In this document: one piece after another, positions 1 through 64,000 of the stretch
Layout: each line of letters starts with the position of its first letter
Numbering within the stretch: position 1 is the stretch's first letter
Source of the DNA: Verrucomicrobiia bacterium
GTDB lineage: Bacteria > Verrucomicrobiota > Verrucomicrobiia > Limisphaerales > JAEYXS01
Assembly: GCA_036405135.1 (NCBI GenBank)
Contig: DASWYF010000013.1
Span: 62,001 to 126,000 of the forward strand
Length of the DNA: 64,000 bases
Direction of reading: 5' to 3'
Translations under genes and position numbers: made by a program
Notes under the pieces: model-generated
What the model was told of the DNA's origin: nothing
Databases searched by the model: none
Seen by the model: the letters and a program-made list of their open reading frames with translations, nothing else

Positions 1-460
1 CCGGGATGAAGAGCACCTGTGGTGGGCACATCAGCCACACACCGCCGAGGCCGATCTCCACACTGCTCAACATCTGTACCTGATCCGTGAACACCGTGCG
101 CTTGTCGAATTTGCCATCGCCATCGCGGTCTTCAAAGATCAGCAGGCGATCACGCAGATTCATGTCGAACTTCACCTTGCGCTCGGAATAGGTGTAATTC
201 TCCGCCACCCACAAACGTCCTCGCGAATCCCATGTCATCGCGATGGGATTCTGCACATCCGGTTCCGCGGCATAGACCGTGGCCTTGAAGCCCGGCGGCA
301 GCGTGAGATTCTTCACCACTTCCTCGGCGGGCATGATCTTCACGCTCAAGTCCGTCTCGCTATTGTAGAGCTTGGGGAATTCAGCCGCGTCTACGCGAAC
401 TAACGTGAGCATGGCGAGCAATGCCGCCTGCCAACCTTTAGATACAAACCGGATCTTCAT
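1..460 (-). CDS. PVC-type membrane-bound dehydrogenase/haem-binding protein, N-terminal part
   Basis: This is the first 153 codons of a gene that runs off the left edge of the window. The reading frame starts at the ATG whose complement is at 458-460 and opens with a hydrophobic signal-like stretch. A segment containing LPPGFKATVYAAEP, then MTWDSRGRLWVAENY and a DRDGDGKFD stretch follows. That order is typical of the N-terminal propeller domain in the large PVC-type proteins that usually end in a CxxCH cytochrome domain. Those proteins are secreted and very common in Planctomycetes and Verrucomicrobia; their substrates are mostly unknown. The haem domain itself would lie outside the window, so the full architecture is inferred. 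Confidence 0.75.
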   Translation of the reverse strand, partial: MKIRFVSKGWQAALLAMLTLVRVDAAEFPKLYNSETDLSVKIMPAEEVVKNLTLPPGFKATVYAAEPDVQNPIAMTWDSRGRLWVAENYTYSERKVKFDMNLRDRLLIFEDRDGDGKFDKRTVFTDQVQMLSSVEIGLGGVWLMCPPQVLFIP

Positions 461-586
461 GCAATGCGGAGAGTGTAATGGCTGAAACGCATTGCGGAAG
501 GACAGAAATGCATGGAATAGCGAAGCGAACACGACCGCCTGTTCAATCTCCTGTTCGCGTATTCCGCGTAGTTCGCGGTTAACCTC

Positions 587-1471
587 TTATCCCAATGCCA
601 ACACAATCGCCGCCAGCATCAGCACTGCTCCCGCCAATCGCCACTTAAGCACGGCTGCGCCCAATTGCTGCTCCTGGTTCTTGAACCAATGTCCGATGAG
701 CCACACCGCCACCACACTCCAGAGACCGCGTGAGCTGTACATGATGTTGGAGGCCGTCGCCTTCCCATACACCGCTAACGTGGAGATGAAAAAGATGCCT
801 TGAGCCGCCATGAAGAAACTGCCGCCTCCCAGCCATTTCCAAGCCGTGGGCGAGAGATCGCGTAGCGGTGCGGAGAAAAAGGGGATAAAGCCTAACGAAA
901 ACACCGCCACCATCCCCATCATGATCGGCAGAAATCGGCCAGCACCCCACGCAGGCGAATACTTCTGCACAAAGACATCGAACAGCGCGAATACTAGCGC
1001 TGCTCCACCCGCCGAGGCGATGGTGAGTTTCACATGATGATGCTGTTGCTGGCTCTTGCCGCCGCGATTCAATAGCGCGATCGCCGCCACACTCATCACG
1101 GCCGAGATCCAGAGTTTCACGGCCACCGGTTCACCGATTATCAACGTGGTAAAGAGCGCCACCAAAATGATCTTCACTCCAAGCACTGGTGTAGCGATGG
1201 AGACATCCCCTTTGTTCACTGCGTAAAATGTGAGCACTTGCCCGCCGATGAAGAGCAGGGCGGTCGCGGCGGGTTCCCAAATATGCTGCCAGCCGGGAAA
1301 TGGCTCCGCATGCAGGAACAGGAGCAGCAGAAACACGATGCCCGTAGTGACATTCGCCACGAAGGTGGTGCGATACACGCCCACGCCGTAATCACCCGAG
1401 CGCTTCACCAGCAGCACGCCGAATACATACAACCAACTGGCGATGAGGGGGAACAGCAGGTGTCCGGACAT
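587..1471 (-). CDS. EamA/DMT-family drug/metabolite transporter
   Basis: A 294-residue polytopic protein with about ten hydrophobic segments arranged as two similar halves, the usual size and layout of EamA-domain exporters. The second half contains the glycine- and alanine-rich helices expected of the fold, for example around SNIMYSSRGLWSVVAVW. Members move amino acids, nucleotides or other small metabolites across the inner membrane; the substrate cannot be told from sequence. It is transcribed alone, 126 bases upstream of the partial PVC-type gene on the same strand. A palindrome at 1530-1549 lies about 60 bases upstream of its start and could be an operator. Confidence 0.8.
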   Translation of the reverse strand: MSGHLLFPLIASWLYVFGVLLVKRSGDYGVGVYRTTFVANVTTGIVFLLLLFLHAEPFPGWQHIWEPAATALLFIGGQVLTFYAVNKGDVSIATPVLGVKIILVALFTTLIIGEPVAVKLWISAVMSVAAIALLNRGGKSQQQHHHVKLTIASAGGAALVFALFDVFVQKYSPAWGAGRFLPIMMGMVAVFSLGFIPFFSAPLRDLSPTAWKWLGGGSFFMAAQGIFFISTLAVYGKATASNIMYSSRGLWSVVAVWLIGHWFKNQEQQLGAAVLKWRLAGAVLMLAAIVLALG

Positions 1472-1529
1472 AGTAACGTTGACGCAAGTGGTTGTTTTGC
1501 TTGGATTGCTTTCCTATTATGCTGGACAG

Positions 1530-1549
1530 TATCGTCAAATATGACGATA
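1530..1549. promoter_or_regulatory. Perfect palindrome upstream of the EamA gene
   Basis: TATCGTCA and TGACGATA form perfect 8-base arms around AATA. On the plus strand the palindrome sits 10 bases after a promoter-like pair (TTGTTT at 1492-1497 and TATTAT at 1515-1520, 17-base spacer). On the minus strand it lies upstream of the EamA start at 1471. It could be an operator for the transporter or a hairpin in a short plus-strand RNA; sequence alone does not decide. Confidence 0.4.
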
Positions 1550-1600
1550 TTACATTTGCTTGCGCGGCCCGTCTTTAGCGGCGGTCATCCGTGCTTGCTT

Positions 1601-1625
1601 GGGCCGCGAAAGCGGCCCTTTTTTA
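1601..1625 (+). terminator. Rho-independent terminator with no annotated upstream gene
   Basis: GGGCCGC, a GAAA tetraloop and GCGGCCC are followed directly by a run of T. The T-run fits only plus-strand transcription, yet no plus-strand gene lies upstream; the neighbours on both sides are minus-strand genes. Together with the promoter-like pair at 1492-1520 it brackets a possible RNA of about 100 nucleotides. Confidence 0.65.
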
Positions 1626-2465
1626 TGCCCGGACAATTCCAAGTGGATCTTTAGGTGACGCCGGCTTGTAACAAATGCCCGTGACCGTATCGTCAAACAT
1701 CTTGTTGATGCGATATTTCTGAATGTTTGACGTGGGGGCGACTTCTCTTTTCAAGAGGGAAAAAGCTATACAATCTGCCAGTTGGATAAAGTAAGACTGG
1801 AACGACGGTTTGAAGACGGGATCCTCCAGAATTCTTCTAGTAGTGATATTTTGCGTTGTTTGTCCATTTGGCCAAGCCCCGAATTGTGAGGGTATTGGAT
1901 TGTATACCTTCATTTTTCTGAGTGCTTTTGTGATGTCGTGCTCTCTTCCTTCGTCGGCAACGATTAAACCACGAGCACTGTAATCGTTTAATCTGATCCT
2001 TAATGACTCAGCGCGCTCGGTTTGCATTCCTATCACGGCTTCGTCAGTTAGTGTCCGTCTTTCAGGGATTTCTCGGCGTTCAAATTCTAGCAGAGTTCTT
2101 TCTATGCGATTCAAAAGCCGATCCCAGGCCGCCATTTGTGGATCTTCATGATTGGTACTATCCAAGCAAACATTGAAGCACAATACCTTAGGTAGAGAAG
2201 CTGTTAATTCTAGCAATCCCAGAAATATCCTACTCCTCTCCCATTTTCCAATAAGGCGATCGCTAATTTTGCCTCTACCAGCAACAAACTCTGTGGCGTG
2301 AATTTCTTTACGCAGAAAAATGCCATAGTCGCGTTTCAATTTTCGCCGGTGTTCCAAAACTAGTTCAAAACATGTATTCCATTCGGAGTGACGTATGACA
2401 ATTGCAGACAAGCAAAACTTGGAGGCATCGTATGATTCGTCAATATAGATAAGGCGCACCGACAT
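1623..2465 (-). CDS. DUF3800 domain-containing protein
   Basis: A 280-residue protein that opens with SVRLIYIDESYDASKFC, the YIDES motif typical of DUF3800. An acidic pair later in the protein (IVADEG near the middle) also fits this RNase H-like family of unknown function, often found on mobile or accessory DNA. The frame is open further upstream, but that extension overlaps the next gene's stop and reads as low-complexity, so the ATG at 2465 is preferred. Sample lines are about 42% G+C, clearly below the neighbours, which suggests acquisition. It follows the ceramidase-like gene by 52 bases on the same strand but may not share its function. Confidence 0.75.
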   Translation of the reverse strand: MSVRLIYIDESYDASKFCLSAIVIRHSEWNTCFELVLEHRRKLKRDYGIFLRKEIHATEFVAGRGKISDRLIGKWERSRIFLGLLELTASLPKVLCFNVCLDSTNHEDPQMAAWDRLLNRIERTLLEFERREIPERRTLTDEAVIGMQTERAESLRIRLNDYSARGLIVADEGREHDITKALRKMKVYNPIPSQFGAWPNGQTTQNITTRRILEDPVFKPSFQSYFIQLADCIAFSLLKREVAPTSNIQKYRINKMFDDTVTGICYKPASPKDPLGIVRA

Positions 2466-2517
2466 GTCGAAAGTGTTGCTAGTTGGTTCATAACCATCAA
2501 CATTCAATTTTAATCGT

Positions 2518-3957
2518 TTACTTGATCTTCCCCAGCAATTCCAGCAATTGCGCCACAATCTTCCGCGACGCCTCTTTCTCCACCCGGTTCGTCCCTAACC
2601 ATGTCTCGTAACCGCCCAACTCATGCTGCTCCGGCGTGGGCAGGTAACCATAACCGCCATTCGCCAGCTCAATCACGAACATCGGCTTGATCGGACTCTT
2701 CGCCTTCAATTCCAATCCCGTCTCCGTGAATGTCTCAAACGGGATCGCTGCTACGGCGAACTCGCCGATGCGGAACGCTTGCAGAAGGATGCTCACCTCC
2801 TTCGGCCACTCGGCCGCGCTCAAGGTCCGTTCTGCATACACTTTCTCCAGTCGGTGGATAGGGGAGATGGTTGTTGGTTTAGCCAACGTCTCCTTCGCCC
2901 ACTTCACCTGTTCCGGTGTGGCCACGCGCATGGCTAAGGTCAATTCACTCTGCGCCGCTTTCAGTTCCACCCAGTCGTGATGCTCCGTTTTCTGATAAAC
3001 CTTCAAGACCTCCTGCGCCACATCCTCCGCCACGATCTTCATCTTCTCATAAGGTGCACGTTTCTCCGATTTCCCGGCAAAGTTGATATTGTTCACATCG
3101 CCGCAGGGCCCATTTGCCAGAATGCCGACAAAAGGTGCATCTGTGCGTTCCGCCTTGAGTAACTCCCCGATGCGATTGGCGAACACCGCGAAATAATCTG
3201 CGGAGATGGCACCTGTCGGCACACCGCCCACGTAATGCAGTGAGTAGTTCGCGAGCAAGGCGAGGGGAACACCATTCGTCGATTGCACCGAGATGAACGA
3301 CACCTGCGGGTCCGTGGGGCCAGCGGGTTCGAGCAAGTTCGGATTTCCCACGCCGGGATTCATCACCACCTTGTCTTCTTCACCGAAAGGATTCGTCATC
3401 TTCGTGCCCGGTTTCATCTTCCAGCGGCGGTTGAACACATGTTGCGGCACGGCACCCGCACCGTAACCCAGACGCGCCGGTTGCAGATTGTTCACCGCGC
3501 GCCTCACGCCATCCGCGATGCGTTGTGTTAGAAACGTTTGATAATCATCGAACGGCTTGCCCACCGCCAACGCATTCGCCCCGCGCGCGCTGGGACCCGA
3601 ATGCGTGTGTGTGGCAGACATCATCATGTTCTCCGCCGGGATGCCCGTTGCTTCGGTGATCTGTTTCTTCGCCGCATCGAACACCTCGCGGTTCACCGAC
3701 ACGCTATCCACCACCACAAACACCAGCTTCGTCGTGCCATCATCCAGCACGAGACAACGCGCATGAAGTTCATCGCGGATGTGCGTGGCTGGCGGCACTG
3801 TAAAATTCCCCACAATGCCCGCGCCCAGAAAGGGCGTGATATTGCTCGTGGCGGCACCCGCTTTGAAGACTTTCGATTTGGTCGCTTGTTGGGCTTTTGC
3901 TGAAATGGCAAATAACCCAAATAGACAAAACAACCCCATCAACCTGATAAATGACAT
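2518..3957 (-). CDS. Secreted neutral/alkaline ceramidase-like hydrolase
   Basis: A 479-residue protein with an N-terminal signal peptide (MSFIRLMGLFCLFGLFAISA, cleaved near AKA-QQ). The mature part has the features of the N-terminal domain of neutral/alkaline non-lysosomal ceramidases: ITPFLG near the start, ARCLVLDDG, and the metal-binding MMSATHTHSGP segment. Ceramidases split ceramide into sphingosine and fatty acid; many bacterial homologues have only this domain and no tested substrate, so ceramide is a guess. The ATG at 3957 has AGG six bases upstream and begins the signal peptide; ATGs at 3969 and 3993 are also in frame. It lies 41 bases after the Tat-exported gene in the same run. 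Confidence 0.75.
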   Translation of the reverse strand: MSFIRLMGLFCLFGLFAISAKAQQATKSKVFKAGAATSNITPFLGAGIVGNFTVPPATHIRDELHARCLVLDDGTTKLVFVVVDSVSVNREVFDAAKKQITEATGIPAENMMMSATHTHSGPSARGANALAVGKPFDDYQTFLTQRIADGVRRAVNNLQPARLGYGAGAVPQHVFNRRWKMKPGTKMTNPFGEEDKVVMNPGVGNPNLLEPAGPTDPQVSFISVQSTNGVPLALLANYSLHYVGGVPTGAISADYFAVFANRIGELLKAERTDAPFVGILANGPCGDVNNINFAGKSEKRAPYEKMKIVAEDVAQEVLKVYQKTEHHDWVELKAAQSELTLAMRVATPEQVKWAKETLAKPTTISPIHRLEKVYAERTLSAAEWPKEVSILLQAFRIGEFAVAAIPFETFTETGLELKAKSPIKPMFVIELANGGYGYLPTPEQHELGGYETWLGTNRVEKEASRKIVAQLLELLGKIK

Positions 3958-3998
3958 GTAAGACCTCATATGCCCAGTATCTCCAAATCGCATTTTAA

Positions 3999-6191
3999 CT
4001 AAGCCACCACAAATTCCCTCACTACCTTCTCCACCTTCCCACCATCCAAAATCTTCACCTCCGCCGTCACCACATGCTTGCCCGGTTTCAGCGCCGGCAC
4101 CGCACATTCATGATACACATCCGCGATCTTCGGCGCCGCACCTTTCCGCACTTCCTTCGTCGCGATGACTTGTTCATCGATCAGCAACCTCACCAACTGC
4201 ACCCGTTCCGTCTTCGGTGCCCCTTGCGCCGTATTCTCCCACTGGCAACGCACCCGGATATTCATTCCGCTCTCTGGTTTGCCCGCCTCAAACTCATCCT
4301 CCGCCCGCACCACTACTATCGACGCCAACGGTCGTTGGATATTCGGATTATCCCACCAGCGCCAGCCCAGCTCACCTTGCTTCACGAAATCCGCGACTTC
4401 CTTCGAGCCGCTATGCATCCACAGCTTGCCCTCGCTATTCGCATCGCGCCGCACCGCTGCCACCCAATTATTCTTCAACGCCTCAAGCCAGCCTTCCCAC
4501 GTCGGTTCCTTTGCTAGAAAGAGCGTGCGGAAGCCCGTCGTCATGTCGCCGAACCACCACGCCTCCGGTCCATGCGCGTCTTGTAACGCGATGAACGGGA
4601 TTTGCCCGCGGTACCGCATGAGCCAAGGCGACGTGTTTGTGAACCGCGGGTTTCCAAAATGAAACGTACTGATCGCCGCGAACCCGCCGCGCTGGATCGA
4701 ATCATCCAATAACACGCGTACTAGTGCCTCATTCTCGCCAAACTGCCAGATGAGCCGTCCTTGCCCATTCTCCAACGGCTTCAAGCGTCGTTCGCGAAAT
4801 TCTTCCCAAGACACATCACCCGCCTTGCCCAGCGATTCACCGATCTCTGCTCCCGCAGGCGCGATGATATCGCTCGTGTGGCTGTAGGTGCCGAAGCCAT
4901 TGAAATCCACCCACGTACCGTATTCCTCATTCGCCACAAAAAACTTCACCGGCACTTTCTCCTCTTCCGCTAGGGCTTGTGCCTTCGCCAGCCACTTCGC
5001 CGACGCGTTCTTCGCGCCCCAGAGATGGATGCCGAGCGACTTTGCCATCAGCACCGCTTCCGTCGGACTGCCTTGCCCATGCGCTTCGATCTGTATCGAC
5101 CAAATCTTCAGATCCTTCGGTAACGCCTTCTTCGCGGCCAGTTGCGGCGTCTGCTTCGTCAATTGATCCAGCACGCCCAAAGCACTCAACGCATCCAGCG
5201 CGTAATACGTTGCCAGCGGATTGCTCTGCCACCCCGGTCGATCCCCAAACCCGCCATCCTCATTCCATAATGAGAACAAATACTTGAGACACGTCTCCCG
5301 GTTCCCCGGTTCTGCATTCAGTAATTTCAATGATCTTACCGCCGCCCGCGTGTAAGCCACATCATCCAGTACCCCAACTTTCGCTCCCGGTTGATGCGTA
5401 AAGCCACCGCTCGCCAACTGGCACTCGCGCAACCACGCCACCGTCTCCTCACGCTTCTCGTCCAGGCGATTCTGCACGCGCATCGCCTGCAAGCCCCACC
5501 ACGTGTTCAGCACATTGCCATCGCTGTTCTTTGCGTTCGGCGTGTTATTGAAACTCCCATTCGCCCGTCGCCGTTCATCCACATAGTGGATGAATTCCGG
5601 ATCCAGATCCGTGAATGGCAGCCCCAGCAACTCGCGCCCCACGAAAGCCGTCATCTCTGATTCAAACACCGGATACGAATGCTTCTCATACTGCGGCAGG
5701 TAGCGATACGGTTTCACCATCGCCTTCACGCGTGGCTGCAAATCCTCCGCCTTGTCCCCGAGCCACACGAGGCTTTGCACCTGTTGATACACGAAGCTGA
5801 GGATGTCCTGCTCCGGTTTCTTCTTTCGCAGCGGATGATTCGCCCGCACCCATTCCGCCAGTTTCTTCGGCTCCGGCGGCAATTCTCCTAACAACTTATA
5901 ACACCCGATCACCGCAAACGTTGGCGTGAGATGCGACTCCTCCTGGTCACCCCAAGCATACCCACCATCCGCCCGCGGATGCTGCGCCAAATAACTAAAA
6001 ACCTTCTTTCGCCAGTCAATCGTCTCCGCTCCAAACAGATCCCCGCCACTAATCCCCATCGCCACACCAACACATCCCAAACCCTTTAACCACTCACGAC
6101 GATTCAACGCCGCGTCTTTCACTCGATGTTCAGAGTTCGATGTTATGGCCCACCGGTGCAACCGGTGTTCGATGTTTCCGATATTGGTCAT
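3999..6191 (-). CDS. Tat-exported protein with prenyltransferase/squalene-cyclase-type repeats
   Basis: A protein of up to 730 residues with a twin-arginine signal (NRREWLKGLG, residues 30-39) and the hydrophobic segment after it. Residues about 60-360 hold alpha/alpha-barrel repeats of the prenyltransferase/squalene-oxidase type, with typical pieces such as LASGGFTHQPG and NEDGGFGDRPG. The C-terminal half contains IEAHGQGSPTEAVLMAKSLG and IALQDAHGPEAWW, which resemble a worn PHP/amidohydrolase-like domain; that part is inference. There is no obvious DxDD or QW-motif array, so true terpene cyclase activity is doubtful. The first 30 codons derive from a short repeat (see 6120-6190), so translation may start later. 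The sulfatase gene ends 18 bases upstream, suggesting cotranscription. Confidence 0.6.
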   Translation of the reverse strand: MTNIGNIEHRLHRWAITSNSEHRVKDAALNRREWLKGLGCVGVAMGISGGDLFGAETIDWRKKVFSYLAQHPRADGGYAWGDQEESHLTPTFAVIGCYKLLGELPPEPKKLAEWVRANHPLRKKKPEQDILSFVYQQVQSLVWLGDKAEDLQPRVKAMVKPYRYLPQYEKHSYPVFESEMTAFVGRELLGLPFTDLDPEFIHYVDERRRANGSFNNTPNAKNSDGNVLNTWWGLQAMRVQNRLDEKREETVAWLRECQLASGGFTHQPGAKVGVLDDVAYTRAAVRSLKLLNAEPGNRETCLKYLFSLWNEDGGFGDRPGWQSNPLATYYALDALSALGVLDQLTKQTPQLAAKKALPKDLKIWSIQIEAHGQGSPTEAVLMAKSLGIHLWGAKNASAKWLAKAQALAEEEKVPVKFFVANEEYGTWVDFNGFGTYSHTSDIIAPAGAEIGESLGKAGDVSWEEFRERRLKPLENGQGRLIWQFGENEALVRVLLDDSIQRGGFAAISTFHFGNPRFTNTSPWLMRYRGQIPFIALQDAHGPEAWWFGDMTTGFRTLFLAKEPTWEGWLEALKNNWVAAVRRDANSEGKLWMHSGSKEVADFVKQGELGWRWWDNPNIQRPLASIVVVRAEDEFEAGKPESGMNIRVRCQWENTAQGAPKTERVQLVRLLIDEQVIATKEVRKGAAPKIADVYHECAVPALKPGKHVVTAEVKILDGGKVEKVVREFVVA

Positions 6192-6209
6192 TGCTCATTC
6201 CTTCTTCAT

Positions 6210-7676
6210 TCACCTGCCTACCGCCTTAAACCCCTTCCTCAAAAGTCCATCCTGATCCATGATCGGCTTCGCCGTCGCCGCCTTGCCCAGCGGACGGCAT
6301 CCCGGTCCGGTATTCCCATCGCCCAGATCCGCACGAGCCAAATCTGCGTACGCCTTGAGTAGTTTCACCGTCTCCTCATTCTTCTCCGCCACGTCTTTCG
6401 ATTCCTCGATATCCTTCTTCAGGTCATAGAGCTTGCCGGTTTTTAGTTCCAACTTCCATTGTCCCGAGCGCACGGCCTCTAGCGTGCCGCCTTCCCGCGA
6501 TCCTGCCCGATAATAAAAATACTTCTCATGACCCTTCGCATCCTTCTTGCCCGTCAGCAATGGAGTGATGTCCTGCCCATCTAATTTGCGATCTGTCGGC
6601 AATTTACCGCCTGCGAGTGCGGCAAATGTTGGCAAGATATCGATCATCCCCGTGATCTCATCCGTGCTCTCCTTCGCGGGAACCGTTCCCGGCCACCACG
6701 CGATAGTGCACGCGCGCATTCCGCCCTCGAACGTGCTCGCCTTGAACCCGCGCAAAGGCGTGTTCTTCCCGCGCGCCGTGCCGCCATTGTCACTCGTGAA
6801 GATCACGAGCGTCTTCGCCTCCAGCTTCAGTTCGCGCAACTTGTCCAATACTTGCCCCACGCTCCAATCCGTCTCCTCTACCCAATCGCTGTAAATCCCG
6901 TTCGGCGATTTCCCCGCGAAATTCTTGCCCGGATAGATCGGGAAATGCACCGAGGAATGCGGCAGGTAGAGGAAGAACGGCTTGTCCTTGTTGCGCTCGA
7001 TGAACTTGATCGATTCGCGCGTGTAACGCTCCACCAGCTCCGTCTGCTCCTGCGCCTTCACGCGGATGACGAGTTCCGAATCCCCGCGGATCAACGGCAG
7101 CGGCGGATGCTTTGGTGCCTTGCGCTTTTTCTCATCAGCCTTGTCCTCAGGAGGCATGTCGCCCAGATTGCTTCGCGCTCCTTCAATCGCCGGGCCCATG
7201 TCGTTGGAGTAGGGGATGCCGTAATAATAATCAAAACCCTGATGCGTCGGCAGCATGCCGCGTTGATCACCCAGATGCCACTTCCCGATGCACGCCGTGG
7301 CGTAACCTTGCTCCTTCAGCAACTCCGCCACGGTGATCTCGCTCGGCGCCAGCCCTTCCGCTTCGCCGGGGAAGAACACGCGATTCACACTCACGCGTTT
7401 GAAGTAAGACCCCGTCATCAACTGCGCCCGCGATGGCGAGCAAACCGGCGCCGCATAGAACGAAGTGAACTTCATTCCCTCCTTCGCCATGCGATCCAAG
7501 TGCGGCGTGCGATTCAACTTGGACCCGAACGGCCCGATATCCGCATAACCCAGATCATCCACATTGATGATGACAAAGTTAGGTTTGGTGGCTTCCGCCG
7601 CGTGAAGCAGTGGACCGGCAGCAAGGCCGATGGTGAGAAGCACGAACCGGCAGGCAAGCAAGAGTGATGCTTTCAT
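6210..7676 (-). CDS. Secreted sulfatase (arylsulfatase family, formylglycine type)
   Basis: A 488-residue protein with a signal peptide ending near LLHAAEA. It has the alkaline-phosphatase-fold sulfatase hallmarks: the metal-binding NVDDLGYADIG segment, then the C-S-P-S-R motif whose Cys79 would be converted to formylglycine, then GKWHLG and FTSDNGG. These enzymes release sulfate from glycans, steroids or lipids in the periplasm or outside. The open frame extends 72 codons further upstream, but that part is the translation of a palindromic repeat (7808-7852), so the ATG at 7676 is chosen. It leads a minus-strand run with the prenyltransferase-repeat and ceramidase-like genes. No sulfatase-maturing enzyme is in the window. 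Confidence 0.9.
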   Translation of the reverse strand: MKASLLLACRFVLLTIGLAAGPLLHAAEATKPNFVIINVDDLGYADIGPFGSKLNRTPHLDRMAKEGMKFTSFYAAPVCSPSRAQLMTGSYFKRVSVNRVFFPGEAEGLAPSEITVAELLKEQGYATACIGKWHLGDQRGMLPTHQGFDYYYGIPYSNDMGPAIEGARSNLGDMPPEDKADEKKRKAPKHPPLPLIRGDSELVIRVKAQEQTELVERYTRESIKFIERNKDKPFFLYLPHSSVHFPIYPGKNFAGKSPNGIYSDWVEETDWSVGQVLDKLRELKLEAKTLVIFTSDNGGTARGKNTPLRGFKASTFEGGMRACTIAWWPGTVPAKESTDEITGMIDILPTFAALAGGKLPTDRKLDGQDITPLLTGKKDAKGHEKYFYYRAGSREGGTLEAVRSGQWKLELKTGKLYDLKKDIEESKDVAEKNEETVKLLKAYADLARADLGDGNTGPGCRPLGKAATAKPIMDQDGLLRKGFKAVGR

Positions 7677-7807
7677 GGGCGTGGCCACATTACAGAGCCG
7701 TTCTGTCCGGCAATCAAGCCGCGAGTTCGTTTCCATGTTTCTGCGTGCGTATGCTGATAATGCTTTCCGGAATGCCAGTGGACTGGGAAAGCAAGACAAC
7801 GCTGAAC

Positions 7808-7852
7808 CTCCCTCTCCCATCGGAGGGGAGAGGGCCGGGGTGAGGGGTGCCC
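7808..7852. repeat. Dispersed palindromic repeat, family A, copy 1
   Basis: A CCCTCTCCC / GGGGAGAGGG inverted repeat followed by CCGGGGTGAGGGGTGCCC. Near-identical copies are at 27509-27551, 41408-41452 and 45024-45065. This copy lies in the 5' region of the sulfatase gene and produces a false N-terminal extension when translated. Confidence 0.85.
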
Positions 7853-7919
7853 GCGTAACCTCAAAGCGTGTCCTATTCTCGTCCGTTTTCATTTTCTACA
7901 CTCTCATCCTAAACCGCCC

Positions 7920-7942
7920 GGTATGACATCCGCTGTCATACC
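7920..7942. promoter_or_regulatory. Palindrome upstream of the sulfatase operon
   Basis: GGTATGACA and TGTCATACC make perfect 9-base arms around TCCGC, about 245 bases upstream of the sulfatase start. A second TGTCATA half occurs near 8087. It could be an operator or a hairpin; no regulator gene is adjacent. Confidence 0.35.
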
Positions 7943-8178
7943 CCTCACTTTTCTGAAAATAATTTCAGTGAGTAAAATGGACGGATTGTATCTTTCGGTT
8001 TGGCGATCGTCGGGAAACGTAACCCACCTTCCTCCATTTGCCAGAACAGTAGCCCAAGTCGGCTCTCCATATGTCACACTTTTGTCATAAATGAACTGTC
8101 TGCGCTCCGGATAATTTTTACCGAGGGCGTTACTCGGAACTGCGGTTTCGTGCCGCTAGGCACGGAAAGATTCATAGC

Positions 8179-8331
8179 GGCGGCTTTCCAAGCCGCCGTC
8201 CATCTCCTCGCAGAGTGAGCGTCGCGTTAGCGACGCAAAATTCGCCCTCAGCCCGGAGGGCGAAAGCCAATAGCCCATGCGATTCATCGCTGGGGTACGC
8301 TGGCTGATGCAGCCTCAGTCCCGTCAGGGAC
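8179..8331. repeat. Cluster of four short hairpins in a non-coding stretch
   Basis: Four perfect inverted repeats occur in 153 bases: GGCGGCTT/AAGCCGCC (8179-8197), GCGTCGC/GCGACGC (8219-8236), TTCGCCCTC/GAGGGCGAA (8241-8264) and GTCCC/GGGAC (8318-8331). An imperfect CCCA...TGGG hairpin lies between the third and fourth. GCCGCAG near 8373 and CTGCGGC near 8418 could form one more long-range pair. The whole 7943-8712 stretch shows no credible gene; a minus-strand frame at 8172-8459 is only the read-through of these hairpins. Confidence 0.7.
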
Positions 8332-8615
8332 GGCAGAATTTTTTCCAGAACTGCTCCTTGAACAAAGAAAAGGCCGCAGCACCGGCTCAGCCTTTTCGGG
8401 GGCTTTTTGCCAGCACTGCGGCGGCTTCGTGACGAAACTGTATAAATTCCGTCAGACATTCATTCATCTATCTGTAGATCTGAAAACCGGTTTTAAAGAA
8501 CACACCGTTTTAACCTGCTTTGCTACCACTACTACTAAGGCAACCTACTCCTCCGCGCCGGTTGTGCAACCGGTATTTCGTGAATGTTTTTCATCAAAAT
8601 CGACGAGACACAGAC

Positions 8616-8643
8616 CCCGTGCTGCCGGATTCCAGCCGGCAGT
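8616..8643. repeat. Dispersed palindromic repeat, family B, copy 1
   Basis: CCCGTGCTGCCGGATTCCAG continues to CCGGCAGT; CTGCCGG and CCGGCAG form the arms. The same 28 bases occur at 26559-26586. The copy lies just before the SRPBCC gene and is translated into a spurious extension if the upstream ATG at 8584 is used. Confidence 0.85.
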
Positions 8644-8712
8644 TCAGGCGCTTACGAGGTTGCATCATCCCATCTGGACAAACTACTCCTCTCAGCCGAC
8701 CTTCCATTCACC

Positions 8713-9159
8713 ATGTCATCCAGTGTCCAACCGAAACCCCAAGCCAAAGTTCAGCGTCATTTCAATGTTCCCGCTGAACGTGTCTTCTCCGCCTGGCTGG
8801 ACCCGTTGCAGATCGGCCACTGGATGTTCGGCCCAACCATCCGCGATGAAGAGATCATCAGCCTGAAGACCTCACCCAAGGTCGGTGGAAAATTCTCCTT
8901 CATCGTAAATCGCCAAGGCAAGCAGTTCGATCATGTCGGCGAATACTTGGAGATCCAACGCCCCACGCGCCTTGTCTTCACCTGGGCCGTGACGCAAGTC
9001 GGTGGCGAACCCAGCAAGGTGATCATCGACATCACGCCAATGGAGGAGGGCTGCGAACTCGCACTGATCCATGAGATGGCTCCTGAATGGGCCGACTTCG
9101 TTGTGCGTTCAGAAGAAGCATGGTCGAAGATGCTCGCCGCACTCGCCAAGACCCTGTAG
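8713..9159 (+). CDS. SRPBCC (AHSA1-like START fold) protein
   Basis: A 148-residue cytoplasmic protein of the activator-of-Hsp90-ATPase-homologue family. The segment VFSAWLDPLQIGHWMFGP near residue 25 and the later LVFTWAV are typical of these small ligand-binding domains, as is the closing W-x-K-x-L-A-A-L-A helix. Such proteins bind hydrophobic ligands or act as accessory stress or regulatory proteins; no ligand can be named. The ATG at 8713 is chosen because the 43 upstream codons translate the family B repeat. The gene stands alone, with the PQQ-propeller gene starting 94 bases downstream. Confidence 0.8.
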   Translation: MSSSVQPKPQAKVQRHFNVPAERVFSAWLDPLQIGHWMFGPTIRDEEIISLKTSPKVGGKFSFIVNRQGKQFDHVGEYLEIQRPTRLVFTWAVTQVGGEPSKVIIDITPMEEGCELALIHEMAPEWADFVVRSEEAWSKMLAALAKTL

Positions 9160-9253
9160 CCGCAGACCGCTGGTGGGCCAATAAATAGGTGACGCTTTTC
9201 ATCTACCCACATCGCGCAAACCTGCTATCCTTTGCTTCATCCGAAAATTCCCT

Positions 9254-10564
9254 ATGAATACGTCACGGCTGTGCCTTGGTCTGGTCGTATCCTTCATCGT
9301 CTTTTCCGCTTCTGCCGCCAACTGGCCTTCATGGCGCGGTGCCAATGGTGATGGCGTCACTAGTGAATCCAACCTCCCGCTGAAATGGGACACCACCAAC
9401 AGCGTTCGCTGGAAAGTCGCCTTGCCCGGCCCTGGCAATTCCACGCCTATCGTTTGGGGCAACAAAGTGTTTATCACGCAAACAGTAGATAAACGCCGCA
9501 CGCTCATGTGCTTCGACCGCGCGAATGGCAAACTCCTCTGGCAACAAGGCCCTGTTTACGCCGAGCCTGAAGCCACTCACGCCACGAATCCCTATTGTTC
9601 CGCCTCACCTGTCACCGATGGTGAACGCATCATTGCCTCCTTCGGTTCCGCTGGCGTGTATTGCTACGATCTGAACGGAAAAGAATTGTGGAAGCGCGAT
9701 CTCGGCAAGCAAGTCCACATCTGGGGCCACGCCGCTTCACCCGTGATTTTCGGTGATCTGTGCTATCTGAATTACGGTCCCGGCGAGAAAACATTTCTCG
9801 TCGCCATGAACAAGCGCACCGGCGAAACCGTGTGGCAGCATAACGAACCCGGCGGTGGCGCGGGCAATCCCGAGCCCAATAAAAAGAATACAGACATCTG
9901 GATCGGCTCTTGGAGCGACCCCATCCTGCGCCAAGTCAATGGCCGCGATGAACTCATCATGACCTGGCCCAAACGCATCTGCGCTTACGACCCCAAGAAC
10001 GGCAAAGAACTGTGGACGTGCGATGGCTTAAACCCGCTCGTTTACACCTCACCGCTATATAGTGACGGCATCGTCGTGGGCATGGGCGGATTCAACGGCT
10101 CAGCCGCCGCGGTGAAAGCCGGTGGCAATGGCGACGTCACCGCCACACGTCTCTGGCAGCATCCGAAAACCAAGCAACGAATCGGTTCTGGTGTGATTTA
10201 CGAAGGCCACATCTACATCCTGAATGATCCAGGCGTGGCCGAGTGTTTCGAACTCAAGACCGGCAAGCTCGTCTGGGAAGAGCGCATCAAAGGCCCCGGA
10301 CCGACCGGTCAAAACTGGTCATCCCTGATGCGTTCCGGCGACCGCCTCTACGCCTTGACGCAAGGCGGTGACGGCATCGTTTTCCGCGCAAGCCCCAAGT
10401 TCGAGTTGCTCGCCATCAATACGCTCGGAGCCAAAGAGAAATCGAACTCATCGGTGGCGGTAGCAGACGGGGAGCTTTTCCTCCGCACCCACAGTCATCT
10501 GTGGTGCATCAGCGAGAAGAAGACCACGGCCGCAAGCGGCCAACCCGGTGTAGCGGCGCGGTGA
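9254..10564 (+). CDS. Secreted PQQ-type beta-propeller protein
   Basis: A 436-residue protein with a signal peptide ending at about ASAA-NWPSWRG. The mature chain begins with the WPSWRGANGDGV motif usual in this verrucomicrobial/planctomycete family. Several propeller blades of the pattern (CFDRANGKLLWQ, CYDLNGKELWKR, AMNKRTGETVWQ, AYDPKNGKELWT) follow, with the W at the end of each blade. It resembles BamB and PQQ dehydrogenases in fold, but the dehydrogenase active-site residues are not evident, so it may be a binding or scaffolding protein in the periplasm. A longer paralogue lies at 59426-60844. Confidence 0.8.
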   Translation: MNTSRLCLGLVVSFIVFSASAANWPSWRGANGDGVTSESNLPLKWDTTNSVRWKVALPGPGNSTPIVWGNKVFITQTVDKRRTLMCFDRANGKLLWQQGPVYAEPEATHATNPYCSASPVTDGERIIASFGSAGVYCYDLNGKELWKRDLGKQVHIWGHAASPVIFGDLCYLNYGPGEKTFLVAMNKRTGETVWQHNEPGGGAGNPEPNKKNTDIWIGSWSDPILRQVNGRDELIMTWPKRICAYDPKNGKELWTCDGLNPLVYTSPLYSDGIVVGMGGFNGSAAAVKAGGNGDVTATRLWQHPKTKQRIGSGVIYEGHIYILNDPGVAECFELKTGKLVWEERIKGPGPTGQNWSSLMRSGDRLYALTQGGDGIVFRASPKFELLAINTLGAKEKSNSSVAVADGELFLRTHSHLWCISEKKTTAASGQPGVAAR

Positions 10565-10567
10565 GCG

Positions 10568-10786
10568 CTATTCCGCTTTGTCGTTGGAGGAACGGCCAGA
10601 GCCATTGGCGCCCACGCATTTGAGCAGTTGGGCGTGACGGAGACGTTCCTGCGTTTCGCGGAATAGCTCCACAAACAAGGCCAGATCACGCGCCACTACC
10701 ATAGGGCCGCGACGATCTTCGCACCACTTCCGGAATTCGTCCCATTCCGTCAGCGTCTTGTTATAGACATCGAGCTTGTCGTTCAT
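10568..10786 (-). CDS. Small hypothetical protein, second gene of a pair
   Basis: A 72-residue charged protein (NDKLDVYNKTLTEWDEFRKW at the start) of no recognised family. Its start overlaps the stop of the preceding ribbon-helix-helix-like gene by four bases (ATGA), so the two are translationally coupled. The C-terminus is polar and probably unfolded. The arrangement is reminiscent of a regulator with a small partner, but nothing in the sequence shows toxicity. Confidence 0.5.
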   Translation of the reverse strand: MNDKLDVYNKTLTEWDEFRKWCEDRRGPMVVARDLALFVELFRETQERLRHAQLLKCVGANGSGRSSNDKAE

Positions 10787-11094
10787 GACATTCGCGCTTT
10801 TTTAGACTTCGCCTTCGCGCGCGGCGGCGGAGTAGCAGCTTGCTCTGAGATGTCGAAGCGCAATGGCAGCGAGAACTGGCCGCCATTCTCATCTATCGAA
10901 CGTAGGGCCGCATGAAGGATCATGCTCACCACATCGGTTGAAGAAAGCCGTGTGTGTTCGGAGATGCGTCGTACAACTTGCTCATCATCAGCATATAGCC
11001 GGATTCGCACTTGATTTGGTTTCAGCATGCGGAGGTCGTCGTTCTTCGGACGTTTCTCCACAGCTCTAGCAGAACTGTTGATACTTAAACACAT
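10783..11094 (-). CDS. Small ribbon-helix-helix-like protein
   Basis: A 103-residue protein. Residues about 25-70 contain KPNQVRIRLYADDEQVVRR followed by a helix-turn-helix-like LSSTDVVSMILHAALR, which fits the beta-strand/helix/helix order of CopG/Arc-type DNA-binding proteins. The C-terminal 20 residues are Lys/Ala/Pro-rich. Neither possible start (M1 or M23) has a clear Shine-Dalgarno sequence. It forms an ATGA-coupled pair with the next gene and lies about 220 bases downstream of tRNA-Asn on the same strand, a common site for small integrated elements. Autoregulation would be usual for the family; this is inference. Confidence 0.5.
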   Translation of the reverse strand: MCLSINSSARAVEKRPKNDDLRMLKPNQVRIRLYADDEQVVRRISEHTRLSSTDVVSMILHAALRSIDENGGQFSLPLRFDISEQAATPPPRAKAKSKKARMS

Positions 11095-11313
11095 TTCAAA
11101 TTAGCCGTAATTTGGCACAGTTGACACAATTGTTAACCGCCCGCTTTATGGCTGGTATAAGGTCTGCTGCCTTGCAAATTGCCGCCACGAGGAGAAGCAC
11201 CCCCTTGACTCGGGACGAAAACCCTATCTGGAAACATGCCTTTTGGTGCAAATTGCAGTAAGGCCTAAAGAGAAATGGTTAAAAACTAAGGGAAAATTGC
11301 AGAAAACAAGAAG

Positions 11314-11388
11314 TGGCTCCAGAGGTAGGACTCGAACCTACAACCACACGGTTAACAGCCGCGTGCTCTACCATTGAGCTACTCTGGA
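11314..11388 (-). tRNA. tRNA-Asn (GTT)
   Basis: On the minus strand a full cloverleaf can be drawn: acceptor TCCAGAG/CTCTGGA, D-stem GCTC/GAGC, anticodon loop CTGTTAA with anticodon GTT, T-arm GTAGG-TTCGAGT-CCTAC, discriminator G and an encoded CCA. The length is 75 bases including CCA. Confidence 0.95.
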
Positions 11389-11556
11389 ACGCAAACGGGC
11401 GCACAATCTAGCGACCACCCCTCTGACCGTCAACAGGTGAAATACTTTTTTTATGCGACTGGAAAATCGCCTTCAAGTGCCTTGCTATCATGGGGTTCAG
11501 CCATGTGAGTAATCCCCTTGGCCAGTTTTTCCTGCTGTTGTAAAATGGCAGACACC

Positions 11557-11976
11557 ATGAAATCCCTGACGGAACACCTCTGGTTCGAGATCCCCGGCCG
11601 ACGCGGTTTCGAGAACATCACGCCTACCGTGGAAGCCTTGGTGAAGAAGAGCGGTGTCCAAGAGGGCTTATGCTTGGTAAACGCCATGCACATCACCGCC
11701 TCCGTGTTCATCAATGACGATGAAAGCGGCCTCCATCACGATTACGAGGTGTGGCTGGAGAAACTCGCACCCCATGCCCCCACCGCCCAGTATCACCACA
11801 ATCGCACCGGTGAAGATAACGCCGACGCCCACATGAAACGCCAGATCATGGGTCGTGAAGTGGTCGTGGCCATTACAAAGGGTCGGCTGGATATGGGACC
11901 GTGGGAACAGATATTTTACGGTGAGTTCGATGGGAACCGGAAGAAGCGCGTGCTGGTGAAGATCATCGGGGAGTGA
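11557..11976 (+). CDS. YjbQ family (UPF0047) protein, secondary thiamine-phosphate synthase-like
   Basis: A 139-residue protein that covers the complete YjbQ/UPF0047 family. The core [17 protein letters not shown], then [27 protein letters not shown] and the closing [13 protein letters not shown] are all typical. Some members have weak thiamine-phosphate synthase activity in vitro; the physiological role is unsettled. Homologues usually begin a few residues before EHLWFEIP, so the ATG at 11557 is chosen over in-frame ATGs at 11518 and 11545; none has a strong ribosome binding site. The gene is a single transcription unit with a T-rich stretch after its stop. Confidence 0.85.
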
Positions 11977-12315
11977 GATTTTTTTTCAGTTCTCGGGCAG
12001 TGATGCCGCTGAATCCCGTGTTTTTACTTAATTTGTGCTGCTGTGCTTGCACCCGATGGTCGAACAGATATTGGTGTGCCTCCGCCTTTCCATCCTAACT
12101 CCCTCTGCCACTGATACCTGCTAGTTGATGGATAGCATTTAAGTGCAGTATGCAGTCGTGTCTGAATGGTCAAATTCTGGTCTGTCTCCTCCAAAATTTG
12201 CCGAATTTTGGAGATTGAATGTCGGGGTCGAATGGCCTACGGTTCCCAGTCGAAAATTCACGTTAGGCCGATGACAAGGCACATTTGAATCTTCGGCAGT
12301 CTGCATAAAGAAAAT
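11977..12315. other. Intergenic stretch with one strong inverted repeat
   Basis: No gene is supported in these 339 bases. The one clear structure is a perfect 10-base inverted repeat, CTCCAAAATT (12189-12198) and AATTTTGGAG (12204-12213), separated by TGCCG. It lies about 100 bases upstream of the desaturase start and is a reasonable operator or 5'-leader hairpin candidate. Confidence 0.5.
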
Positions 12316-13350
12316 ATGATTAACGCCATTGCCTCGACCGTTGAGGAACGCAAAGCCGCTACGCCCGCGCCGACCGCCGCTGCTCCTGCCTGGAAAGCCA
12401 TCGTGGCCAAGTATGAGAAGCCTTCGCTGGGCAAGGCCGTCTGGCAGATGGTCAATACACTCGTTCCTTTAGCGGCTTTGTGGTGGGCGATGTACTTCAC
12501 TGTGCAGGTTTCCTGGCTATATACCATTCCCTTGGCCATTCTCGCTGCCGGGTTTGTGGTCCGGGCATTCATCATTTTCCATGATTGCGGTCATGGTTCC
12601 TTCTTCGCCTCACGCACGGCGAACAATGTGGTGGGTTTCATCACGGGCATGATCACCTTCACCCCTTACTATCAATGGCGCTGGGAACATGCCGTGCATC
12701 ACGCCACGAATGGTGACCTCGATCGCCGCAGTGTGGGTGATGTGTGGACGATGACGGTGAAGGAATATCAGGCCTCCTCGAAATGGAAACGCCTCGCCTA
12801 TCGTTTGAATCGTAATCCGTTCATCCTGTTCACCGTGGCACCTTTGTTCCTGTTCATGATCTATCAGCGCGTACCCAATCAGAAAGGCAGCAAACGTGAA
12901 CAACGCTCGGCCCTGTGGATGAATCTGGCCCTCGCCGGCATGATCGCCGGCATGAGCATGATCTTCGGTTTCAAGACCTACATCCTGTTACAAGTGATTG
13001 TGATGGGTGTGGCCGCGACGGCCGGTGTGTGGCTCTTCTACGTACAACATCAGTTCGAGGATACTTACTGGGAACGGAGCGAGAAGTGGGATTTCCTGAC
13101 GGCGGCGATCAAGGGCAGTTCCTTCTACAAGCTGCCGAAGATACTGCAATGGTTCTCCGGTAACATCGGGTTCCATCACATCCACCATCTCAGCTCACGC
13201 ATCCCGAACTATAATCTGGAAAAGTGCCATAATGCGGAACCGCTCTTCCAACAGGTGAAACCGATCACGCTGATCAGCAGTTTGAAGTCCCTGACGTTCC
13301 GCCTGTGGGACGAAGAGAAGCAGAAGCTGGTGGGCTATCCGCAGAATTGA
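12316..13350 (+). CDS. Membrane fatty acid desaturase
   Basis: A 344-residue integral membrane di-iron enzyme. All three histidine boxes are present in order: HDCGH near residue 95, HAVHH near 131, and FHHIHH near 284. Hydrophobic segments surround them as expected. The box pattern fits the acyl-lipid/acyl-CoA desaturase family (omega-6/delta-12-like), which introduces double bonds to adjust membrane fluidity; the position of the double bond cannot be read from sequence. No ferredoxin or reductase gene is adjacent. A 10-base inverted repeat upstream and a strong terminator at 13370-13408 make this a single-gene unit. Confidence 0.9.
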   Translation: MINAIASTVEERKAATPAPTAAAPAWKAIVAKYEKPSLGKAVWQMVNTLVPLAALWWAMYFTVQVSWLYTIPLAILAAGFVVRAFIIFHDCGHGSFFASRTANNVVGFITGMITFTPYYQWRWEHAVHHATNGDLDRRSVGDVWTMTVKEYQASSKWKRLAYRLNRNPFILFTVAPLFLFMIYQRVPNQKGSKREQRSALWMNLALAGMIAGMSMIFGFKTYILLQVIVMGVAATAGVWLFYVQHQFEDTYWERSEKWDFLTAAIKGSSFYKLPKILQWFSGNIGFHHIHHLSSRIPNYNLEKCHNAEPLFQQVKPITLISSLKSLTFRLWDEEKQKLVGYPQN

Positions 13351-13369
13351 TTTAGATAATTCCTACATG

Positions 13370-13408
13370 ACGGCGCTGTTCTGAAAAGGACAGCGCCGTT
13401 TTGCTTTT
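13370..13408 (+). terminator. Rho-independent terminator of the desaturase gene
   Basis: ACGGCGCTGT and ACAGCGCCGT form a perfect 10-base stem around a 10-base loop, followed by TTTTGCTTTT, 20 bases after the desaturase stop codon. Confidence 0.85.
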
Positions 13409-13415
13409 ATCACCA

Positions 13416-13874
13416 TCATTTCGGTGATGATTTGGAGCGGGAGTCGAGATGGTCGCGGACCATTTGATTTGGCTCAGCGCCTTTCCAAGTGACGGGAAAA
13501 GGTTTTCCGTCCAGCGGTCTTACGGGGCGCTCAGGATGTCGTGTTCTTGGGTCAAAACTCCAGTCGATCAAGATTTTTTGACGCAGTGAAATTGCATATT
13601 CTTTATCTAGACCGCCTCGTCCTCGCAGCATGAAATCGCTTCCGGTTTTGCCATCCATGATGGTGAGCAGGTCATCCCACGATTTGGGCCATTGATCATC
13701 ATGGGCTTTCATATACTCAACAAGAAGAGTGCCTGTGTCCCAAGCGGCGTAAGCTTCCGGGATTTTCCGCCATGTTACGATGGCACTATATCCGGCAAAG
13801 CATACGCAACCAATCACAGTGAGCAATATGGCCCAAAGTAATTTGCGCTTAAGGGGTTTCTCCATAGGACTCAT
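13416..13874 (-). CDS. Hypothetical single-pass membrane protein
   Basis: A 152-residue protein with a positive N-terminus (KPLKRK) and one transmembrane segment (about residues 12-33), so the rest probably faces the periplasm. The remainder contains WPKSWDDLLTIMDG and PLDGKPFPVTW, a pattern seen in short verrucomicrobial proteins reminiscent of pseudopilin-like tails, but I cannot assign a family. It converges on the desaturase terminator, and its start lies 88 bases from the start of the divergent sulfatase gene, so the two may share a control region. Confidence 0.5.
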   Translation of the reverse strand: MSPMEKPLKRKLLWAILLTVIGCVCFAGYSAIVTWRKIPEAYAAWDTGTLLVEYMKAHDDQWPKSWDDLLTIMDGKTGSDFMLRGRGGLDKEYAISLRQKILIDWSFDPRTRHPERPVRPLDGKPFPVTWKGAEPNQMVRDHLDSRSKSSPK

Positions 13875-13961
13875 AGCACCTTAACGAAAGGATCTTGTCG
13901 TGGCAATCAACGATGACGATTGCAGCCTTGCCTCACACCCTCTGCCCGTCATTATCCCGGC

Positions 13962-15623
13962 ATGAACCTCGTTTGGCGACGGCTGGCCGTATTCCTAGCC
14001 TTGATGTTGTGCAGCTCTGTTTCCGTTCATTCCGCTACGCAGCCCAACATCATCCTCATCCTCGCCGATGACATGGGCTACTCTGATCTCGGCTGTTACG
14101 GCTCCGAGATTAAAACGCCGAACCTCGACAAGCTCGCGGCGAACGGGCTTCGCTTCACCCAGTTCTACAATGGCGCACGCTGCTGTCCCACACGCGCGGC
14201 GTTGCTTACAGGGTTGTATCCACATCAGGCGGGAGTGGGGCACATGCTGCAGGATTTCAAGAAGCCGGGTTACACCAGCGGTTTGAATGACAATAGCGCC
14301 ACGATCGCGGAGCTTCTGCGTGAGTCCGGCTATCGCACCTATCACGTAGGCAAGTGGCATGTGGGCGGCATCGGGGCGAAAGCGGAACCGCGCAATCATC
14401 CCATGAGCCGGGGCTTTGACCGTGCGTATGGTTCAGGCGGTGGCGGCAATTACTTCGCCCTGCAACCGCTCTACATGGATCGTGAAAATATCAAACCGGG
14501 TGACAACTTCTATGCGACCGATGCGTTCAGCTATTGGGGTGTAAGGCTTTTGGACGAACATCAGGCCCGTCATAAGGACAAACCGTTCTTCCTGCATCTT
14601 TGTTACACCGCACCGCATTTTCCGCTGCACGCGAAGCCTGAGGATATCGCGAAATATCGCGGCAAATATCGTGAAGGCTGGGACAAGCTGCGCGAGACAC
14701 GGTTCGCGAAACAGCAGGAGCTGGGAATCATTGACAAGAAAGCAAAACTCTCCCCGCGCGATCCAGTGGCCAAAGCATGGACGGATGTATCTGAGGCGGA
14801 GAAAGACGAATGGGACCTGCGCATGGCCGTGCATGCGGCGATGATCGATTGCATGGATCAAGGCATCGGGCGAGTGATGGAAATGGTGAGGAAGATGGGC
14901 GCGGAGGAGAACACGTTGGTGGTGTTCCTGTCGGACAACGGAGCGAGTGCCGAGGCGCTCGACTCATGGCCCAATCCCGCGCGAGGTCACAAGCCCGGCA
15001 GCGTGACGGGCACGAAAGAATCGCATCGCTGCCTTGAGATCGGCTGGGCGAATGCGGCGAACACGCCTTTCCGCGAGAATAAGATGTGGGTGCATGAGGG
15101 CGGCATCAGCACGCCGTTCATCGCGCATTGGCCTGCTGGTATTACCAAGACGCGTGGCAAGATCACCGGTGAAGTCGGTCATGTCATTGACTTGATGCCG
15201 ACGTTTCTGGAGCTAGCCGGTGGCGAATATCCCACGCGTTATCGCAGTTTTGATTTGAAGCCTTTGGCTGGCACGAGCTTGGTGCCGGTTTTGCAAGGCA
15301 AGCGCGGGAGTGAACGCACGCTGGGATGGGAGCATGAAGGCAATCGCGCGTATCGAATAGGGGATTGGAAACTGGTAGCGACCTTCAAAGGTGATTGGGA
15401 GTTATACGATCTGGGCAAAGATCGCACGGAAGTGAATAATCTTGCGGCGAAGTATCCGAAACGTGTGCAGGAGATGAGCGTCCGTTATCAACAATGGGCG
15501 GATGAAGTGGGCGTGGTGCCTTGGGAACAATTGCCGGGCGCGAATTACCAGCCGACGAAGGGGTATCGGAAGAAATCAGAGCCGCCAGTGGAAGGGGCAG
15601 GTGGCGGGAAGGTAGCTGAGTAA
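13962..15623 (+). CDS. Secreted arylsulfatase
   Basis: A 553-residue sulfatase with a signal peptide (MNLVWRRLAVFLALMLCSS, cleaved near VHSA). The metal-binding LADDMGYSDLGCYG is followed by the active-site C-C-P-T-R, where Cys74 is the predicted formylglycine precursor, then GKWHVGG, LSDNGAS and GEVGHVIDLMPTFLELAG. The overall length and the ARCCPTRAALLTGLYPHQAGVGHM region match the large arylsulfatase A-like group that is greatly expanded in marine and soil PVC bacteria. The ATG at 13962 starts the signal peptide; an upstream in-frame start at 13920 adds only polar residues. It is followed after 49 bases by another sulfatase on the same strand. Confidence 0.92.
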   Translation: MNLVWRRLAVFLALMLCSSVSVHSATQPNIILILADDMGYSDLGCYGSEIKTPNLDKLAANGLRFTQFYNGARCCPTRAALLTGLYPHQAGVGHMLQDFKKPGYTSGLNDNSATIAELLRESGYRTYHVGKWHVGGIGAKAEPRNHPMSRGFDRAYGSGGGGNYFALQPLYMDRENIKPGDNFYATDAFSYWGVRLLDEHQARHKDKPFFLHLCYTAPHFPLHAKPEDIAKYRGKYREGWDKLRETRFAKQQELGIIDKKAKLSPRDPVAKAWTDVSEAEKDEWDLRMAVHAAMIDCMDQGIGRVMEMVRKMGAEENTLVVFLSDNGASAEALDSWPNPARGHKPGSVTGTKESHRCLEIGWANAANTPFRENKMWVHEGGISTPFIAHWPAGITKTRGKITGEVGHVIDLMPTFLELAGGEYPTRYRSFDLKPLAGTSLVPVLQGKRGSERTLGWEHEGNRAYRIGDWKLVATFKGDWELYDLGKDRTEVNNLAAKYPKRVQEMSVRYQQWADEVGVVPWEQLPGANYQPTKGYRKKSEPPVEGAGGGKVAE

Positions 15624-15672
15624 GGGGAACACGTAACTTAAACCGCCGTCGCAACGTCCATTCAGGAAGACC

Positions 15673-17112
15673 ATGAAGGCGATTCGATATGTTTTATTGG
15701 CGGTGCTGGCATTGCTGGCGGTGAGTGCGCAACTCACTGCCGCCGAAGCCAAAACGAAATTCAATCTGCTCATCATCACGGCGGATGATATGAATGCGGA
15801 TTCGCCGGGCTGGATGGGCAACCCGCTGAAGCTGACACCGAACGTGGATGCGTTGGCCAAGACGTCACATCAGTTCGTGAACAATCATGTGACGGTGCCG
15901 ATCTGTCAGCCGGGGCGACAGGCGATCATGACGGGACGTGTGCCGCATCGCAATGGTGGGACCGGTTTCAATCCGATCAACCTGGATGTGCCGACGTTGG
16001 TGGAGGTGTTGAAAGAACAGGGTTATTACACGGCGGCTATCAACAAGACGCAGCACATGGCGCCGAAGGAGAAGTTTCCGTGGGATCATCCATTCGATGG
16101 CTCGGGCAAGAATCCAAAACTCTTCCGTTCGCAGATGGAAGAAGCACTCGCCGAAGCAAAAAAGGCAGGCAAACCCTTCTTCATCAATGCGAACATAACG
16201 GACCCGCACCGGCCTTTTTATGGCAGTGCCCAAGGCGAGCAGAAGAAGGCGAAGAAGGGCAAGGCCGGTAATGAAGGTAAAGCAGTGAAGAAATCCGGTG
16301 AGGACGTGGTGGAGCCATTAAAAGCAGAGCAGGTGAGTGTGCCAAAGTTTCTGGAGGACGTTCCGCTGGTGCGAGAGGAGATGGCACAGTATTACACCAG
16401 CATCAAACGCCTGGATGTGACGTTTGGCGAAGTCATGGCCGCATTGAAAGCGAGCGGGCAGGAAGACAATACAGTGGTCATGTTCATGTCGGACCACGGC
16501 ATCTCGACGCCATTCTCAAAAGCATCAGTCTATTTTAATGGCACGCGTTCCCCTGTGCTTATGCGCTGGCCGGGAATGGGCAAGCCGCAAAAGCGTGAAG
16601 AATTCGTGAGCAGTGTGGATGTCATGCCGACGTTGCTCGATGTGCTTAGTGTGAAGCATCCGGCCGGAATGGATGGACGTTCGTGGCTGCCACTCTTGAA
16701 GGGAGAAAAGCAGGAAGGGCGCGACTATGTGATCACACACGTGAACTCGGTCAGCAGTGGCAAGGATTTGCCGCAACGCTGTATCCGCACGAAAGATTAC
16801 GCGCTGATGTTCCATGCGTGGTCGGATGGCAAGACGAGCTTCCGTGTGGAGGCGATGAACGGACTGACTTTCAATGCGCTGGCGGAGGCGGGCAAGACGG
16901 ATGGAAAGATACAGTCGCGCGTGGAGCAATTTATCAAAGGAACGCCCATAGCGTTCTACGACCTGAAGAATGATCCGGAAGAACGTACGAACGAGCTGAC
17001 AAATCCCAAGTTTCAGAAAGAGATCGAGCGGATGAAGAAGCTCTTGCAGGAACATATGGAGAAGACGAAAGACCCGCAGTTGGAAGCGTTTAAGAAAGCG
17101 GCCATGATGTAG
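15673..17112 (+). CDS. Secreted sulfatase (heparan N-sulfatase/iduronate-sulfatase-like)
   Basis: A 479-residue sulfatase with a signal peptide. ITADDMNADSPGWMGN supplies the metal ligands and the C-Q-P-G-R motif (Cys78) is the formylglycine site; MSDHGIS and the GKLV-less middle follow. Compared with the preceding gene, it is a different subfamily: it has a Lys-rich insertion near residues 190-215 (EQKKAKKGKAGNEGKAVKK) that looks like a linker. The substrate is probably a sulfated glycan, by family analogy only. It starts 49 bases after the preceding sulfatase and is likely cotranscribed with it. Confidence 0.88.
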   Translation: MKAIRYVLLAVLALLAVSAQLTAAEAKTKFNLLIITADDMNADSPGWMGNPLKLTPNVDALAKTSHQFVNNHVTVPICQPGRQAIMTGRVPHRNGGTGFNPINLDVPTLVEVLKEQGYYTAAINKTQHMAPKEKFPWDHPFDGSGKNPKLFRSQMEEALAEAKKAGKPFFINANITDPHRPFYGSAQGEQKKAKKGKAGNEGKAVKKSGEDVVEPLKAEQVSVPKFLEDVPLVREEMAQYYTSIKRLDVTFGEVMAALKASGQEDNTVVMFMSDHGISTPFSKASVYFNGTRSPVLMRWPGMGKPQKREEFVSSVDVMPTLLDVLSVKHPAGMDGRSWLPLLKGEKQEGRDYVITHVNSVSSGKDLPQRCIRTKDYALMFHAWSDGKTSFRVEAMNGLTFNALAEAGKTDGKIQSRVEQFIKGTPIAFYDLKNDPEERTNELTNPKFQKEIERMKKLLQEHMEKTKDPQLEAFKKAAMM

Positions 17113-17253
17113 GCAAAGGAAGACGTTTGCTATGTTTCCGGCATTACAATCAGCAACCTTGTTGGCGCACCGGTGTTGGACTATAGGTTAGCTGTCACGT
17201 CACCCAATTTGCCGTTCTCAGTTTTCGTGTGTCGTTCAGATGGCCTATAAGCT

Positions 17254-17913
17254 ATGAAAACTTTCCACTCTTTGTTGAGAACCTGTCTGGTGGCCCTATG
17301 CCTCTTCCTCGCGCATGGCTACGCTATGCAGGCGGCCGACTCCATCGTCTGGCATGCAGAGTCGAACACCTTGGATGCGGACATAGACAACAAACCGCTC
17401 TCCGCGGTGGCTGCGGACATCAAGAAGGCGACCGGACGTGACATCCATGTGCCACCGGGCATGAGCAAGATGGTTTCCGTGAAGTTCACGGGTAAATCGA
17501 CCAGCGAAGGGCTTTCCCGTATCTTGGATGGTTTCAATTACTACACCGAGACACACGAGAACGTGACGCGGATCGTCATCATTGATCCGAACAATGTGGC
17601 AACCGCCCCGACAGTCGCCCGCTCGACCATTCCCCGACCTCCTTCGCCAGGGGGTGCCGGTGCTTTCAAAGCGCCTCCTGCGACATCACCTGCAGGGGGG
17701 GGTGGCGGCAGCCTTTTCGGGAATCGCGACAGCCGGGGGACGGGTCTGCTGGGAAGCGGGGGCGCCGCAGGCAGCAGTGCAAGTGATCGAGCCAAGCAAC
17801 AGGCCGCACAGGAAGCATTGAGAGAACTTTACAAGAGTGGAGGCGGTTCCCCACGTGGAGACCGCCCACGGGATGGTGGCTCGGATAGCGGGCGTTCCCG
17901 GAATCCTCGTTGA
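17254..17913 (+). CDS. Secreted protein with secretin/TonB short N-terminal (STN)-like domain
   Basis: A 219-residue protein with a signal peptide ending near MQAADS. Residues about 35-115 read as one STN-type unit (NKPLSAVAADIKKATGRDI, then VSVKFTGKSTSEGLSRIL and RIVIID), the fold found at the N-terminus of secretins and TonB-dependent sensors. The rest is a Pro/Gly/Ser/Arg-rich tail, very likely disordered. No secretin barrel follows, so it is probably a free-standing periplasmic protein. The function is unknown. It stands between the sulfatases and the sigma-54 activator with its own spacing. Confidence 0.6.
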   Translation: MKTFHSLLRTCLVALCLFLAHGYAMQAADSIVWHAESNTLDADIDNKPLSAVAADIKKATGRDIHVPPGMSKMVSVKFTGKSTSEGLSRILDGFNYYTETHENVTRIVIIDPNNVATAPTVARSTIPRPPSPGGAGAFKAPPATSPAGGGGGSLFGNRDSRGTGLLGSGGAAGSSASDRAKQQAAQEALRELYKSGGGSPRGDRPRDGGSDSGRSRNPR

Positions 17914-18023
17914 TCTGCCAGTTTGCGTGTCATCTTCTTCTGCATTCGCGGTCACGCGTGTGAATCCTGCTTGCGGTATTCTTCTCTCCTCCGCTTACTT
18001 GCGTTGCGCCACATGGCGCATTC

Positions 18024-19526
18024 ATGGATAGCAACGCACCTGCCAATGAACTCGAACAACTTCGCCAGCGACTGGCGGAGATGGAAACGTTGCTGAAAAG
18101 CCAGCAACAGCTCGAGCAGATCTTGGGCAAGCGCGAGGAGCTTTATCGCACGGTGCTGGAGAGTCTCACCGAGGGCATCCTCATCACGAATCACGAGAGC
18201 CAGATCATTTACGCGAATGCCCGGCTTGAAGAGATCACGGGTTACTCGAAGGATGAAGTGCTCGGCCTGGTGAGTTACAAGCTACTCCTGCCGGAGAAAG
18301 AATGGGCCATCATGGAGAGGCGTTTAAAGGAGCGCCTCGGCGGCAAGGAGGAGGAATACGAGCATGAGATCCGGCGCAAGGACGGCAGCATGCACTGGAT
18401 CCGTGTGCGCGCGACGCCGTATCGCAATGCCCAAGGCGAGATCATCGGCACGGTAGGCGCGCTCAGTTGCATCCAGACGCAGAAAGATTTGGAGCTGGAG
18501 AACGAGTATCTGCTGAGCGAAATCAAATCGCACACGAACACGTGCAACATTGTCGGCACCAGTCCGGCATTGCTGAAAGTGTTGCAGCAGATCGGTGTCG
18601 TAGCTCCGACGGAGGCAACGGTGCTCATCCTTGGTGAATCTGGCACGGGCAAGGAACTCGTTGCTCGTGACATCCATGAGCATAGCGGGCGCAAAGGGCG
18701 TCCGCTCGTGAAGGTGAATTGTGCGTCCATCCCCAAGGAACTGTTCGAGAGCGAATTCTTCGGTCACGTGCGCGGTGCATTCACTGGCGCGGTGAAAGAT
18801 CGCGTGGGCCGCTTTGAATTGGCGGATGGCGGCACGCTGTTCCTCGATGAGATCGGTGAAATACCTTTGGATTTGCAGGCGAAACTGCTGCGTGTGTTGC
18901 AGGAAGGGACGTTCGAGCGGGTAGGGGAGGAGCGCACGCGCAAGACGAACATCCGCCTCATCGCCGCGACGAATCGTGATCTTTTGAGTGAAGCGAAGGC
19001 AGGTCGGTTCCGCCTCGATTTATATTATCGCCTCAGCGTGTTCCCCATAGAGCTGCCGCCCTTGCGCGATCGTCGCGAGGACATCCCCTCACTCACGGAA
19101 CATTTCCTGAAACAATCCGCCAAGCGCATGCTCGTGCCGTTGCCGAAGCTGGCCAAGGTGCATGTGCGCGAACTGATGGCTTATGACTGGCCGGGGAACG
19201 TGCGGGAATTGCAGAACGTGGTGGAACGCGCCGTCATTCTTTCCAGGAGCGGTGGATTGCGCTTCGATCTGGGCAACACATTATCACGCCCGTTGCCTGC
19301 GGTGTCGCCGGTCACTTCACCCCTGACGATAGATGCTCAAGCTGGGCTTACGCTGGCCGACTTGAAGGCTCGCGAGCGGGAGTTGATTCTCGCCACGCTG
19401 CAAAAGACGAATGGTAAAGTTTACGGAACCGATGGCGCCGCCGCCAAGTTGGGCCTCAAGCCGACCACCCTCGTCTCCAAGATCAAGAAGCTCGGCTTGA
19501 AGAAGCATGTGACGGTGAGCGGTTAG
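18024..19526 (+). CDS. Sigma-54-dependent transcriptional activator with PAS domain
   Basis: A 500-residue enhancer-binding protein. A short coiled coil (residues 8-38) leads into a PAS domain with PAC tail (about 40-160). The AAA+ core follows with Walker A GESGTGKE, the sigma-54 contact loop GAFTGA, Walker [12 protein letters not shown] and the arginine-finger region. The C-terminal helix-turn-helix is of the Fis type ([20 protein letters not shown]). The architecture is that of FhlA/NorR-like activators that sense through PAS rather than a phosphorylated receiver. Its targets are not shown by the sequence, and no partner kinase is adjacent. It converges on trkH with a 27-base gap. Confidence 0.9.
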
Positions 19527-19553
19527 AGCGGCTTCAAAAGCGCGCCTGATCAC

Positions 19554-21026
19554 TCAATACCGTTTCCACAAAGAGGGGGCGAAGAGCACCAGGATCGCGA
19601 AGAATTCCAGACGTCCGAGGATCATCAGCAAACTCAGCAGGAGATGCGTCAGCGGGCTGAGGAAACCGAAATTCTGAGTCGGCCCCACGGCACCCAATCC
19701 GGGGCCGATATTGAACAGGGTAGCCATGACAGCGGAGAAACACGATTCGATGTCCAGCCCCGGTTCCAGCAGGCTGACGAGGCCCGTGCCCAAGGCCACG
19801 GTCACTCCGGCGAGCGCGATGAAAAAGATGGTTTGTGCGCGCAACTGCTCATCCGTCGCATTGCCGTTCAGGCTCAGGCGGATGACCTGATTGGGGCGGA
19901 AGGCCAGGATGGTCTCCAGCCGCACGATCTTGAAGAAGAGCAGCCAGCGGCTGACCTTGATGCCGCCCGAAGTCGAGCCGGCGCAACCGCCCACACACAT
20001 CAAAAAGATCAGGGCCAACCGGGAAAAATGCGGCCATTGATCGAAGTCAGCCGTCGCAAAACCTGAGGTGGTGACAATGGTGACCACCTGAAACAGGGAA
20101 TCACGTAACGCGCTGCCGAACGAGCGGTCATAACCCAGCACCCAAAGGTCCAAGGCGATGATCAGGGTGCTTGCGGCCACCAAGATCAGGAAAGCCTGCG
20201 TCTCCTCCTCCTTCTTCCAACGTTCCCATTTGCCACGCAACAGCCAGGCGTAAAGCATGAAGCTGATGCCGCCGATAAGCATGAAGATCACCAGCCACAG
20301 CTCGATGGCGAAACTGTCAAAAGCGGCCACACTGGCGTTCCGCGTGCTGAAACCGCCGGTGGAGATGGCGGCAAAAGCGTGATTGATGGCGTCAAACCAG
20401 TCCATACCCAGCACAATGAGGCCGATAAAACAGATCACGCTTAGTCCCAGATAAATCTGCCACAGTCGTGCGGCCACATCGCGGATGCGAGCCTGGACAC
20501 CTTCCCCGGACTTGGCCGAGGACTCATGGCGGAACAGGGCCTTGCTGCCGACTCCCAAATATGTCAGCAGCGCCACGAACAGCACCAGGATGCCCAGGCC
20601 GCCCAACCATTGGGTAAGGGAACGCCAGAGCAGGATGCTGCGCGGCAAGATCTCAACATCGCTGAAGACGGAGGCCCCGGTGGTGGTGAAGCCGGAGACG
20701 GCTTCAAAAAAAGCCTCGGAAGGGGTGAGCCGAGCCTCGGAAAAGATGTATGGCAGTGCGCCATACGCACTGCATACCAGCCAGCTCATGCCTACCACCG
20801 CGATGGCTTCCTTTCTGAGCAGTTCGCTTTTCTCGCCCCGGCCCAGATAGATGAGCAATACGCCGGTGCCGGCCGTGAGCAGGGAAGATATCCAGAATCC
20901 CTCGATCGCATCGAACCCATCGCGCCGTACGTCCAGCAGATAGGCCAGTCCAAGGCAGATGAACATCATCCCGCCCAGCAGCAGCAGCAGCGTACCCATC
21001 AGCTTGCTCAGGAGGCGCAGGTTCAT
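19554..21026 (-). CDS. trkH: Trk-type potassium uptake membrane subunit
   Basis: A 490-residue polytopic protein of the TrkH/KtrB superfamily. Four P-loop-like segments can be seen, with selectivity-filter glycines in [31 protein letters not shown] and a fourth near [10 protein letters not shown]. It forms the K+ translocating channel in the inner membrane and needs the cytoplasmic TrkA subunit, whose gene overlaps the start of this one by four bases. The gene is the last of the pyruvate carboxylase-trkA-trkH run. Confidence 0.93.
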
Positions 21027-22378
21027 TGATCGGTCAGCATTTTGACCATCGGTTTCCGGGCTGAAGGGGATACCATGGCGTAGACGGTATCTCCGGCCAG
21101 AATGGTGTCCTCGGCGGAAGGGACCATCGCCTCCTGCCCGCGCAGCATGGCCACCAGGCCGCTGCCTTCCGGCCAGGGAATCTTCGATACCTTCTTGCCC
21201 ACAGTGCTGCTCTGTTCGGAAACCGTGAGCTCCAGCACCTCGGATCCGCCAGCCAGGGTGAGCACTACGTGGAATTTCTCCGAGGTGATGAAACGCATGA
21301 GGTCACGGCTGGTCGCCACTCGTGGGCTGACCGCCCCCATGATGCCCAGTTGCGTGCTGTTGCGGGAGATGACGTTCGCGTAGTCCGCACGGTGGATGAG
21401 CGCCAGCGTGTATTTTGTCCCCAAACTTTTCGCCTGCAGGCATGTCATCACGTTGTCCTCATCATCGCGCGAGGTGGCGATGAAGAAATCCGCATCGCCG
21501 ACCTGTTCTTCGCGTAATTGCTGGAGCGAGGTGGCGTCGCCATTGATGACCACTGTGTTCTGCAAGATTTCAGACAGTTCGCGGCACTTCTTCGGGTCAA
21601 GCTCCATGATGCGCACGCGGTAGTTGCCGCTTTCCAGCATCTGCGCCAGCGCGCAACCGGTCTCACCCCCGCCGAATATGACGACATTGAACTGGCGGTT
21701 CTGCTGGCTCTCCGGATTCAGCAGGGAACGCACCTCTGGCAGACGATTGGGATCGCCGAACAGAGTCACCAGGTCCCCGGCGAGCAGTTGGTCGTTGGCC
21801 CTTGGGATGATCTGCAAGCCGTTCCGCTGGATGGAGGCCACACGCACGCGGGTGGGCAGGCTGATCTCCCTCAAGGTTTTGCCTGCAGCCGGGCTGATGG
21901 CGGAGAGCTGCACCTGCAGGAGTTCCACCCGGCCGCGGGCGATCTCCTCCACCAGCAGGCACTCCGGGTTGCGCACGAACTTGGCCAGTTCCACTGCTGC
22001 CAGCCGCTCGGAACTGAAGAGGTAATCTATCTTGAAATGCGCTTTGTAGTCGAAGAGCCACTCTTCCCGTTGCAAGGCGCCGTGAACCCGGGCGATCGCT
22101 TTTTTCGCGCCCATGGACTTGGCCAGGGAGGCGGAGACGAGGTTCGTATTGTCATCGCTGCTCAGCGCCAGGAACAGATCGCACTCGGCAGTGTTTGCCT
22201 CGGCGAGCGTCGTCACCGAGGCACCGTTGCCGCAGAGGATATGGATGTCGAGCAGCTCGTTCAGCTCGTCAGCGAGCGCTTCTGACTGCTCGATCAGGAT
22301 GATGTTGTGCAACCGGCTGGACAGGCTCTCCGCGAGATGCCGGCCCACTTCGCCCGCGCCTACTATGATGATATTCAC
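21023..22378 (-). CDS. trkA: Trk potassium uptake regulatory subunit
   Basis: A 451-residue cytoplasmic protein with two tandem RCK modules. Each begins with a Rossmann nucleotide-binding motif: IVGAGEVGRHLAESL at residues 4-18 and IFGGGETGCALAQML near 233. Each is followed by a TrkA-C domain. It gates TrkH in response to NAD(H)/ATP-type ligands in known systems. The four-base overlap with trkH shows translational coupling. Pyruvate carboxylase ends only 13 bases upstream on the same strand. Confidence 0.93.
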   Translation of the reverse strand: MNIIIVGAGEVGRHLAESLSSRLHNIILIEQSEALADELNELLDIHILCGNGASVTTLAEANTAECDLFLALSSDDNTNLVSASLAKSMGAKKAIARVHGALQREEWLFDYKAHFKIDYLFSSERLAAVELAKFVRNPECLLVEEIARGRVELLQVQLSAISPAAGKTLREISLPTRVRVASIQRNGLQIIPRANDQLLAGDLVTLFGDPNRLPEVRSLLNPESQQNRQFNVVIFGGGETGCALAQMLESGNYRVRIMELDPKKCRELSEILQNTVVINGDATSLQQLREEQVGDADFFIATSRDDEDNVMTCLQAKSLGTKYTLALIHRADYANVISRNSTQLGIMGAVSPRVATSRDLMRFITSEKFHVVLTLAGGSEVLELTVSEQSSTVGKKVSKIPWPEGSGLVAMLRGQEAMVPSAEDTILAGDTVYAMVSPSARKPMVKMLTDQ

Positions 22379-22391
22379 TGTGCTTGTCTCG

Positions 22392-25300
22392 TCATGCTCG
22401 CAGCTTGATCAGCAGATCCTTGCTCTCCACGGTCTCGCCGACTTGCGCATGAATGGCGTCCACCACGCCGTCCACTGGCGAGGTCACGGTGGTCTGCATC
22501 TTCATCGCTTCCATCATCAGGAGCTTGTCGCCCTTGGCAATCTTCTGGCCAACGGTCACGGAGATGGCGGCCACGAGGCCCGGGATCGGTGCGCCGACTT
22601 GCGACGGATCGCTGATGTCTGCCTTGCTGCGCGTCTTGCTCGAGGGCGCGACCTTCTTGTCCTGCACATACGCTTCGCGCGTCTGGCCGTTCAATTCATA
22701 CGTCACTGTGCGGCGACCGTCTTTGTCCGGCTCGCTCACGTTCACGAGTTTCACGACGAGCGTCTTGCCTTCTTCGATGCTCACCGAGATCTCTTCGCCA
22801 CGGCGCAGGCCGTAGTAGAAGGACGGTGTGGGTAGCACGCTCACATCGCTATATTCGCGCGCATGCTTGGCGAAGTCCGTGAACACCTGCGGATACATCA
22901 GGTAGCTGAACACGTCGTCTTCCGTGACTTCGCGTTTGAGCTTCTCGGCGAGTTCCTTGCGGATCTTGTCGAAGTTCGCGGGTGTGGCGACGGCACCGGG
23001 CACCACGCCCTTCTCGTAATTCTTCTTCGCTTCGGCGTAACGCTTTTCACCGAGCACCACGCGCGAGACATCGGCGGGGAAGCCGCCTTCCGGCCAACCC
23101 AAACCGCCACTGAGCATGTCGATCACGCTCTCGGGGAACGGCGTCGCGCCGGGTTCGAGATTCACGACGTCTGCGGGCTTGATACCACGGCTGAACAGGA
23201 AGAGGGCCATATCACCCACGACCTTGCTGCTCGGCGTCACCTTCACGATGTCGCCGAAGAGTTGGTTCACTTCTGCATACGTGCGGGCGATCTCCGGCCA
23301 ACGATGCGAAACACCCATGCTGGCGGCCTGTTCCTTGAGGTTCGTGTATTGGCCGCCGGGCATCTCGTGCAGATACACTTCCGCACTGCCAGTCTTCGGC
23401 GCGGTATCGAACGGCGTGTAATACTCGCGCACCTTTTCCCAGTAATCAGAGAATTCGTTCAACGCATCGATGTTCAACAACGTATCGCGCGTGGTGTGTT
23501 GCAGTGCGGCCACGGTGGAGTTCAAGTTCGGCTGCGAGGTGCTGCCGGACATAGAAGCCATCGCGAGATCCACGATGTCCACACCCGCTTCACTGGCGTT
23601 CAAGATCGCGGCGGATTGCGTGCCTGCCGTGTCATGCGTGTGGAAGTGAATCGGCATGCCGACTTCTTCGCGCAGCGCCTTCACGAGCTTCTTCGCCGCG
23701 AACGGACGGCACAGGCCCGCCATGTCCTTGATGGCGAGGAAATGCGCGCCCATCTTCTCCAGCTCCTTCGCGAGCTTCACGTAATACTTGAGCGAATACT
23801 TGTCGCGCTTCTCATCGAGGATGTCGCCGGTGTAGCAGATCGCCGCTTCGCAGATCGCGTGCGTGTCCTGCACGGATTCCATCGCCACCTTGAGATTCGG
23901 CAGATAGTTCAGCGAATCGAAGATACGGAAGATGTCCATGCCGGAAGCTGCCGCGTGCTTAACGAAACCAGCCACGACATTCTCCGGGTAATTGCTGTAA
24001 CCCACGGCGTTCGAGCCGCGGAAAAGCATCTGGAAACAGATGTTCGGGATCTTCGTGCGCAGATCGCGCAAGCGTTCCCACGGGTCTTCATTCAGGAAGC
24101 GCATGGACGTATCGAACGTCGCACCGCCCCACATCTCCAGGGAGAACAAGCCTGTCTTCACATCGCCCAAACGGCGGGCGAGGGCATCCGAGCAAGCGAG
24201 CATGTCATAGCTGCGCACGCGCGTGGCCATGAGGGATTGATGTGCATCGCGGAACGTCGTGTCCGTGACGAGCAGGCGCTTTTGCTTCAACGTCCATTCC
24301 GCAAATTTCTTCGGCCCGAGTTCCAGCAAGAGATCGCGTGTGCCTTTCGGAATCACTTGTGTGCGCTCGAAGGTTGGTGAAGGCGCGAGTTCGATGAGCT
24401 TCGTGGGCTTGTAACCCTTCGCATGCGGGTTGCCGTTCACGATGACGTTGCCGAGGAAGTTCAGGATCTTCGTGGCGCGATCGCGCTTGAGTTTGAACGC
24501 GAACAGCTCAGGCGTCGTATCAATGAGCGTCGTCGTGGCTTGACCCGTCTGGAACTGCGTGTGGCGGATGACGTTTTCCAGGAAGGGTATGTTCGTCTTC
24601 ACGCCGCGGATGCGGAATTCGGATAGCGCGCGATCCATGCGATCCATCGCGATGTCATACGTGCGGCCGCTGGCGATGACCTTCACGAGCATGGAGTCGT
24701 AGAACGGCGTGATGACCGCTCCGCTGTAACCCATGCCGCCATCCAGACGGATGCCGAAACCACCGGGTGAACGATACGCGAGGATCTTGCCGTAATCCGG
24801 CATGAACTTGTTCTCCGGATCTTCCGTGGTCACGCGGCATTGGATAGCGTAACCGTTGCGCGGAATCTCGTTCTGCCCCGGCAAACCGATCTCGCGGGAG
24901 TGCAGGCTGTAGCCCTGCGCGATGAGCATCTGCGCACGCACAAGGTCGATGCCCGTGATGACTTCCGTGACCGTGTGCTCCACCTGGATGCGCGGGTTCA
25001 TCTCGATGAAGAACCACTCGTGCTTGTCCAGATCGTAGAGGAATTCCACCGTGCCCGCGTTGTCATACTTGATCTCGCGGGCCATGCGGGCGGCGGCATC
25101 GCAAAGGTCTTTGATGACATGCTCCGGCAGGCCAAAGCTCGGCGCGACTTCCACAACCTTCTGGTGACGACGCTGCACCGAGCAATCGCGCTCGTGTAGG
25201 TGGATGACATTGCCGTGCTGGTCGCCGAGGATCTGCACCTCGATGTGCTTAGCGCGGGGTATGTATTTCTCGAGGAACACGGCCGGATTGCCGAACGCGC

Positions 25301-25946
25301 GACCCGCTTCCGCCTGCGCTTCATCCAAAAGATTCGCGAGATCGCCGGCCTTCAGCACCACGCGCATACCGCGACCGCCACCGCCGAAGGCGGCCTTGAT
25401 GATGAGCGGGAAACCGATCTGCTTCGCCAGCTTCAACGCCTCGTCACGATCCGAGATGGGCTCTTCCGTTCCTTGCAGCACTGGCACGCCGATCTTTTGC
25501 GCCAGCGCACGGGCAGCGGTCTTGTCACCCATCATCTCGAGCAACTCAGGACGTGGCCCGACGAACGTGATTCCCGCCTTCGCACAAGCGCGGGCAAACG
25601 CCGGATTCTCGCTCAGGAAGCCGTAACCGGGGTGGATCGCCTCCACGCCTTTTTCCTTGGCGAGGGCCACGATGCCGTCGATGTCCAAGTAAGCCGCCAC
25701 GGGCCCTTTGCCCTGGCCCACGAGGTAGGATTCATCCGCCTTGAAACGGTGCATGCAGAAGCGGTCCTCCTGCGCATACACGGCCACCGTGCGCAGGCCG
25801 AGTTCGGTCGCTGCACGGAAAATGCGGATGGCGATCTCCGAGCGATTCGCCGCCATCAATTTCTTGAAGGGCTTCGGTCCCGCTACTGCTGTCTCTTCCG
25901 CTGCTTTGGCTGCTTTCTTCATGGCTGTTCCGGATGCTGAACTCAT
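22392..25946 (-). CDS. pyc: Pyruvate carboxylase
   Basis: An 1184-residue single-chain biotin enzyme, slightly longer than usual (about 1150) because of an Ala/Lys-rich N-terminal lead of some 28 residues. The biotin carboxylase domain runs from about 28 to 480 (AFGGGGRGMRVV ATP-grasp loop, EMNPRIQVEHTVTE). The carboxyltransferase TIM barrel runs from about 560 to 830 (TFRDAHQSLMATRVR, AIKDMAGLC, HFHTHDTAG). The biotin carrier domain at the C-terminus has MEAMKM with Lys about 1149. It makes oxaloacetate from pyruvate and bicarbonate in the cytoplasm. Transcription would continue into trkA and trkH. Confidence 0.95.
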   Translation of the reverse strand: MSSASGTAMKKAAKAAEETAVAGPKPFKKLMAANRSEIAIRIFRAATELGLRTVAVYAQEDRFCMHRFKADESYLVGQGKGPVAAYLDIDGIVALAKEKGVEAIHPGYGFLSENPAFARACAKAGITFVGPRPELLEMMGDKTAARALAQKIGVPVLQGTEEPISDRDEALKLAKQIGFPLIIKAAFGGGGRGMRVVLKAGDLANLLDEAQAEAGRAFGNPAVFLEKYIPRAKHIEVQILGDQHGNVIHLHERDCSVQRRHQKVVEVAPSFGLPEHVIKDLCDAAARMAREIKYDNAGTVEFLYDLDKHEWFFIEMNPRIQVEHTVTEVITGIDLVRAQMLIAQGYSLHSREIGLPGQNEIPRNGYAIQCRVTTEDPENKFMPDYGKILAYRSPGGFGIRLDGGMGYSGAVITPFYDSMLVKVIASGRTYDIAMDRMDRALSEFRIRGVKTNIPFLENVIRHTQFQTGQATTTLIDTTPELFAFKLKRDRATKILNFLGNVIVNGNPHAKGYKPTKLIELAPSPTFERTQVIPKGTRDLLLELGPKKFAEWTLKQKRLLVTDTTFRDAHQSLMATRVRSYDMLACSDALARRLGDVKTGLFSLEMWGGATFDTSMRFLNEDPWERLRDLRTKIPNICFQMLFRGSNAVGYSNYPENVVAGFVKHAAASGMDIFRIFDSLNYLPNLKVAMESVQDTHAICEAAICYTGDILDEKRDKYSLKYYVKLAKELEKMGAHFLAIKDMAGLCRPFAAKKLVKALREEVGMPIHFHTHDTAGTQSAAILNASEAGVDIVDLAMASMSGSTSQPNLNSTVAALQHTTRDTLLNIDALNEFSDYWEKVREYYTPFDTAPKTGSAEVYLHEMPGGQYTNLKEQAASMGVSHRWPEIARTYAEVNQLFGDIVKVTPSSKVVGDMALFLFSRGIKPADVVNLEPGATPFPESVIDMLSGGLGWPEGGFPADVSRVVLGEKRYAEAKKNYEKGVVPGAVATPANFDKIRKELAEKLKREVTEDDVFSYLMYPQVFTDFAKHAREYSDVSVLPTPSFYYGLRRGEEISVSIEEGKTLVVKLVNVSEPDKDGRRTVTYELNGQTREAYVQDKKVAPSSKTRSKADISDPSQVGAPIPGLVAAISVTVGQKIAKGDKLLMMEAMKMQTTVTSPVDGVVDAIHAQVGETVESKDLLIKLRA

Positions 25947-26156
25947 ACTTTGAAATCGGCCCGCCTTTATACGGCAGCCGGGGAATCAAGGCAAAGGAAG
26001 AACTTTATGGCTGAGCTGCTTGCAGACATGGAAATGTGGTTTACGGTATACCATCTCAACCTCCCGTTAATTGGAAATATGGGGTGGTCAACCCATGCAC
26101 GGAAGCTGGGAAAGAGGCAAAGATGGCAGGCAAACCGAACAGCAGATGGACGTAGT

Positions 26157-26534
26157 ATGGCAAAGATATTAGTAGCGGATGATAACGACGTACTCCGCAA
26201 TGCTCTGGTCATGACCCTGGAGCAGATGGGATATGATGTAGAAGAGGCGCCGAACGGCAAGGTGGCCCTCGACTTGCAAAAGAAGTTTTTGGCTGACGTG
26301 CTGCTTACCGATCTTATCATGCCCGAAAAAGAGGGCTTGGAGATCATCCAGGAATTCCGGCGCCGTTATCCGAGCGTCATCATCATCGCCATGTCCGCCG
26401 GTGGCCGCATCCACATGAAGGATTTGTTGAAGGTCGCCAAACAACTTGGAGCCAATTTCGCCCTCTCCAAGCCGTTCTCCAATGACGAACTGGCCGAGAC
26501 GCTGAACAAGGCGCTTGTGAAACAGGAGGCTTAG
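26157..26534 (+). CDS. Stand-alone response regulator receiver protein
   Basis: A 125-residue CheY-like single-domain protein. KILVADDND gives the acidic pair, LLTDLIMPEKEG contains the phospho-acceptor Asp, the switch Ser is in IIAMSAGG and the conserved Lys is in FALSKPF. There is no output domain, so it must act by contact with another protein or in a phosphorelay. The long upstream open frame (from 25950) lacks family character; the ATG at 26157 begins the receiver exactly. No histidine kinase lies near it. Confidence 0.88.
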   Translation: MAKILVADDNDVLRNALVMTLEQMGYDVEEAPNGKVALDLQKKFLADVLLTDLIMPEKEGLEIIQEFRRRYPSVIIIAMSAGGRIHMKDLLKVAKQLGANFALSKPFSNDELAETLNKALVKQEA

Positions 26535-26558
26535 TTAGTAGGTCGACTAAGCGCTAAG

Positions 26559-26586
26559 CCCGTGCTGCCGGATTCCAGCCGGCAGT
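26559..26586. repeat. Dispersed palindromic repeat, family B, copy 2
   Basis: Identical over 28 bases to 8616-8643 (CTGCCGG ... CCGGCAG arms). It lies between the receiver gene and the SDR gene, 24 bases after the receiver stop. Confidence 0.85.
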
Positions 26587-26665
26587 AAGTGAGCGTCCGA
26601 CGTAGCGTTTTCCATTGTTTTCCATCCCATTTGCACTGGCGCACCTCCTGCACTAGTATCGGCCC

Positions 26666-27454
26666 ATGGATTTACGACTCACGGGTAAACTCGCTCTAGT
26701 CACCGGCTCCACCAAGGGCATCGGCTTTGCCATCGCCACCGATCTCGCCCGCGAAGGCGCTCGCGTCATCTTGAATGGCCGCTCGGAGAAATCCGTCGCC
26801 GAAGCCATCGTGGAACTCAAGAAGGCCGTTCCCAACGCCCTCATCGAGAGCTTCACCGGCGACCTCGCCACTGCGGAAGCCGCCGAAGCCTTGGTGAAGA
26901 AGTTTCCTCATGTCGAAATCCTCGTGAACAACCTCGGCATCTTCGAGCCGAAACCGTTCGAGGAAATCCCCGATGACGACTGGCGCCGCTTCTTCGAGGT
27001 GAACGTCCTAAGCGGCGTCCGCCTGAGCCGCGCTTACTTGACTGGCATGAAGCAGCGCAACTGGGGCCGCATCATCTTCATCAGCAGCGAGAGCGGCCTG
27101 CAGATCCCCGTGGAGATGATCCACTACGGCATGACGAAGACCGCCCAACTCGCTGTCTCCCGTGGCCTCGCCGAATCCTGCGCGGGCACCGCTGTCACCG
27201 TGAACTCCGTTTTGCCCGGCCCTACGCGCTCTGCAGGCGTGGAGGAATTCGTGAAAGAACTCAGCGGTGGCAAACCCTTCGCTGAATTCGAGAAAGAATT
27301 CTTCCAAACCGTCCGCCCCAGCTCGTTGCTGAAACGCTTCGAGACCCCTGAAGAGATCGCGGCCCTCGTCACCTTCGTCTGCAGCCCGAACGCCTCCGGC
27401 ATCAACGGCGCCGCCCTCCGCGTCGATGGCGGCGTAGCCCGCTCGTGTTTCTAA
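26666..27454 (+). CDS. SDR family NAD(P)-dependent oxidoreductase
   Basis: A 262-residue classical short-chain dehydrogenase. TGSTKGIGFAIA is the TGxxxGxG cofactor loop, NNLGIFEP replaces the usual NNAG, the catalytic Ser is in FISSESG and the YxxxK pair is in YGMTK. The C-terminal INGAALRVDGGVARS is the usual family ending. The substrate is unknown; the sequence resembles the 3-oxoacyl-ACP reductase-like group. It is a single gene followed by a family A repeat. Confidence 0.9.
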   Translation: MDLRLTGKLALVTGSTKGIGFAIATDLAREGARVILNGRSEKSVAEAIVELKKAVPNALIESFTGDLATAEAAEALVKKFPHVEILVNNLGIFEPKPFEEIPDDDWRRFFEVNVLSGVRLSRAYLTGMKQRNWGRIIFISSESGLQIPVEMIHYGMTKTAQLAVSRGLAESCAGTAVTVNSVLPGPTRSAGVEEFVKELSGGKPFAEFEKEFFQTVRPSSLLKRFETPEEIAALVTFVCSPNASGINGAALRVDGGVARSCF

Positions 27455-27508
27455 GGATATTTTCGTGAACCGATAATGGTTCGATTTCGAGAGCAGGCAA
27501 CAAATGTT

Positions 27509-27551
27509 CTCCCTCTCCCCTCAATGGGGAGAGGGGCAAGGGTGAGGGGTG
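27509..27551. repeat. Dispersed palindromic repeat, family A, copy 2
   Basis: CCCTCTCCCC and GGGGAGAGGG arms around TCAAT, followed by GCAAGGGTGAGGGGTGAGC. This is the most diverged of the four copies. It lies between the SDR gene and the phospholipase D gene. Confidence 0.8.
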
Positions 27552-27668
27552 AGCGCGCCAAGAGGTTTCTCTCGAGACAATACCTGCCTACGTTTATTCG
27601 CGTCCCTTTCCGTGTCCTCCATTTTTCCCTTTCCACTTTCCCCCCGTCTTCCACACTTCACCCCTCTG

Positions 27669-28928
27669 ATGAAGTTGTTCCGTTCATTGGTCCTGCTGCT
27701 TTGCCTGACGTTTGCGTCCGGCTGCACGTCCTATTTTGCCAAACGCGTCAAATACCGCATCGAGCCTTCGCACGCCGCCGGCAGTCCACAATTCCTCCGT
27801 TCGTTGAGTTACCTCACCGGCCCCGGTTTGCTCGCCAGCAACAAAGTCACCAGCCTTGTGAATGGTGACCGGATTTTTCCCGCCATGATCGATGCGGTAA
27901 AAAAAGCCGAAAAATCTATCAACCTGGAAACCTATATTTATTGGTCTGGGGACATTGGTGAGGAATTCGCTGACTTGCTCATTCAGAAGGCAGAGCAGGG
28001 GGTTCGCGTCCGTGTGCTGGTGGATTGGTGGGGCTCCGGCGAGATTGTTTCCGGTCACTTCATCCGCATGCGTGCCGCTGGTGTGCAAGTGGTGAAGTAT
28101 AATCCGCTCCTCCCTTGGCGCGTGCTTCGTGTCAATCACCGCGATCACCGAAAGCTCCTCATCGTCGATGGCAAGATCGGCTTCACCGGCGGCGCGGGCA
28201 TCGCGGATGTCTGGCTTGGTAATGCTGAGCATCCCGGCGAATGGCGCGACACCATGTTCCAACTCGAAGGCCCCGCCGTCGGCCAGATGCAAGCCGTCTT
28301 CATGGACAATTGGAAGAAGGCAGCCGCCGAAGTCCTCGCCGGAGAAGATTATTTCCCTGAGCTCAAGCCAGCTGGCGATCAACTCGTCCAGGTCTTCGGC
28401 AGCTCCCCGCGCGATAACGTCGAGAGTGTTCGCATGATGTTTCTGCTCTCCATTGATTCCGCGCGCCACAGCATCCGCATCTGCACCCCGTACTTCGTGC
28501 CCGGTGAAGGCACTGAGGAAGCCTTGCTCCGCGCCTGCGAACGCGGCGTGAAAGTCGAGTTCATCGTCCCCGGCTCGAACACCGATGTCCCCTTCGTCCG
28601 CCACGTTTCCCGCGGCCACTGGGGACCGCTCCTCCGCGCTGGTGCGAAGTTCTACGAGTATCAACCCACCATGTTCCACACCAAGCTCATGATCGTGGAC
28701 GACATCTGGGTCTCCGTCGGCTCTGCCAATGTGGACAACCGCTCCTTCCGCCTGAACGACGAATCCAACATGAACATTTACTCCGCTGCCTTCGCCGCCG
28801 AACAGGTGAAGATCTTCGAAGCCGACAAAGCCAAGACCGACGAAGTCACCTACGAGATCTGGAAGAAACGCCCCTTCCACCGCCGCGTCATGGAAGTCAT
28901 AACAACTCCCTTCCGCTCGCAACTGTAG
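27669..28928 (+). CDS. Phospholipase D/cardiolipin synthase-like lipoprotein
   Basis: A 419-residue protein with a lipoprotein signal (LLLCLTFASGC, lipidated Cys about 19). It has two phospholipase D HKD motifs: HRKLLIVDGKIGFTGG near residue 160 and HTKLMIVDDIWVSVGSAN near 338. This matches the bacterial cardiolipin synthase/phosphatidyltransferase group, which joins two phosphatidylglycerols. A lipid anchor in place of the N-terminal transmembrane helices of ClsA makes it more like ClsB/C-type or a periplasmic phospholipase; the exact reaction is open. The ATG at 27669 is chosen since the upstream open frame comes from the repeat region. Confidence 0.85.
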   Translation: MKLFRSLVLLLCLTFASGCTSYFAKRVKYRIEPSHAAGSPQFLRSLSYLTGPGLLASNKVTSLVNGDRIFPAMIDAVKKAEKSINLETYIYWSGDIGEEFADLLIQKAEQGVRVRVLVDWWGSGEIVSGHFIRMRAAGVQVVKYNPLLPWRVLRVNHRDHRKLLIVDGKIGFTGGAGIADVWLGNAEHPGEWRDTMFQLEGPAVGQMQAVFMDNWKKAAAEVLAGEDYFPELKPAGDQLVQVFGSSPRDNVESVRMMFLLSIDSARHSIRICTPYFVPGEGTEEALLRACERGVKVEFIVPGSNTDVPFVRHVSRGHWGPLLRAGAKFYEYQPTMFHTKLMIVDDIWVSVGSANVDNRSFRLNDESNMNIYSAAFAAEQVKIFEADKAKTDEVTYEIWKKRPFHRRVMEVITTPFRSQL

Positions 28929-28941
28929 CCGCGTAAGAGTT

Positions 28942-28958
28942 CCGCCTTCAGGCGGTTT
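28942..28958 (+). terminator. Weak hairpin after the phospholipase D gene
   Basis: CCGCC-TTCA-GGCGG followed by TTTCC, 14 bases after the stop codon. The stem is only five bases and the T-run is short, so it may be just another short repeat. Confidence 0.35.
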
Positions 28959-30292
28959 CCTATCCCATAAGCCCTATTAGTCCCATCGGACCCATAAGAC
29001 CTATTTTCCCCCGTCCCTTTCTTCATTCTTGGGAGGCCGAACTTCGGCTTCCTAATTCTTCATTCCCCCGAAGCGGCCTTCCCGTCTCGTCTGCTTGATG
29101 CTCCCTCTTCTCGATAGCATCCTGTCCTGCGGCACTCTAGCTACCAGTCTGCACCTCCCGGATCCGACCCTCGCCAGCCACTCCAAAACACCTTCATTTC
29201 CACAAAGGCGGAGACTGTCTGGAAAGCTGGGTTGAGGTCGGCTGCGCCGGATGAATGGGACAGGGCTAGGCGTGGCGAGGGAGCATATCAATAAAAAGAT
29301 ACGTGACCGAGCCACAACAACGCCCTGGCCCATTCAGACCAGCAGACGGCCTCAAGACAGCTTTACAGCCAGTCTCAGGAACTATGTCAAAGAGCAATGA
29401 AACCATCCGATTCCTGTTGATGTATCTGGCCTATGGCTCCTCCTCACAGGGAGGCCAGACTCTAGCGCCGTCCAAGACCCGGCCGGTTCCGCAGTGGCTA
29501 CTGATAGATTCCCCGGGCGGTCATAAAATCCTACACCGCCCGACGTCCACTTCACCCTCCAGCTTACGAGCCCTGATCCAGCACCCGATACACCCACAGA
29601 TCCTGAAACATGGTAGGGCGAGGCTCCCGACGAGCCCTGACTATTTCACACGACTGCCCCACCGAACTTCAGAGCAGAGACTTCGAAGCTAAAAGCGCTT
29701 TTCGCACTTCCCACCTCACACCTCGCCCCTTTCCTGACGGTCCCATAAGGATTGCCCAAACGATTCCATTGAATCATTCAGCGGGGATTTCAGCCTTTCG
29801 TGTCCCTAACTCGAAACTCAAAACTAGGAACCAGAAACTTGGCCTTCGGCCCTTCCTTTACCGACAACGAGTTGTCAGCAATCCCACTATCCATCATACC
29901 AACCACTCAAACCACCGAAATCTGTTATCCCACAGCGACATTTCTCCCAACCTGTTGCGAAAGAGGAAAATTCAACCGATAATTTCTTAATTCCCAGCCT
30001 AAACCACGCCCGCCAAATTTACTAAGTAAACAAATCCGCCCCGTTTTCGCGTAGTTCGCGTGTTTCGCGGTTAATCTGGACCTGAAACATTAAATCTGAA
30101 ACCTGAGACAATTTCTTCATTCGCTTGACCCCATTCGGTTGAAAAATTCCCCCTCCGCGTCCCAGATGCTCAAAACTCGAAACTCAAAACCAGAAACCAG
30201 AAACCTTCTGGCCTCCGGTGCAACCGGCTGAAAACTGAACACTGAAAACTTGAAACTCCCTCCCCGAAGAGGCACCTTCCTTCCCAGCGGAT
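28959..30292. other. 1.3-kb stretch without a supportable gene
   Basis: Short frames on both strands lack family features and codon structure. The left part is full of CCCATAAGACC-like direct repeats near 28966-29008. The right part has tandem text such as ACTCGAAACTCAAAAC and CCAGAAACC (29807-29835 and 30170-30210) and TAGTTCGCG/TTTCGCGGTTAA (30051-30075), also seen near 556-583. CACCTCACACCTCGCCCC near 29715 resembles the repeat inserted in the nitrate reductase gene. I found no tmRNA, RNase P or SRP RNA signature here. It reads as a repeat-rich junk or decayed region next to a tRNA. Confidence 0.6.
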
Positions 30293-30376
30293 GCGCGAGT
30301 GGCGAAATGGCAGACGCGCCAGACTTAGGATCTGGTCCCGTAAGGGGTGAAGGTTCAAGTCCTTTCTCGCGCACCA
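30293..30376 (+). tRNA. tRNA-Leu (TAG)
   Basis: An 84-base class II tRNA: acceptor GCGCGAG/CTCGCGC, anticodon stem CCAGA/TCTGG around CTTAGGA (anticodon TAG), a long variable arm (TCCCGTAAGGGG), T-arm with GGTTCAAGTCC, discriminator A and an encoded CCA. The next gene ends three bases beyond the CCA on the opposite strand. Confidence 0.95.
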
Positions 30377-30378
30377 TT

Positions 30379-33171
30379 TTAGAATCCGTATTTTTCCATA
30401 CGGAGTTTGAATGCTTCCTTGCCTCCTTCTGTTACTGACGTGATTTCCTCTTTGATTGATTCGCTGTCGATTGCGCCGACGGCTTTAACAATACCTTTTG
30501 TCTGGTCACCAGTCTTTACATAGTCACAGCAAACAACCAACTCAGCATCGCCGTTTACTACAAAGTTTGCACTATGGCTCGCGAAAACAAGTTGACGCCG
30601 GCATTTGGCTTTCCAAACAAGTTCCACAATATCCCTGACCATTCGGCTATCAATGTCGTCTTCGGGTTGATCTATTATCAGTGGAGCACCTGTTTGATTG
30701 AGTAAAACTGTTAACAGTGCAGTGGCTTGTTGCCCGGCAGAGGCATCTTTGAAATCTATGTATTCGTTTGTTTTTTTGTTGGAACAGTAATGAAATTTTG
30801 GATTGAACTCGAGTTCGGTTACTGACAGCTCTAGCCATTTTGAAGAGTCGAACATTGAGCCAATTCTGGATTTTTCACTTTCAATGAAGCCGTATTTGTC
30901 GAGTGTGGGCGTATTTGGTAGTGCGGTAGAGGCTTCGTTTGAGTGCTTAGCTAAATGTTCAAGGTCCGTCAGTATGGTGTTCCACTCGGAGAATGGGTCA
31001 GTGGAATTTAGGATGCCTTGACAGGCTCTATCGAGCTTTTCTTCTCGGACAATCATTCCAATGAATGCCTGTTTCAGCTTTTGGGTTAACTTGAATGTGT
31101 CCAAGCCTTTACTAAGGTCTGCTTTGATAAGCCCATCGGAAAGATCGGTAAATTGAGTGCATTGGCTTTTAAGTTCTGCGAGTTTTCTGGTGTGCAATTC
31201 GTCCCAATATTTTCGAAGAGTTACATAAGTTGCTTTGGGGTCTCCTAAGGTTGTTAGAGCGTTTTGTTTTTCGGTTTGCTGTTTTCGCAGGAGAGCAATC
31301 CGCTGCTCTAGCGTTTGGATTTGTTGCAGTTGAAGTTTGTTGTCATTCGCTTTCGTTTTAGTTTCCTCGTACTTTTTAATGAACTCCTCACGTAGATTTT
31401 CCCAGATGCTTACGGATTCGTTTATTTCAACTAGAGATTGCGGACTGAGTAGATTGGACAAGGATGTCACTGCTGATTCTATTTCCAGAAATTTTGCATT
31501 GAACTTCTCTTGGACCTGTCTGATCGCTTCTTTGTTTTCAATGTCTTCGGGAGGGTCGTTTTTCTGTTCTGTTTCATTGAACGAATCTACAAGTAGTTCA
31601 ATATTGCTTTTGGCAATTGCGAGCTTGTTGTGGAGTCCTTCAATTAAGCCTTCTTCGAGGTCGTATTTCGATTTTAAGTTGATCAGTTTTTGATCTTCCT
31701 CAGAAAGTCCCTTAAGACTATTGCGTAAAGCTGTTAGCTGCTCTGAGAGAGAGGTGATTTCGACATTGTTTTTTTGAACTTCTACTTCAATTTCGCTCAT
31801 TCGAATTGAATGCCCGTATGCGGCGCGCATATTCGCTGCTGTATTTCTCAATTCCGAGCGAATGTCGTCGAGTTTCTGCTTTATTGGTAGCTCAACGAAT
31901 CGTTTTAATTCATCGACACGCACTCCCACACTGCTGAGTTGTTTTTGGCTGTAAGCCTGAATCGGAAGCAGGCTGCGGATTTGCTGCTCAGTGGCTGGAC
32001 TGAAATCGCTGCTTCCGATTTGGAGGAAAATTTCGTTTTTCTTCGAATCTCTCCGGACTGCATGGTGTACTCCATTTAGATAGAATCCTACAGTTACTTC
32101 GCCATCGACCTTTTGAAGCGTGTTGTCGATAAGATTTTTTCTCTTGGTTTGAACGACATCAATTTCTTCACTCTCAATAGATTGATCGCATAGTCCCCAT
32201 CGTAGGTACTCAAGGATGGTGGATTTCCCGGTTCCCCTGCCGCCGATAATTGCATTCAGTTGCTGATTTAGATGGAGATCAATTTTTCCAAGGAATTTTG
32301 AGTTGGAAACCTTTAGATATGTTACCCAAATGCTAGGCAGTGCTGGTTCGTTATGGGATAGCCGTGATTGTTTTGCCAGGCATGCTTGCCGCAGTGCCTC
32401 CGCAGTCGGTACTGACCATTTTACATATGTGCTTGGCACTCCTAGTTCAAAATGGTTGCGGTCACGGTTATCGGAAGTTTGGAAGACAGCAAGTGCTTTG
32501 AAGCCATTGTTAATTTGGCGGCCTTCAAAGATGTTTTTATGGCCGGTTTTGGATTTGGCGTAATCTCCATCAATATAACCACCCACACACCTCATTTCCT
32601 GATAGTGCTTGGTGAATCCATCTCGAAAAATTGTTTTGTAGCCTTCAGAAGTGACATTCGGAAGAATCGTGAACTTGCCTTTTAGCCACAGGTGTTGGTT
32701 GAGTGTTTCTTCAAGGTTGTTGAGCCCGGTGATTGAAGTTGGTGACACTGATGTGACGGATGGGAGCTTACTTTTGGAGGGATCAACCTGCGCAATTGTC
32801 AGAACGGTTAAAACGTCGTTTAGTTTGGATTCGTCGAAATGCGCGTCTAAAATAACTATGACTTGGCAGGGAGGAGATGAAAGTGTCAGTTCTACTCCGG
32901 GAAAAACAATGATTTTTTCCTCCTCGGGAAATGGTTGACCATCGGGGGCGATTTCCTCTTTTGCTGCAGTTCGTATGTAAGGGTAGAAAACGAAATCGTG
33001 ATGGTCCGTTATCGCGATTGCATGCAGACCTTTATCTCGACAAGCTTGGATAAGCTCTTTCGCATAGGCTTGTCGTTCTTCTGGTGTTATCGCTTCAGTT
33101 CCAGACCACTGTGAATCTCTTGGCGTGTGAACCTGAAAATCGCATTTATAGAAATGAGCACCTTTGTCCAT
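30379..33171 (-). CDS. PHP-domain/SMC-like AAA ATPase (TrlF-type), candidate defence gene
   Basis: A 930-residue protein with a PHP-type N-terminal domain and an ABC/SMC-like ATPase. PHP motifs are QVHTPRD (residues 13-19, where the first His of the usual HxH is Gln), TDHHD (55-59), PGVE (91-94) and a late TSD. Walker A is GGRGTGKST (310-318), a long coiled coil spans about 430-690, a signature-like DASAGQQATALL precedes Walker B LIIDQPEDD, and SHSANF supplies a switch His. Such proteins resemble RecF/SbcC-like DNA-end ATPases joined to a metal-dependent hydrolase; several relatives sit in defence islands. G+C is about 40%, far below the neighbours, and its 3' end abuts tRNA-Leu, both signs of transfer. 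An anti-phage role is inference. Confidence 0.75.
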   Translation of the reverse strand: MDKGAHFYKCDFQVHTPRDSQWSGTEAITPEERQAYAKELIQACRDKGLHAIAITDHHDFVFYPYIRTAAKEEIAPDGQPFPEEEKIIVFPGVELTLSSPPCQVIVILDAHFDESKLNDVLTVLTIAQVDPSKSKLPSVTSVSPTSITGLNNLEETLNQHLWLKGKFTILPNVTSEGYKTIFRDGFTKHYQEMRCVGGYIDGDYAKSKTGHKNIFEGRQINNGFKALAVFQTSDNRDRNHFELGVPSTYVKWSVPTAEALRQACLAKQSRLSHNEPALPSIWVTYLKVSNSKFLGKIDLHLNQQLNAIIGGRGTGKSTILEYLRWGLCDQSIESEEIDVVQTKRKNLIDNTLQKVDGEVTVGFYLNGVHHAVRRDSKKNEIFLQIGSSDFSPATEQQIRSLLPIQAYSQKQLSSVGVRVDELKRFVELPIKQKLDDIRSELRNTAANMRAAYGHSIRMSEIEVEVQKNNVEITSLSEQLTALRNSLKGLSEEDQKLINLKSKYDLEEGLIEGLHNKLAIAKSNIELLVDSFNETEQKNDPPEDIENKEAIRQVQEKFNAKFLEIESAVTSLSNLLSPQSLVEINESVSIWENLREEFIKKYEETKTKANDNKLQLQQIQTLEQRIALLRKQQTEKQNALTTLGDPKATYVTLRKYWDELHTRKLAELKSQCTQFTDLSDGLIKADLSKGLDTFKLTQKLKQAFIGMIVREEKLDRACQGILNSTDPFSEWNTILTDLEHLAKHSNEASTALPNTPTLDKYGFIESEKSRIGSMFDSSKWLELSVTELEFNPKFHYCSNKKTNEYIDFKDASAGQQATALLTVLLNQTGAPLIIDQPEDDIDSRMVRDIVELVWKAKCRRQLVFASHSANFVVNGDAELVVCCDYVKTGDQTKGIVKAVGAIDSESIKEEITSVTEGGKEAFKLRMEKYGF

Positions 33172-33305
33172 ATCCCTCTTGGAAAGCAGTGGTTAGCTGC
33201 AGTTTGTTCAATCGGGATGATGCACTCAGGGGATTGAGAGTCAAAAGCAATCGACTGTAAGCTGCAAAACGGCATGGTGCTGTCTGAGTTGCATTCCATC
33301 TGTGG

Positions 33306-36300
33306 TTAAAGCCCCAACACCACCTTCACCCGATAAAACCTCCGCTCTCCACTTGCAGGCAAACTCACCGCCACCGCCTGATTATTCCCCACGATATCAA
33401 CGTACCCCGTTACCGCCGTCCACACCGTGGGATTCCCGAACTCCGTCGCATACTCCACCGTATAACGCCGTGTCAGCCCCGCATACGCCACACCTTCCGC
33501 CTTCACCGCGGTGAAACTGAAATTCACCATCCCACCCGCGAGGGCAGGGGACATCCGTTCCGCATCACCCGTCTGCGGATTCGTCCCCAGCACATACTCC
33601 TGCGCGTTTGTGAAACCATCGCCATCTGCATCCCCTGCATCATTATTGCTCGCAGAACCGAAGTTCTCGATCCGCCAGCTCTCCAGCGGACTGAACACCG
33701 TGACATTCACCGTGTTCGTCCCCGATTGCCCCGCGAAGTAAGCTGTTGGCAATCCAGCCAGCTTCGTCACCTCACTCGCGCTGAACGCCGTGTTGAACAT
33801 CGCCAGATCCGCCAGCGGACCTTTCCACCAACGATCCCACATCGCACTGCTTGTGGACGTGCTGACTCCGCCAAAGCGCACCGTCTTGCTATTATCGAAA
33901 CTGAACGCGAACGCATTATCGCTCCCCGCCAACGTCCCATCCACATACAGACTCAGCGTGCCGCTATTTCGCACGATGGCGAAGTGATGCCACACATTCG
34001 CCGCCACGTTCGCCTTCGTGATGCCCACGTCCTGCGTCGCGTTATTGTAGTTACGCAGCTCCAACGTGTTGCCCGTGCCATAATAACCCAACGTCATCGC
34101 GCTGTTCCCGTAACCGCCCGATTCACCCACCTGCACGATGAAATCGATATTCGCCGTGCTCGCCCGTTTGAACCACCCACCGATCGTCCAATCCCCATTC
34201 TTCAAGTCCACCTCCGTCGTCGTCAGCGCCCGCTCCAATCGCGCCGCTCCCGCCGTGCCATTCTCCGTCAGATAAATGCTTTGCCCCGCTTGCGGTGCAA
34301 AGATCGTCGGCACATCGGACGTATAAGCCGCGCTCCCTGTCCCTACGACCGTCACCGTCGCCTCCCGCCCTTGCCCCGTCGTATCCGTGGCATTGCCCGT
34401 TTGGAAATCATAGAGGAACAGCGCGTTCTCTCCGTGCGACTTATCCTTCACCATGTAAGTGAAATTCGCCGGGCCATTGTAACCTGCCGTCGGCGTGAAC
34501 CGCGCCGTGTAACCATCCGCCAGCAGCGTCACCGTGCCATTCTGCGGCGCGCTCACGGCGAAGCGCAATTGTGCCGTCGGCGTCTCCACATCACTCACCA
34601 GCGTGCGCAAGTCCACGTCCACCACCGTGCTCTGGGGAGTTGTAACCGTGGTGCTGATCGCATTGGGCGCATAAGAAACCTCCACATGATGCACCAGACT
34701 CGTGCGGCTCAACCCATTCGCATCCATCGCCACAGCCGTGAGTTGATGTTGCCCGCCCGGAAGGCTCGTCGCCAATTCATAAGGTACACCGTTGTTATCC
34801 GTGCCCAACAAAGTGGCTCCGTTGTAAAACCTCACCTCCGTCACCGCCCCATCCGTCGCGATGGCATTCGCCGTGATAGTTACTGGTCCGGCTTGCGGAT
34901 GATACGCTCCATCTGTTGGGCTCGTGATTTTGACCTCAGGTGGAGTGTGCCCCACTGCCAGAGTGAGGTGAGGTCCATTTGAGGTGAGGCTGTTTTCGCT
35001 CGAGGCGTAAGACACATAACCATCCGCTGTCTGTGTGGTGGCAGAAATCTTGAAAGATATGGGCCCGGTATTGGTTATCGTCTTGCCGAAACCGAAAACT
35101 AGGGTGGCGGCAGAAACCGGTGTCCAGGTCGCCAATGCCGGACCTGTTGCAGCGGGAGCGTTGTTCCAGGTGACCGCTGTTTCCGACCAGCTCGTATCTG
35201 GCACCAGATAAACTCCATGCACTCCAGGCGAACTCGCCTGCAGACAGTAGAGCCCCATCGACAAGCTGAACATGATGCCGCCGACATCGGGTATATTGAA
35301 ACGAACGTAAGCCTCACGGTTAAACCCGGCGCCGCTCTTCTTGATGACAAGATTGGAGGCATTGCCGTAATTCGAATCTTTGTTGGCATCGTTATCGTAT
35401 GTGTAAGTATCCGCCTCCGCGGGGATGGTCACGAGCTGCGGTTCACCACGATAAAACCGAGCCTTGAACGTTTTCCCGTTTGAGCCGTTCACGTTGATCG
35501 TCATGTCGATCGTGTGCGATAGGGGGTCTAGGCTGATGCTCGGATCTGCGCTGATGCATGTGCCGACCTTGGCGATTTGCAGCTTGATGGTTCCGGTATT
35601 CGCCTGCGTAGGGTCACTGACCGCCACGTCGATGAATGCACCGTCTTCGCGCACCAGCACCGAGCACTTTTTGTTCGCTGTGATGCCACCCACCGTGCGG
35701 GTCGTATCCGTCCAGAAATTTGCCGCCGTGATGCCCAGTGTCGTTTCCTGCACGGCTTGCATATTTCCGGTGTTCGTCAACACGATGACCTGCGGATATT
35801 GGGCGTAAGTTTTCGTGTGTCTGGCCGAGCGTCCGGGGAGCAGTACGTATTGGTAGGTTGCGTCTAATGGGTTCGAGCCATGATCTAACGTCATCCGCAG
35901 ATAGTTCCGCGTGATCGGCGTGGTGGAGCCACCATCATCAATATCTGAGATTGCACCCGTCCGCGCCTCCCGTACCGCTCTGATTTCCGTGGCTTGCGGG
36001 AAATAATAACCGATGTCATCGCCCCCGACATGTCCTGCGAGGTGCGCCCAAGCAGTGCCGCCTAGTGTATCAGTCCACCCAAGTGAAGACGGCAGCTTTG
36101 TGTCATTCACCGTGAACGCATTCGCTCCTGTGCTGGAGATCTTGCGATTCTCTACCGTCGTCTCAATTGGCCGCCCATCCGTGCTCGTGATGCCCGCACC
36201 GAGACACACGATCTCATCATCGAACATGAACCACGATTTCTTCCCCGTCAGCGTCACCGCTACGCCCTTGAACTGCATCCCAGCCGCGCCAAATTTATCC

Positions 36301-37838
36301 AGCGTCGCGCCACCCACCCAGTTATGTGGCGAGAGCGTGTTCTGCCCCTGCGCGCGCGGTCCGATGGACGCCGTTTGATGCGGCAGCTTGCTCTTCGTCA
36401 CATCCACCGTCACGCCGGGCAAGCGATACGCATCGATCGTCGCCCAATAATTATCCCCATACTGGAGCAGGTCGGAATTATAGAGAATCGTCATGCCATC
36501 ACCCGTATACCAGCCCTTGAGATTTTCCCCGTTGATCGATTCAAAATTCGCGATCCGGGTAGAACTCATGCTCAACCCGAAACCATAACCCGCCCCCAGA
36601 TGCACCACACGATCCATCTCCGGGAACGTGAAATGCGTGATCAATTCACCACGCCGTACGATATCTCCATCATTCATCAAGGTCTGCGCCATTTTGATCG
36701 TGGGCAGCGGACGGTTGCTCACAAAATCCCGCACCGTATCACTCAACGCCCATTCCTTGATCATGCTCTTCATCCGCGCCGCATCCGCTGCCGGGGCGAA
36801 CTGCGCCACCTGCATGATGGAATCGATCATCGAATGTCCCGTTGCCTGCGCATTCGCTCCAGATCGTCCCGCCTCCCGTCCGCGCACCAGATCCCACGCA
36901 GCTCCGCGATAGATGATCGGCTCGAACGAATCGAAAACCCAGCGATACACATTCTCCTTCAAAGGATCCGTCACTTCCCACGTAGAACCCGCCAGCAGAT
37001 TCATCACCGGTGCAATAGTCCCCAACAGGCTGGCCCCATACCCCGCGGTGTAAGGATGCGTCGCGTGTTGCAGGAAAGAACCATCCGTATAGAAACCATC
37101 CCCGCTCGTCACATACGGAAAAAGTGCGCTGAACGCATCCCGCGCTGCGATCAGTTTCGCTCCATCCTTCACCACCGTTCCGCGTACCGCCACCACGCGG
37201 ATCTTCCACATCCGGTTCGCCCCCGTAAAAGTCCCTGTGCTGCCTCCCGTTGCCTGCGTCGTCGCCGAAGGCGTGAACTTCTCCACCGCCCCCATGTAAT
37301 TGGAAAGCTGGGTGGAACTCAGCTGGTCATAGAGCAATACGGCGATGTCCGTGAGGTGCATCGGCGTGCCGATCTCGAAATCCCACCAGTTATCGTAGAT
37401 GACCTTCGTGGAGTTGTAATAATTGGCATGCATCCAATCCAACGCACTGAGGAGATCGGCGAGCAACGTGGCATTACCTTGGAGCGAGCAACCGGGAGTA
37501 GCATAGGCGAGCGCCATCGAGCGCAGTCGTCCGTAGGAACTGGTGATGTTCGCAGAAACCGTGGAACTAGCCAGATCACTCCACAGATAAGTGCGGGTAG
37601 GGGACTTATCCATGCTCGACCAGTTGGAATTAGCCCCGTTCGCGATGCTCGTCAGCTTCGGCGCGATGATCGGATCCAGTGGATCATAACCCGCTCCCAC
37701 CATCGTATCGAACCACTTCTGCCGCACTGTGTCATACTCATCTGCACGCAGCGTGGCGACGCTCAGCAAAAGCCAGCACAGCACCCCATAGGCACAATAC
37801 GCCCATGGCTTTTGGTACAACTCACGAACAGGGGTCAT
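33306..37838 (-). CDS. Multidomain polysaccharide lyase family 8 protein
   Basis: A 1510-residue secreted enzyme with an N-terminal signal peptide. The first 800 residues form a PL8 lyase (hyaluronate/chondroitin/xanthan type): DGSFLQHATHPYTAGYG matches the catalytic His/Tyr region, and SINGENLKGWYTGDGM matches the substrate cleft, with the beta-sandwich after it. Next come a CBM96/DNRLRE-like domain (TYTYDNDANKDSNYGNAS onward), a bacterial Ig-like domain (PPEVKITSPTDGAYH), a cadherin-like unit, a LamG/concanavalin-type domain and a DADGDGFTNAQEY calcium-binding repeat. The product would be extracellular or surface-bound, cleaving uronic-acid glycosidic bonds by beta-elimination. It follows the LysR gene by 54 bases on the same strand. 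Confidence 0.85.
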   Translation of the reverse strand: MTPVRELYQKPWAYCAYGVLCWLLLSVATLRADEYDTVRQKWFDTMVGAGYDPLDPIIAPKLTSIANGANSNWSSMDKSPTRTYLWSDLASSTVSANITSSYGRLRSMALAYATPGCSLQGNATLLADLLSALDWMHANYYNSTKVIYDNWWDFEIGTPMHLTDIAVLLYDQLSSTQLSNYMGAVEKFTPSATTQATGGSTGTFTGANRMWKIRVVAVRGTVVKDGAKLIAARDAFSALFPYVTSGDGFYTDGSFLQHATHPYTAGYGASLLGTIAPVMNLLAGSTWEVTDPLKENVYRWVFDSFEPIIYRGAAWDLVRGREAGRSGANAQATGHSMIDSIMQVAQFAPAADAARMKSMIKEWALSDTVRDFVSNRPLPTIKMAQTLMNDGDIVRRGELITHFTFPEMDRVVHLGAGYGFGLSMSSTRIANFESINGENLKGWYTGDGMTILYNSDLLQYGDNYWATIDAYRLPGVTVDVTKSKLPHQTASIGPRAQGQNTLSPHNWVGGATLDKFGAAGMQFKGVAVTLTGKKSWFMFDDEIVCLGAGITSTDGRPIETTVENRKISSTGANAFTVNDTKLPSSLGWTDTLGGTAWAHLAGHVGGDDIGYYFPQATEIRAVREARTGAISDIDDGGSTTPITRNYLRMTLDHGSNPLDATYQYVLLPGRSARHTKTYAQYPQVIVLTNTGNMQAVQETTLGITAANFWTDTTRTVGGITANKKCSVLVREDGAFIDVAVSDPTQANTGTIKLQIAKVGTCISADPSISLDPLSHTIDMTINVNGSNGKTFKARFYRGEPQLVTIPAEADTYTYDNDANKDSNYGNASNLVIKKSGAGFNREAYVRFNIPDVGGIMFSLSMGLYCLQASSPGVHGVYLVPDTSWSETAVTWNNAPAATGPALATWTPVSAATLVFGFGKTITNTGPISFKISATTQTADGYVSYASSENSLTSNGPHLTLAVGHTPPEVKITSPTDGAYHPQAGPVTITANAIATDGAVTEVRFYNGATLLGTDNNGVPYELATSLPGGQHQLTAVAMDANGLSRTSLVHHVEVSYAPNAISTTVTTPQSTVVDVDLRTLVSDVETPTAQLRFAVSAPQNGTVTLLADGYTARFTPTAGYNGPANFTYMVKDKSHGENALFLYDFQTGNATDTTGQGREATVTVVGTGSAAYTSDVPTIFAPQAGQSIYLTENGTAGAARLERALTTTEVDLKNGDWTIGGWFKRASTANIDFIVQVGESGGYGNSAMTLGYYGTGNTLELRNYNNATQDVGITKANVAANVWHHFAIVRNSGTLSLYVDGTLAGSDNAFAFSFDNSKTVRFGGVSTSTSSAMWDRWWKGPLADLAMFNTAFSASEVTKLAGLPTAYFAGQSGTNTVNVTVFSPLESWRIENFGSASNNDAGDADGDGFTNAQEYVLGTNPQTGDAERMSPALAGGMVNFSFTAVKAEGVAYAGLTRRYTVEYATEFGNPTVWTAVTGYVDIVGNNQAVAVSLPASGERRFYRVKVVLGL

Positions 37839-37892
37839 CGGGCTTTAAGATAGACCTGCTTTGACCCGAGACAACCCTGAAAATATGAGATG

Positions 37893-38843
37893 CTAAGCCG
37901 CCTCCCCAACACTGACACCTTCCGAGATCGCGATTTTCCTGGATAGCTCCTCCGTCACCGATTCGCACAATCCCAAAAACGTCTGCTCTGCGAGACTCAG
38001 GTGACGGCTCTTCCACTGCAGCACGCCCCAGTTCCGTTTCAGCTTGCGACGACCCAGTGGCAACGCCACCAGTGAACGCTCCTGGATTTCTTTCTGCGCG
38101 ATCCACGGTGCCAGCACGCTGATGCCCAAGCCCAACTTCACCAGTTCCTTGATCGCCTCCATGCTGCCGAGCTGCATGAACGTCTTCAGCTCATAACCTT
38201 CCTGAGCAAAATATTCATCCACCGCACCGAAGGTGTAACTATGACGATTGTACAGGATGTAATTCTGCTTCGGTATCTCCAACCGGTTCACCTGGTTCTT
38301 CGCCGCCCACGGATGCAACGGACTCACCAGAAACATCAGCTCATCATGGAAAAGCGGATGAAAAGAAAGTTGCTCATCCAGTTTCGGCTCAAGTGTGAGG
38401 GCCAAATCCACACGATGATTGCGGATCATCTCCACGAGGGCAGGGGAATCACCCGGCTCGATCGTCACGATACAATCCGGGAAGCTCTCCTTGAACTCCC
38501 GCAACACCGATGGCAGCACGTATTGGCACGCCGTCGTGCTGGCTCCGAGACGCAACCGGCTCCGGCCCCATTTGCCGAGATTTTCCAGCGAATCCCGCGC
38601 GCTATTCATCTCCTGTAGTATTTTTTCCGCGTACTGCAGAAGTTGTTCACCTGCGAGCGTCAGGGAAACTTTTTTGCCCACCCTGTCAAAAAGTCTACAC
38701 CCTACATCATTCTCCAAAGCCTTCATAGAATGACTGACGGCGGACTGGGATAGGAACAGTTCTTTGGCGGCAAGCGTGAAGCTTCCCGTTCTGGCAAGGG
38801 TCACAAAGGCCCTTAATTGGCGGCTATCGAGCGGCTGGTTCAT
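37893..38843 (-). CDS. LysR-type transcriptional regulator
   Basis: A 316-residue LysR protein with an N-terminal winged helix-turn-helix (SRQLRAFVTLARTGSFTLAAKELFLSQSAVSHSMKAL, read in two parts) and a periplasmic-binding-fold effector domain of the CbbR/Cbl/CysB class. It is divergent from the NasS-like gene and heads the nitrate island, so nitrogen control is the most likely role. The ATG at 38843 is chosen because the HTH then begins at residue 7; in-frame ATGs at 38891 and 38906 would put the operator-like dyad at 38846-38860 inside the gene. No Shine-Dalgarno sequence precedes any of these starts. It might also serve the downstream PL8 gene. Confidence 0.88.
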   Translation of the reverse strand: MNQPLDSRQLRAFVTLARTGSFTLAAKELFLSQSAVSHSMKALENDVGCRLFDRVGKKVSLTLAGEQLLQYAEKILQEMNSARDSLENLGKWGRSRLRLGASTTACQYVLPSVLREFKESFPDCIVTIEPGDSPALVEMIRNHRVDLALTLEPKLDEQLSFHPLFHDELMFLVSPLHPWAAKNQVNRLEIPKQNYILYNRHSYTFGAVDEYFAQEGYELKTFMQLGSMEAIKELVKLGLGISVLAPWIAQKEIQERSLVALPLGRRKLKRNWGVLQWKSRHLSLAEQTFLGLCESVTEELSRKIAISEGVSVGEAA

Positions 38844-38845
38844 GG

Positions 38846-38860
38846 ATGAAACTGGTTCAT
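38846..38860. promoter_or_regulatory. LysR-type dyad, copy 1 (ATGAA-N5-TTCAT)
   Basis: ATGAA ACTGG TTCAT is a T-N11-A dyad directly upstream of the LysR start and about 105 bases upstream of the NasS-like start. Related dyads lie at 43398-43412 and 49881-49895. It would suit divergent control and autoregulation if the LysR start at 38843 is correct. Confidence 0.45.
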
Positions 38861-38962
38861 GCTCTTCATCGAAACAATTCAGAGCATTCATTGGGCCAAC
38901 TTCCAAAAACTGGCACGCAGAAGGCTACACAGACCGCCGGTGAGCAATTTGTGACACCTTTT

Positions 38963-40063
38963 ATGACCATTCGTAACCGGTCCCAGCGTAACGTGAAGCG
39001 GCTAAAAATCGGCTATGTGCCGCTGATCGACTGCGCGCCATTCCTCGTCGCGCAGGAGAAAGGCTTCTTCGCGCGTTACGATCTGAACGTGGAACTTTCC
39101 CGCGAACCAGGCTGGGCCACCATCCGGGATAAGGTCATCTATGGTGAGCTGGATGCCGCCCATGCCGTCGCCGGAATGCCCTTCGCTGCCACGCTCGGCC
39201 TCGGCTCCATCGTCTGCGAATGCGCTACCGCCCTCGTCCTGAACCTCCACGGCAACGCTATCACGCTCTCAAAGGATCTCTACGAACGCGGCGTCCGCGA
39301 TGCTCGCACCTTGAAGCAGGTCATTGATCGCGATCGCGGAGAACGCACCTACACCTTCGGCGTCGTCTATCCTTTCTCCTCGCACAATTTCCTCCTGCGC
39401 CAATGGCTTCGCAGCGGTCGCATCGATCCGGATAAGGACGTACATATCGTCGTCGTCCCCCCGCCGCAGATGTTCGCCAATCTCCGGGCCGGTAACTTAG
39501 ATGGCTATTGCGTCGGTGAACCGTGGAACTCCGTCGCTGTGCGCGCGGGTATCGGCTGGTGCGTGACCACCAGTGCGGAACTCGCTCCGAACCACCCCGA
39601 GAAAGTTCTCATGGTGCGCAAGGAATTCATCGACCACCACGCGGATGAACACACCCGCCTCGTCGCCGCCATGCTCGAAGCCTGTGATTACTGCGACAAT
39701 CCCGAGCACCGTGATGAACTCGTGAACATCCTCTCGCGCCCCGTCTATCTGAACGTCCCCGCGCAGAATCTTCGGCAAAGCCTGACCTCCACGTTCGATT
39801 GCGGTTACGGCCGCACGCGTCCAACCACAGATTTCTTGGTGTTCCACCGCCATGGTGCGAATGAGCCCTCCATGGACAAGGCCGCGTGGGTCATCAATCA
39901 CCTCATCCACAGCGGCATGGCTACACAACCGGATGGCATTGTCCGCAGCACTGCCAGCAAAGTATTCCGTCAGGACCTCTACGAAGAAGGGCATCAGATG
40001 TTCTCTGAATGCCGCCGTCCGCTCTCCATCGCCAACGCCGGTAACCAGCCACTCGTCGTGTAA
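38963..40063 (+). CDS. Cytoplasmic NrtA-like nitrate-binding protein (NasS-like sensor)
   Basis: A 366-residue protein of the NrtA/CmpA/NasS family (RLKIGYVPLIDCAPFLVAQEKGFF, GWATIRDKV, NLDGYCVGEPWN, NHPEKVLMV). Unlike the NrtA at 43687 it has no Tat or Sec signal, so it should stay in the cytoplasm. That fits NasS, the nitrate/nitrite sensor that holds the antiterminator NasT in other bacteria. No ANTAR-domain NasT is in the window. A longer frame from 38846 adds only polar residues; the ATG at 38963 is the better start. It is divergent from the LysR gene and is followed by the NarK-type transporter after 84 bases. Confidence 0.8.
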   Translation: MTIRNRSQRNVKRLKIGYVPLIDCAPFLVAQEKGFFARYDLNVELSREPGWATIRDKVIYGELDAAHAVAGMPFAATLGLGSIVCECATALVLNLHGNAITLSKDLYERGVRDARTLKQVIDRDRGERTYTFGVVYPFSSHNFLLRQWLRSGRIDPDKDVHIVVVPPPQMFANLRAGNLDGYCVGEPWNSVAVRAGIGWCVTTSAELAPNHPEKVLMVRKEFIDHHADEHTRLVAAMLEACDYCDNPEHRDELVNILSRPVYLNVPAQNLRQSLTSTFDCGYGRTRPTTDFLVFHRHGANEPSMDKAAWVINHLIHSGMATQPDGIVRSTASKVFRQDLYEEGHQMFSECRRPLSIANAGNQPLVV

Positions 40064-40147
40064 TTAAGCAATCAAGCAGAGATGGCCGGTAAAATGGCCA
40101 CTAACCCGTATAGGGGTTTCTCACGCTTTTCTCCATGAACAAAACGA

Positions 40148-41353
40148 ATGAATCTCTCTGAAATTAAGAAAAACGGTCATTGGCCCACACTTTTCGCGGC
40201 CTTCCTCTACTTTGACTTCAGTTTCATGGTGTGGACGCTCCTCGGCCCGCTCAGCGCGCACATCGCCGAGGCCCTCAAGCTGAATCAGCAACAGGTCGGC
40301 CTCATGGTCGCCATCCCCAGCTTGGGCGGCGCGATTCTCCGCATCGCCCTCGGCTTGCTCGTGGACCGCATCGGCGCGAAGAATACCGGCATCCTCGCCC
40401 AATGTATCGTCATCGCCGGTCTGGTGTATGCATGGCTTGTGGGCTTGAACTCCTATCCTGCGATTCTGCTCATGGGCTTCAACCTCGGCTTCGCCGGTGC
40501 GAGCTTCGCTGTGGCATTGCCGCAGAGCGGTCGTTGGTATCCACCTCACATGCAAGGCACCGTGCTTGGTCTCGCAGGCGCAGGTAACATCGGTGTCGTG
40601 CTGGATTCCCTCATCGCTCCGCGTCTCGCAGAAGCCTACGGCTGGCAAGCTGTGTTCGCTCTCGCCCTTATCCCCGCCGTGCTCGTGCTCATCGTTTACA
40701 TCGTGATGTCCAAAGAGCCGCCCGGCAAAGTGAAGCCCAAGACGCTCTCCGATTACGTCACGCTCCTGCGCGATAAAGACACACACTGGTTCTGCTTCTT
40801 CTACACCGTTACCTTCGGCGGCTTCAGCGGGTTGGCTTACTCGCTCGTCATGTATTTCCACAACGAATATCAGCTTTCTAAAATTCAAGCCGGTGACTTC
40901 GCCGCCCTCAGCATCGCCGTGGGTGCCTTGGCACGACCCATCGGTGGCGCGCTCGCCGATCGCATCGGCGGCATCCGCTCGCTGCACTTCGTTTACGTCT
41001 TCGCCGCCATCTTCCTCGTCTGCGGCGTGATGGTGCATAACCTCTGGCTGAACGTCCTCTTCTTCTTCCTCGCCGCAGGAACCTTAGGTTGTGGCAATGG
41101 CGCAGTGTTCCAACTTCTGCCCCAGCGTTTCAGTCGCGATCTCGGCACCATGAGCGGCTTGGTCGGTGCGGGTGGTGGTCTTGGCGGCTTCCTCCTTGCG
41201 CTGGCACTTGGTTATTCCAAAGGCCAGACCGGCAGCTATATCATCGGCTTCACCAGCTTCGCCGTCCTCTGCCTCGTGGCGCTCGTCGGCCTGCAACTGG
41301 TCAAGAAACGCTGGCGCACAACCTGGGGCGCCCAATCCGCTGCCCGCATTTAA
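40148..41353 (+). CDS. Nitrate/nitrite MFS transporter (NNP family, NarK/NasA type)
   Basis: A 401-residue, 12-helix major facilitator of the nitrate-nitrite porter family. The two nitrate signature helices are present: GFNLGFAGASFAVALPQSG (TM5) and GAGGGLGGFLLALALG (TM11). The MFS loop motif is LLVDRIGAKN (here GLLVDRIG). It brings nitrate in by proton symport or exchanges nitrite. It lies between the NasS-like sensor and the PP2C-kinase and belongs to the first transcription unit of the island. The island also has an ABC nitrate system, so uptake is duplicated. Confidence 0.92.
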   Translation: MNLSEIKKNGHWPTLFAAFLYFDFSFMVWTLLGPLSAHIAEALKLNQQQVGLMVAIPSLGGAILRIALGLLVDRIGAKNTGILAQCIVIAGLVYAWLVGLNSYPAILLMGFNLGFAGASFAVALPQSGRWYPPHMQGTVLGLAGAGNIGVVLDSLIAPRLAEAYGWQAVFALALIPAVLVLIVYIVMSKEPPGKVKPKTLSDYVTLLRDKDTHWFCFFYTVTFGGFSGLAYSLVMYFHNEYQLSKIQAGDFAALSIAVGALARPIGGALADRIGGIRSLHFVYVFAAIFLVCGVMVHNLWLNVLFFFLAAGTLGCGNGAVFQLLPQRFSRDLGTMSGLVGAGGGLGGFLLALALGYSKGQTGSYIIGFTSFAVLCLVALVGLQLVKKRWRTTWGAQSAARI

Positions 41354-41407
41354 AATGCCTGCGAGCGAATGGTCGGGAAGCTTATGATAGGCTAAGTCGC
41401 TCACTAT

Positions 41408-41452
41408 TTCCCTCGCCCCTCGGAGGGGAGAGGGCCGGGGTGAGGGGTGCCC
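41408..41452. repeat. Dispersed palindromic repeat, family A, copy 3
   Basis: CCCTCGCCCCTCGGAGGGGA and the GAGAGGGCCGGGGTGAGGGG tail. Its first 40 bases match copy 4 (45024-45065). It separates the MFS transporter from the PP2C-kinase gene. Confidence 0.88.
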
Positions 41453-41502
41453 GTATTGCCGTAAAGCACAGATATTTTTAAGCACGGACCTTTAGTATTA
41501 AA

Positions 41503-43185
41503 ATGCCCCTTACCGTCCCCAATGCAACGAAGCCTCTGGCCGCCACCCGTCTGCGCGTCCACGCCACCGCCTTCGTCATCAGCAAAGACGAAGCCGCTCC
41601 GCCCGATGACTCCGTCACCTCGGAGACCTATCCCGATGGCCTCTTCCTCGCCGTCCTCGCCGATGGCATGGGTTCCGCCCGCCACGGTCGTGAAGCCGCA
41701 CAACGCGTCACCAGCGCCTTCACCACCCATTTCGCCAGCCGCCCGCGCGCATGGCCGCTCGCGAAAGTGCTGGAAGAGATCACCCGCCAACTGAACCGCC
41801 TTCTGTATCAAGAAGGCCAGGCGCGCTTCGGACAATCCGAGCTGGGCACTACGATTGTCGCCGCCTTGCTCGATGGCAATCGCCTGCACGTCATCCACGC
41901 GGGTGATTCCCGTTGCTACCTCTTCCGCAAAGGTAAGCTACACCAGATCACCCAAGATCATCGCGATACCAATCCCGGCTGCGAACATCATCTCATCAAA
42001 GCCCTCGGCATGATCGGCGAGATCACCCCGGATTATTCCGTGCATGATCTCGCTAAAGGTGATCTCGTCCTGCTCAGCTCCGATGGTCTCAGTGACGTGT
42101 TGAAGGAAGATGCGCTGACTGAACTTCTTGGCAAACAATCCTCCGCCCGCAGTCTGGCCAGCACCGCCCGCGAACGCGCCACACTCGAGCAACTCGACGA
42201 CATCTCCGCCGTGCTCGTAGAAGTGATGGAAACGGGCGCTTGCTCTGATGCCTCCGAATCCCTCCCCATCGCCGGACAATTAAAAGCCGGTGACCTTGTG
42301 GATGGCTTCACCCTGCGCCGCAGCTTCCGCGAGAGCGACCGCATCTGGCTTGCCTCCCGTGCTGGCAACTCCTACGTCCTTAAATTCGCCCCCGTCGAAG
42401 CCGCGACCAATGAGCCCTTGCAAGCCCAGTTCCTCCGCGAGATATGGCACGCCACGCGATTGCAGGCAGAATACTTTCCGACCGCCTTTCTGCCAGATCC
42501 CTGCACCTATTGTTACTACGCGCAGGAATATCTCCACGCCCCGAACCTCCGGCAGTATCTGAAAGACCATGGTGACTTGGCCGTGGAAGAAGCCGTTCGT
42601 TTGGGCGTCTTCCTGCTGAACGCAGTTCAGTTTCTCGTCCGCCATGATTTCGTTCATGGCGATCTTAAGCCAGAGAACATCGTCGTCATCGGCACCGGCG
42701 CGGAGATGCGTTTCAAACTCATCGACCTCGGCAGCGTCGCCGAAGTCTTCAGCTTCAACCGTCGCGCTGGCACTCCTAGTTATTTAGCTCCTGAACGCTT
42801 TCACGGAGCCGCCCTCAGTGAGACCACGGAGATCTTTGCGATCGGTGTCACATTATATGAAGCACTGACCGGCCGTTTACCCTTCGGCGAGGTGGAGCCG
42901 TTTCAAACTCCCGTGTTCCGCCAGGTGCGTCCTCCCTCTACCACCAACCATCATATCCCGCAGTGGTTGGACATGATATTGTTACATTCGCTCGCGATAG
43001 AGCCGAAAGACCGGTATCTCAATTACAGCGAGATGCTGTTTGATCTGGAACACCCTGAAAAAGTGCGTCCTTTCCATCAAGCCGACACGCCGCTGATCCA
43101 GCGCGACCCGTTGAAGTTCTATAAATACGGGTTCTATTTCCTTCTGATTACAGTGATTATCCTGCTTTTTATGCTTCTCAAGTAG
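41503..43185 (+). CDS. Fused PP2C phosphatase and Ser/Thr kinase, tail-anchored
   Basis: A 560-residue fusion. Residues about 15-240 are a PP2C phosphatase (LADGMGSARHG, GQSELGTTIVAALL, HAGDSRCYLF, LSSDGLSDVL). Residues about 255-520 are a protein kinase with YVLKFAP (beta-3 Lys), HGDLKPENIVV catalytic loop (HGD in place of HRD), LIDLGS in place of DFG and GTPSYLAPE. The C-terminus has one transmembrane helix and almost nothing after it. Similar fusions sit beside nitrate transporters in Pseudomonas and relatives, so a link to nitrogen supply is likely, but the target protein is unknown. Confidence 0.88.
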   Translation: MPLTVPNATKPLAATRLRVHATAFVISKDEAAPPDDSVTSETYPDGLFLAVLADGMGSARHGREAAQRVTSAFTTHFASRPRAWPLAKVLEEITRQLNRLLYQEGQARFGQSELGTTIVAALLDGNRLHVIHAGDSRCYLFRKGKLHQITQDHRDTNPGCEHHLIKALGMIGEITPDYSVHDLAKGDLVLLSSDGLSDVLKEDALTELLGKQSSARSLASTARERATLEQLDDISAVLVEVMETGACSDASESLPIAGQLKAGDLVDGFTLRRSFRESDRIWLASRAGNSYVLKFAPVEAATNEPLQAQFLREIWHATRLQAEYFPTAFLPDPCTYCYYAQEYLHAPNLRQYLKDHGDLAVEEAVRLGVFLLNAVQFLVRHDFVHGDLKPENIVVIGTGAEMRFKLIDLGSVAEVFSFNRRAGTPSYLAPERFHGAALSETTEIFAIGVTLYEALTGRLPFGEVEPFQTPVFRQVRPPSTTNHHIPQWLDMILLHSLAIEPKDRYLNYSEMLFDLEHPEKVRPFHQADTPLIQRDPLKFYKYGFYFLLITVIILLFMLLK

Positions 43186-43397
43186 TGCTTCCTCACGGTC
43201 TTCGCAGTTTATTTTTCTACACCCTGTGCTGCTGCGAAATCACTGTTTTGCTTAAATTTCGCCAAATCGTTTCTGGCAACTGTTCATTCCTGTACTTCTC
43301 CGCGAGACGTCAAATGGTTTCGTGATTCAAACGTCCTGCGTCTCTTCATGGGTTGTTCATACGGTTCTGCTTTGGTTTCAAGGCAGATAAGTGGTCC

Positions 43398-43412
43398 ATG
43401 AGCCGCATTCAT
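43398..43412. promoter_or_regulatory. LysR-type dyad, copy 2 (ATGAG-N5-TTCAT)
   Basis: ATGAG CCGCA TTCAT differs from the perfect form by one base in the left arm and keeps T-N11-A. It lies 275-289 bases upstream of nrtA. Confidence 0.35.
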
Positions 43413-43462
43413 CAATTTGAGAGATAGAATGTGTGGCGTTGGTGGCACGCCATTCGAGGTGC

Positions 43463-43478
43463 TGGCATGCCGGGAGCT
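43463..43478 (+). promoter_or_regulatory. Weak sigma-54-like promoter upstream of nrtA
   Basis: TGGCATGCCGGGAGCT keeps the GG and GC pairs with exactly ten bases between, but TTGC is replaced by GAGC. It would put the transcript start about 200 bases before nrtA. A match this weak can occur by chance. Confidence 0.2.
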
Positions 43479-43686
43479 TAAAGGCGCGGCATGGTGACCG
43501 AGAAGTCAACCGTCTTGCTCAGGCCGATGATGCGCACGAACCGCACGCGCGGATGGTCGCATATTCTCCTGACGACTTCCGAGTGCGGCCTTGGCAAGTC
43601 CGCGCTGGAGACCGCCGTTGCCAGTCTCGCCCGCCGCCGTCTTTCCGGCTCTATCGCCTCCAATAAAAACACCCGCTAACGAACAC

Positions 43687-44964
43687 ATGAAACAGAAGCC
43701 AACCAACTCCTCACTCAGCCGCCGCAAATTCCTCGGTGTATCCGCCAAGGGCCTCACGCTCGGCGCCTTGTTCTCCGGCCTGCCCAAAGGCTGGGTCGGC
43801 AGCACCTACGCCAGTGATGCTCCGGAGACTCCAAAACTTAAATGCGGCATCATCGCCCTGACGGATTGCTCGCCATTCGTGGTCGGATCTGAAAAAGGCT
43901 TCTTCAAAAAGTATGGTGTGGACGTGACGATCGCGAAGGGTGCCAACTGGGCCGCCATCCGCGATTCACTTTCCTCCGGCGATAATCAGATGACGCACAT
44001 GCTGATCGGCATGCCGATCGCCTCCACGATGGGCCTGCTCGGTTCCCCCAAGAAACCGATGATCATTCCTTGGCTGGTGAACCGTAATGGTCAGGCGATC
44101 TCGTTGAAGGCCGAGCTCAAAGGAAAGGTCAGCAACGATCCGAAAGCGTTGAAACCTTTTGTAGACAAGGCCAAGAAACTCGGTGAGCCGATGTCTTTCG
44201 CCATGACTTTCCCGCCTGGCACGCACGCCATGTGGATGCGCTACTACCTTGCTGCGGGCGGCATCAATCCTGACAAGGATATCTCACTTCTCACTATTCC
44301 GCCTGCACAGATGGTTGCCAACATGAAGATCGGTAAGATGGATGGCTTCTGCGTGGGTGAACCTTGGAACGCCCGTTCCATCGCGGACAAGATCGGTTTC
44401 ACCTCTGTCACCACGCAAGATATCTGGAAGGATCACCCGGAGAAGGTCTGCGCCTTTACCGCCGATTTCGCGGCCAAGAATCCCAAGACCGTGAAGGCGG
44501 TGCTCAAAGGTCTGCACGACACCAGTGTGTGGCTGGATGATCTCAACAACCGTCCGGAACAATGCGAAATCGTCAGCAAGCCGAACTTCATCAACTGCGA
44601 CAAGGAAACCATCCTCGGCCGCTTGCAGGGCAAGATGGACTACGGTGACGGCCGCACCATCCAGGATGAGTTCTACATGCACTTCAGCAAGCGCAACTGC
44701 AACTTCCCGCAGCCGTCCTACGCCAAGTGGTGGCTCACCCAGTTCCGCCGTTGGGGCATGGTCACGGGCAAGCCGGATTACGATGGCGTGGCCAAGCAAG
44801 TCATGCGCGGCGACATCTACACCGAGGCGATGAAGGAAATCGGTGTCACTGATCGCGCCCAAGATGATTCCGGTTGGGAGATGTTCGATGGCGTGAAGTT
44901 CGATCCAAAGGGTGATCTCGAAGCTTACGCCAAGGGCTTCGCTGTGAACAACGCGAAGGGCTGA
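43687..44964 (+). CDS. nrtA: Nitrate ABC transporter substrate-binding protein
   Basis: A 425-residue protein with a twin-arginine signal (SRRKFLGVSAKG, residues 11-22). The mature part is a full NrtA: CGIIALTDCSPFVVGSEKGF, GANWAAIRDSL, FPPGTHAMWMRYYLAAGG, KMDGFCVGEPWN and KDHPEKVCAF. It binds nitrate (and probably nitrite) in the periplasm for NrtBCD. The ATG at 43687 begins the Tat signal; the longer frame upstream is not conserved-looking. It leads the operon with nrtS-like, nrtB, nrtC, nrtD and a porin. Confidence 0.93.
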   Translation: MKQKPTNSSLSRRKFLGVSAKGLTLGALFSGLPKGWVGSTYASDAPETPKLKCGIIALTDCSPFVVGSEKGFFKKYGVDVTIAKGANWAAIRDSLSSGDNQMTHMLIGMPIASTMGLLGSPKKPMIIPWLVNRNGQAISLKAELKGKVSNDPKALKPFVDKAKKLGEPMSFAMTFPPGTHAMWMRYYLAAGGINPDKDISLLTIPPAQMVANMKIGKMDGFCVGEPWNARSIADKIGFTSVTTQDIWKDHPEKVCAFTADFAAKNPKTVKAVLKGLHDTSVWLDDLNNRPEQCEIVSKPNFINCDKETILGRLQGKMDYGDGRTIQDEFYMHFSKRNCNFPQPSYAKWWLTQFRRWGMVTGKPDYDGVAKQVMRGDIYTEAMKEIGVTDRAQDDSGWEMFDGVKFDPKGDLEAYAKGFAVNNAKG

Positions 44965-45023
44965 TGATTAGGTCCGGAATGAACTCCAACAAGAAACACC
45001 ACAGAATGTCAGTAGTGCCATCA

Positions 45024-45065
45024 CCCTCGCCCCTCGGAGGGGAGAGGGCCGGGGTGAGGGGTGCC
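45024..45065. repeat. Dispersed palindromic repeat, family A, copy 4
   Basis: Same core as copy 3, CCCTCGCCCCTCGGAGGGGA and following GAGAGGGCCGGGGTGAGGGG. It sits inside the nitrate ABC operon, between nrtA and the nrtS-like gene, where it could act as an mRNA hairpin that gives nrtA a more stable transcript. Confidence 0.88.
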
Positions 45066-45119
45066 GGTGTTTCTTACTGGATAAGCAAGACGGACTTAAA
45101 CCTGAACAGTTAGAAATCA

Positions 45120-45428
45120 ATGAAATCCTCCACCGGCAACCGCAACCTCTGGCTCGCTGCACTACGTCAGCGTGTCGTCTGGATGCGCGTGCTAAAGGTC
45201 GGTCTGCCGGTGGGGATTCTGCAATCGATCATCAATCAAGGTGATGTCTGGTATCACCATCAGGCCACCGGCCTGACACTTTTTAAGACAATCGTCTCTC
45301 CGCTTGTCACCTCCAGTGTGGCCTTGGTCGCTGCGGCCGCTACTTGGGTGGAAAGGCAACGTGAGACGGAGACTTACACCACGGTCGTTGTGCGGGTGGA
45401 ACCTGAAACTGCTGAAATTTCCCGTTAA
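45120..45428 (+). CDS. NrtS-like small nitrate/nitrite transporter
   Basis: A 102-residue membrane protein with two hydrophobic helices (about residues 24-41 and 56-76). Between them is SIINQGDVWYHHQA, and the second helix is preceded by FKTIVSPLVTSS. The INQGD motif, the two helices and the position inside a nitrate operon match the NrtS family, small bispecific nitrate/nitrite transporters described in cyanobacteria. The charged C-terminal 25 residues are longer than usual. The assignment rests on these features alone, and NrtS-like function could not be verified here. It starts 17 bases before nrtB. Confidence 0.6.
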   Translation: MKSSTGNRNLWLAALRQRVVWMRVLKVGLPVGILQSIINQGDVWYHHQATGLTLFKTIVSPLVTSSVALVAAAATWVERQRETETYTTVVVRVEPETAEISR

Positions 45429-45445
45429 CTTAGAATTTTATACTT

Positions 45446-46285
45446 ATGAAATCATTTAAACTCGACTGGTTGATCTTGCCGATCGTCGGCGCTCTCCTCG
45501 TCATCGGTGCGTGGCACTTGGCGGCGGGCAAGAAAGTCGTCGTCAAAGACGCGGAAGGTAACGTGACTTCCGAAGAGCGCGTCGGAGCCATCGCCGCGCT
45601 GCCGAACGTCAAGGAGACGTGGGAATCCAGCAAGCCGTATGTGATGGAGCCCTTCGCCAAGCGCGGTGAACTCGATCAAGGCATCCTGCGCTTCACCTGG
45701 CTCTCACTGATCCTCGTGGCGAAAGGCTACTTCCTCGCGCTTATCATCGGCACGCCCTTGGGCTTCTTTCTCGGTTTGTCCAAGTCATTCACTAAGATGA
45801 TGGACCCGATCATCCAGGTGTTGCGCCCGGTATCGCCGCTCGCATGGTTGCCGCTCGGTATGGTGCTTTTCCTCGGTGCGGGCAAGAACGCGAGTGATCT
45901 CGCTGCGCTCTTCACCATCGCCATCTGCGCCATGTGGCCCACGGTGCTGAACACCGCTGTGGGTGTGCGTGCCATCCCGCAAGATTACCTGAACGTCGCC
46001 AAGGTGCTGAAGCTCTCCAAGTGGAAGACGCTCACGAAGGTAATGATCCCCGCCACACTGCCTTACATGTTCACAGGTTTCCGCCTGAGCCTTGGTATCG
46101 CTTGGCTCGTGATCGTGGCCGCGGAGATGCTCACGGGTCGCCCGGGTGTCGGTGGTTTCCTCTGGCAGCAATACAACGCGCTCATCTATGAGCAGATCAT
46201 CTTGTGCATCCTCACCATCGGTCTGGTCGGCTTCGTGCTCGACCGTCTGATGAGCGTTGTGGAACGCCGCTTCAAGACCGCCTAA
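45446..46285 (+). CDS. nrtB: Nitrate ABC transporter permease
   Basis: A 279-residue inner-membrane permease of the NrtB/SsuC/TauC type. A long N-terminal lead with one helix (residues 10-24) is followed by a periplasmic loop and five more helices. The EAA loop that docks the ATPase is AKVLKLSKWKTLTKVMIPATLP. LRPVSPLAWLPLGMVLFLG is a family signature. Spacing to nrtS-like is 17 bases and to nrtC 18 bases. Confidence 0.92.
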   Translation: MKSFKLDWLILPIVGALLVIGAWHLAAGKKVVVKDAEGNVTSEERVGAIAALPNVKETWESSKPYVMEPFAKRGELDQGILRFTWLSLILVAKGYFLALIIGTPLGFFLGLSKSFTKMMDPIIQVLRPVSPLAWLPLGMVLFLGAGKNASDLAALFTIAICAMWPTVLNTAVGVRAIPQDYLNVAKVLKLSKWKTLTKVMIPATLPYMFTGFRLSLGIAWLVIVAAEMLTGRPGVGGFLWQQYNALIYEQIILCILTIGLVGFVLDRLMSVVERRFKTA

Positions 46286-46303
46286 CAACCAACTCTGATT
46301 GCC

Positions 46304-47221
46304 ATGGCATTTCTTGAATTAAAAAACGTCAACAAGGGCTTCGGTGCGGTCGGTCAGCGCAACGAGGTTCTGCGGGACATCAACCTGAGCATCGAGAAGG
46401 GTGAGTTCGTGGCCATCGTCGGTTACTCCGGCGCAGGCAAGAGCACGCTGATGAACCTCATCGCCGGTCTCATCCGCCCGGATACTGGCTCGGTTACATT
46501 AAACGATCTGGAAGTGAAAGAGCCCGGTCCTGATCGCGGTATCGTGTTCCAGAACTACTCACTGCTCCCGTGGTTGAGTGTTTATGAGAACATCTACCTC
46601 GCGGTCGATCAGGTGTTCCCGAACTGGGCTGCTGCCAAGAAGCAGCAACATGTGGAACGTCACATCGCCATGGTGAATCTCACCCCCGCGCGTGACAAGA
46701 AACCTAGCGAACTCTCCGGCGGTATGCGCCAGCGCGTGAGTGTGGCCCGCGCTCTCGCGATGGATCCGCAAATCCTGCTGCTCGATGAACCGCTCGGTGC
46801 CTTGGATGCTTTGACCCGCGCCACGTTGCAGGACGAGATTTCGCGCATCTGGCAGGAGAACAAAAAGACGGTGGTGCTCATCACGAACGATCCCGATGAA
46901 GGTATCTACCTCGCGGACCGCATCATCCCGCTCACCGCCGGGCCGAATGCGACGCTCGGACCTTCCTTCAAAGTGGACATGGCTCGCCCGCGTGATCGTC
47001 GCGCGATCAATCACGATCCTGTTTTCAAAAAGATCCGTCGTGAAGTGGTCGAGTTCCTATTGAGCTCCCGCCAGCAGCGCACCGCTGCCATCACCAAGAA
47101 ATTGGTGCTGCCGGATATCGAGCCAGAGGATCTTTCCGTGCCGCAGCAGATGTTCGGCACGAAACGTCGGCCTCGCCGCCGTAGTGAAGAAAAAGTCGAA
47201 AAAGTGGAGGTCGAAGTATGA
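46304..47221 (+). CDS. nrtC: Nitrate ABC transporter ATPase, NrtC-like
   Basis: A 305-residue ATPase: Walker [11 protein letters not shown]-loop FQNYSLLPW, signature LSGGMRQRV and Walker B ILLLDEP. The switch loop reads [20 protein letters not shown], with Asn where most ABC ATPases have His, and the phrase [13 protein letters not shown] resembles NrtC/CmpC. Cyanobacterial NrtC has an extra NrtA-like C-terminal domain; here the chain ends with an Arg/Glu/Val-rich tail of about 60 residues instead. It is ATGA-coupled to the second ATPase gene. The pair likely forms an asymmetric ATPase dimer. Confidence 0.9.
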
Positions 47222-48126
47222 GCGACTACGTGCAGCTTTCCAATCTGACGAAGATCTATCCCACGCCCAAAGGGCCGGTGGCCGTCGTCAAAGATTTCAA
47301 CCTGAACATCAAGAAGGGCGAGTTCATCACGCTCATCGGCCATTCCGGTTGCGGCAAGTCCACGGTGCTCTCCATGCTCGCCGGTCTGAACGACATCACC
47401 GGTGGCGGCATCATTCTGGCAGGGAAGGAACTTGTGGGCGCCGGGCCAGACCGCGGCGTGGTGTTCCAAGCTCCTTGCCTGCTGCCCTGGCTCACCGCAT
47501 TCGAGAACGTGAAGCTCGGCGTGGACCAGGTGTTCTACACCGCGGATAACGAAGAGCGCGAACAGATCGTGGAATATTACCTGACGGTCGTCGGCCTTGG
47601 CGATTCCATGCACAAGAAGCCCGCCGAGCTTTCGCAAGGCATGCGTCAACGTGTCGGTATCGCCCGCGCTTTCGCGCTCTCGCCCAAGATGCTCTTGCTG
47701 GATGAACCGTTCGGCATGTTGGATTCCCTCACGCGTTACGAGTTGCAACAGGTGCTCATCGAGCTTTGGCGCAAGGACAAGAAGACTGCGCTCATGGTCA
47801 CACATGATGTAGATGAAGCGCTCTTCCTCTCTGATCGCATCGTCTGCATGACGGACGGCCCTGAGGCAGAGGTGGGTGACATCATCGAAGTGAAATTCCC
47901 ACGCCCGCGAGAGCGTAAAGCAGTGATGGAACATCCGGATTACTATCCGTTGCGCGAACGTCTCATCGAGTTCCTCGAGATTCACGCCCATAAGAACAAG
48001 CACAAGCACGCGACTCCGACTCCACCGCCTGTGGCTACATCGGCGCAACCGCCTGCCGAAAAGGCAACCGTCACGTCGTCAGTCAATGCCCCTGTCTCCA
48101 AAGAAGCTTTAGTCCACTCCGTCTGA
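47218..48126 (+). CDS. nrtD: Nitrate ABC transporter ATPase, NrtD-like
   Basis: A 302-residue ATPase with Walker [11 protein letters not shown]-loop FQAPCLLPW, signature [10 protein letters not shown], Walker B MLLLDEP and a normal switch His in MVTHDVDEA. The C-terminal 45 residues are Pro/Thr/Ser-rich and contain a His/Lys patch ([10 protein letters not shown]), probably unfolded. It overlaps nrtC by four bases and completes the ABC transporter. The porin gene begins 27 bases downstream. Confidence 0.92.
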
Positions 48127-48153
48127 ACTAATTCAACCGCTAAAATCGCCCAA

Positions 48154-49623
48154 ATGAAACACACGACCCCACTGCTCACTAGCGCATTCGTTCTAGCTGT
48201 CGCCGGTTCCTTGTATGCTGGTGATTACACTGTCACTGGCCCCGTTCGCCCCAGCCAAGGTTTTCTGAATGATTACCTGCGCAAGGACGATCCCTACATG
48301 ACCGCTTGGGATATCGGCGCCCAAGTCCGTCTGCGTTATGAAGTGAAAGACAATTTCGTCATCGCCGGCGCTCCTGGTTCCTTGGACTTCCGCGCGAACA
48401 ATGCCGATGTGGATAACTCCTATCTGCTCACCCGCGTGCGTCCGCGTGTCGGTTATACCGGCGAGTGGTTCAGCGCGATGGTGGAAGGCCGCCACAGCAG
48501 CAGCACCGGTGATGACCGCAATCCCAATCCCGAATCCGATGGTCCCATGGATTTGCATCAGGCTTTCGTGACTATCGGTAATCACAAAGAGTTTCCCGTC
48601 TCCTTGAAGGTTGGTCGCCAGGAATTGTCCTACGGTGATGAGCGTCTCGTTGGTGCTTTTGCGTGGAACAACATCGGCCGTACCTTTGATGCTGCCAAGC
48701 TGCGCTGGCAGAATCCGTGGTTCGCTGCAGACATCTTCACCAGCCGATTGGTCGTTCCGGATGACAATAATTTCAACGTTTCCAATGAATACGAGACGTT
48801 CTCTGGCATCTACGCCACGACGAAGAAGATCCCGAAACAGAGCACAGACATCTACTTCCTGGCCCGCAATGCGAATGCACAATCTCCTTCGCTGCAGCTC
48901 GGCAACTTGGTGCCGACTCCATCCGCGCGTGACATCTACACCATCGGCATCCGTGGTAAATCGAATCCCGGTGAGATCGGCAACTGGGATTACACATATG
49001 AGTTGATGGGCCAGTTCGGTCACTTCAATGACACCGCTCTTCCTGCCGCCACAGCCAGCTTGTCACATGAAGCCTACGCCGTGTTCGCCGGTGGTGGTTA
49101 CACTTGGACGGAGATGTCCATGACCCCTCGTGTAGGCTTGGAATACAACTTCGCCACGGGTGACAGCAATCCGACTGATGGCAAGCATGAGACATTCGAA
49201 AACCTGTTCCCCACGAACCACAAGTTCTACGGGTTCATGGATTTCGTCTCTCTGCAAAATATACACAACGTCCGTCTGCAAAGTTCTATCAAGCCCTTGC
49301 CGCGATTGACGATTTTGCTGGAAGGCCAGTTCTTCTGGCTCGCGGATACAAGTGATAACTTCTACACGGTCGCAGGTGCCCGCCGTGGCGGTATCGCAGC
49401 GACTCCGGGCGGCACGGGCTACGGTATCAATCCTAGCTACAGCAGCTACGTCGGTTCCGAAGTGGACTTCGTAGTGACCTACGCGGTCTCCCCGCACATC
49501 ACGGTGGAAGCGGCCTACGCCCACTTCTTCCGCGGTGATTACGTGAAGCAGTCCTTGAGCGGTGCGGCCTTTGGCTCCACCGATGCGAACTACTTCTATT
49601 TGCAGACGAATTTCAGCTTCTAG
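48154..49623 (+). CDS. Outer-membrane beta-barrel porin (alginate-export-like family)
   Basis: A 489-residue protein with a signal peptide (KHTTPLLTSAFVLAVAGSLYA) and alternating amphipathic strands ending in a C-terminal aromatic (FSF), as in outer-membrane barrels. VRLRYEVKDNFV and KVGRQELSYGDERLVG are typical of the alginate-export/porin family. Placed last in the nitrate ABC operon, it is probably the outer-membrane channel for nitrate; that is inferred from context. A hairpin at 49680-49715 follows. Confidence 0.8.
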   Translation: MKHTTPLLTSAFVLAVAGSLYAGDYTVTGPVRPSQGFLNDYLRKDDPYMTAWDIGAQVRLRYEVKDNFVIAGAPGSLDFRANNADVDNSYLLTRVRPRVGYTGEWFSAMVEGRHSSSTGDDRNPNPESDGPMDLHQAFVTIGNHKEFPVSLKVGRQELSYGDERLVGAFAWNNIGRTFDAAKLRWQNPWFAADIFTSRLVVPDDNNFNVSNEYETFSGIYATTKKIPKQSTDIYFLARNANAQSPSLQLGNLVPTPSARDIYTIGIRGKSNPGEIGNWDYTYELMGQFGHFNDTALPAATASLSHEAYAVFAGGGYTWTEMSMTPRVGLEYNFATGDSNPTDGKHETFENLFPTNHKFYGFMDFVSLQNIHNVRLQSSIKPLPRLTILLEGQFFWLADTSDNFYTVAGARRGGIAATPGGTGYGINPSYSSYVGSEVDFVVTYAVSPHITVEAAYAHFFRGDYVKQSLSGAAFGSTDANYFYLQTNFSF

Positions 49624-49679
49624 GCCTTTCGGTCTGCGGGTTCCTCCGCGCGATTCCGGCGTGCATCCGGAAACGCTCC

Positions 49680-49715
49680 ATCCGCCCGTTTGGCTTGCCT
49701 GCTGAACGGGCGGAT
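49680..49715 (+). terminator. Probable terminator of the nitrate uptake operon
   Basis: ATCCGCCCGTT and AACGGGCGGAT form a perfect 11-base stem around a 14-base loop, 57 bases after the porin stop. The following GTCTTTCCC is only moderately T-rich. Confidence 0.6.
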
Positions 49716-49877
49716 GTCTTTCCCGCTCAACGGTGTTGAGCTTGGTCAGTGTGGGTAAAAAACGACAGTTGTGAAATGACCATCAAACATTCTCAAACCT
49801 GTCTGGTACACGTGGTTAAGACGCTCCAAAAACCGTCGTAACACCCTTAAAACGATGCAAATGAAGGGGATGAGCTG

Positions 49878-49898
49878 TGTATGAATAAAATTCATACA
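49878..49898. promoter_or_regulatory. LysR-type dyad, copy 3, inside a perfect 21-base palindrome
   Basis: TGTATGAAT, AAA and ATTCATACA form a perfect 9+3+9 palindrome about 80 bases upstream of the nitrate reductase operon start. Its core ATGAA-N5-TTCAT (49881-49895) equals the dyad at 38846-38860. The region around it is unusually AT-rich. It is the strongest operator candidate of the island. Confidence 0.6.
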
Positions 49899-49980
49899 TT
49901 TTAACAAAATTATGAACCTGATTATTTGATGGTTAGGCCCCCCGATTGCTGAATTCCCGGCAGGTGCCAATGCACTGCCA

Positions 49981-51648
49981 ATGAAAACCGTGGCTGAAGA
50001 ACCTGAAATGACGTTGATCGACCAGTTGCTCGCCGAGCAACGGTCGCTCACCGCCGTGGAGCGCTTCGCCAACTGGCATGAGGGCCACAAGTCTCCCGCT
50101 CTCGAATCCCGCTATCGCAGCCTTCTTCCCGCTCAAGCACCCAGCAAAGGTCAGCAATACGCCTTCGATGTGGATCTGGATGTCTGCTCCGGCTGCAAGG
50201 CATGCGTGACCGCCTGCCACTCCCTGAACGGTTTGGATGACACGGAGACTTGGCGCGGTGTGGGACTGCTCGTTCCGCCGCCCGCCGAAGTGGAGCCGGA
50301 CGACATCACGATTTTACAGCCCAAGTCTTTCCACAAGCACGTCACCACCGCGTGTCATCACTGCGCCGATCCCGGCTGCCTTAACGGCTGCCCGGTGCTG
50401 GCTTATGACAAAGATCCACTCACGGGCATCGTCCGTCACTTGGATGACCAATGCATCGGCTGCCAGTACTGCGTGATGAAGTGCCCTTACGATGTGCCGA
50501 AGTATTCGGAACGTCTCGGCATCGTGCGCAAGTGCGACATGTGCGCGAACCGCCTCGCAGTGGGTGAAGCGCCCGCCTGCGTGCAAGCCTGCCCGAACGA
50601 AGCCATCCGCATCGCTGTGGTGGATAAGGCAGAGATCGTTTCCGGCTACCGCGCCAAGAATGTCCAATGCCCAAGCACGAATGACGAAGGAATGACCAAA
50701 TCTTCCAATGGTCAATCCACTCGTGCTTCGTCATTCGTCATTCCCAACTTTTTGCCGAGCACGCCCAGTCCGGCCATCACCGCCCCGACCACGCGCTATC
50801 GTTCCGCCAAGCCCGTCACCGAATTGGTCTCTGGCGACAGCCATGAAGTACGTCCGGCCAAGGCACACGTGCCGCTCACGCTGATGCTGGTGCTCACGCA
50901 AGCGGGTGTGGGCATGACCTTGCTCGAAGCCATCAGTGGCGTGCCGAACCGCGCGCAAAGCATTTTCGCTCTCGCGGTTTCGTTGGTAGGCATGGTCGCC
51001 GCCGCGTTGCATCTCGGTCAGCCGTTGAAAGCGTGGCGCGGTTTTCTTGGCTGGCGCCATTCGTGGTTGAGCCGTGAGCTGATCGTTTTCAACAAGTTCC
51101 TCGGCGCTTTGGCACTGCACATCGTGTTGCTAAAGCCGTGGACCGCCTGGCTCACCGCCGGTGTGGGATTGGCCGCTGTCTTCTGCTCCGCGATGATCTA
51201 TGTGGATACGAAACGGCCCTTCTGGAGCGGTGCGCTGACGTTCCCGAAGTTCGGTTTCACCGCGCTGCTGCTCGGCTGGACCGGCTGCATGATATTCGCG
51301 CCATCGGATGCAGACCGCGTGGTGCTGGTCATGATGACGACATTGTTCACTGCCATGAAGCTCGCGGTGGAATGTTCCATCTTCTCGAATCACCAACACG
51401 CGCCCGATGCACCGCTGAGCAAGTCCGCCCGCCTGCACCTCACGCGTCCGCTCGGCGAATTGTTCCGTGGCCGTGTAGCACTCGCAGTGGTTGGTGGCTT
51501 GCTGCTGCCGCTCCTGATGCTGGCAAGCGGCACTCCGTTGGCTGGCATGGCCGCGCTGATCTTCTGCTTCTGTCTCGCGGGTGAACTGCTGGAGCGCCAT
51601 CTGTTCTTTGTCGCCGAAGCCGCCCGCAAAATGCCGGGTTCGATATGA
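49981..51648 (+). CDS. Iron-sulfur/membrane-anchor fusion subunit (DmsB-DmsC-like) of the nitrate reductase
   Basis: A 555-residue fusion. Residues about 65-225 carry four Cys clusters of a DmsB/NrfC-type ferredoxin ([57 protein letters not shown]). Residues about 290-550 have eight transmembrane helices of the DmsC anchor type. Such a module takes electrons from quinol and passes them to a molybdopterin subunit, here the next gene, which overlaps it by four bases. There is no signal peptide, so both catalytic and iron-sulfur parts face the cytoplasm. An in-frame palindromic insert (50677-50738) lies in the linker between the two parts. Confidence 0.85.
50677..50738. repeat. Palindromic element inserted in frame within the iron-sulfur fusion gene
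   Basis: Outer arms ACGAATGACGAA (50677-50688) and TTCGTCATTCGT (50727-50738) match perfectly over 12 bases. An inner near-perfect stem is GGAATGACCA/TGGTCAATCC. The encoded stretch (about [19 protein letters not shown] and [11 protein letters not shown]) has no iron-sulfur or membrane character and sits in the linker, so the protein tolerates it. Confidence 0.75.
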
Positions 51649-53951
51649 GCGAACAATCCAACACCTTGTTCCGCCAATGGCAGGGTCCTCTCACCGAGGA
51701 ACTCCTGTTGCATCCCGGCGATTTCGGTCTGGGCAAGGTGCCTGCGCGTTTGAAGCCCGATGCCACCACGCGTAGCGTCTGCGGCTTCTGCTCCACGGGT
51801 TGCTCGCTCGATATCCATCTGAAGGACGGTGTGGCGGTGAACCTCAGCCCGAGCAGCGGTTATCCCGTGAATCTCGGCATGGCCTGCCCAAAAGGTTGGG
51901 AAGCACTTACACCGCTTTACGCTACTGATCGCGCCAAGACGCCACTGATCCGTGATGAACGTGGCGAGCTGCAACCGGCCTCCTGGGATGATGCCATGAA
52001 GCTCTTCACCAGCCGCTTCAAAGGCATCATGGCAGAGCATGGGAATGAGAGCGTCGCGTTTCTCAGCACTGGCCAGATCTGCACGGAAGAGATGGCGTTC
52101 CTCGGCACGCTCTACAAATTCGGCATGGGCGGCTTGCACTGCGACTCCAACACGCGCCAATGCATGGCCACCTCGCACGTCGCTTACAAGCAGAGCTTCG
52201 GTTTCGATGCGCCGCCTTACACTTACGCGGACTTCGAAGAATCAGACGTGCTGTTCTTCATCGGTTCAAATCTCTGCATCGCGCATCCCATCATGTGGCA
52301 GCGCGTGCTGTTGAATAAGAAGAAGCCGGAGATCATCGTCATCGATCCGCGTCGCACGGAGACCGCTGCCGCCGCCACGCAGCATCTCGCACTGCAACCG
52401 AAGTCCGATCTCACGTTGCTTTACGGACTGGCGAACCTGCTCATCCAAAATCATTGGATCAAGCTCGCCTACATCACGCATCACACCACGGGCTTCCACG
52501 ACTTCGCCGAATTTGTGCGTCAATTCACGCCGGATAAGGTCGCAGCGGAAACGGGTCTGACCGTTGGTCAGCTCTATCATTGCGCGGAGACGATCGCGAA
52601 GGGCAAAGCTGTTTCCTTCTGGTGGACAATGGGTGTGAATCAAAGCCACGAAGCGACTCGCACGGCGCAAGCCATCATCAATCTCGCGCTCATGACGGGC
52701 AATATGGGCCGACCCGGCACCGGTGCGAATTCTGTGACGGGCCAATGCAACGCGATGGGCTCACGTCTGTATGCGAATGTCACCGGTTTGCCCGGCGGTC
52801 GCGACTTCATGAAGGCAGAGGATCGCGCTGACATCGCCCGCCTCCTTAGCATCCCGGAAGAACGCATCCCACAAAAGAATTCGTGGGCCTACGATCAGAT
52901 CATCGATGGCATTGAGCAGGGTAAAATCAAGGGCCTATGGGTTATCGCCACTAACACGGCGCATTCCTGGGTGAACCAAAAAGAGTTCCGCGAGATCGCG
53001 CGCAAGCTGGATTTCCTAGTAGTGCAGGACATGTATGCGACCACCGAGACGATCGAGAACGCGCATCTGGTGCTGCCTGCTGCCGGTTGGGGCGAGAAAG
53101 AAGGCACGTTCATCAATAGCGAACGGCGCATCGGTCTGGTGAAGAAAGTCTCGCTGGCTCCCGGTCAGGCGCTGAGTGATTTCAATATCTTCCGCCTCAT
53201 CGCACATTACTGGGGCTGCGAGGAATTGTTCAAGGAATGGTCCTCGCCGGAAGCCGCCTTCCAAATCCTGAAACGCTTCTCCGCCGGTCGTCCCTGCGAC
53301 ATCACCGGCGTGCGTGATTATGCGCATCTCGACGAGAGCGGTGGTATCCAATGGCCCTTTGTTCAAGGGGCGAAGTTGGAAGTGCGAGGTGCGAATGAAG
53401 CTGCTGGCGCTTCGCCCCTCGCATTTCAGACCTCGCACCTTGCCGAGCGTCGTTTGTTCGAGGATGGAAAATATTTCACGCCGGATGGTCGTGCGAAGTT
53501 CCTCTACGAAGCTCCGCGTCCGGTCACTGAGCCAACCAGTGTGGAGTATCCGTTCGTCCTGCTCACGGGACGCGGCACTTCGGCGCAATGGCACACGCAA
53601 ACGCGCACGGGGAAATCCGCTGTGCTGAAAACGCTGTATCCGGCGAACGCGTATGTGGAGATCAATCCGCAAGACGCCGCCCGCTTGGGCATCAAGCCGA
53701 ACTCGATGGTGAGCGTCAGTTCACGGCGCGCGCGTATACAATGCACAGCGTTCATCACCACTTCTGTGCAAGCCTGTCAGGCGTTCATCCCGATGCACTA
53801 CGGGGTGACGAACAAGCTTACGAAGGCGGACTTCGATCCTTATTCGCGCCAGCCGAGCTACAAGCATTGCGCAGTGCGGATCGAGCCAGTCGGCGGTTCT
53901 GAATCAGCTGTCACGTCGTCCCCAACCCTCAAACAGGCGGTGGCTGTGTGA
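51645..53951 (+). CDS. Assimilatory nitrate reductase catalytic subunit (molybdopterin, NasA/NarB type)
   Basis: A 768-residue bis-MGD oxidoreductase. An N-terminal [4Fe-4S] site is formed by Cys46, Cys49, Cys53 and Cys81 (CGFCSTGC and GMACPKG). The molybdopterin domains follow: [30 protein letters not shown] and a final [16 protein letters not shown], all typical of assimilatory nitrate reductases. There is no Tat signal, so the enzyme works in the cytoplasm. It reduces nitrate to nitrite; the electron source is probably the preceding iron-sulfur/anchor fusion. A palindromic insert at 53366-53438 is translated in frame. The stop overlaps the cupin start by four bases. Confidence 0.9.
53366..53438. 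repeat. Composite palindromic element translated within the nitrate reductase gene
   Basis: AGGGGCGAAG (53366-53375) pairs with CTTCGCCCCT (53410-53419), and GTGCGAGGT (53382-53390) pairs with ACCTCGCAC (53430-53438), in an interleaved order. It encodes about 25 residues ([19 protein letters not shown] and so on) between the WPF and ERRLFEDG segments that normally lie close together in this family. CACCTCACACCTCGCCCC near 29715 is a related intergenic text. Confidence 0.65.
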
Positions 53952-54301
53952 GCACTAATCGCATCTTCAATATCAATGACTTCGTCCGCTTCGCTGATAA
54001 CAAGGCGGTCGTGAAAGAGATCGTGGTGACGGATCACTCACGCATTGCGGTCTGGTGTGTGCGTCCGGGGCAGAAGGTGCCTACGCATACGCATCCCAGC
54101 GGGCAGGACACCTGGGTGATGATGCGCGGTGAACTGACGTATCTCATGGGTAACGGCGAACGCACGGTTATCCGCGCGGGTGAACTCGATGTGGCCAGTC
54201 ACGATGAAATCCACGGTGCTGTGAATGAAGGCACTGAGGACGCTGTATTTATCTCCATTTATTCCGTTCCCGAAATCGGTTGGGCAAAGGCTGAAGCATG
54301 A
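53948..54301 (+). CDS. Small cupin-domain protein in the nitrate reductase operon
   Basis: A 117-residue single cupin. The metal-binding motif 1 is [18 protein letters not shown] (His, His, Gln/Asp, Glu pattern) and motif 2 has the His in DEIHGAVN. Proteins of this kind bind a metal and a small ligand or have dioxygenase/isomerase activity; the role in nitrate reduction is unknown. It overlaps both neighbours by four bases (ATGA), so it is tightly coupled to nitrate reductase and flavoprotein synthesis. It might sense a metabolite or help cofactor assembly; both are guesses. Confidence 0.8.
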
Positions 54302-56076
54302 ACTTGATCCCTACACTTCCCGAAAACGCTCCTTTCACGCCCGAACAACGCGCGTGGCTCAATGGCTACCTCGCGGGCCTGCTCGCGAGCGGTGCGACAG
54401 CGCCGATGGGTGCGCCCACTGAAGCGAAACCGAAACAGCCGTTGCTCATCGGTTTCGGTTCGCAGACCGGTTCGGCGGAAGGTCTCGCCAAGAAGCTTGG
54501 CAAAGAGGCCGAGAAGCGCGGCTTCCTACCCAAGGTCGCGGAACTGAACAAAATCTCGCCCGCCGATCTCGCGAAGGAATCGAACTTTGTCATCATCACG
54601 AGCACGTGGGGTGATGGCGATGCGCCGGATAACGCGATGAATTTCTGGACGGCCATCAGTGCCGAGACGGCTCCAAAGCTGGAGAATCTTTCCTACGCCG
54701 TGCTGGGCTTGGGCGATAAGAATTACAGCGATTTCTGCGGTGCGGGTAAGAAGTTTGACGAGCGTCTCGCTGGTCTCGGCGCCAAGCGCCTTGTCGCTCG
54801 CGGTGAGTGCGATGTGGATTATGAAGCCTCTGCGAAAGCCTGGACTGAAACTGTATGGCAGTTGCTGGAAAGCGCGGCTCCGACTGCTCCAGCCGCTGCT
54901 CCGGTAGTGGAAGAAAAGAAAGTGAAGGCGCATGAGGATGCTCCCACCAAGTGGTCGCGCAATAATCCGTTCCCGGCGTTGCTCAAGACGAATCGCCGTC
55001 TGAACAAAGCTGGGTCGGCGAAAGACACGCGCCATTTCGAGATTGTGCTGGAAGGTTCCGGCCTGAGCTACGAAGTGGGTGATGCACTCGGGGTGATGCC
55101 GAAGAATGATCCAGTGCTGGTGGAAGAACTGCTGGCGACCTTGGGCTTCAATGGCGACGAGCAAGTGAAGGATGCGAACGGCAAAGACAGCACGTTGCAT
55201 GAAGCGTTGGTGAGCACGTATGTTATCACGCAAGCGCCACCCTCATTCATCAAGGCGGCAGCGGAGAAGGGGAATAATACGGAATTACTGGCCTTGCTCG
55301 CGGCGGACAAGAAGAAGGAGTTGGATGCGTGGCTCTGGGGCAAGGACATCGTGGATGTGCTGCGCGCCTGTGGGGGTGCAAAGTTCACCGTGTCAGAGTT
55401 CACCGGCTTCCTGCGCAAGATGCAGCCGCGCCTTTACTCGATCTCTTCCTCGCCCAAGGCGCATCCGGGCGAAGTACACCTGACCATCGGTGCGGTGCGT
55501 TATGAAGGCGGCGGTCGTGCGAAGAAGGGTGTGGCCTCCTGCTGGCTGGCGGATCGCGTGATCCTGAATGACACGCAAGTGCCGGTCTTCATCCAGACGA
55601 GCCACGGCTTCCGTTTGCCAGATAACATGAACAAGCCGGTCATCATGGTCGGCCCCGGCACCGGCATCGCCCCGTTCCGTGCATTCCTGGAAGAGCGCAA
55701 GGCAACGGGTGCCAAGGGCAAGAACTGGCTCTTCTTCGGTGATCAAGCACGTGCCACGGACTTCCTCTATGACGATGAATTGAGCGCGATGCAGGCGGAA
55801 GGTTTGCTCACGCGCCTCGATCTCGCGTTCAGTCGCGATCAAAAAGAAAAGATCTACGTGCAGACGCGCATGTTGGAAAGCGGCGCGGAGCTGTGGAAGT
55901 GGCTGGAGGAAGGCGCGCATTTCTACGTGTGTGGTGACGCCAAGCGCATGGCGAAGGACGTGGATGTAGCTCTGCATGAAGTGGCGGAGAAGTTCGGTGG
56001 CCTGACGAAAGAAGCGGCGGCGGATTACGTGGCCAAGCTGAAGTCCGACAAGCGGTATCAACGTGACGTGTATTGA
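54298..56076 (+). CDS. CysJ-like NADPH flavoprotein (diflavin reductase)
   Basis: A 592-residue diflavin protein. An N-terminal helix motif (FTPEQRAWLNGYLAGL, residues 13-28) precedes a flavodoxin domain (GSQTGSAEGLAKKLG, STWGDGDAPDNAM), a linker of Ala/Pro, an FAD domain (RLYSISSSP) and an NADPH domain (GPGTGIAPFRAFLEER, FYVCGDAKRMAKDVD). It is organised like the alpha subunit of sulfite reductase, but it lies between nitrate reductase and nitrite reductase, so it most likely supplies NADPH electrons to NirA in place of ferredoxin. No hemoprotein CysI or sulfate genes are in the window. It overlaps the cupin by four bases. Confidence 0.88.
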   Translation: MNLIPTLPENAPFTPEQRAWLNGYLAGLLASGATAPMGAPTEAKPKQPLLIGFGSQTGSAEGLAKKLGKEAEKRGFLPKVAELNKISPADLAKESNFVIITSTWGDGDAPDNAMNFWTAISAETAPKLENLSYAVLGLGDKNYSDFCGAGKKFDERLAGLGAKRLVARGECDVDYEASAKAWTETVWQLLESAAPTAPAAAPVVEEKKVKAHEDAPTKWSRNNPFPALLKTNRRLNKAGSAKDTRHFEIVLEGSGLSYEVGDALGVMPKNDPVLVEELLATLGFNGDEQVKDANGKDSTLHEALVSTYVITQAPPSFIKAAAEKGNNTELLALLAADKKKELDAWLWGKDIVDVLRACGGAKFTVSEFTGFLRKMQPRLYSISSSPKAHPGEVHLTIGAVRYEGGGRAKKGVASCWLADRVILNDTQVPVFIQTSHGFRLPDNMNKPVIMVGPGTGIAPFRAFLEERKATGAKGKNWLFFGDQARATDFLYDDELSAMQAEGLLTRLDLAFSRDQKEKIYVQTRMLESGAELWKWLEEGAHFYVCGDAKRMAKDVDVALHEVAEKFGGLTKEAAADYVAKLKSDKRYQRDVY

Positions 56077-56095
56077 TTTTCAAACAGGAACACCT

Positions 56096-57853
56096 ATGAG
56101 CAACTCCACTGTTCCCATCAAAGAGATCTCGGGGCAAAAGCTCTCGAATGAGCAGACCGCGTATCTCGACGGCTTTTTCTCCGGTCTGAAGAATCGCGGC
56201 GTATCCTTCGGCGATGTTATGCCAAATCCGGCGGCGCAACCGTCTGGTCCTGCGAAGCCAAATCTGGAAGACCTCATCCCGGAGGAGCGCATCAAGCACG
56301 AGCTGTTCCCGCTGGATGCCTACCCGCTCATGCTCCAGCACGCGGCGGCGAACCAGGCGCCGGACAAGGAGAACACGTTCCGCTTCAAGTGGCACGGCCT
56401 GTTCTACCTCACGCCGAACAAGGAAGCATTCATGGCCCGCCTGCGCATTCCCGGCGGCCAATTGAAGACGTTTCAACTGCGCGAGATCGCGAACGTGGCG
56501 AAGGAATTGACGACGGGTTACGTGCAGATCACCACGCGGGCGAATCTGCAGATCCGCTTGATCGAGATGAAGAATGCACCGGAAGTGCTGCGCCGTATCC
56601 AAGGCGTGGGCCTGCATACGCGTGGTTCCGGTGCGGACAATATCCGCAACCTTACGTGCGATCCGACGAGCGGCATCGATCCGAATGAGATCATTGAGAC
56701 GCTGCCGCTGACGCATGAGATGGGGCAGGTGATCTTGAACACGCGCGAGTTCTACGATCTACCGCGCAAGTTCAACATCGCGTTCAACGGTGGCGGTCTC
56801 ATCAGCAGCGTGGAAGACACGAACGACATCGGCTGGACGGCGGTGCGGGTGGAGCAGGACAACGGTGAGGTGAAGGCGGGTGTTTATTTCCGCTGCGCTT
56901 TAGGTGGTGCGACAGGGCATAAGGCTTTCGCCAAAGACCTCGGCATCTATGCGAAGCCGGAAGAAGTGGTGAAGGCGACTTCGGCGATGCTGCGCGTGTT
57001 CATCGCGAATGGTAATCGCGGTGATCGCAAGAAGGCGCGCCTTAAGCATCTGCTGGAGACGTGGACGCTGGAGCAATACCTCGCGGAGACGGAGAAGGTG
57101 CTGGGCTACACGCTGCTGCGCGCACCGAAGCTGGAGGCGGCTCCGGTGAAGGCGGCAGGGCCTGCGCATCCGCAGATCGGGGTGTATCCGCAGAAGCAAC
57201 GGGGGTTGAATTGGGTGGGCGTAGTGATCCCCGTCGGCCAGATCACGCCGAAGCAGATGCTGCGCATCGCAGAGCTCGCGGATGCTTACGGCTCGGGTGA
57301 AGTGCGCATGACGGTCTGGCAGAATCTCATCATCCCGAATGTGCCGGATGCTTACGTGGAGACGTTGAAGAAGGCGCTCGTGGGCATGGGCTTCGGCTGG
57401 CAGCAATCGAATCTGAAGAGCGGCTTCGTGGCGTGCACGGGGAACAGCTACTGCAAGTTCGCTGGCGCGAATACCAAGGGCCATGCACTGGAACTCATGG
57501 AGTATCTGGACAAGCGTGTGAAGCTGGATGTGCCGGTAAATGTGCACCTGACCGGCTGCCCGAACTCCTGCGCGCAGCATTACATGGGTGATATCGGTTT
57601 GCTCGGCGCAAAGGTGAAGGTGTCGGGCGAAACAGTGGAAGGGTATCACGTGTTCATCGGCGGCGGCTTCGGCAAGCAACAGACTGTGGGTCGCCAGATC
57701 TTCCAAGGCATCTCCTTCGATGACCTCAAGCCGCTGTTGGAGAAAATGCTGAAGGGTTATCTGCGGCGGCGTGAGGAAGGGGAGACGTTCCTGCAATTCA
57801 GTTCACGGCATGATCTGAACACGTTGCAGGCGATCTTTACGAATGAGGAGTGA
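56096..57853 (+). CDS. nirA: Assimilatory nitrite reductase (sirohaem, NirA type)
   Basis: A 585-residue sirohaem/[4Fe-4S] reductase with two pseudo-repeated nitrite/sulfite reductase halves. The cofactor Cys are in CTGNSYCKF (about residue 447) and GCPNSC (about 488), the order C-x5-C then C-x3-C usual for ferredoxin-type nitrite reductases. TTRANLQIRLIEM and LGVYPQKQ-like pieces also fit. It makes six-electron reduction of nitrite to ammonium in the cytoplasm. The ATG at 56096 has AGGA six bases upstream and follows the flavoprotein by 19 bases. A motif near residue 20 (LSNEQTAYLDGFFSGL) resembles the N-terminus of that flavoprotein. A terminator at 57872-57922 ends the operon. Confidence 0.88.
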   Translation: MSNSTVPIKEISGQKLSNEQTAYLDGFFSGLKNRGVSFGDVMPNPAAQPSGPAKPNLEDLIPEERIKHELFPLDAYPLMLQHAAANQAPDKENTFRFKWHGLFYLTPNKEAFMARLRIPGGQLKTFQLREIANVAKELTTGYVQITTRANLQIRLIEMKNAPEVLRRIQGVGLHTRGSGADNIRNLTCDPTSGIDPNEIIETLPLTHEMGQVILNTREFYDLPRKFNIAFNGGGLISSVEDTNDIGWTAVRVEQDNGEVKAGVYFRCALGGATGHKAFAKDLGIYAKPEEVVKATSAMLRVFIANGNRGDRKKARLKHLLETWTLEQYLAETEKVLGYTLLRAPKLEAAPVKAAGPAHPQIGVYPQKQRGLNWVGVVIPVGQITPKQMLRIAELADAYGSGEVRMTVWQNLIIPNVPDAYVETLKKALVGMGFGWQQSNLKSGFVACTGNSYCKFAGANTKGHALELMEYLDKRVKLDVPVNVHLTGCPNSCAQHYMGDIGLLGAKVKVSGETVEGYHVFIGGGFGKQQTVGRQIFQGISFDDLKPLLEKMLKGYLRRREEGETFLQFSSRHDLNTLQAIFTNEE

Positions 57854-57871
57854 TGAGGCGTTATAAGGGTT

Positions 57872-57922
57872 AAAAAGGTGAATCGTTAAAACGGTTTCAC
57901 CATTTAACGATTTAACCTTTTT
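57872..57922. terminator. Bidirectional terminator between nirA and gdhA
   Basis: AAAAAGGTGAATCGTTAAA and its near-complement TTTAACGATTTAACCTTTTT form a long stem (one bulge) with a 12-base loop. A-run and T-run flank it on both sides, so it can stop transcription from either strand. It serves convergent nirA and the glutamate dehydrogenase gene. Confidence 0.85.
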
Positions 57923-57930
57923 CAACGAAC

Positions 57931-59295
57931 TCACACCGCCCCATACGCCACCATCGCATCCGCTACTTTCACGAAGCCGGCGATGTTCGCGCCTTGGACA
58001 TAGTTCACGTAGCCTTTGCCGTCATCACCGAACTGGCGGCTACGGTCGTGCACGCCTTTCATGATGTCCTTGAGGCGGGCATCCACTTCATCACGCGTCC
58101 ACGCGATACGCATGGCGTTCTGGCTTTGTTCGAGACCTGAGACGGCCACACCACCGGCATTTGCGGCTTTGCCTGGGGCGAAGATGATCTTGTTCTCGAG
58201 GAAGAGGCGCGTGGCGTCGAGATTGCACGGCATGTTCGCGCCTTCGGCGACAGCTTTGACGCCGTTGCTGATGAGTTTCTTGGCATCGTCGCCGTCCAGC
58301 TCGTTCTGGGTGGCGCACGGGAAGGCGAGATCGCACTTGATGCCCCATGGCGTGTCACCGGCGTAGAATTTCGCTTCGGGAAACTTCTCAGTGTATTCGT
58401 GGATGCGACCGCGTCGTTCTTCTTTCAGTTCCTTCAGCCATTTGAATTTCTCGGGCGTGATGCCGGTCGGATCATGGATGAAACCTTTTGAATCGGAGGC
58501 GGTGACGACATTCGCTCCTTCCTGGATGAGCTTCTGGATGCAGTAGAGCGCGACGTTGCCAGAGCCGGAAACGACTGCAGTTTTGCCCGCGACGCTTTCC
58601 CCACGCACGCCGAGCATGTTCTGCATGAAATAGACGGCACCGTAACCGGTGGCTTCCGTGCGGATGAGGCTGCCGCCGAAGGAGAGGCCCTTGCCGGTGA
58701 GCGTGCCGGTGAAGCGATTGGCGAGACGTTTGTATTGGCCGAACATGTAGCTGATCTCGCGTCGGCCTACACCGATGTCGCCAGCAGGCACATCCGTGTC
58801 CTCGCCGATGTGACGGTGCAGTTCGATCATCAGGGACTGGCAGAAGCGCATGACCTCGTGCTCACTCTTGCCCTTGGGATTGAAATTGGAGCCGCCTTTG
58901 CCGCCGCCCATCGGCAGGCCGGTAAGGCTGTTCTTATACACCTGCTCGAAGCCGAGGAATTTCAGCACACTGAGCGTGACGTTCGGATGAAAGCGCAGGC
59001 CACCCTTGTATGGTCCGATGGAGTTGTTGAACTGCACGCGCCAGGCGCGGTTCGCGCGGAAGTTCCCCTGATCATCCTCCCACGTGACGCGGAAGATGAT
59101 GATGCGGTCCGGCTCAGTCATGCGCTCGAGGATCTGGGCGTCCTGATATTTTTTATTCTCGAGGACATGCGGCATGACAGATTCCACGACCTCTTGCACG
59201 GCTTGATGGAATTCAGGTTCGCCGGGATTGCGGCGCACCAGACCGCGCATGAACTTGGCCACCTCAGAACGGACTGCCTTGCCGTTAGATTTCAT
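57931..59295 (-). CDS. gdhA: NADP-type glutamate dehydrogenase
   Basis: A 454-residue enzyme of the hexameric small-subunit class. PMGGGKGGSNFNPKGKS contains the catalytic Lys and glutamate-binding residues, DVPAGDIGVGRREI holds the catalytic Asp, and SGSGNVALYCIQKL is the nucleotide-binding loop. Length fits GdhA of enterics (447). It uses ammonium and 2-oxoglutarate to make glutamate, so it completes the pathway of the neighbouring nitrate genes. NADPH preference is inferred from the class. It is convergent with nirA and shares the bidirectional terminator. Confidence 0.93.
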   Translation of the reverse strand: MKSNGKAVRSEVAKFMRGLVRRNPGEPEFHQAVQEVVESVMPHVLENKKYQDAQILERMTEPDRIIIFRVTWEDDQGNFRANRAWRVQFNNSIGPYKGGLRFHPNVTLSVLKFLGFEQVYKNSLTGLPMGGGKGGSNFNPKGKSEHEVMRFCQSLMIELHRHIGEDTDVPAGDIGVGRREISYMFGQYKRLANRFTGTLTGKGLSFGGSLIRTEATGYGAVYFMQNMLGVRGESVAGKTAVVSGSGNVALYCIQKLIQEGANVVTASDSKGFIHDPTGITPEKFKWLKELKEERRGRIHEYTEKFPEAKFYAGDTPWGIKCDLAFPCATQNELDGDDAKKLISNGVKAVAEGANMPCNLDATRLFLENKIIFAPGKAANAGGVAVSGLEQSQNAMRIAWTRDEVDARLKDIMKGVHDRSRQFGDDGKGYVNYVQGANIAGFVKVADAMVAYGAV

Positions 59296-59425
59296 AGAAT
59301 GCTTGGGGTTGGTGAGACTATAGCTAAGTGATGGCGCTTTCGCCAGTGTGGGGGTGATGAAATTTATTTCTTAATGTTAGAACATTTCTTGCGTGGGGCG
59401 GTCCAATAGCGGACAAATCTCTACC

Positions 59426-60844
59426 ATGAAAACCACTGCTTTGCGCTCGCTATTGGCCCTTGGCCTGACTTGTGGCATCAGCTCTCTCTTCGCGGCGACT
59501 CCGGCGGAGATCGAACAGAACTGGCATCAATGGCGTGGACCGAAGGCAGACGGGGTCGCGCCGAAGGCGACTCCGCCGACGGAATGGAGCGAGACGAAGA
59601 ATGTGAAGTGGAAGGTGAAGACGCCGGGCTTCGGCACATCCACACCGATCATCTGGGGGAACAAAATTTTTCTGCTGACGGCGATCAAGACGGAGAACAA
59701 AGCGGTGTCTTACGCGATACCGAGCGCGGCACCGACGGCACAAGTCGCGCAACCGAAAGGACCGGGACCGGGCGGACCGCCTCCGGGTGGACCGGGGCAG
59801 AAGGGCAAGCGTGGCGGTGGTTTTGGTGGCGGAGAGAAGCCGACGGAGAAGTATCAATTTGTGGTGTTGTGCCTTGATCGTTCCAATGGCAAGACGATCT
59901 GGCAGAAGACGGTGAGGGAAGAGGTGCCGCATGAGGGGCATCACAAGGATCACGGGTATGCTTCGGCTTCACCCATCACGGATGGGAAGCACCTGTATGC
60001 ATCATTCGGTTCGCGTGGCCTCTACTGCCTCGACCTCGATGGGAACGTGAAGTGGGAGGTGGACTTGGGCGATATGCGCACGCGCAATGGTTTCGGCGAG
60101 GGAAGTTCACCGGCGGTTTATGGCGATGTGCTGATCCAGACGTGGGATCAAGAGGCAAATTCATTTGTCGTGGCGCTGGACAAGAACACGGGCAAGGAAC
60201 TCTGGCGCAAGTCGCGTGAAGAGGTGACGTCTTGGGCCACGCCGCTTATCATCGAGGTGAATGGCAAGCCGCAGGCGATCATCAGTGCGACGACGAAGGT
60301 GCGCGCGTATGATCTGAAAACGGGCGAGATCGTGTGGGAGAGCGGTGGGCAGACGACGAATGTGATTCCATCACCGGTCACGGGCAATGGCTTGATCTAT
60401 ATCATGAGCGGATTTCGTGGGGCGGCTTTGCATGCGATCAAGATCGGCAAGACGGGAGATTTGACGGGCACGGATGCCATTGCATGGAGCTTTGATCGCG
60501 GCACACCGTATGTGCCCTCTCCCCTACTCTACGGCGACAAGCTGTATTTCCACAAAGGCAACGATGCATTCCTCTCCTGCTTCGATGCGATCAAGGGCGC
60601 GCAGCATTATGTGGAGCAACGATTGACCGGGCCGGTGGGAGTTTATGCTTCACCACTCGGTGCGGCAGACAAGGTGTATGTGATCGGGCGGAATGGGACA
60701 TCGCTGGTGTTGAAGAACAGCGGCACGCTGGAAGTGCTGGCGACGAACAAGCTGGATGAACCGATCGATGCTTCACCGGCGGCGGCAGGCAAGGAGCTAT
60801 TCCTGCGCGGGCATCAGAGTTTGTATTGCATCGCGGGGAATTGA
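59426..60844 (+). CDS. Secreted PQQ-type beta-propeller protein
   Basis: A 472-residue protein with a signal peptide ending near LFAATPA. It starts its mature part with NWHQWRGPKADGVAP, as in the paralogue at 9254-10564, and has propeller blades ending in W (CLDRSNGKTIWQK, CLDLDGNVKWEV, ALDKNTGKELWRK, AYDLKTGEIVWES). A Gly/Pro-rich loop (residues about 108-142, with PGPGGPPPGGPGQKG) is inserted between early blades; it is probably a flexible surface loop. The function is not known. The ATG at 59426 begins the signal peptide. Confidence 0.8.
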   Translation: MKTTALRSLLALGLTCGISSLFAATPAEIEQNWHQWRGPKADGVAPKATPPTEWSETKNVKWKVKTPGFGTSTPIIWGNKIFLLTAIKTENKAVSYAIPSAAPTAQVAQPKGPGPGGPPPGGPGQKGKRGGGFGGGEKPTEKYQFVVLCLDRSNGKTIWQKTVREEVPHEGHHKDHGYASASPITDGKHLYASFGSRGLYCLDLDGNVKWEVDLGDMRTRNGFGEGSSPAVYGDVLIQTWDQEANSFVVALDKNTGKELWRKSREEVTSWATPLIIEVNGKPQAIISATTKVRAYDLKTGEIVWESGGQTTNVIPSPVTGNGLIYIMSGFRGAALHAIKIGKTGDLTGTDAIAWSFDRGTPYVPSPLLYGDKLYFHKGNDAFLSCFDAIKGAQHYVEQRLTGPVGVYASPLGAADKVYVIGRNGTSLVLKNSGTLEVLATNKLDEPIDASPAAAGKELFLRGHQSLYCIAGN

Positions 60845-60974
60845 GGGACAGCCATTATACCTTCATAGTCATATTCACACTTTGACTATCATAGAATGCA
60901 AACCTGACTTACCTTGAGGGCCGGATAGATAGGGCAGCTGCCCGTCTTTCCAGGAAAGAGCCGCGTGTAGCGCT

Positions 60975-62106
60975 ATGAAACTGCTCTCATCGGTTTGCCT
61001 GATCGCCAGCCTCACTGGGGCGACTGCTCAAACATCTTCACCTACGGTCGTCACCAATGACCTGTTTCTCCGTGACTATCGCCCGCAATCCAAGCTGCGC
61101 CTTATCGAACATCCCGTTGAACGCGCCAAGTTCCCTGTGATCGACATCCATAGTCATCTGAACGATGCAGGCATGATCATGCGTCCGCATCCAAAGCCAG
61201 AGGATGTCGTGAATTGGATGGACCGTCGGAATATCAAGCAGATCGTCATTCTCAGCGGCGCTTGGGGAGACAAGCTCCAACGCGTGCTTGATGAAATGGT
61301 GAAGCCTTACCCTGAACGCTTTATCGTCTTCACTCAGCTTGATTACACCCGCTCTGCTGAGCCCGATTTCGGCAATACCATGGCCGCTCAGATCCGCGAT
61401 GCTGTAAAACGCGGAGCCCGCGGTCTGAAAGTTACCAAACAGCTTGGCCTCATGGCGCGGGGGGGCGGATGGCAAGCTCATCCGCGTGAACGACCCCAAG
61501 CTCGACCCTATCTGGGCAGAGTGCGGCAAGCTGGGCATTCCCGTGGCCATCCACGTGGGTGATCCCGAGGCGTTCTATGATCCCATCGATGGGAAGAATG
61601 AACGCTATGATCAGCTCGTGAAGCGACCGGAGTATCGCTTCTCCGGCGGCGATTTCCCGAAACACAGTGAAGTGGTCAAAGACTTGGAGAACGTGTTCTT
61701 GAAACATCACGGTACCACGTTCATCTCCTTACACGTCGGTAACTGGCCGGAGAATCTGGATTATGTATCTGAAATGCTGCGTCTCTGCCCGAACGTGGTG
61801 GTGGAGTTCGGCGCACGCCAGGCCGAGCTTGGTCGTCAGCCCAATCGCACCCGCAAGTTCTTCACGGAGTTTTCTGACCGAGTCCTCTTCGGTTGCGATG
61901 GCAATACGGAGGACATCTATCCTCATTACTTCCGCTGGCTGGAGACGGATGACGACCATTTCGACTACTACAGTTATCCCAACCAAGGCCGCTGGCGGAT
62001 CTCCGGGTTGAAGCTGCCGGATGACATCTTGGAGAAAATCTACCACCTCAACGCCGAGCGTATGTTCCAGCAGGCCAAGGTTGCTGCGGCGAAGCCTTCC
62101 CCGTAG
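60975..62106 (+). pseudogene. Secreted amidohydrolase-like gene with a frameshift in a G-run
   Basis: Two overlapping frames together give one amidohydrolase family 2 type protein. The first (from 60975) has a signal peptide, FPVIDIHSHLNDAG with the metal-binding HxH, and ends its sensible part at KVTKQLGL. The second continues with ADGKLIRVNDPKLDPIWAE, IPVAIHVGD, FISLHVGNWPENLD and RVLFGCDGNTEDIYP, which carry the later metal ligands. The break lies at a run of seven G near 61459-61465; one G fewer restores one frame of about 376 residues. It may be a sequencing error or a real, possibly phase-variable or recent, mutation. Confidence 0.75.
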
Positions 62107-62122
62107 AGGTCAGGGAGACGGG

Positions 62123-63937
62123 TCACATCGTGACCCGGAACTTCGCCCAGTGATCTGCCAGATAACCTTTGCTGCCGATCAGTTCTTCCGGTCTCCCTTG
62201 TTCGAATACCTTGCCATTCACCACTACGATCACCCGGTCCGCATTACGGATCGTGTTCAGGCGATGCGCCACCACCAGTGTCGTGCGTCCTTTGCGCAAC
62301 TCCTGCAAGCTCGCTGCGATCTGCGTCTCGTTCTCGATATCGAGCGAACTCGTCGGCTCATCCAGTAACAGCACCGGAGCATCCTTCAGATATGCGCGCG
62401 CCAGATTTAGCCGCTGTTTTTCACCCACGCTCAAGCGTGCTGCCCCTTCACCTACGATCGTGTCATAGCCCAGCGGCAGGCTCATGATGAACTCATGCGC
62501 ATGCGCGGTCTTTGCCGCCGCCTCGATCTCTGCGCGGGTGACTTCACGCAAGCCGTAGCCGATGTTCTCCGCCACCGTTGCGGGCAGCAGCAACGGTTCC
62601 TGCAGGACGAACGCGATGTTCTTCCGCAGGTCCGCCAGCTTCAGTTCGCGCAGGTCCACGCCATCCAGTTTGATCTTGCCCGCAGTTGGATCGAAAAACC
62701 GGGTGACCAGTTGCAACATCGTGCTCTTGCCTGCACCACTAGGACCGATGATCGCCACAAATTCACCTGGCTTCACTTGAAATCTTAACCCTTTAAGGAT
62801 CGGCCGCCCGCTCACATATTCAAAGCTCACGTTTTCAAATTCCAATCCACCTTCCACCACCAACGGCTTGCAAAGTGATTTCCCATCGATCTGGGCTTCT
62901 TCTTCAGTGATCACCGAGCGGGCATTAAATTTTTCCGCTACCGTTTCATTCGCATCCAAAAGATCGAACACCCGTTGGGCGCTGGCGCTGGCCGTGGATA
63001 CGGTGGCGCCCACATGTGAGAGCTGGTTTAGCGGTTCATAAAGCATCGCCAGATAAGCGAGAAAAACGAGCAGGTCACCGATGGTGATCTCGCCTTCCAA
63101 CACGCGTTGCCCGCCCAGCCACACGATAAGTGCCGTGCCAATGCCGAACACCAGCGCCACACCCAAACCATACATCAGCTCCCAGATATGCTGTCTTAGC
63201 CGTTTGGCACGGGTATCTTGCGTAAGATTTGAGAACCGTTGCGCTTCCGGTTTCTCCGTGGCGTAGCCCTGGATGAGCGGCAGGTTTGCGAGGCTTTGCT
63301 GCAAGCGCGCCGCCACCTGGCTTTCCGCCTGTTGCGCCTGTGCTCCCCATTTGTTCATCACCCGGCTGAAGATGCGGATGGAGACGACCAGCAACGGCAT
63401 GACGAGCAGCGCATAAATTGTCAGCACATCATCCACCTGCCACATGATGATGACCATGAGCAGGAGTGTGATGCTTGCCTCCACGAACGTCATCATGCCC
63501 TGTTGGAACAACGTCTGGAAGGCGTAGGTGTCCCACGTGGCACGGTAGAGTGTGTCACCACTCGATTTGTTCTGGTGAAACCGTTGGGAAAGGAGCAGCA
63601 ACCGTTCGTAAACCGCTTCCCGAACCCGTGCCAGTCCGCACAGGCCTGTGCTGATGATCCAATAATTTTGCAGCGCCTTCAGCCCGCCATGCATGGCATG
63701 AAGAGCCAGCACACTGATGCCCAGAAACGAGAGCAGCGCGATCTGGTTGCTGGCCACGGACTGGCCTGCCAGCCAGTCGGGCAGGGGTTTGTCGCCCAAG
63801 ACGCTGTCGGCGAGCAAAGCGATGGGCCAAGGTTTGAGCAGATTGGCAGCGATCGCGAGGACCAGCAGGGAGAAAGCCAGGATGACCCGGCCAAGGTCAG
63901 GCCGGAAATACGCCAGCACTCGCTTCAATCGGTTCAT
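62123..63937 (-). CDS. ABC exporter with fused membrane and ATPase domains (MsbA/LmrA-like)
   Basis: A 604-residue half transporter: six transmembrane helices (residues about 15-320) and a C-terminal ATPase. The latter has Walker A GPSGAGKST, Q-loop FVLQEPLLL, a signature written LSVGEKQRLNLARA (VGE in place of GGQ), Walker B VLLLDEP and the switch His in VVAHRL. The family exports lipids, peptides or drugs as a homodimer. The gene is single; the amidohydrolase pseudogene converges on it with a 16-base gap. The 63 bases upstream to the window end contain no clear promoter. Confidence 0.9.
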   Translation of the reverse strand: MNRLKRVLAYFRPDLGRVILAFSLLVLAIAANLLKPWPIALLADSVLGDKPLPDWLAGQSVASNQIALLSFLGISVLALHAMHGGLKALQNYWIISTGLCGLARVREAVYERLLLLSQRFHQNKSSGDTLYRATWDTYAFQTLFQQGMMTFVEASITLLLMVIIMWQVDDVLTIYALLVMPLLVVSIRIFSRVMNKWGAQAQQAESQVAARLQQSLANLPLIQGYATEKPEAQRFSNLTQDTRAKRLRQHIWELMYGLGVALVFGIGTALIVWLGGQRVLEGEITIGDLLVFLAYLAMLYEPLNQLSHVGATVSTASASAQRVFDLLDANETVAEKFNARSVITEEEAQIDGKSLCKPLVVEGGLEFENVSFEYVSGRPILKGLRFQVKPGEFVAIIGPSGAGKSTMLQLVTRFFDPTAGKIKLDGVDLRELKLADLRKNIAFVLQEPLLLPATVAENIGYGLREVTRAEIEAAAKTAHAHEFIMSLPLGYDTIVGEGAARLSVGEKQRLNLARAYLKDAPVLLLDEPTSSLDIENETQIAASLQELRKGRTTLVVAHRLNTIRNADRVIVVVNGKVFEQGRPEELIGSKGYLADHWAKFRVTM

Positions 63938-64000
63938 CAGTCGGGTATTTAATAGAGCTGTGAGACAGTTGCCAGCCGGAAAAGCATTGATTGTGAGTTT

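Follow-up and report, generated by a model that had tools for sequence, protein, structure and literature searches.

Among the described systems closest to the locus analysed here, the anti-phage protein Ppl possesses a PHP domain that is described as a single-stranded DNA 3′–5′ exonuclease triggered by free 3′ ends together with NTP depletion (reviewed in PMC12904381). The Rad50-like protein RloC is switched by DNA breaks, and PrrC is switched by a restriction enzyme (PMC3874168). Nine metal ligands, in the order H H D/H H E H C/H D/N H, are described for PHP domains; the PHP domain of E. coli Pol III has lost five of them, including a His to Arg replacement at position 9, binds no metal and leaves proofreading to a separate exonuclease (PMC3666897). 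Our literature search found no experimental paper on the TrlF family, and searches on the combination of PHP, SMC and restriction returned no description of it.

The window, i.e. the whole stretch of 64,000 nucleotides of a Verrucomicrobiia bacterium that was analysed, contains one TrlF gene. We lean towards reading its product as an SMC/Rad50-like defence ATPase that senses DNA ends and is linked to restriction; its PHP domain has been recoded, and the gene was acquired by transfer. The TrlF family itself is already named; what is new is the recoded PHP site of the clade, along with the clade's links to restriction and to tRNAs.

The gene and its tRNA-Leu slot

The features of the locus, in window coordinates, are as follows:

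30293..30376 (+): tRNA-Leu with anticodon TAG, bounding the variable slot on the left by its 3′ end
30377..33310 (no strand): variable slot, filled differently in the three congeneric genomes compared, delimited by homology to G001 and G002
30379..33171 (−): TrlF-family PHP–SMC-like ATPase gene, 930 aa (open reading frame; NCBIfam NF045780; full-length relatives 40–67% identical)
30382..30801 (−): residues 791–930, ATPase C-lobe with the ABC signature SAGQQ (811), Walker B IIDQPEDD (832) and H866
31141..31929 (−): residues 415–677, long coiled coil without a Zn-hook CxxC
31933..32331 (−): residues 281–413, ATPase N-lobe with Walker A GGRGTGKS at 310–317
32347..33171 (−): residues 1–275, PHP-fold domain with a variant metal site (AlphaFold2 fold, structural matches, residue signature)
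33306..37838 (−): PL8 polysaccharide lyase gene, conserved in both congeners, bounding the slot on the right by its 3′ end

An earlier sequence-only reading had described a 930-residue ATPase gene at tRNA-Leu, and the intact open reading frame, which starts with ATG, bears this out. The gene and the tRNA are convergent. The stop codon is followed by two bases (TT) and then by the CCA end of the tRNA, so that the adjacency claimed earlier stands with a gap of two bases instead of three. The contrast in base composition holds as well, the earlier figures of about 40% and 58% G+C being replaced by 43.5% for the gene and 56.6% for the rest of the window; the GC3 of the gene is 42%, and its flanking genes have 57.3–57.5% G+C. 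Scans for promoters and terminators gave results no richer than those in shuffled sequences. The earlier suggestion of a possible remnant is not supported, and a decayed gene is ruled out by the full length and by the collinearity with homologues that are 65–67% identical.

Alignment of the window to the congeneric genomes G001 and G002 stops at the 3′ end of the tRNA and picks up again at about position 33311, immediately within the 3′ terminus of the lyase gene. In both congeners the end of this gene likewise adjoins tRNA-Leu(TAG), and TrlF is missing; the slot is occupied by an ORF of 111 aa in G001 and by an ORF of 109 aa in G002, both unrelated and without Pfam matches (the two congener ORFs are L019:913-1248 and L018:725-1054). 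Since the slot content differs in the congeners, and homology is interrupted from the tRNA 3′ terminus up to the neighbouring gene, the slot is variable between species. The window gene was absent from all 39 related genomes searched, three of which gave partial matches (32–43% identity) that covered only query residues 582–930 or about 808–929. The distribution of TrlF in the phylum is patchy (24 of 387 genomes at E ≤ 1e-30).

Good support for the acquisition of the gene by horizontal transfer, as a cargo of one gene in a tRNA hot spot, comes from the G+C contrast, from its absence from congeners that hold unrelated ORFs in the slot and from the tree of 64 proteins, in which it groups with homologues from Patescibacteria and from a viral contig with 100% support; the hot-spot part of this conclusion is also based on the tRNAs near other homologues, most of which have their 3′ ends directed at the gene. 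The sequence-only reading had seen here the layout of a transferred single gene and had proposed the comparison of tRNA-Leu(TAG) in relatives, which now agrees with it. Vertical inheritance is ruled out by the absence of the gene in both congeners and by the tree; the one named verrucomicrobial homologue in the tree (L107) is distant from it. As in tRNA-associated islands, the insert abuts the tRNA 3′ end and is missing in relatives. The integrase and direct att repeats of such islands were not found at this slot, in agreement with what had been noticed earlier: no tyrosine integrase is encoded within the window, the four of this genome being on other contigs, and at the far boundary of the slot att-like repeats of the tRNA 3′ end do not rise above shuffled sequence. 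If the reading as a defence gene is correct, the locus would document a one-gene cargo of the defence type that occupies a variable slot at a tRNA and carries no integrase.

At 76 other loci of the clade, the window locus being left out of the count, the 43 kb inspected within 300 bp of the gene contain five tRNAs and the 548 kb beyond 1 kb contain seven (ratio 9.1, p = 0.001), and 14 of the 15 tRNAs in all flanks turn their 3′ end toward the TrlF gene (p = 0.0005); these p values are optimistic because the counted loci are related to one another. The 1.5-kb flanks of TrlF loci outside the clade in this phylum contain no tRNA; a tRNA linkage of TrlF in general is therefore rejected, and the association is demonstrated for the clade of the window gene alone. 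Across the order, the 3′ neighbours of tRNA-Leu(TAG) vary, and the lowest 3′ G+C is found in the window's genome; this survey neither strengthens nor weakens the congener result.

On the other side of the tRNA, a stretch of about 1.3 kb (28929–30290) has no convincing gene and shows homology to the congeners only in the bases that adjoin the tRNA; a phospholipase-D-type gene lies beyond it. Elsewhere in the window, positions 41503–43185 encode a single chain in which a PP2C phosphatase is fused to a protein kinase domain. The two sulfatases (6210–7892 and 13920–15623), together with the PL8 lyase, which carries CBM96 and laminin-G domains, fit a degrader of glycosaminoglycan-type polysaccharides.

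Family, predicted fold and recoded PHP site

The window protein is a member of the named TrlF family and a distant relative of the anti-phage Ppl. It matches NCBIfam NF045780 (TrlF family AAA-like ATPase) with 490 bits, the cut-off being 350, over the entire profile (1–944 of 944). The match to Ppl (NF042955) reaches 169 bits, far below the cut-off of 1000 and so outside Ppl proper, with the best-matching stretch in the C-lobe (residues 800–926); the PADLOC Ppl model gives 131 bits. The Pfam PHP match (22.3 bits) is under its cut-off of 26.4. A scan of one genome per species yielded 80 relatives, and the clade of the window gene is widespread, with members in Bacteria and Archaea. The nearest relatives, 65–67% identical, come from Patescibacteria and unnamed bins, with a 66% identical copy on a viral contig. 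Full-length relatives at 40–44% identity are carried by plasmids of Hymenobacter, Sphingobium, Agrobacterium and Novosphingobium. The TrlF proteins of enterobacterial and Vibrio plasmids are just 24% identical to the window protein, whose identity to 13 TrlF sequences drawn from its own phylum is 16–22%. The closest mobile context to the window gene is a viral-labelled contig (L139:59-10018) on which two DNA methylase-like genes, some other genes, TrlF, a gene resembling PD-(D/E)XK and one resembling a tyrosine recombinase follow one another.

The earlier assignment of a PHP-type domain joined to an SMC-like ATPase with a long coiled coil is corroborated by the predicted folds. The model of the full protein has a mean pLDDT of 87, and its residues 280–920 match the heads of SMC, Rad50 and RecF (Z 19.9, rmsd 2.9, 279 residues). 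As these heads dominated the fold search with the whole model, the PHP part (residues 1–280) was folded and searched separately. It reached a pLDDT of 95 in AlphaFold2 and matched EndoQ, with a VIA Z score of 16.4 (225 residues, rmsd 4.1), PsfC (15.2), the PHP phosphoesterase TM0559 (14.8), RNase AM (12.8) and Pol III alpha (11.6); a Foldseek match to the PHP domain of PolC (E 5e-7) also identifies the PHP fold. The motifs pointed out in the sequence-only reading are in place, namely the Walker A around Lys316 (K316 is its lysine) and the QVH and TDHH of the PHP domain (DFQVHT at 11–16, TDHH at 55–58).

The QVH, taken at first for an individual oddity, turned out to be the rule in the clade. 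The residues of the window protein equivalent to PHP ligands are Q13, H15, H57, E94, Q103, N172, D234 and R236, and the corresponding signature QHHEQNDR occurs in 61 of 71 clade sequences, the remainder differing at one or two sites, versus HHHEHHDH or HHHEHHDK in 9 of the 13 other TrlF proteins of the phylum. H15, H57, E94 and D234 are invariant in the clade. Q103 and R236 are present in 71/71 sequences, and both lie outside the search pattern; the pattern did include DFQ[VI]HTP, so the conservation of Q13 is partly due to selection of the sequences, and Q13 is also present in all five aligned plasmid relatives that were found without it. Positions 1, 6, 7 and 9 of the nine ligands thus correspond to Q13, Q103, N172 and R236, and position 3 is not placed with certainty, the mapping being made by motif alignment with other TrlF proteins and not by superposition of side chains. 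The nine-ligand set of metal-dependent PHP domains is incomplete in the window protein. As judged from this alignment, at least four of the nine metal ligands are replaced in a fixed way in the clade, to an extent comparable to the variant PHP domain of E. coli Pol III.

The mean conservation of the PHP part (0.60) nearly equals the value for the ATPase N-lobe (0.62) and greatly exceeds the one for the coiled coil (0.39), which indicates that the PHP domain is under constraint and not decaying. The domain is probably not a standard three-metal nuclease, and the residue pattern makes a non-catalytic role or a changed chemistry more likely than standard nuclease activity; the retained H15, H57, E94 and D234 could still hold metal. 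A TrlF homologue at L030:1501-4131 shows another form of degeneration of the PHP motif (ALQVNP, with N in place of H15), which suggests repeated loss of the PHP site.

Restriction-modification neighbourhoods

On two plasmids, type III-like Mod and Res genes lie directly upstream of the TrlF gene, in one case with an 8-bp gap, and elsewhere in the clade it adjoins the gene of an Mrr-nSTAND3 protein or, further off, that of a CAP12-type TIR protein. A Mod-Res pair is present, for example, at the Sphingobium plasmid locus (L055). The 42 immediate upstream genes on the same strand as a clade TrlF gene include matches to the Pfam families ResIII (8), type I S subunit (4), Eco57I (3), N6_Mtase (3), GmrSD (2) and Eco29kI, Mrr and MmeI (one each), some proteins matching more than one family. 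An N-methylase motif was present in 35 of 412 neighbour ORFs (29 of 78 loci) versus none of 113 control ORFs, the control set being small and the motif simple.

That the restriction link belongs to the QVH clade alone is rejected, since it is shared by TrlF members with an intact PHP site, in 7 of 17 loci (HsdM-HsdS beside TrlF, MmeI, Eco57I, Mod), and therefore leaves the recoding unexplained. In at least four of these 17 loci the intact-PHP TrlF gene is followed, 3–75 bp downstream, by the gene of a protein with Schlafen AlbA_2 and HATPase_c_4 domains (L176:3726-4982, L182:8586-9773, L185:4717-5982 and L186:4826-5998), and the pair possibly represents a two-gene module.

The window holds no restriction partner of the TrlF gene, and six matches to two methylase families are found elsewhere in its genome. 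HMM searches of the 39 window ORFs against PADLOC revealed no defence island; the matches consist of the Ppl-type match of the TrlF gene and of generic kinase, AAA and sigma-54 activator matches.

Possible mechanism and likeness to known systems

A defence role of the window protein is likely on the grounds of its family membership, the restriction-modification neighbourhoods and the kinship with Ppl. The same neighbourhoods, by analogy with the precedents of Ppl and of RloC and PrrC, suggest an ATPase that responds to DNA ends in connection with restriction. The protein may act as an anti-phage or anti-plasmid factor that would dimerise through its ATPase heads, respond to the ATP state and recognise free or processed DNA ends originating from restriction, phage nucleases or linear phage genomes. 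Because its site is recoded, the PHP domain is likelier to bind DNA or a nucleotide, or to serve a partner nuclease, in many cases a restriction enzyme, as its scaffold, than to work as a standard three-metal exonuclease. In the window's genome the protein may function alone or with restriction systems encoded elsewhere. Tentatively, one may go further and regard the PHP site of the clade as a fixed non-canonical pocket and the whole protein as a non-nucleolytic, ATP-driven sensor or clamp of DNA ends that recruits or licenses the co-encoded restriction enzyme across several restriction types. If true, this would make a coherent clade within the little-studied TrlF family, with a presumed catalytic domain recoded yet strongly constrained, would tie the family to several restriction-modification types, and would raise the question of whether restriction passes DNA ends to an SMC-like partner.

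It is somewhat doubtful that the PHP domain is instead an active 3′–5′ exonuclease with an altered one- or two-metal site, degrading phage DNA from free ends as Ppl might. The relation of the C-terminal ATPase to Ppl, the activation of the latter by free 3′ ends and NTP depletion (PMC12904381), the four invariant ligand residues and a PHP conservation near that of the N-lobe would all suit such an enzyme, which nevertheless has to accommodate Q, Q, N and R at four ligand positions in most or all of the 71 homologues, with the same Arg at position 9 as in the metal-free PHP domain of E. coli Pol III (PMC3666897). We consider unlikely an abortive-infection switch like PrrC or RloC, in which the ATPase would sense DNA breaks or an inactivated restriction enzyme and make the recoded PHP domain attack RNA or nucleotides with toxic effect. 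The Zn-hook CxxC is found in the coiled coil of none of the 64 homologues, nor anywhere in the window protein, and the Pfam matches of the latter include no anticodon-nuclease domain, despite the combination of a Rad50-like ATPase with an effector domain, the frequent restriction neighbours, the known switching of RloC by DNA breaks and of PrrC by a restriction enzyme (PMC3874168), and the example of RNase AM, which shows that PHP domains can be RNases. Membership in RloC proper is ruled out by the missing Zn hook.

A housekeeping repair gene or a neutral passenger, that is an SMC-like repair ATPase placed at a tRNA by chance, would agree with the RecF/Rad50/SMC fold and with the automatic annotation of one homologue, which points to double-strand break repair; it is highly improbable in view of the patchy distribution, the homologues carried on plasmids, the absence from both congeners and the restriction neighbourhoods.

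Compared to known systems, the window protein shares with the TrlF family (NF045780) the N-terminal PHP domain, the split ATPase, the coiled coil and the C-terminal EGG..AF..R, and differs by its low identity to the sampled members and by QHHEQNDR in place of HHHEHHDH/K. With Ppl it has in common the PHP domain, a related ATPase C-lobe, where the similarity is best, and the organisation as a single-gene system, but its score is only a fraction of the Ppl cut-off. Like RloC and PrrC, the proteins of the clade have an ABC/Rad50-like ATPase encoded beside restriction-modification genes; their effector, however, is a PHP-fold domain, and the Zn-hook CxxC is missing. The head and coiled coil resemble those of SMC, Rad50 and RecF, whereas the coiled coil is shorter, the protein has a fused PHP domain and no hinge was recognised. 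Finally, E. coli Pol III alpha likewise retains the PHP fold with several metal ligands lost and position 9 changed from His to Arg; the other replaced positions differ in part, and the domain is joined to a polymerase there and to an SMC-like ATPase here.
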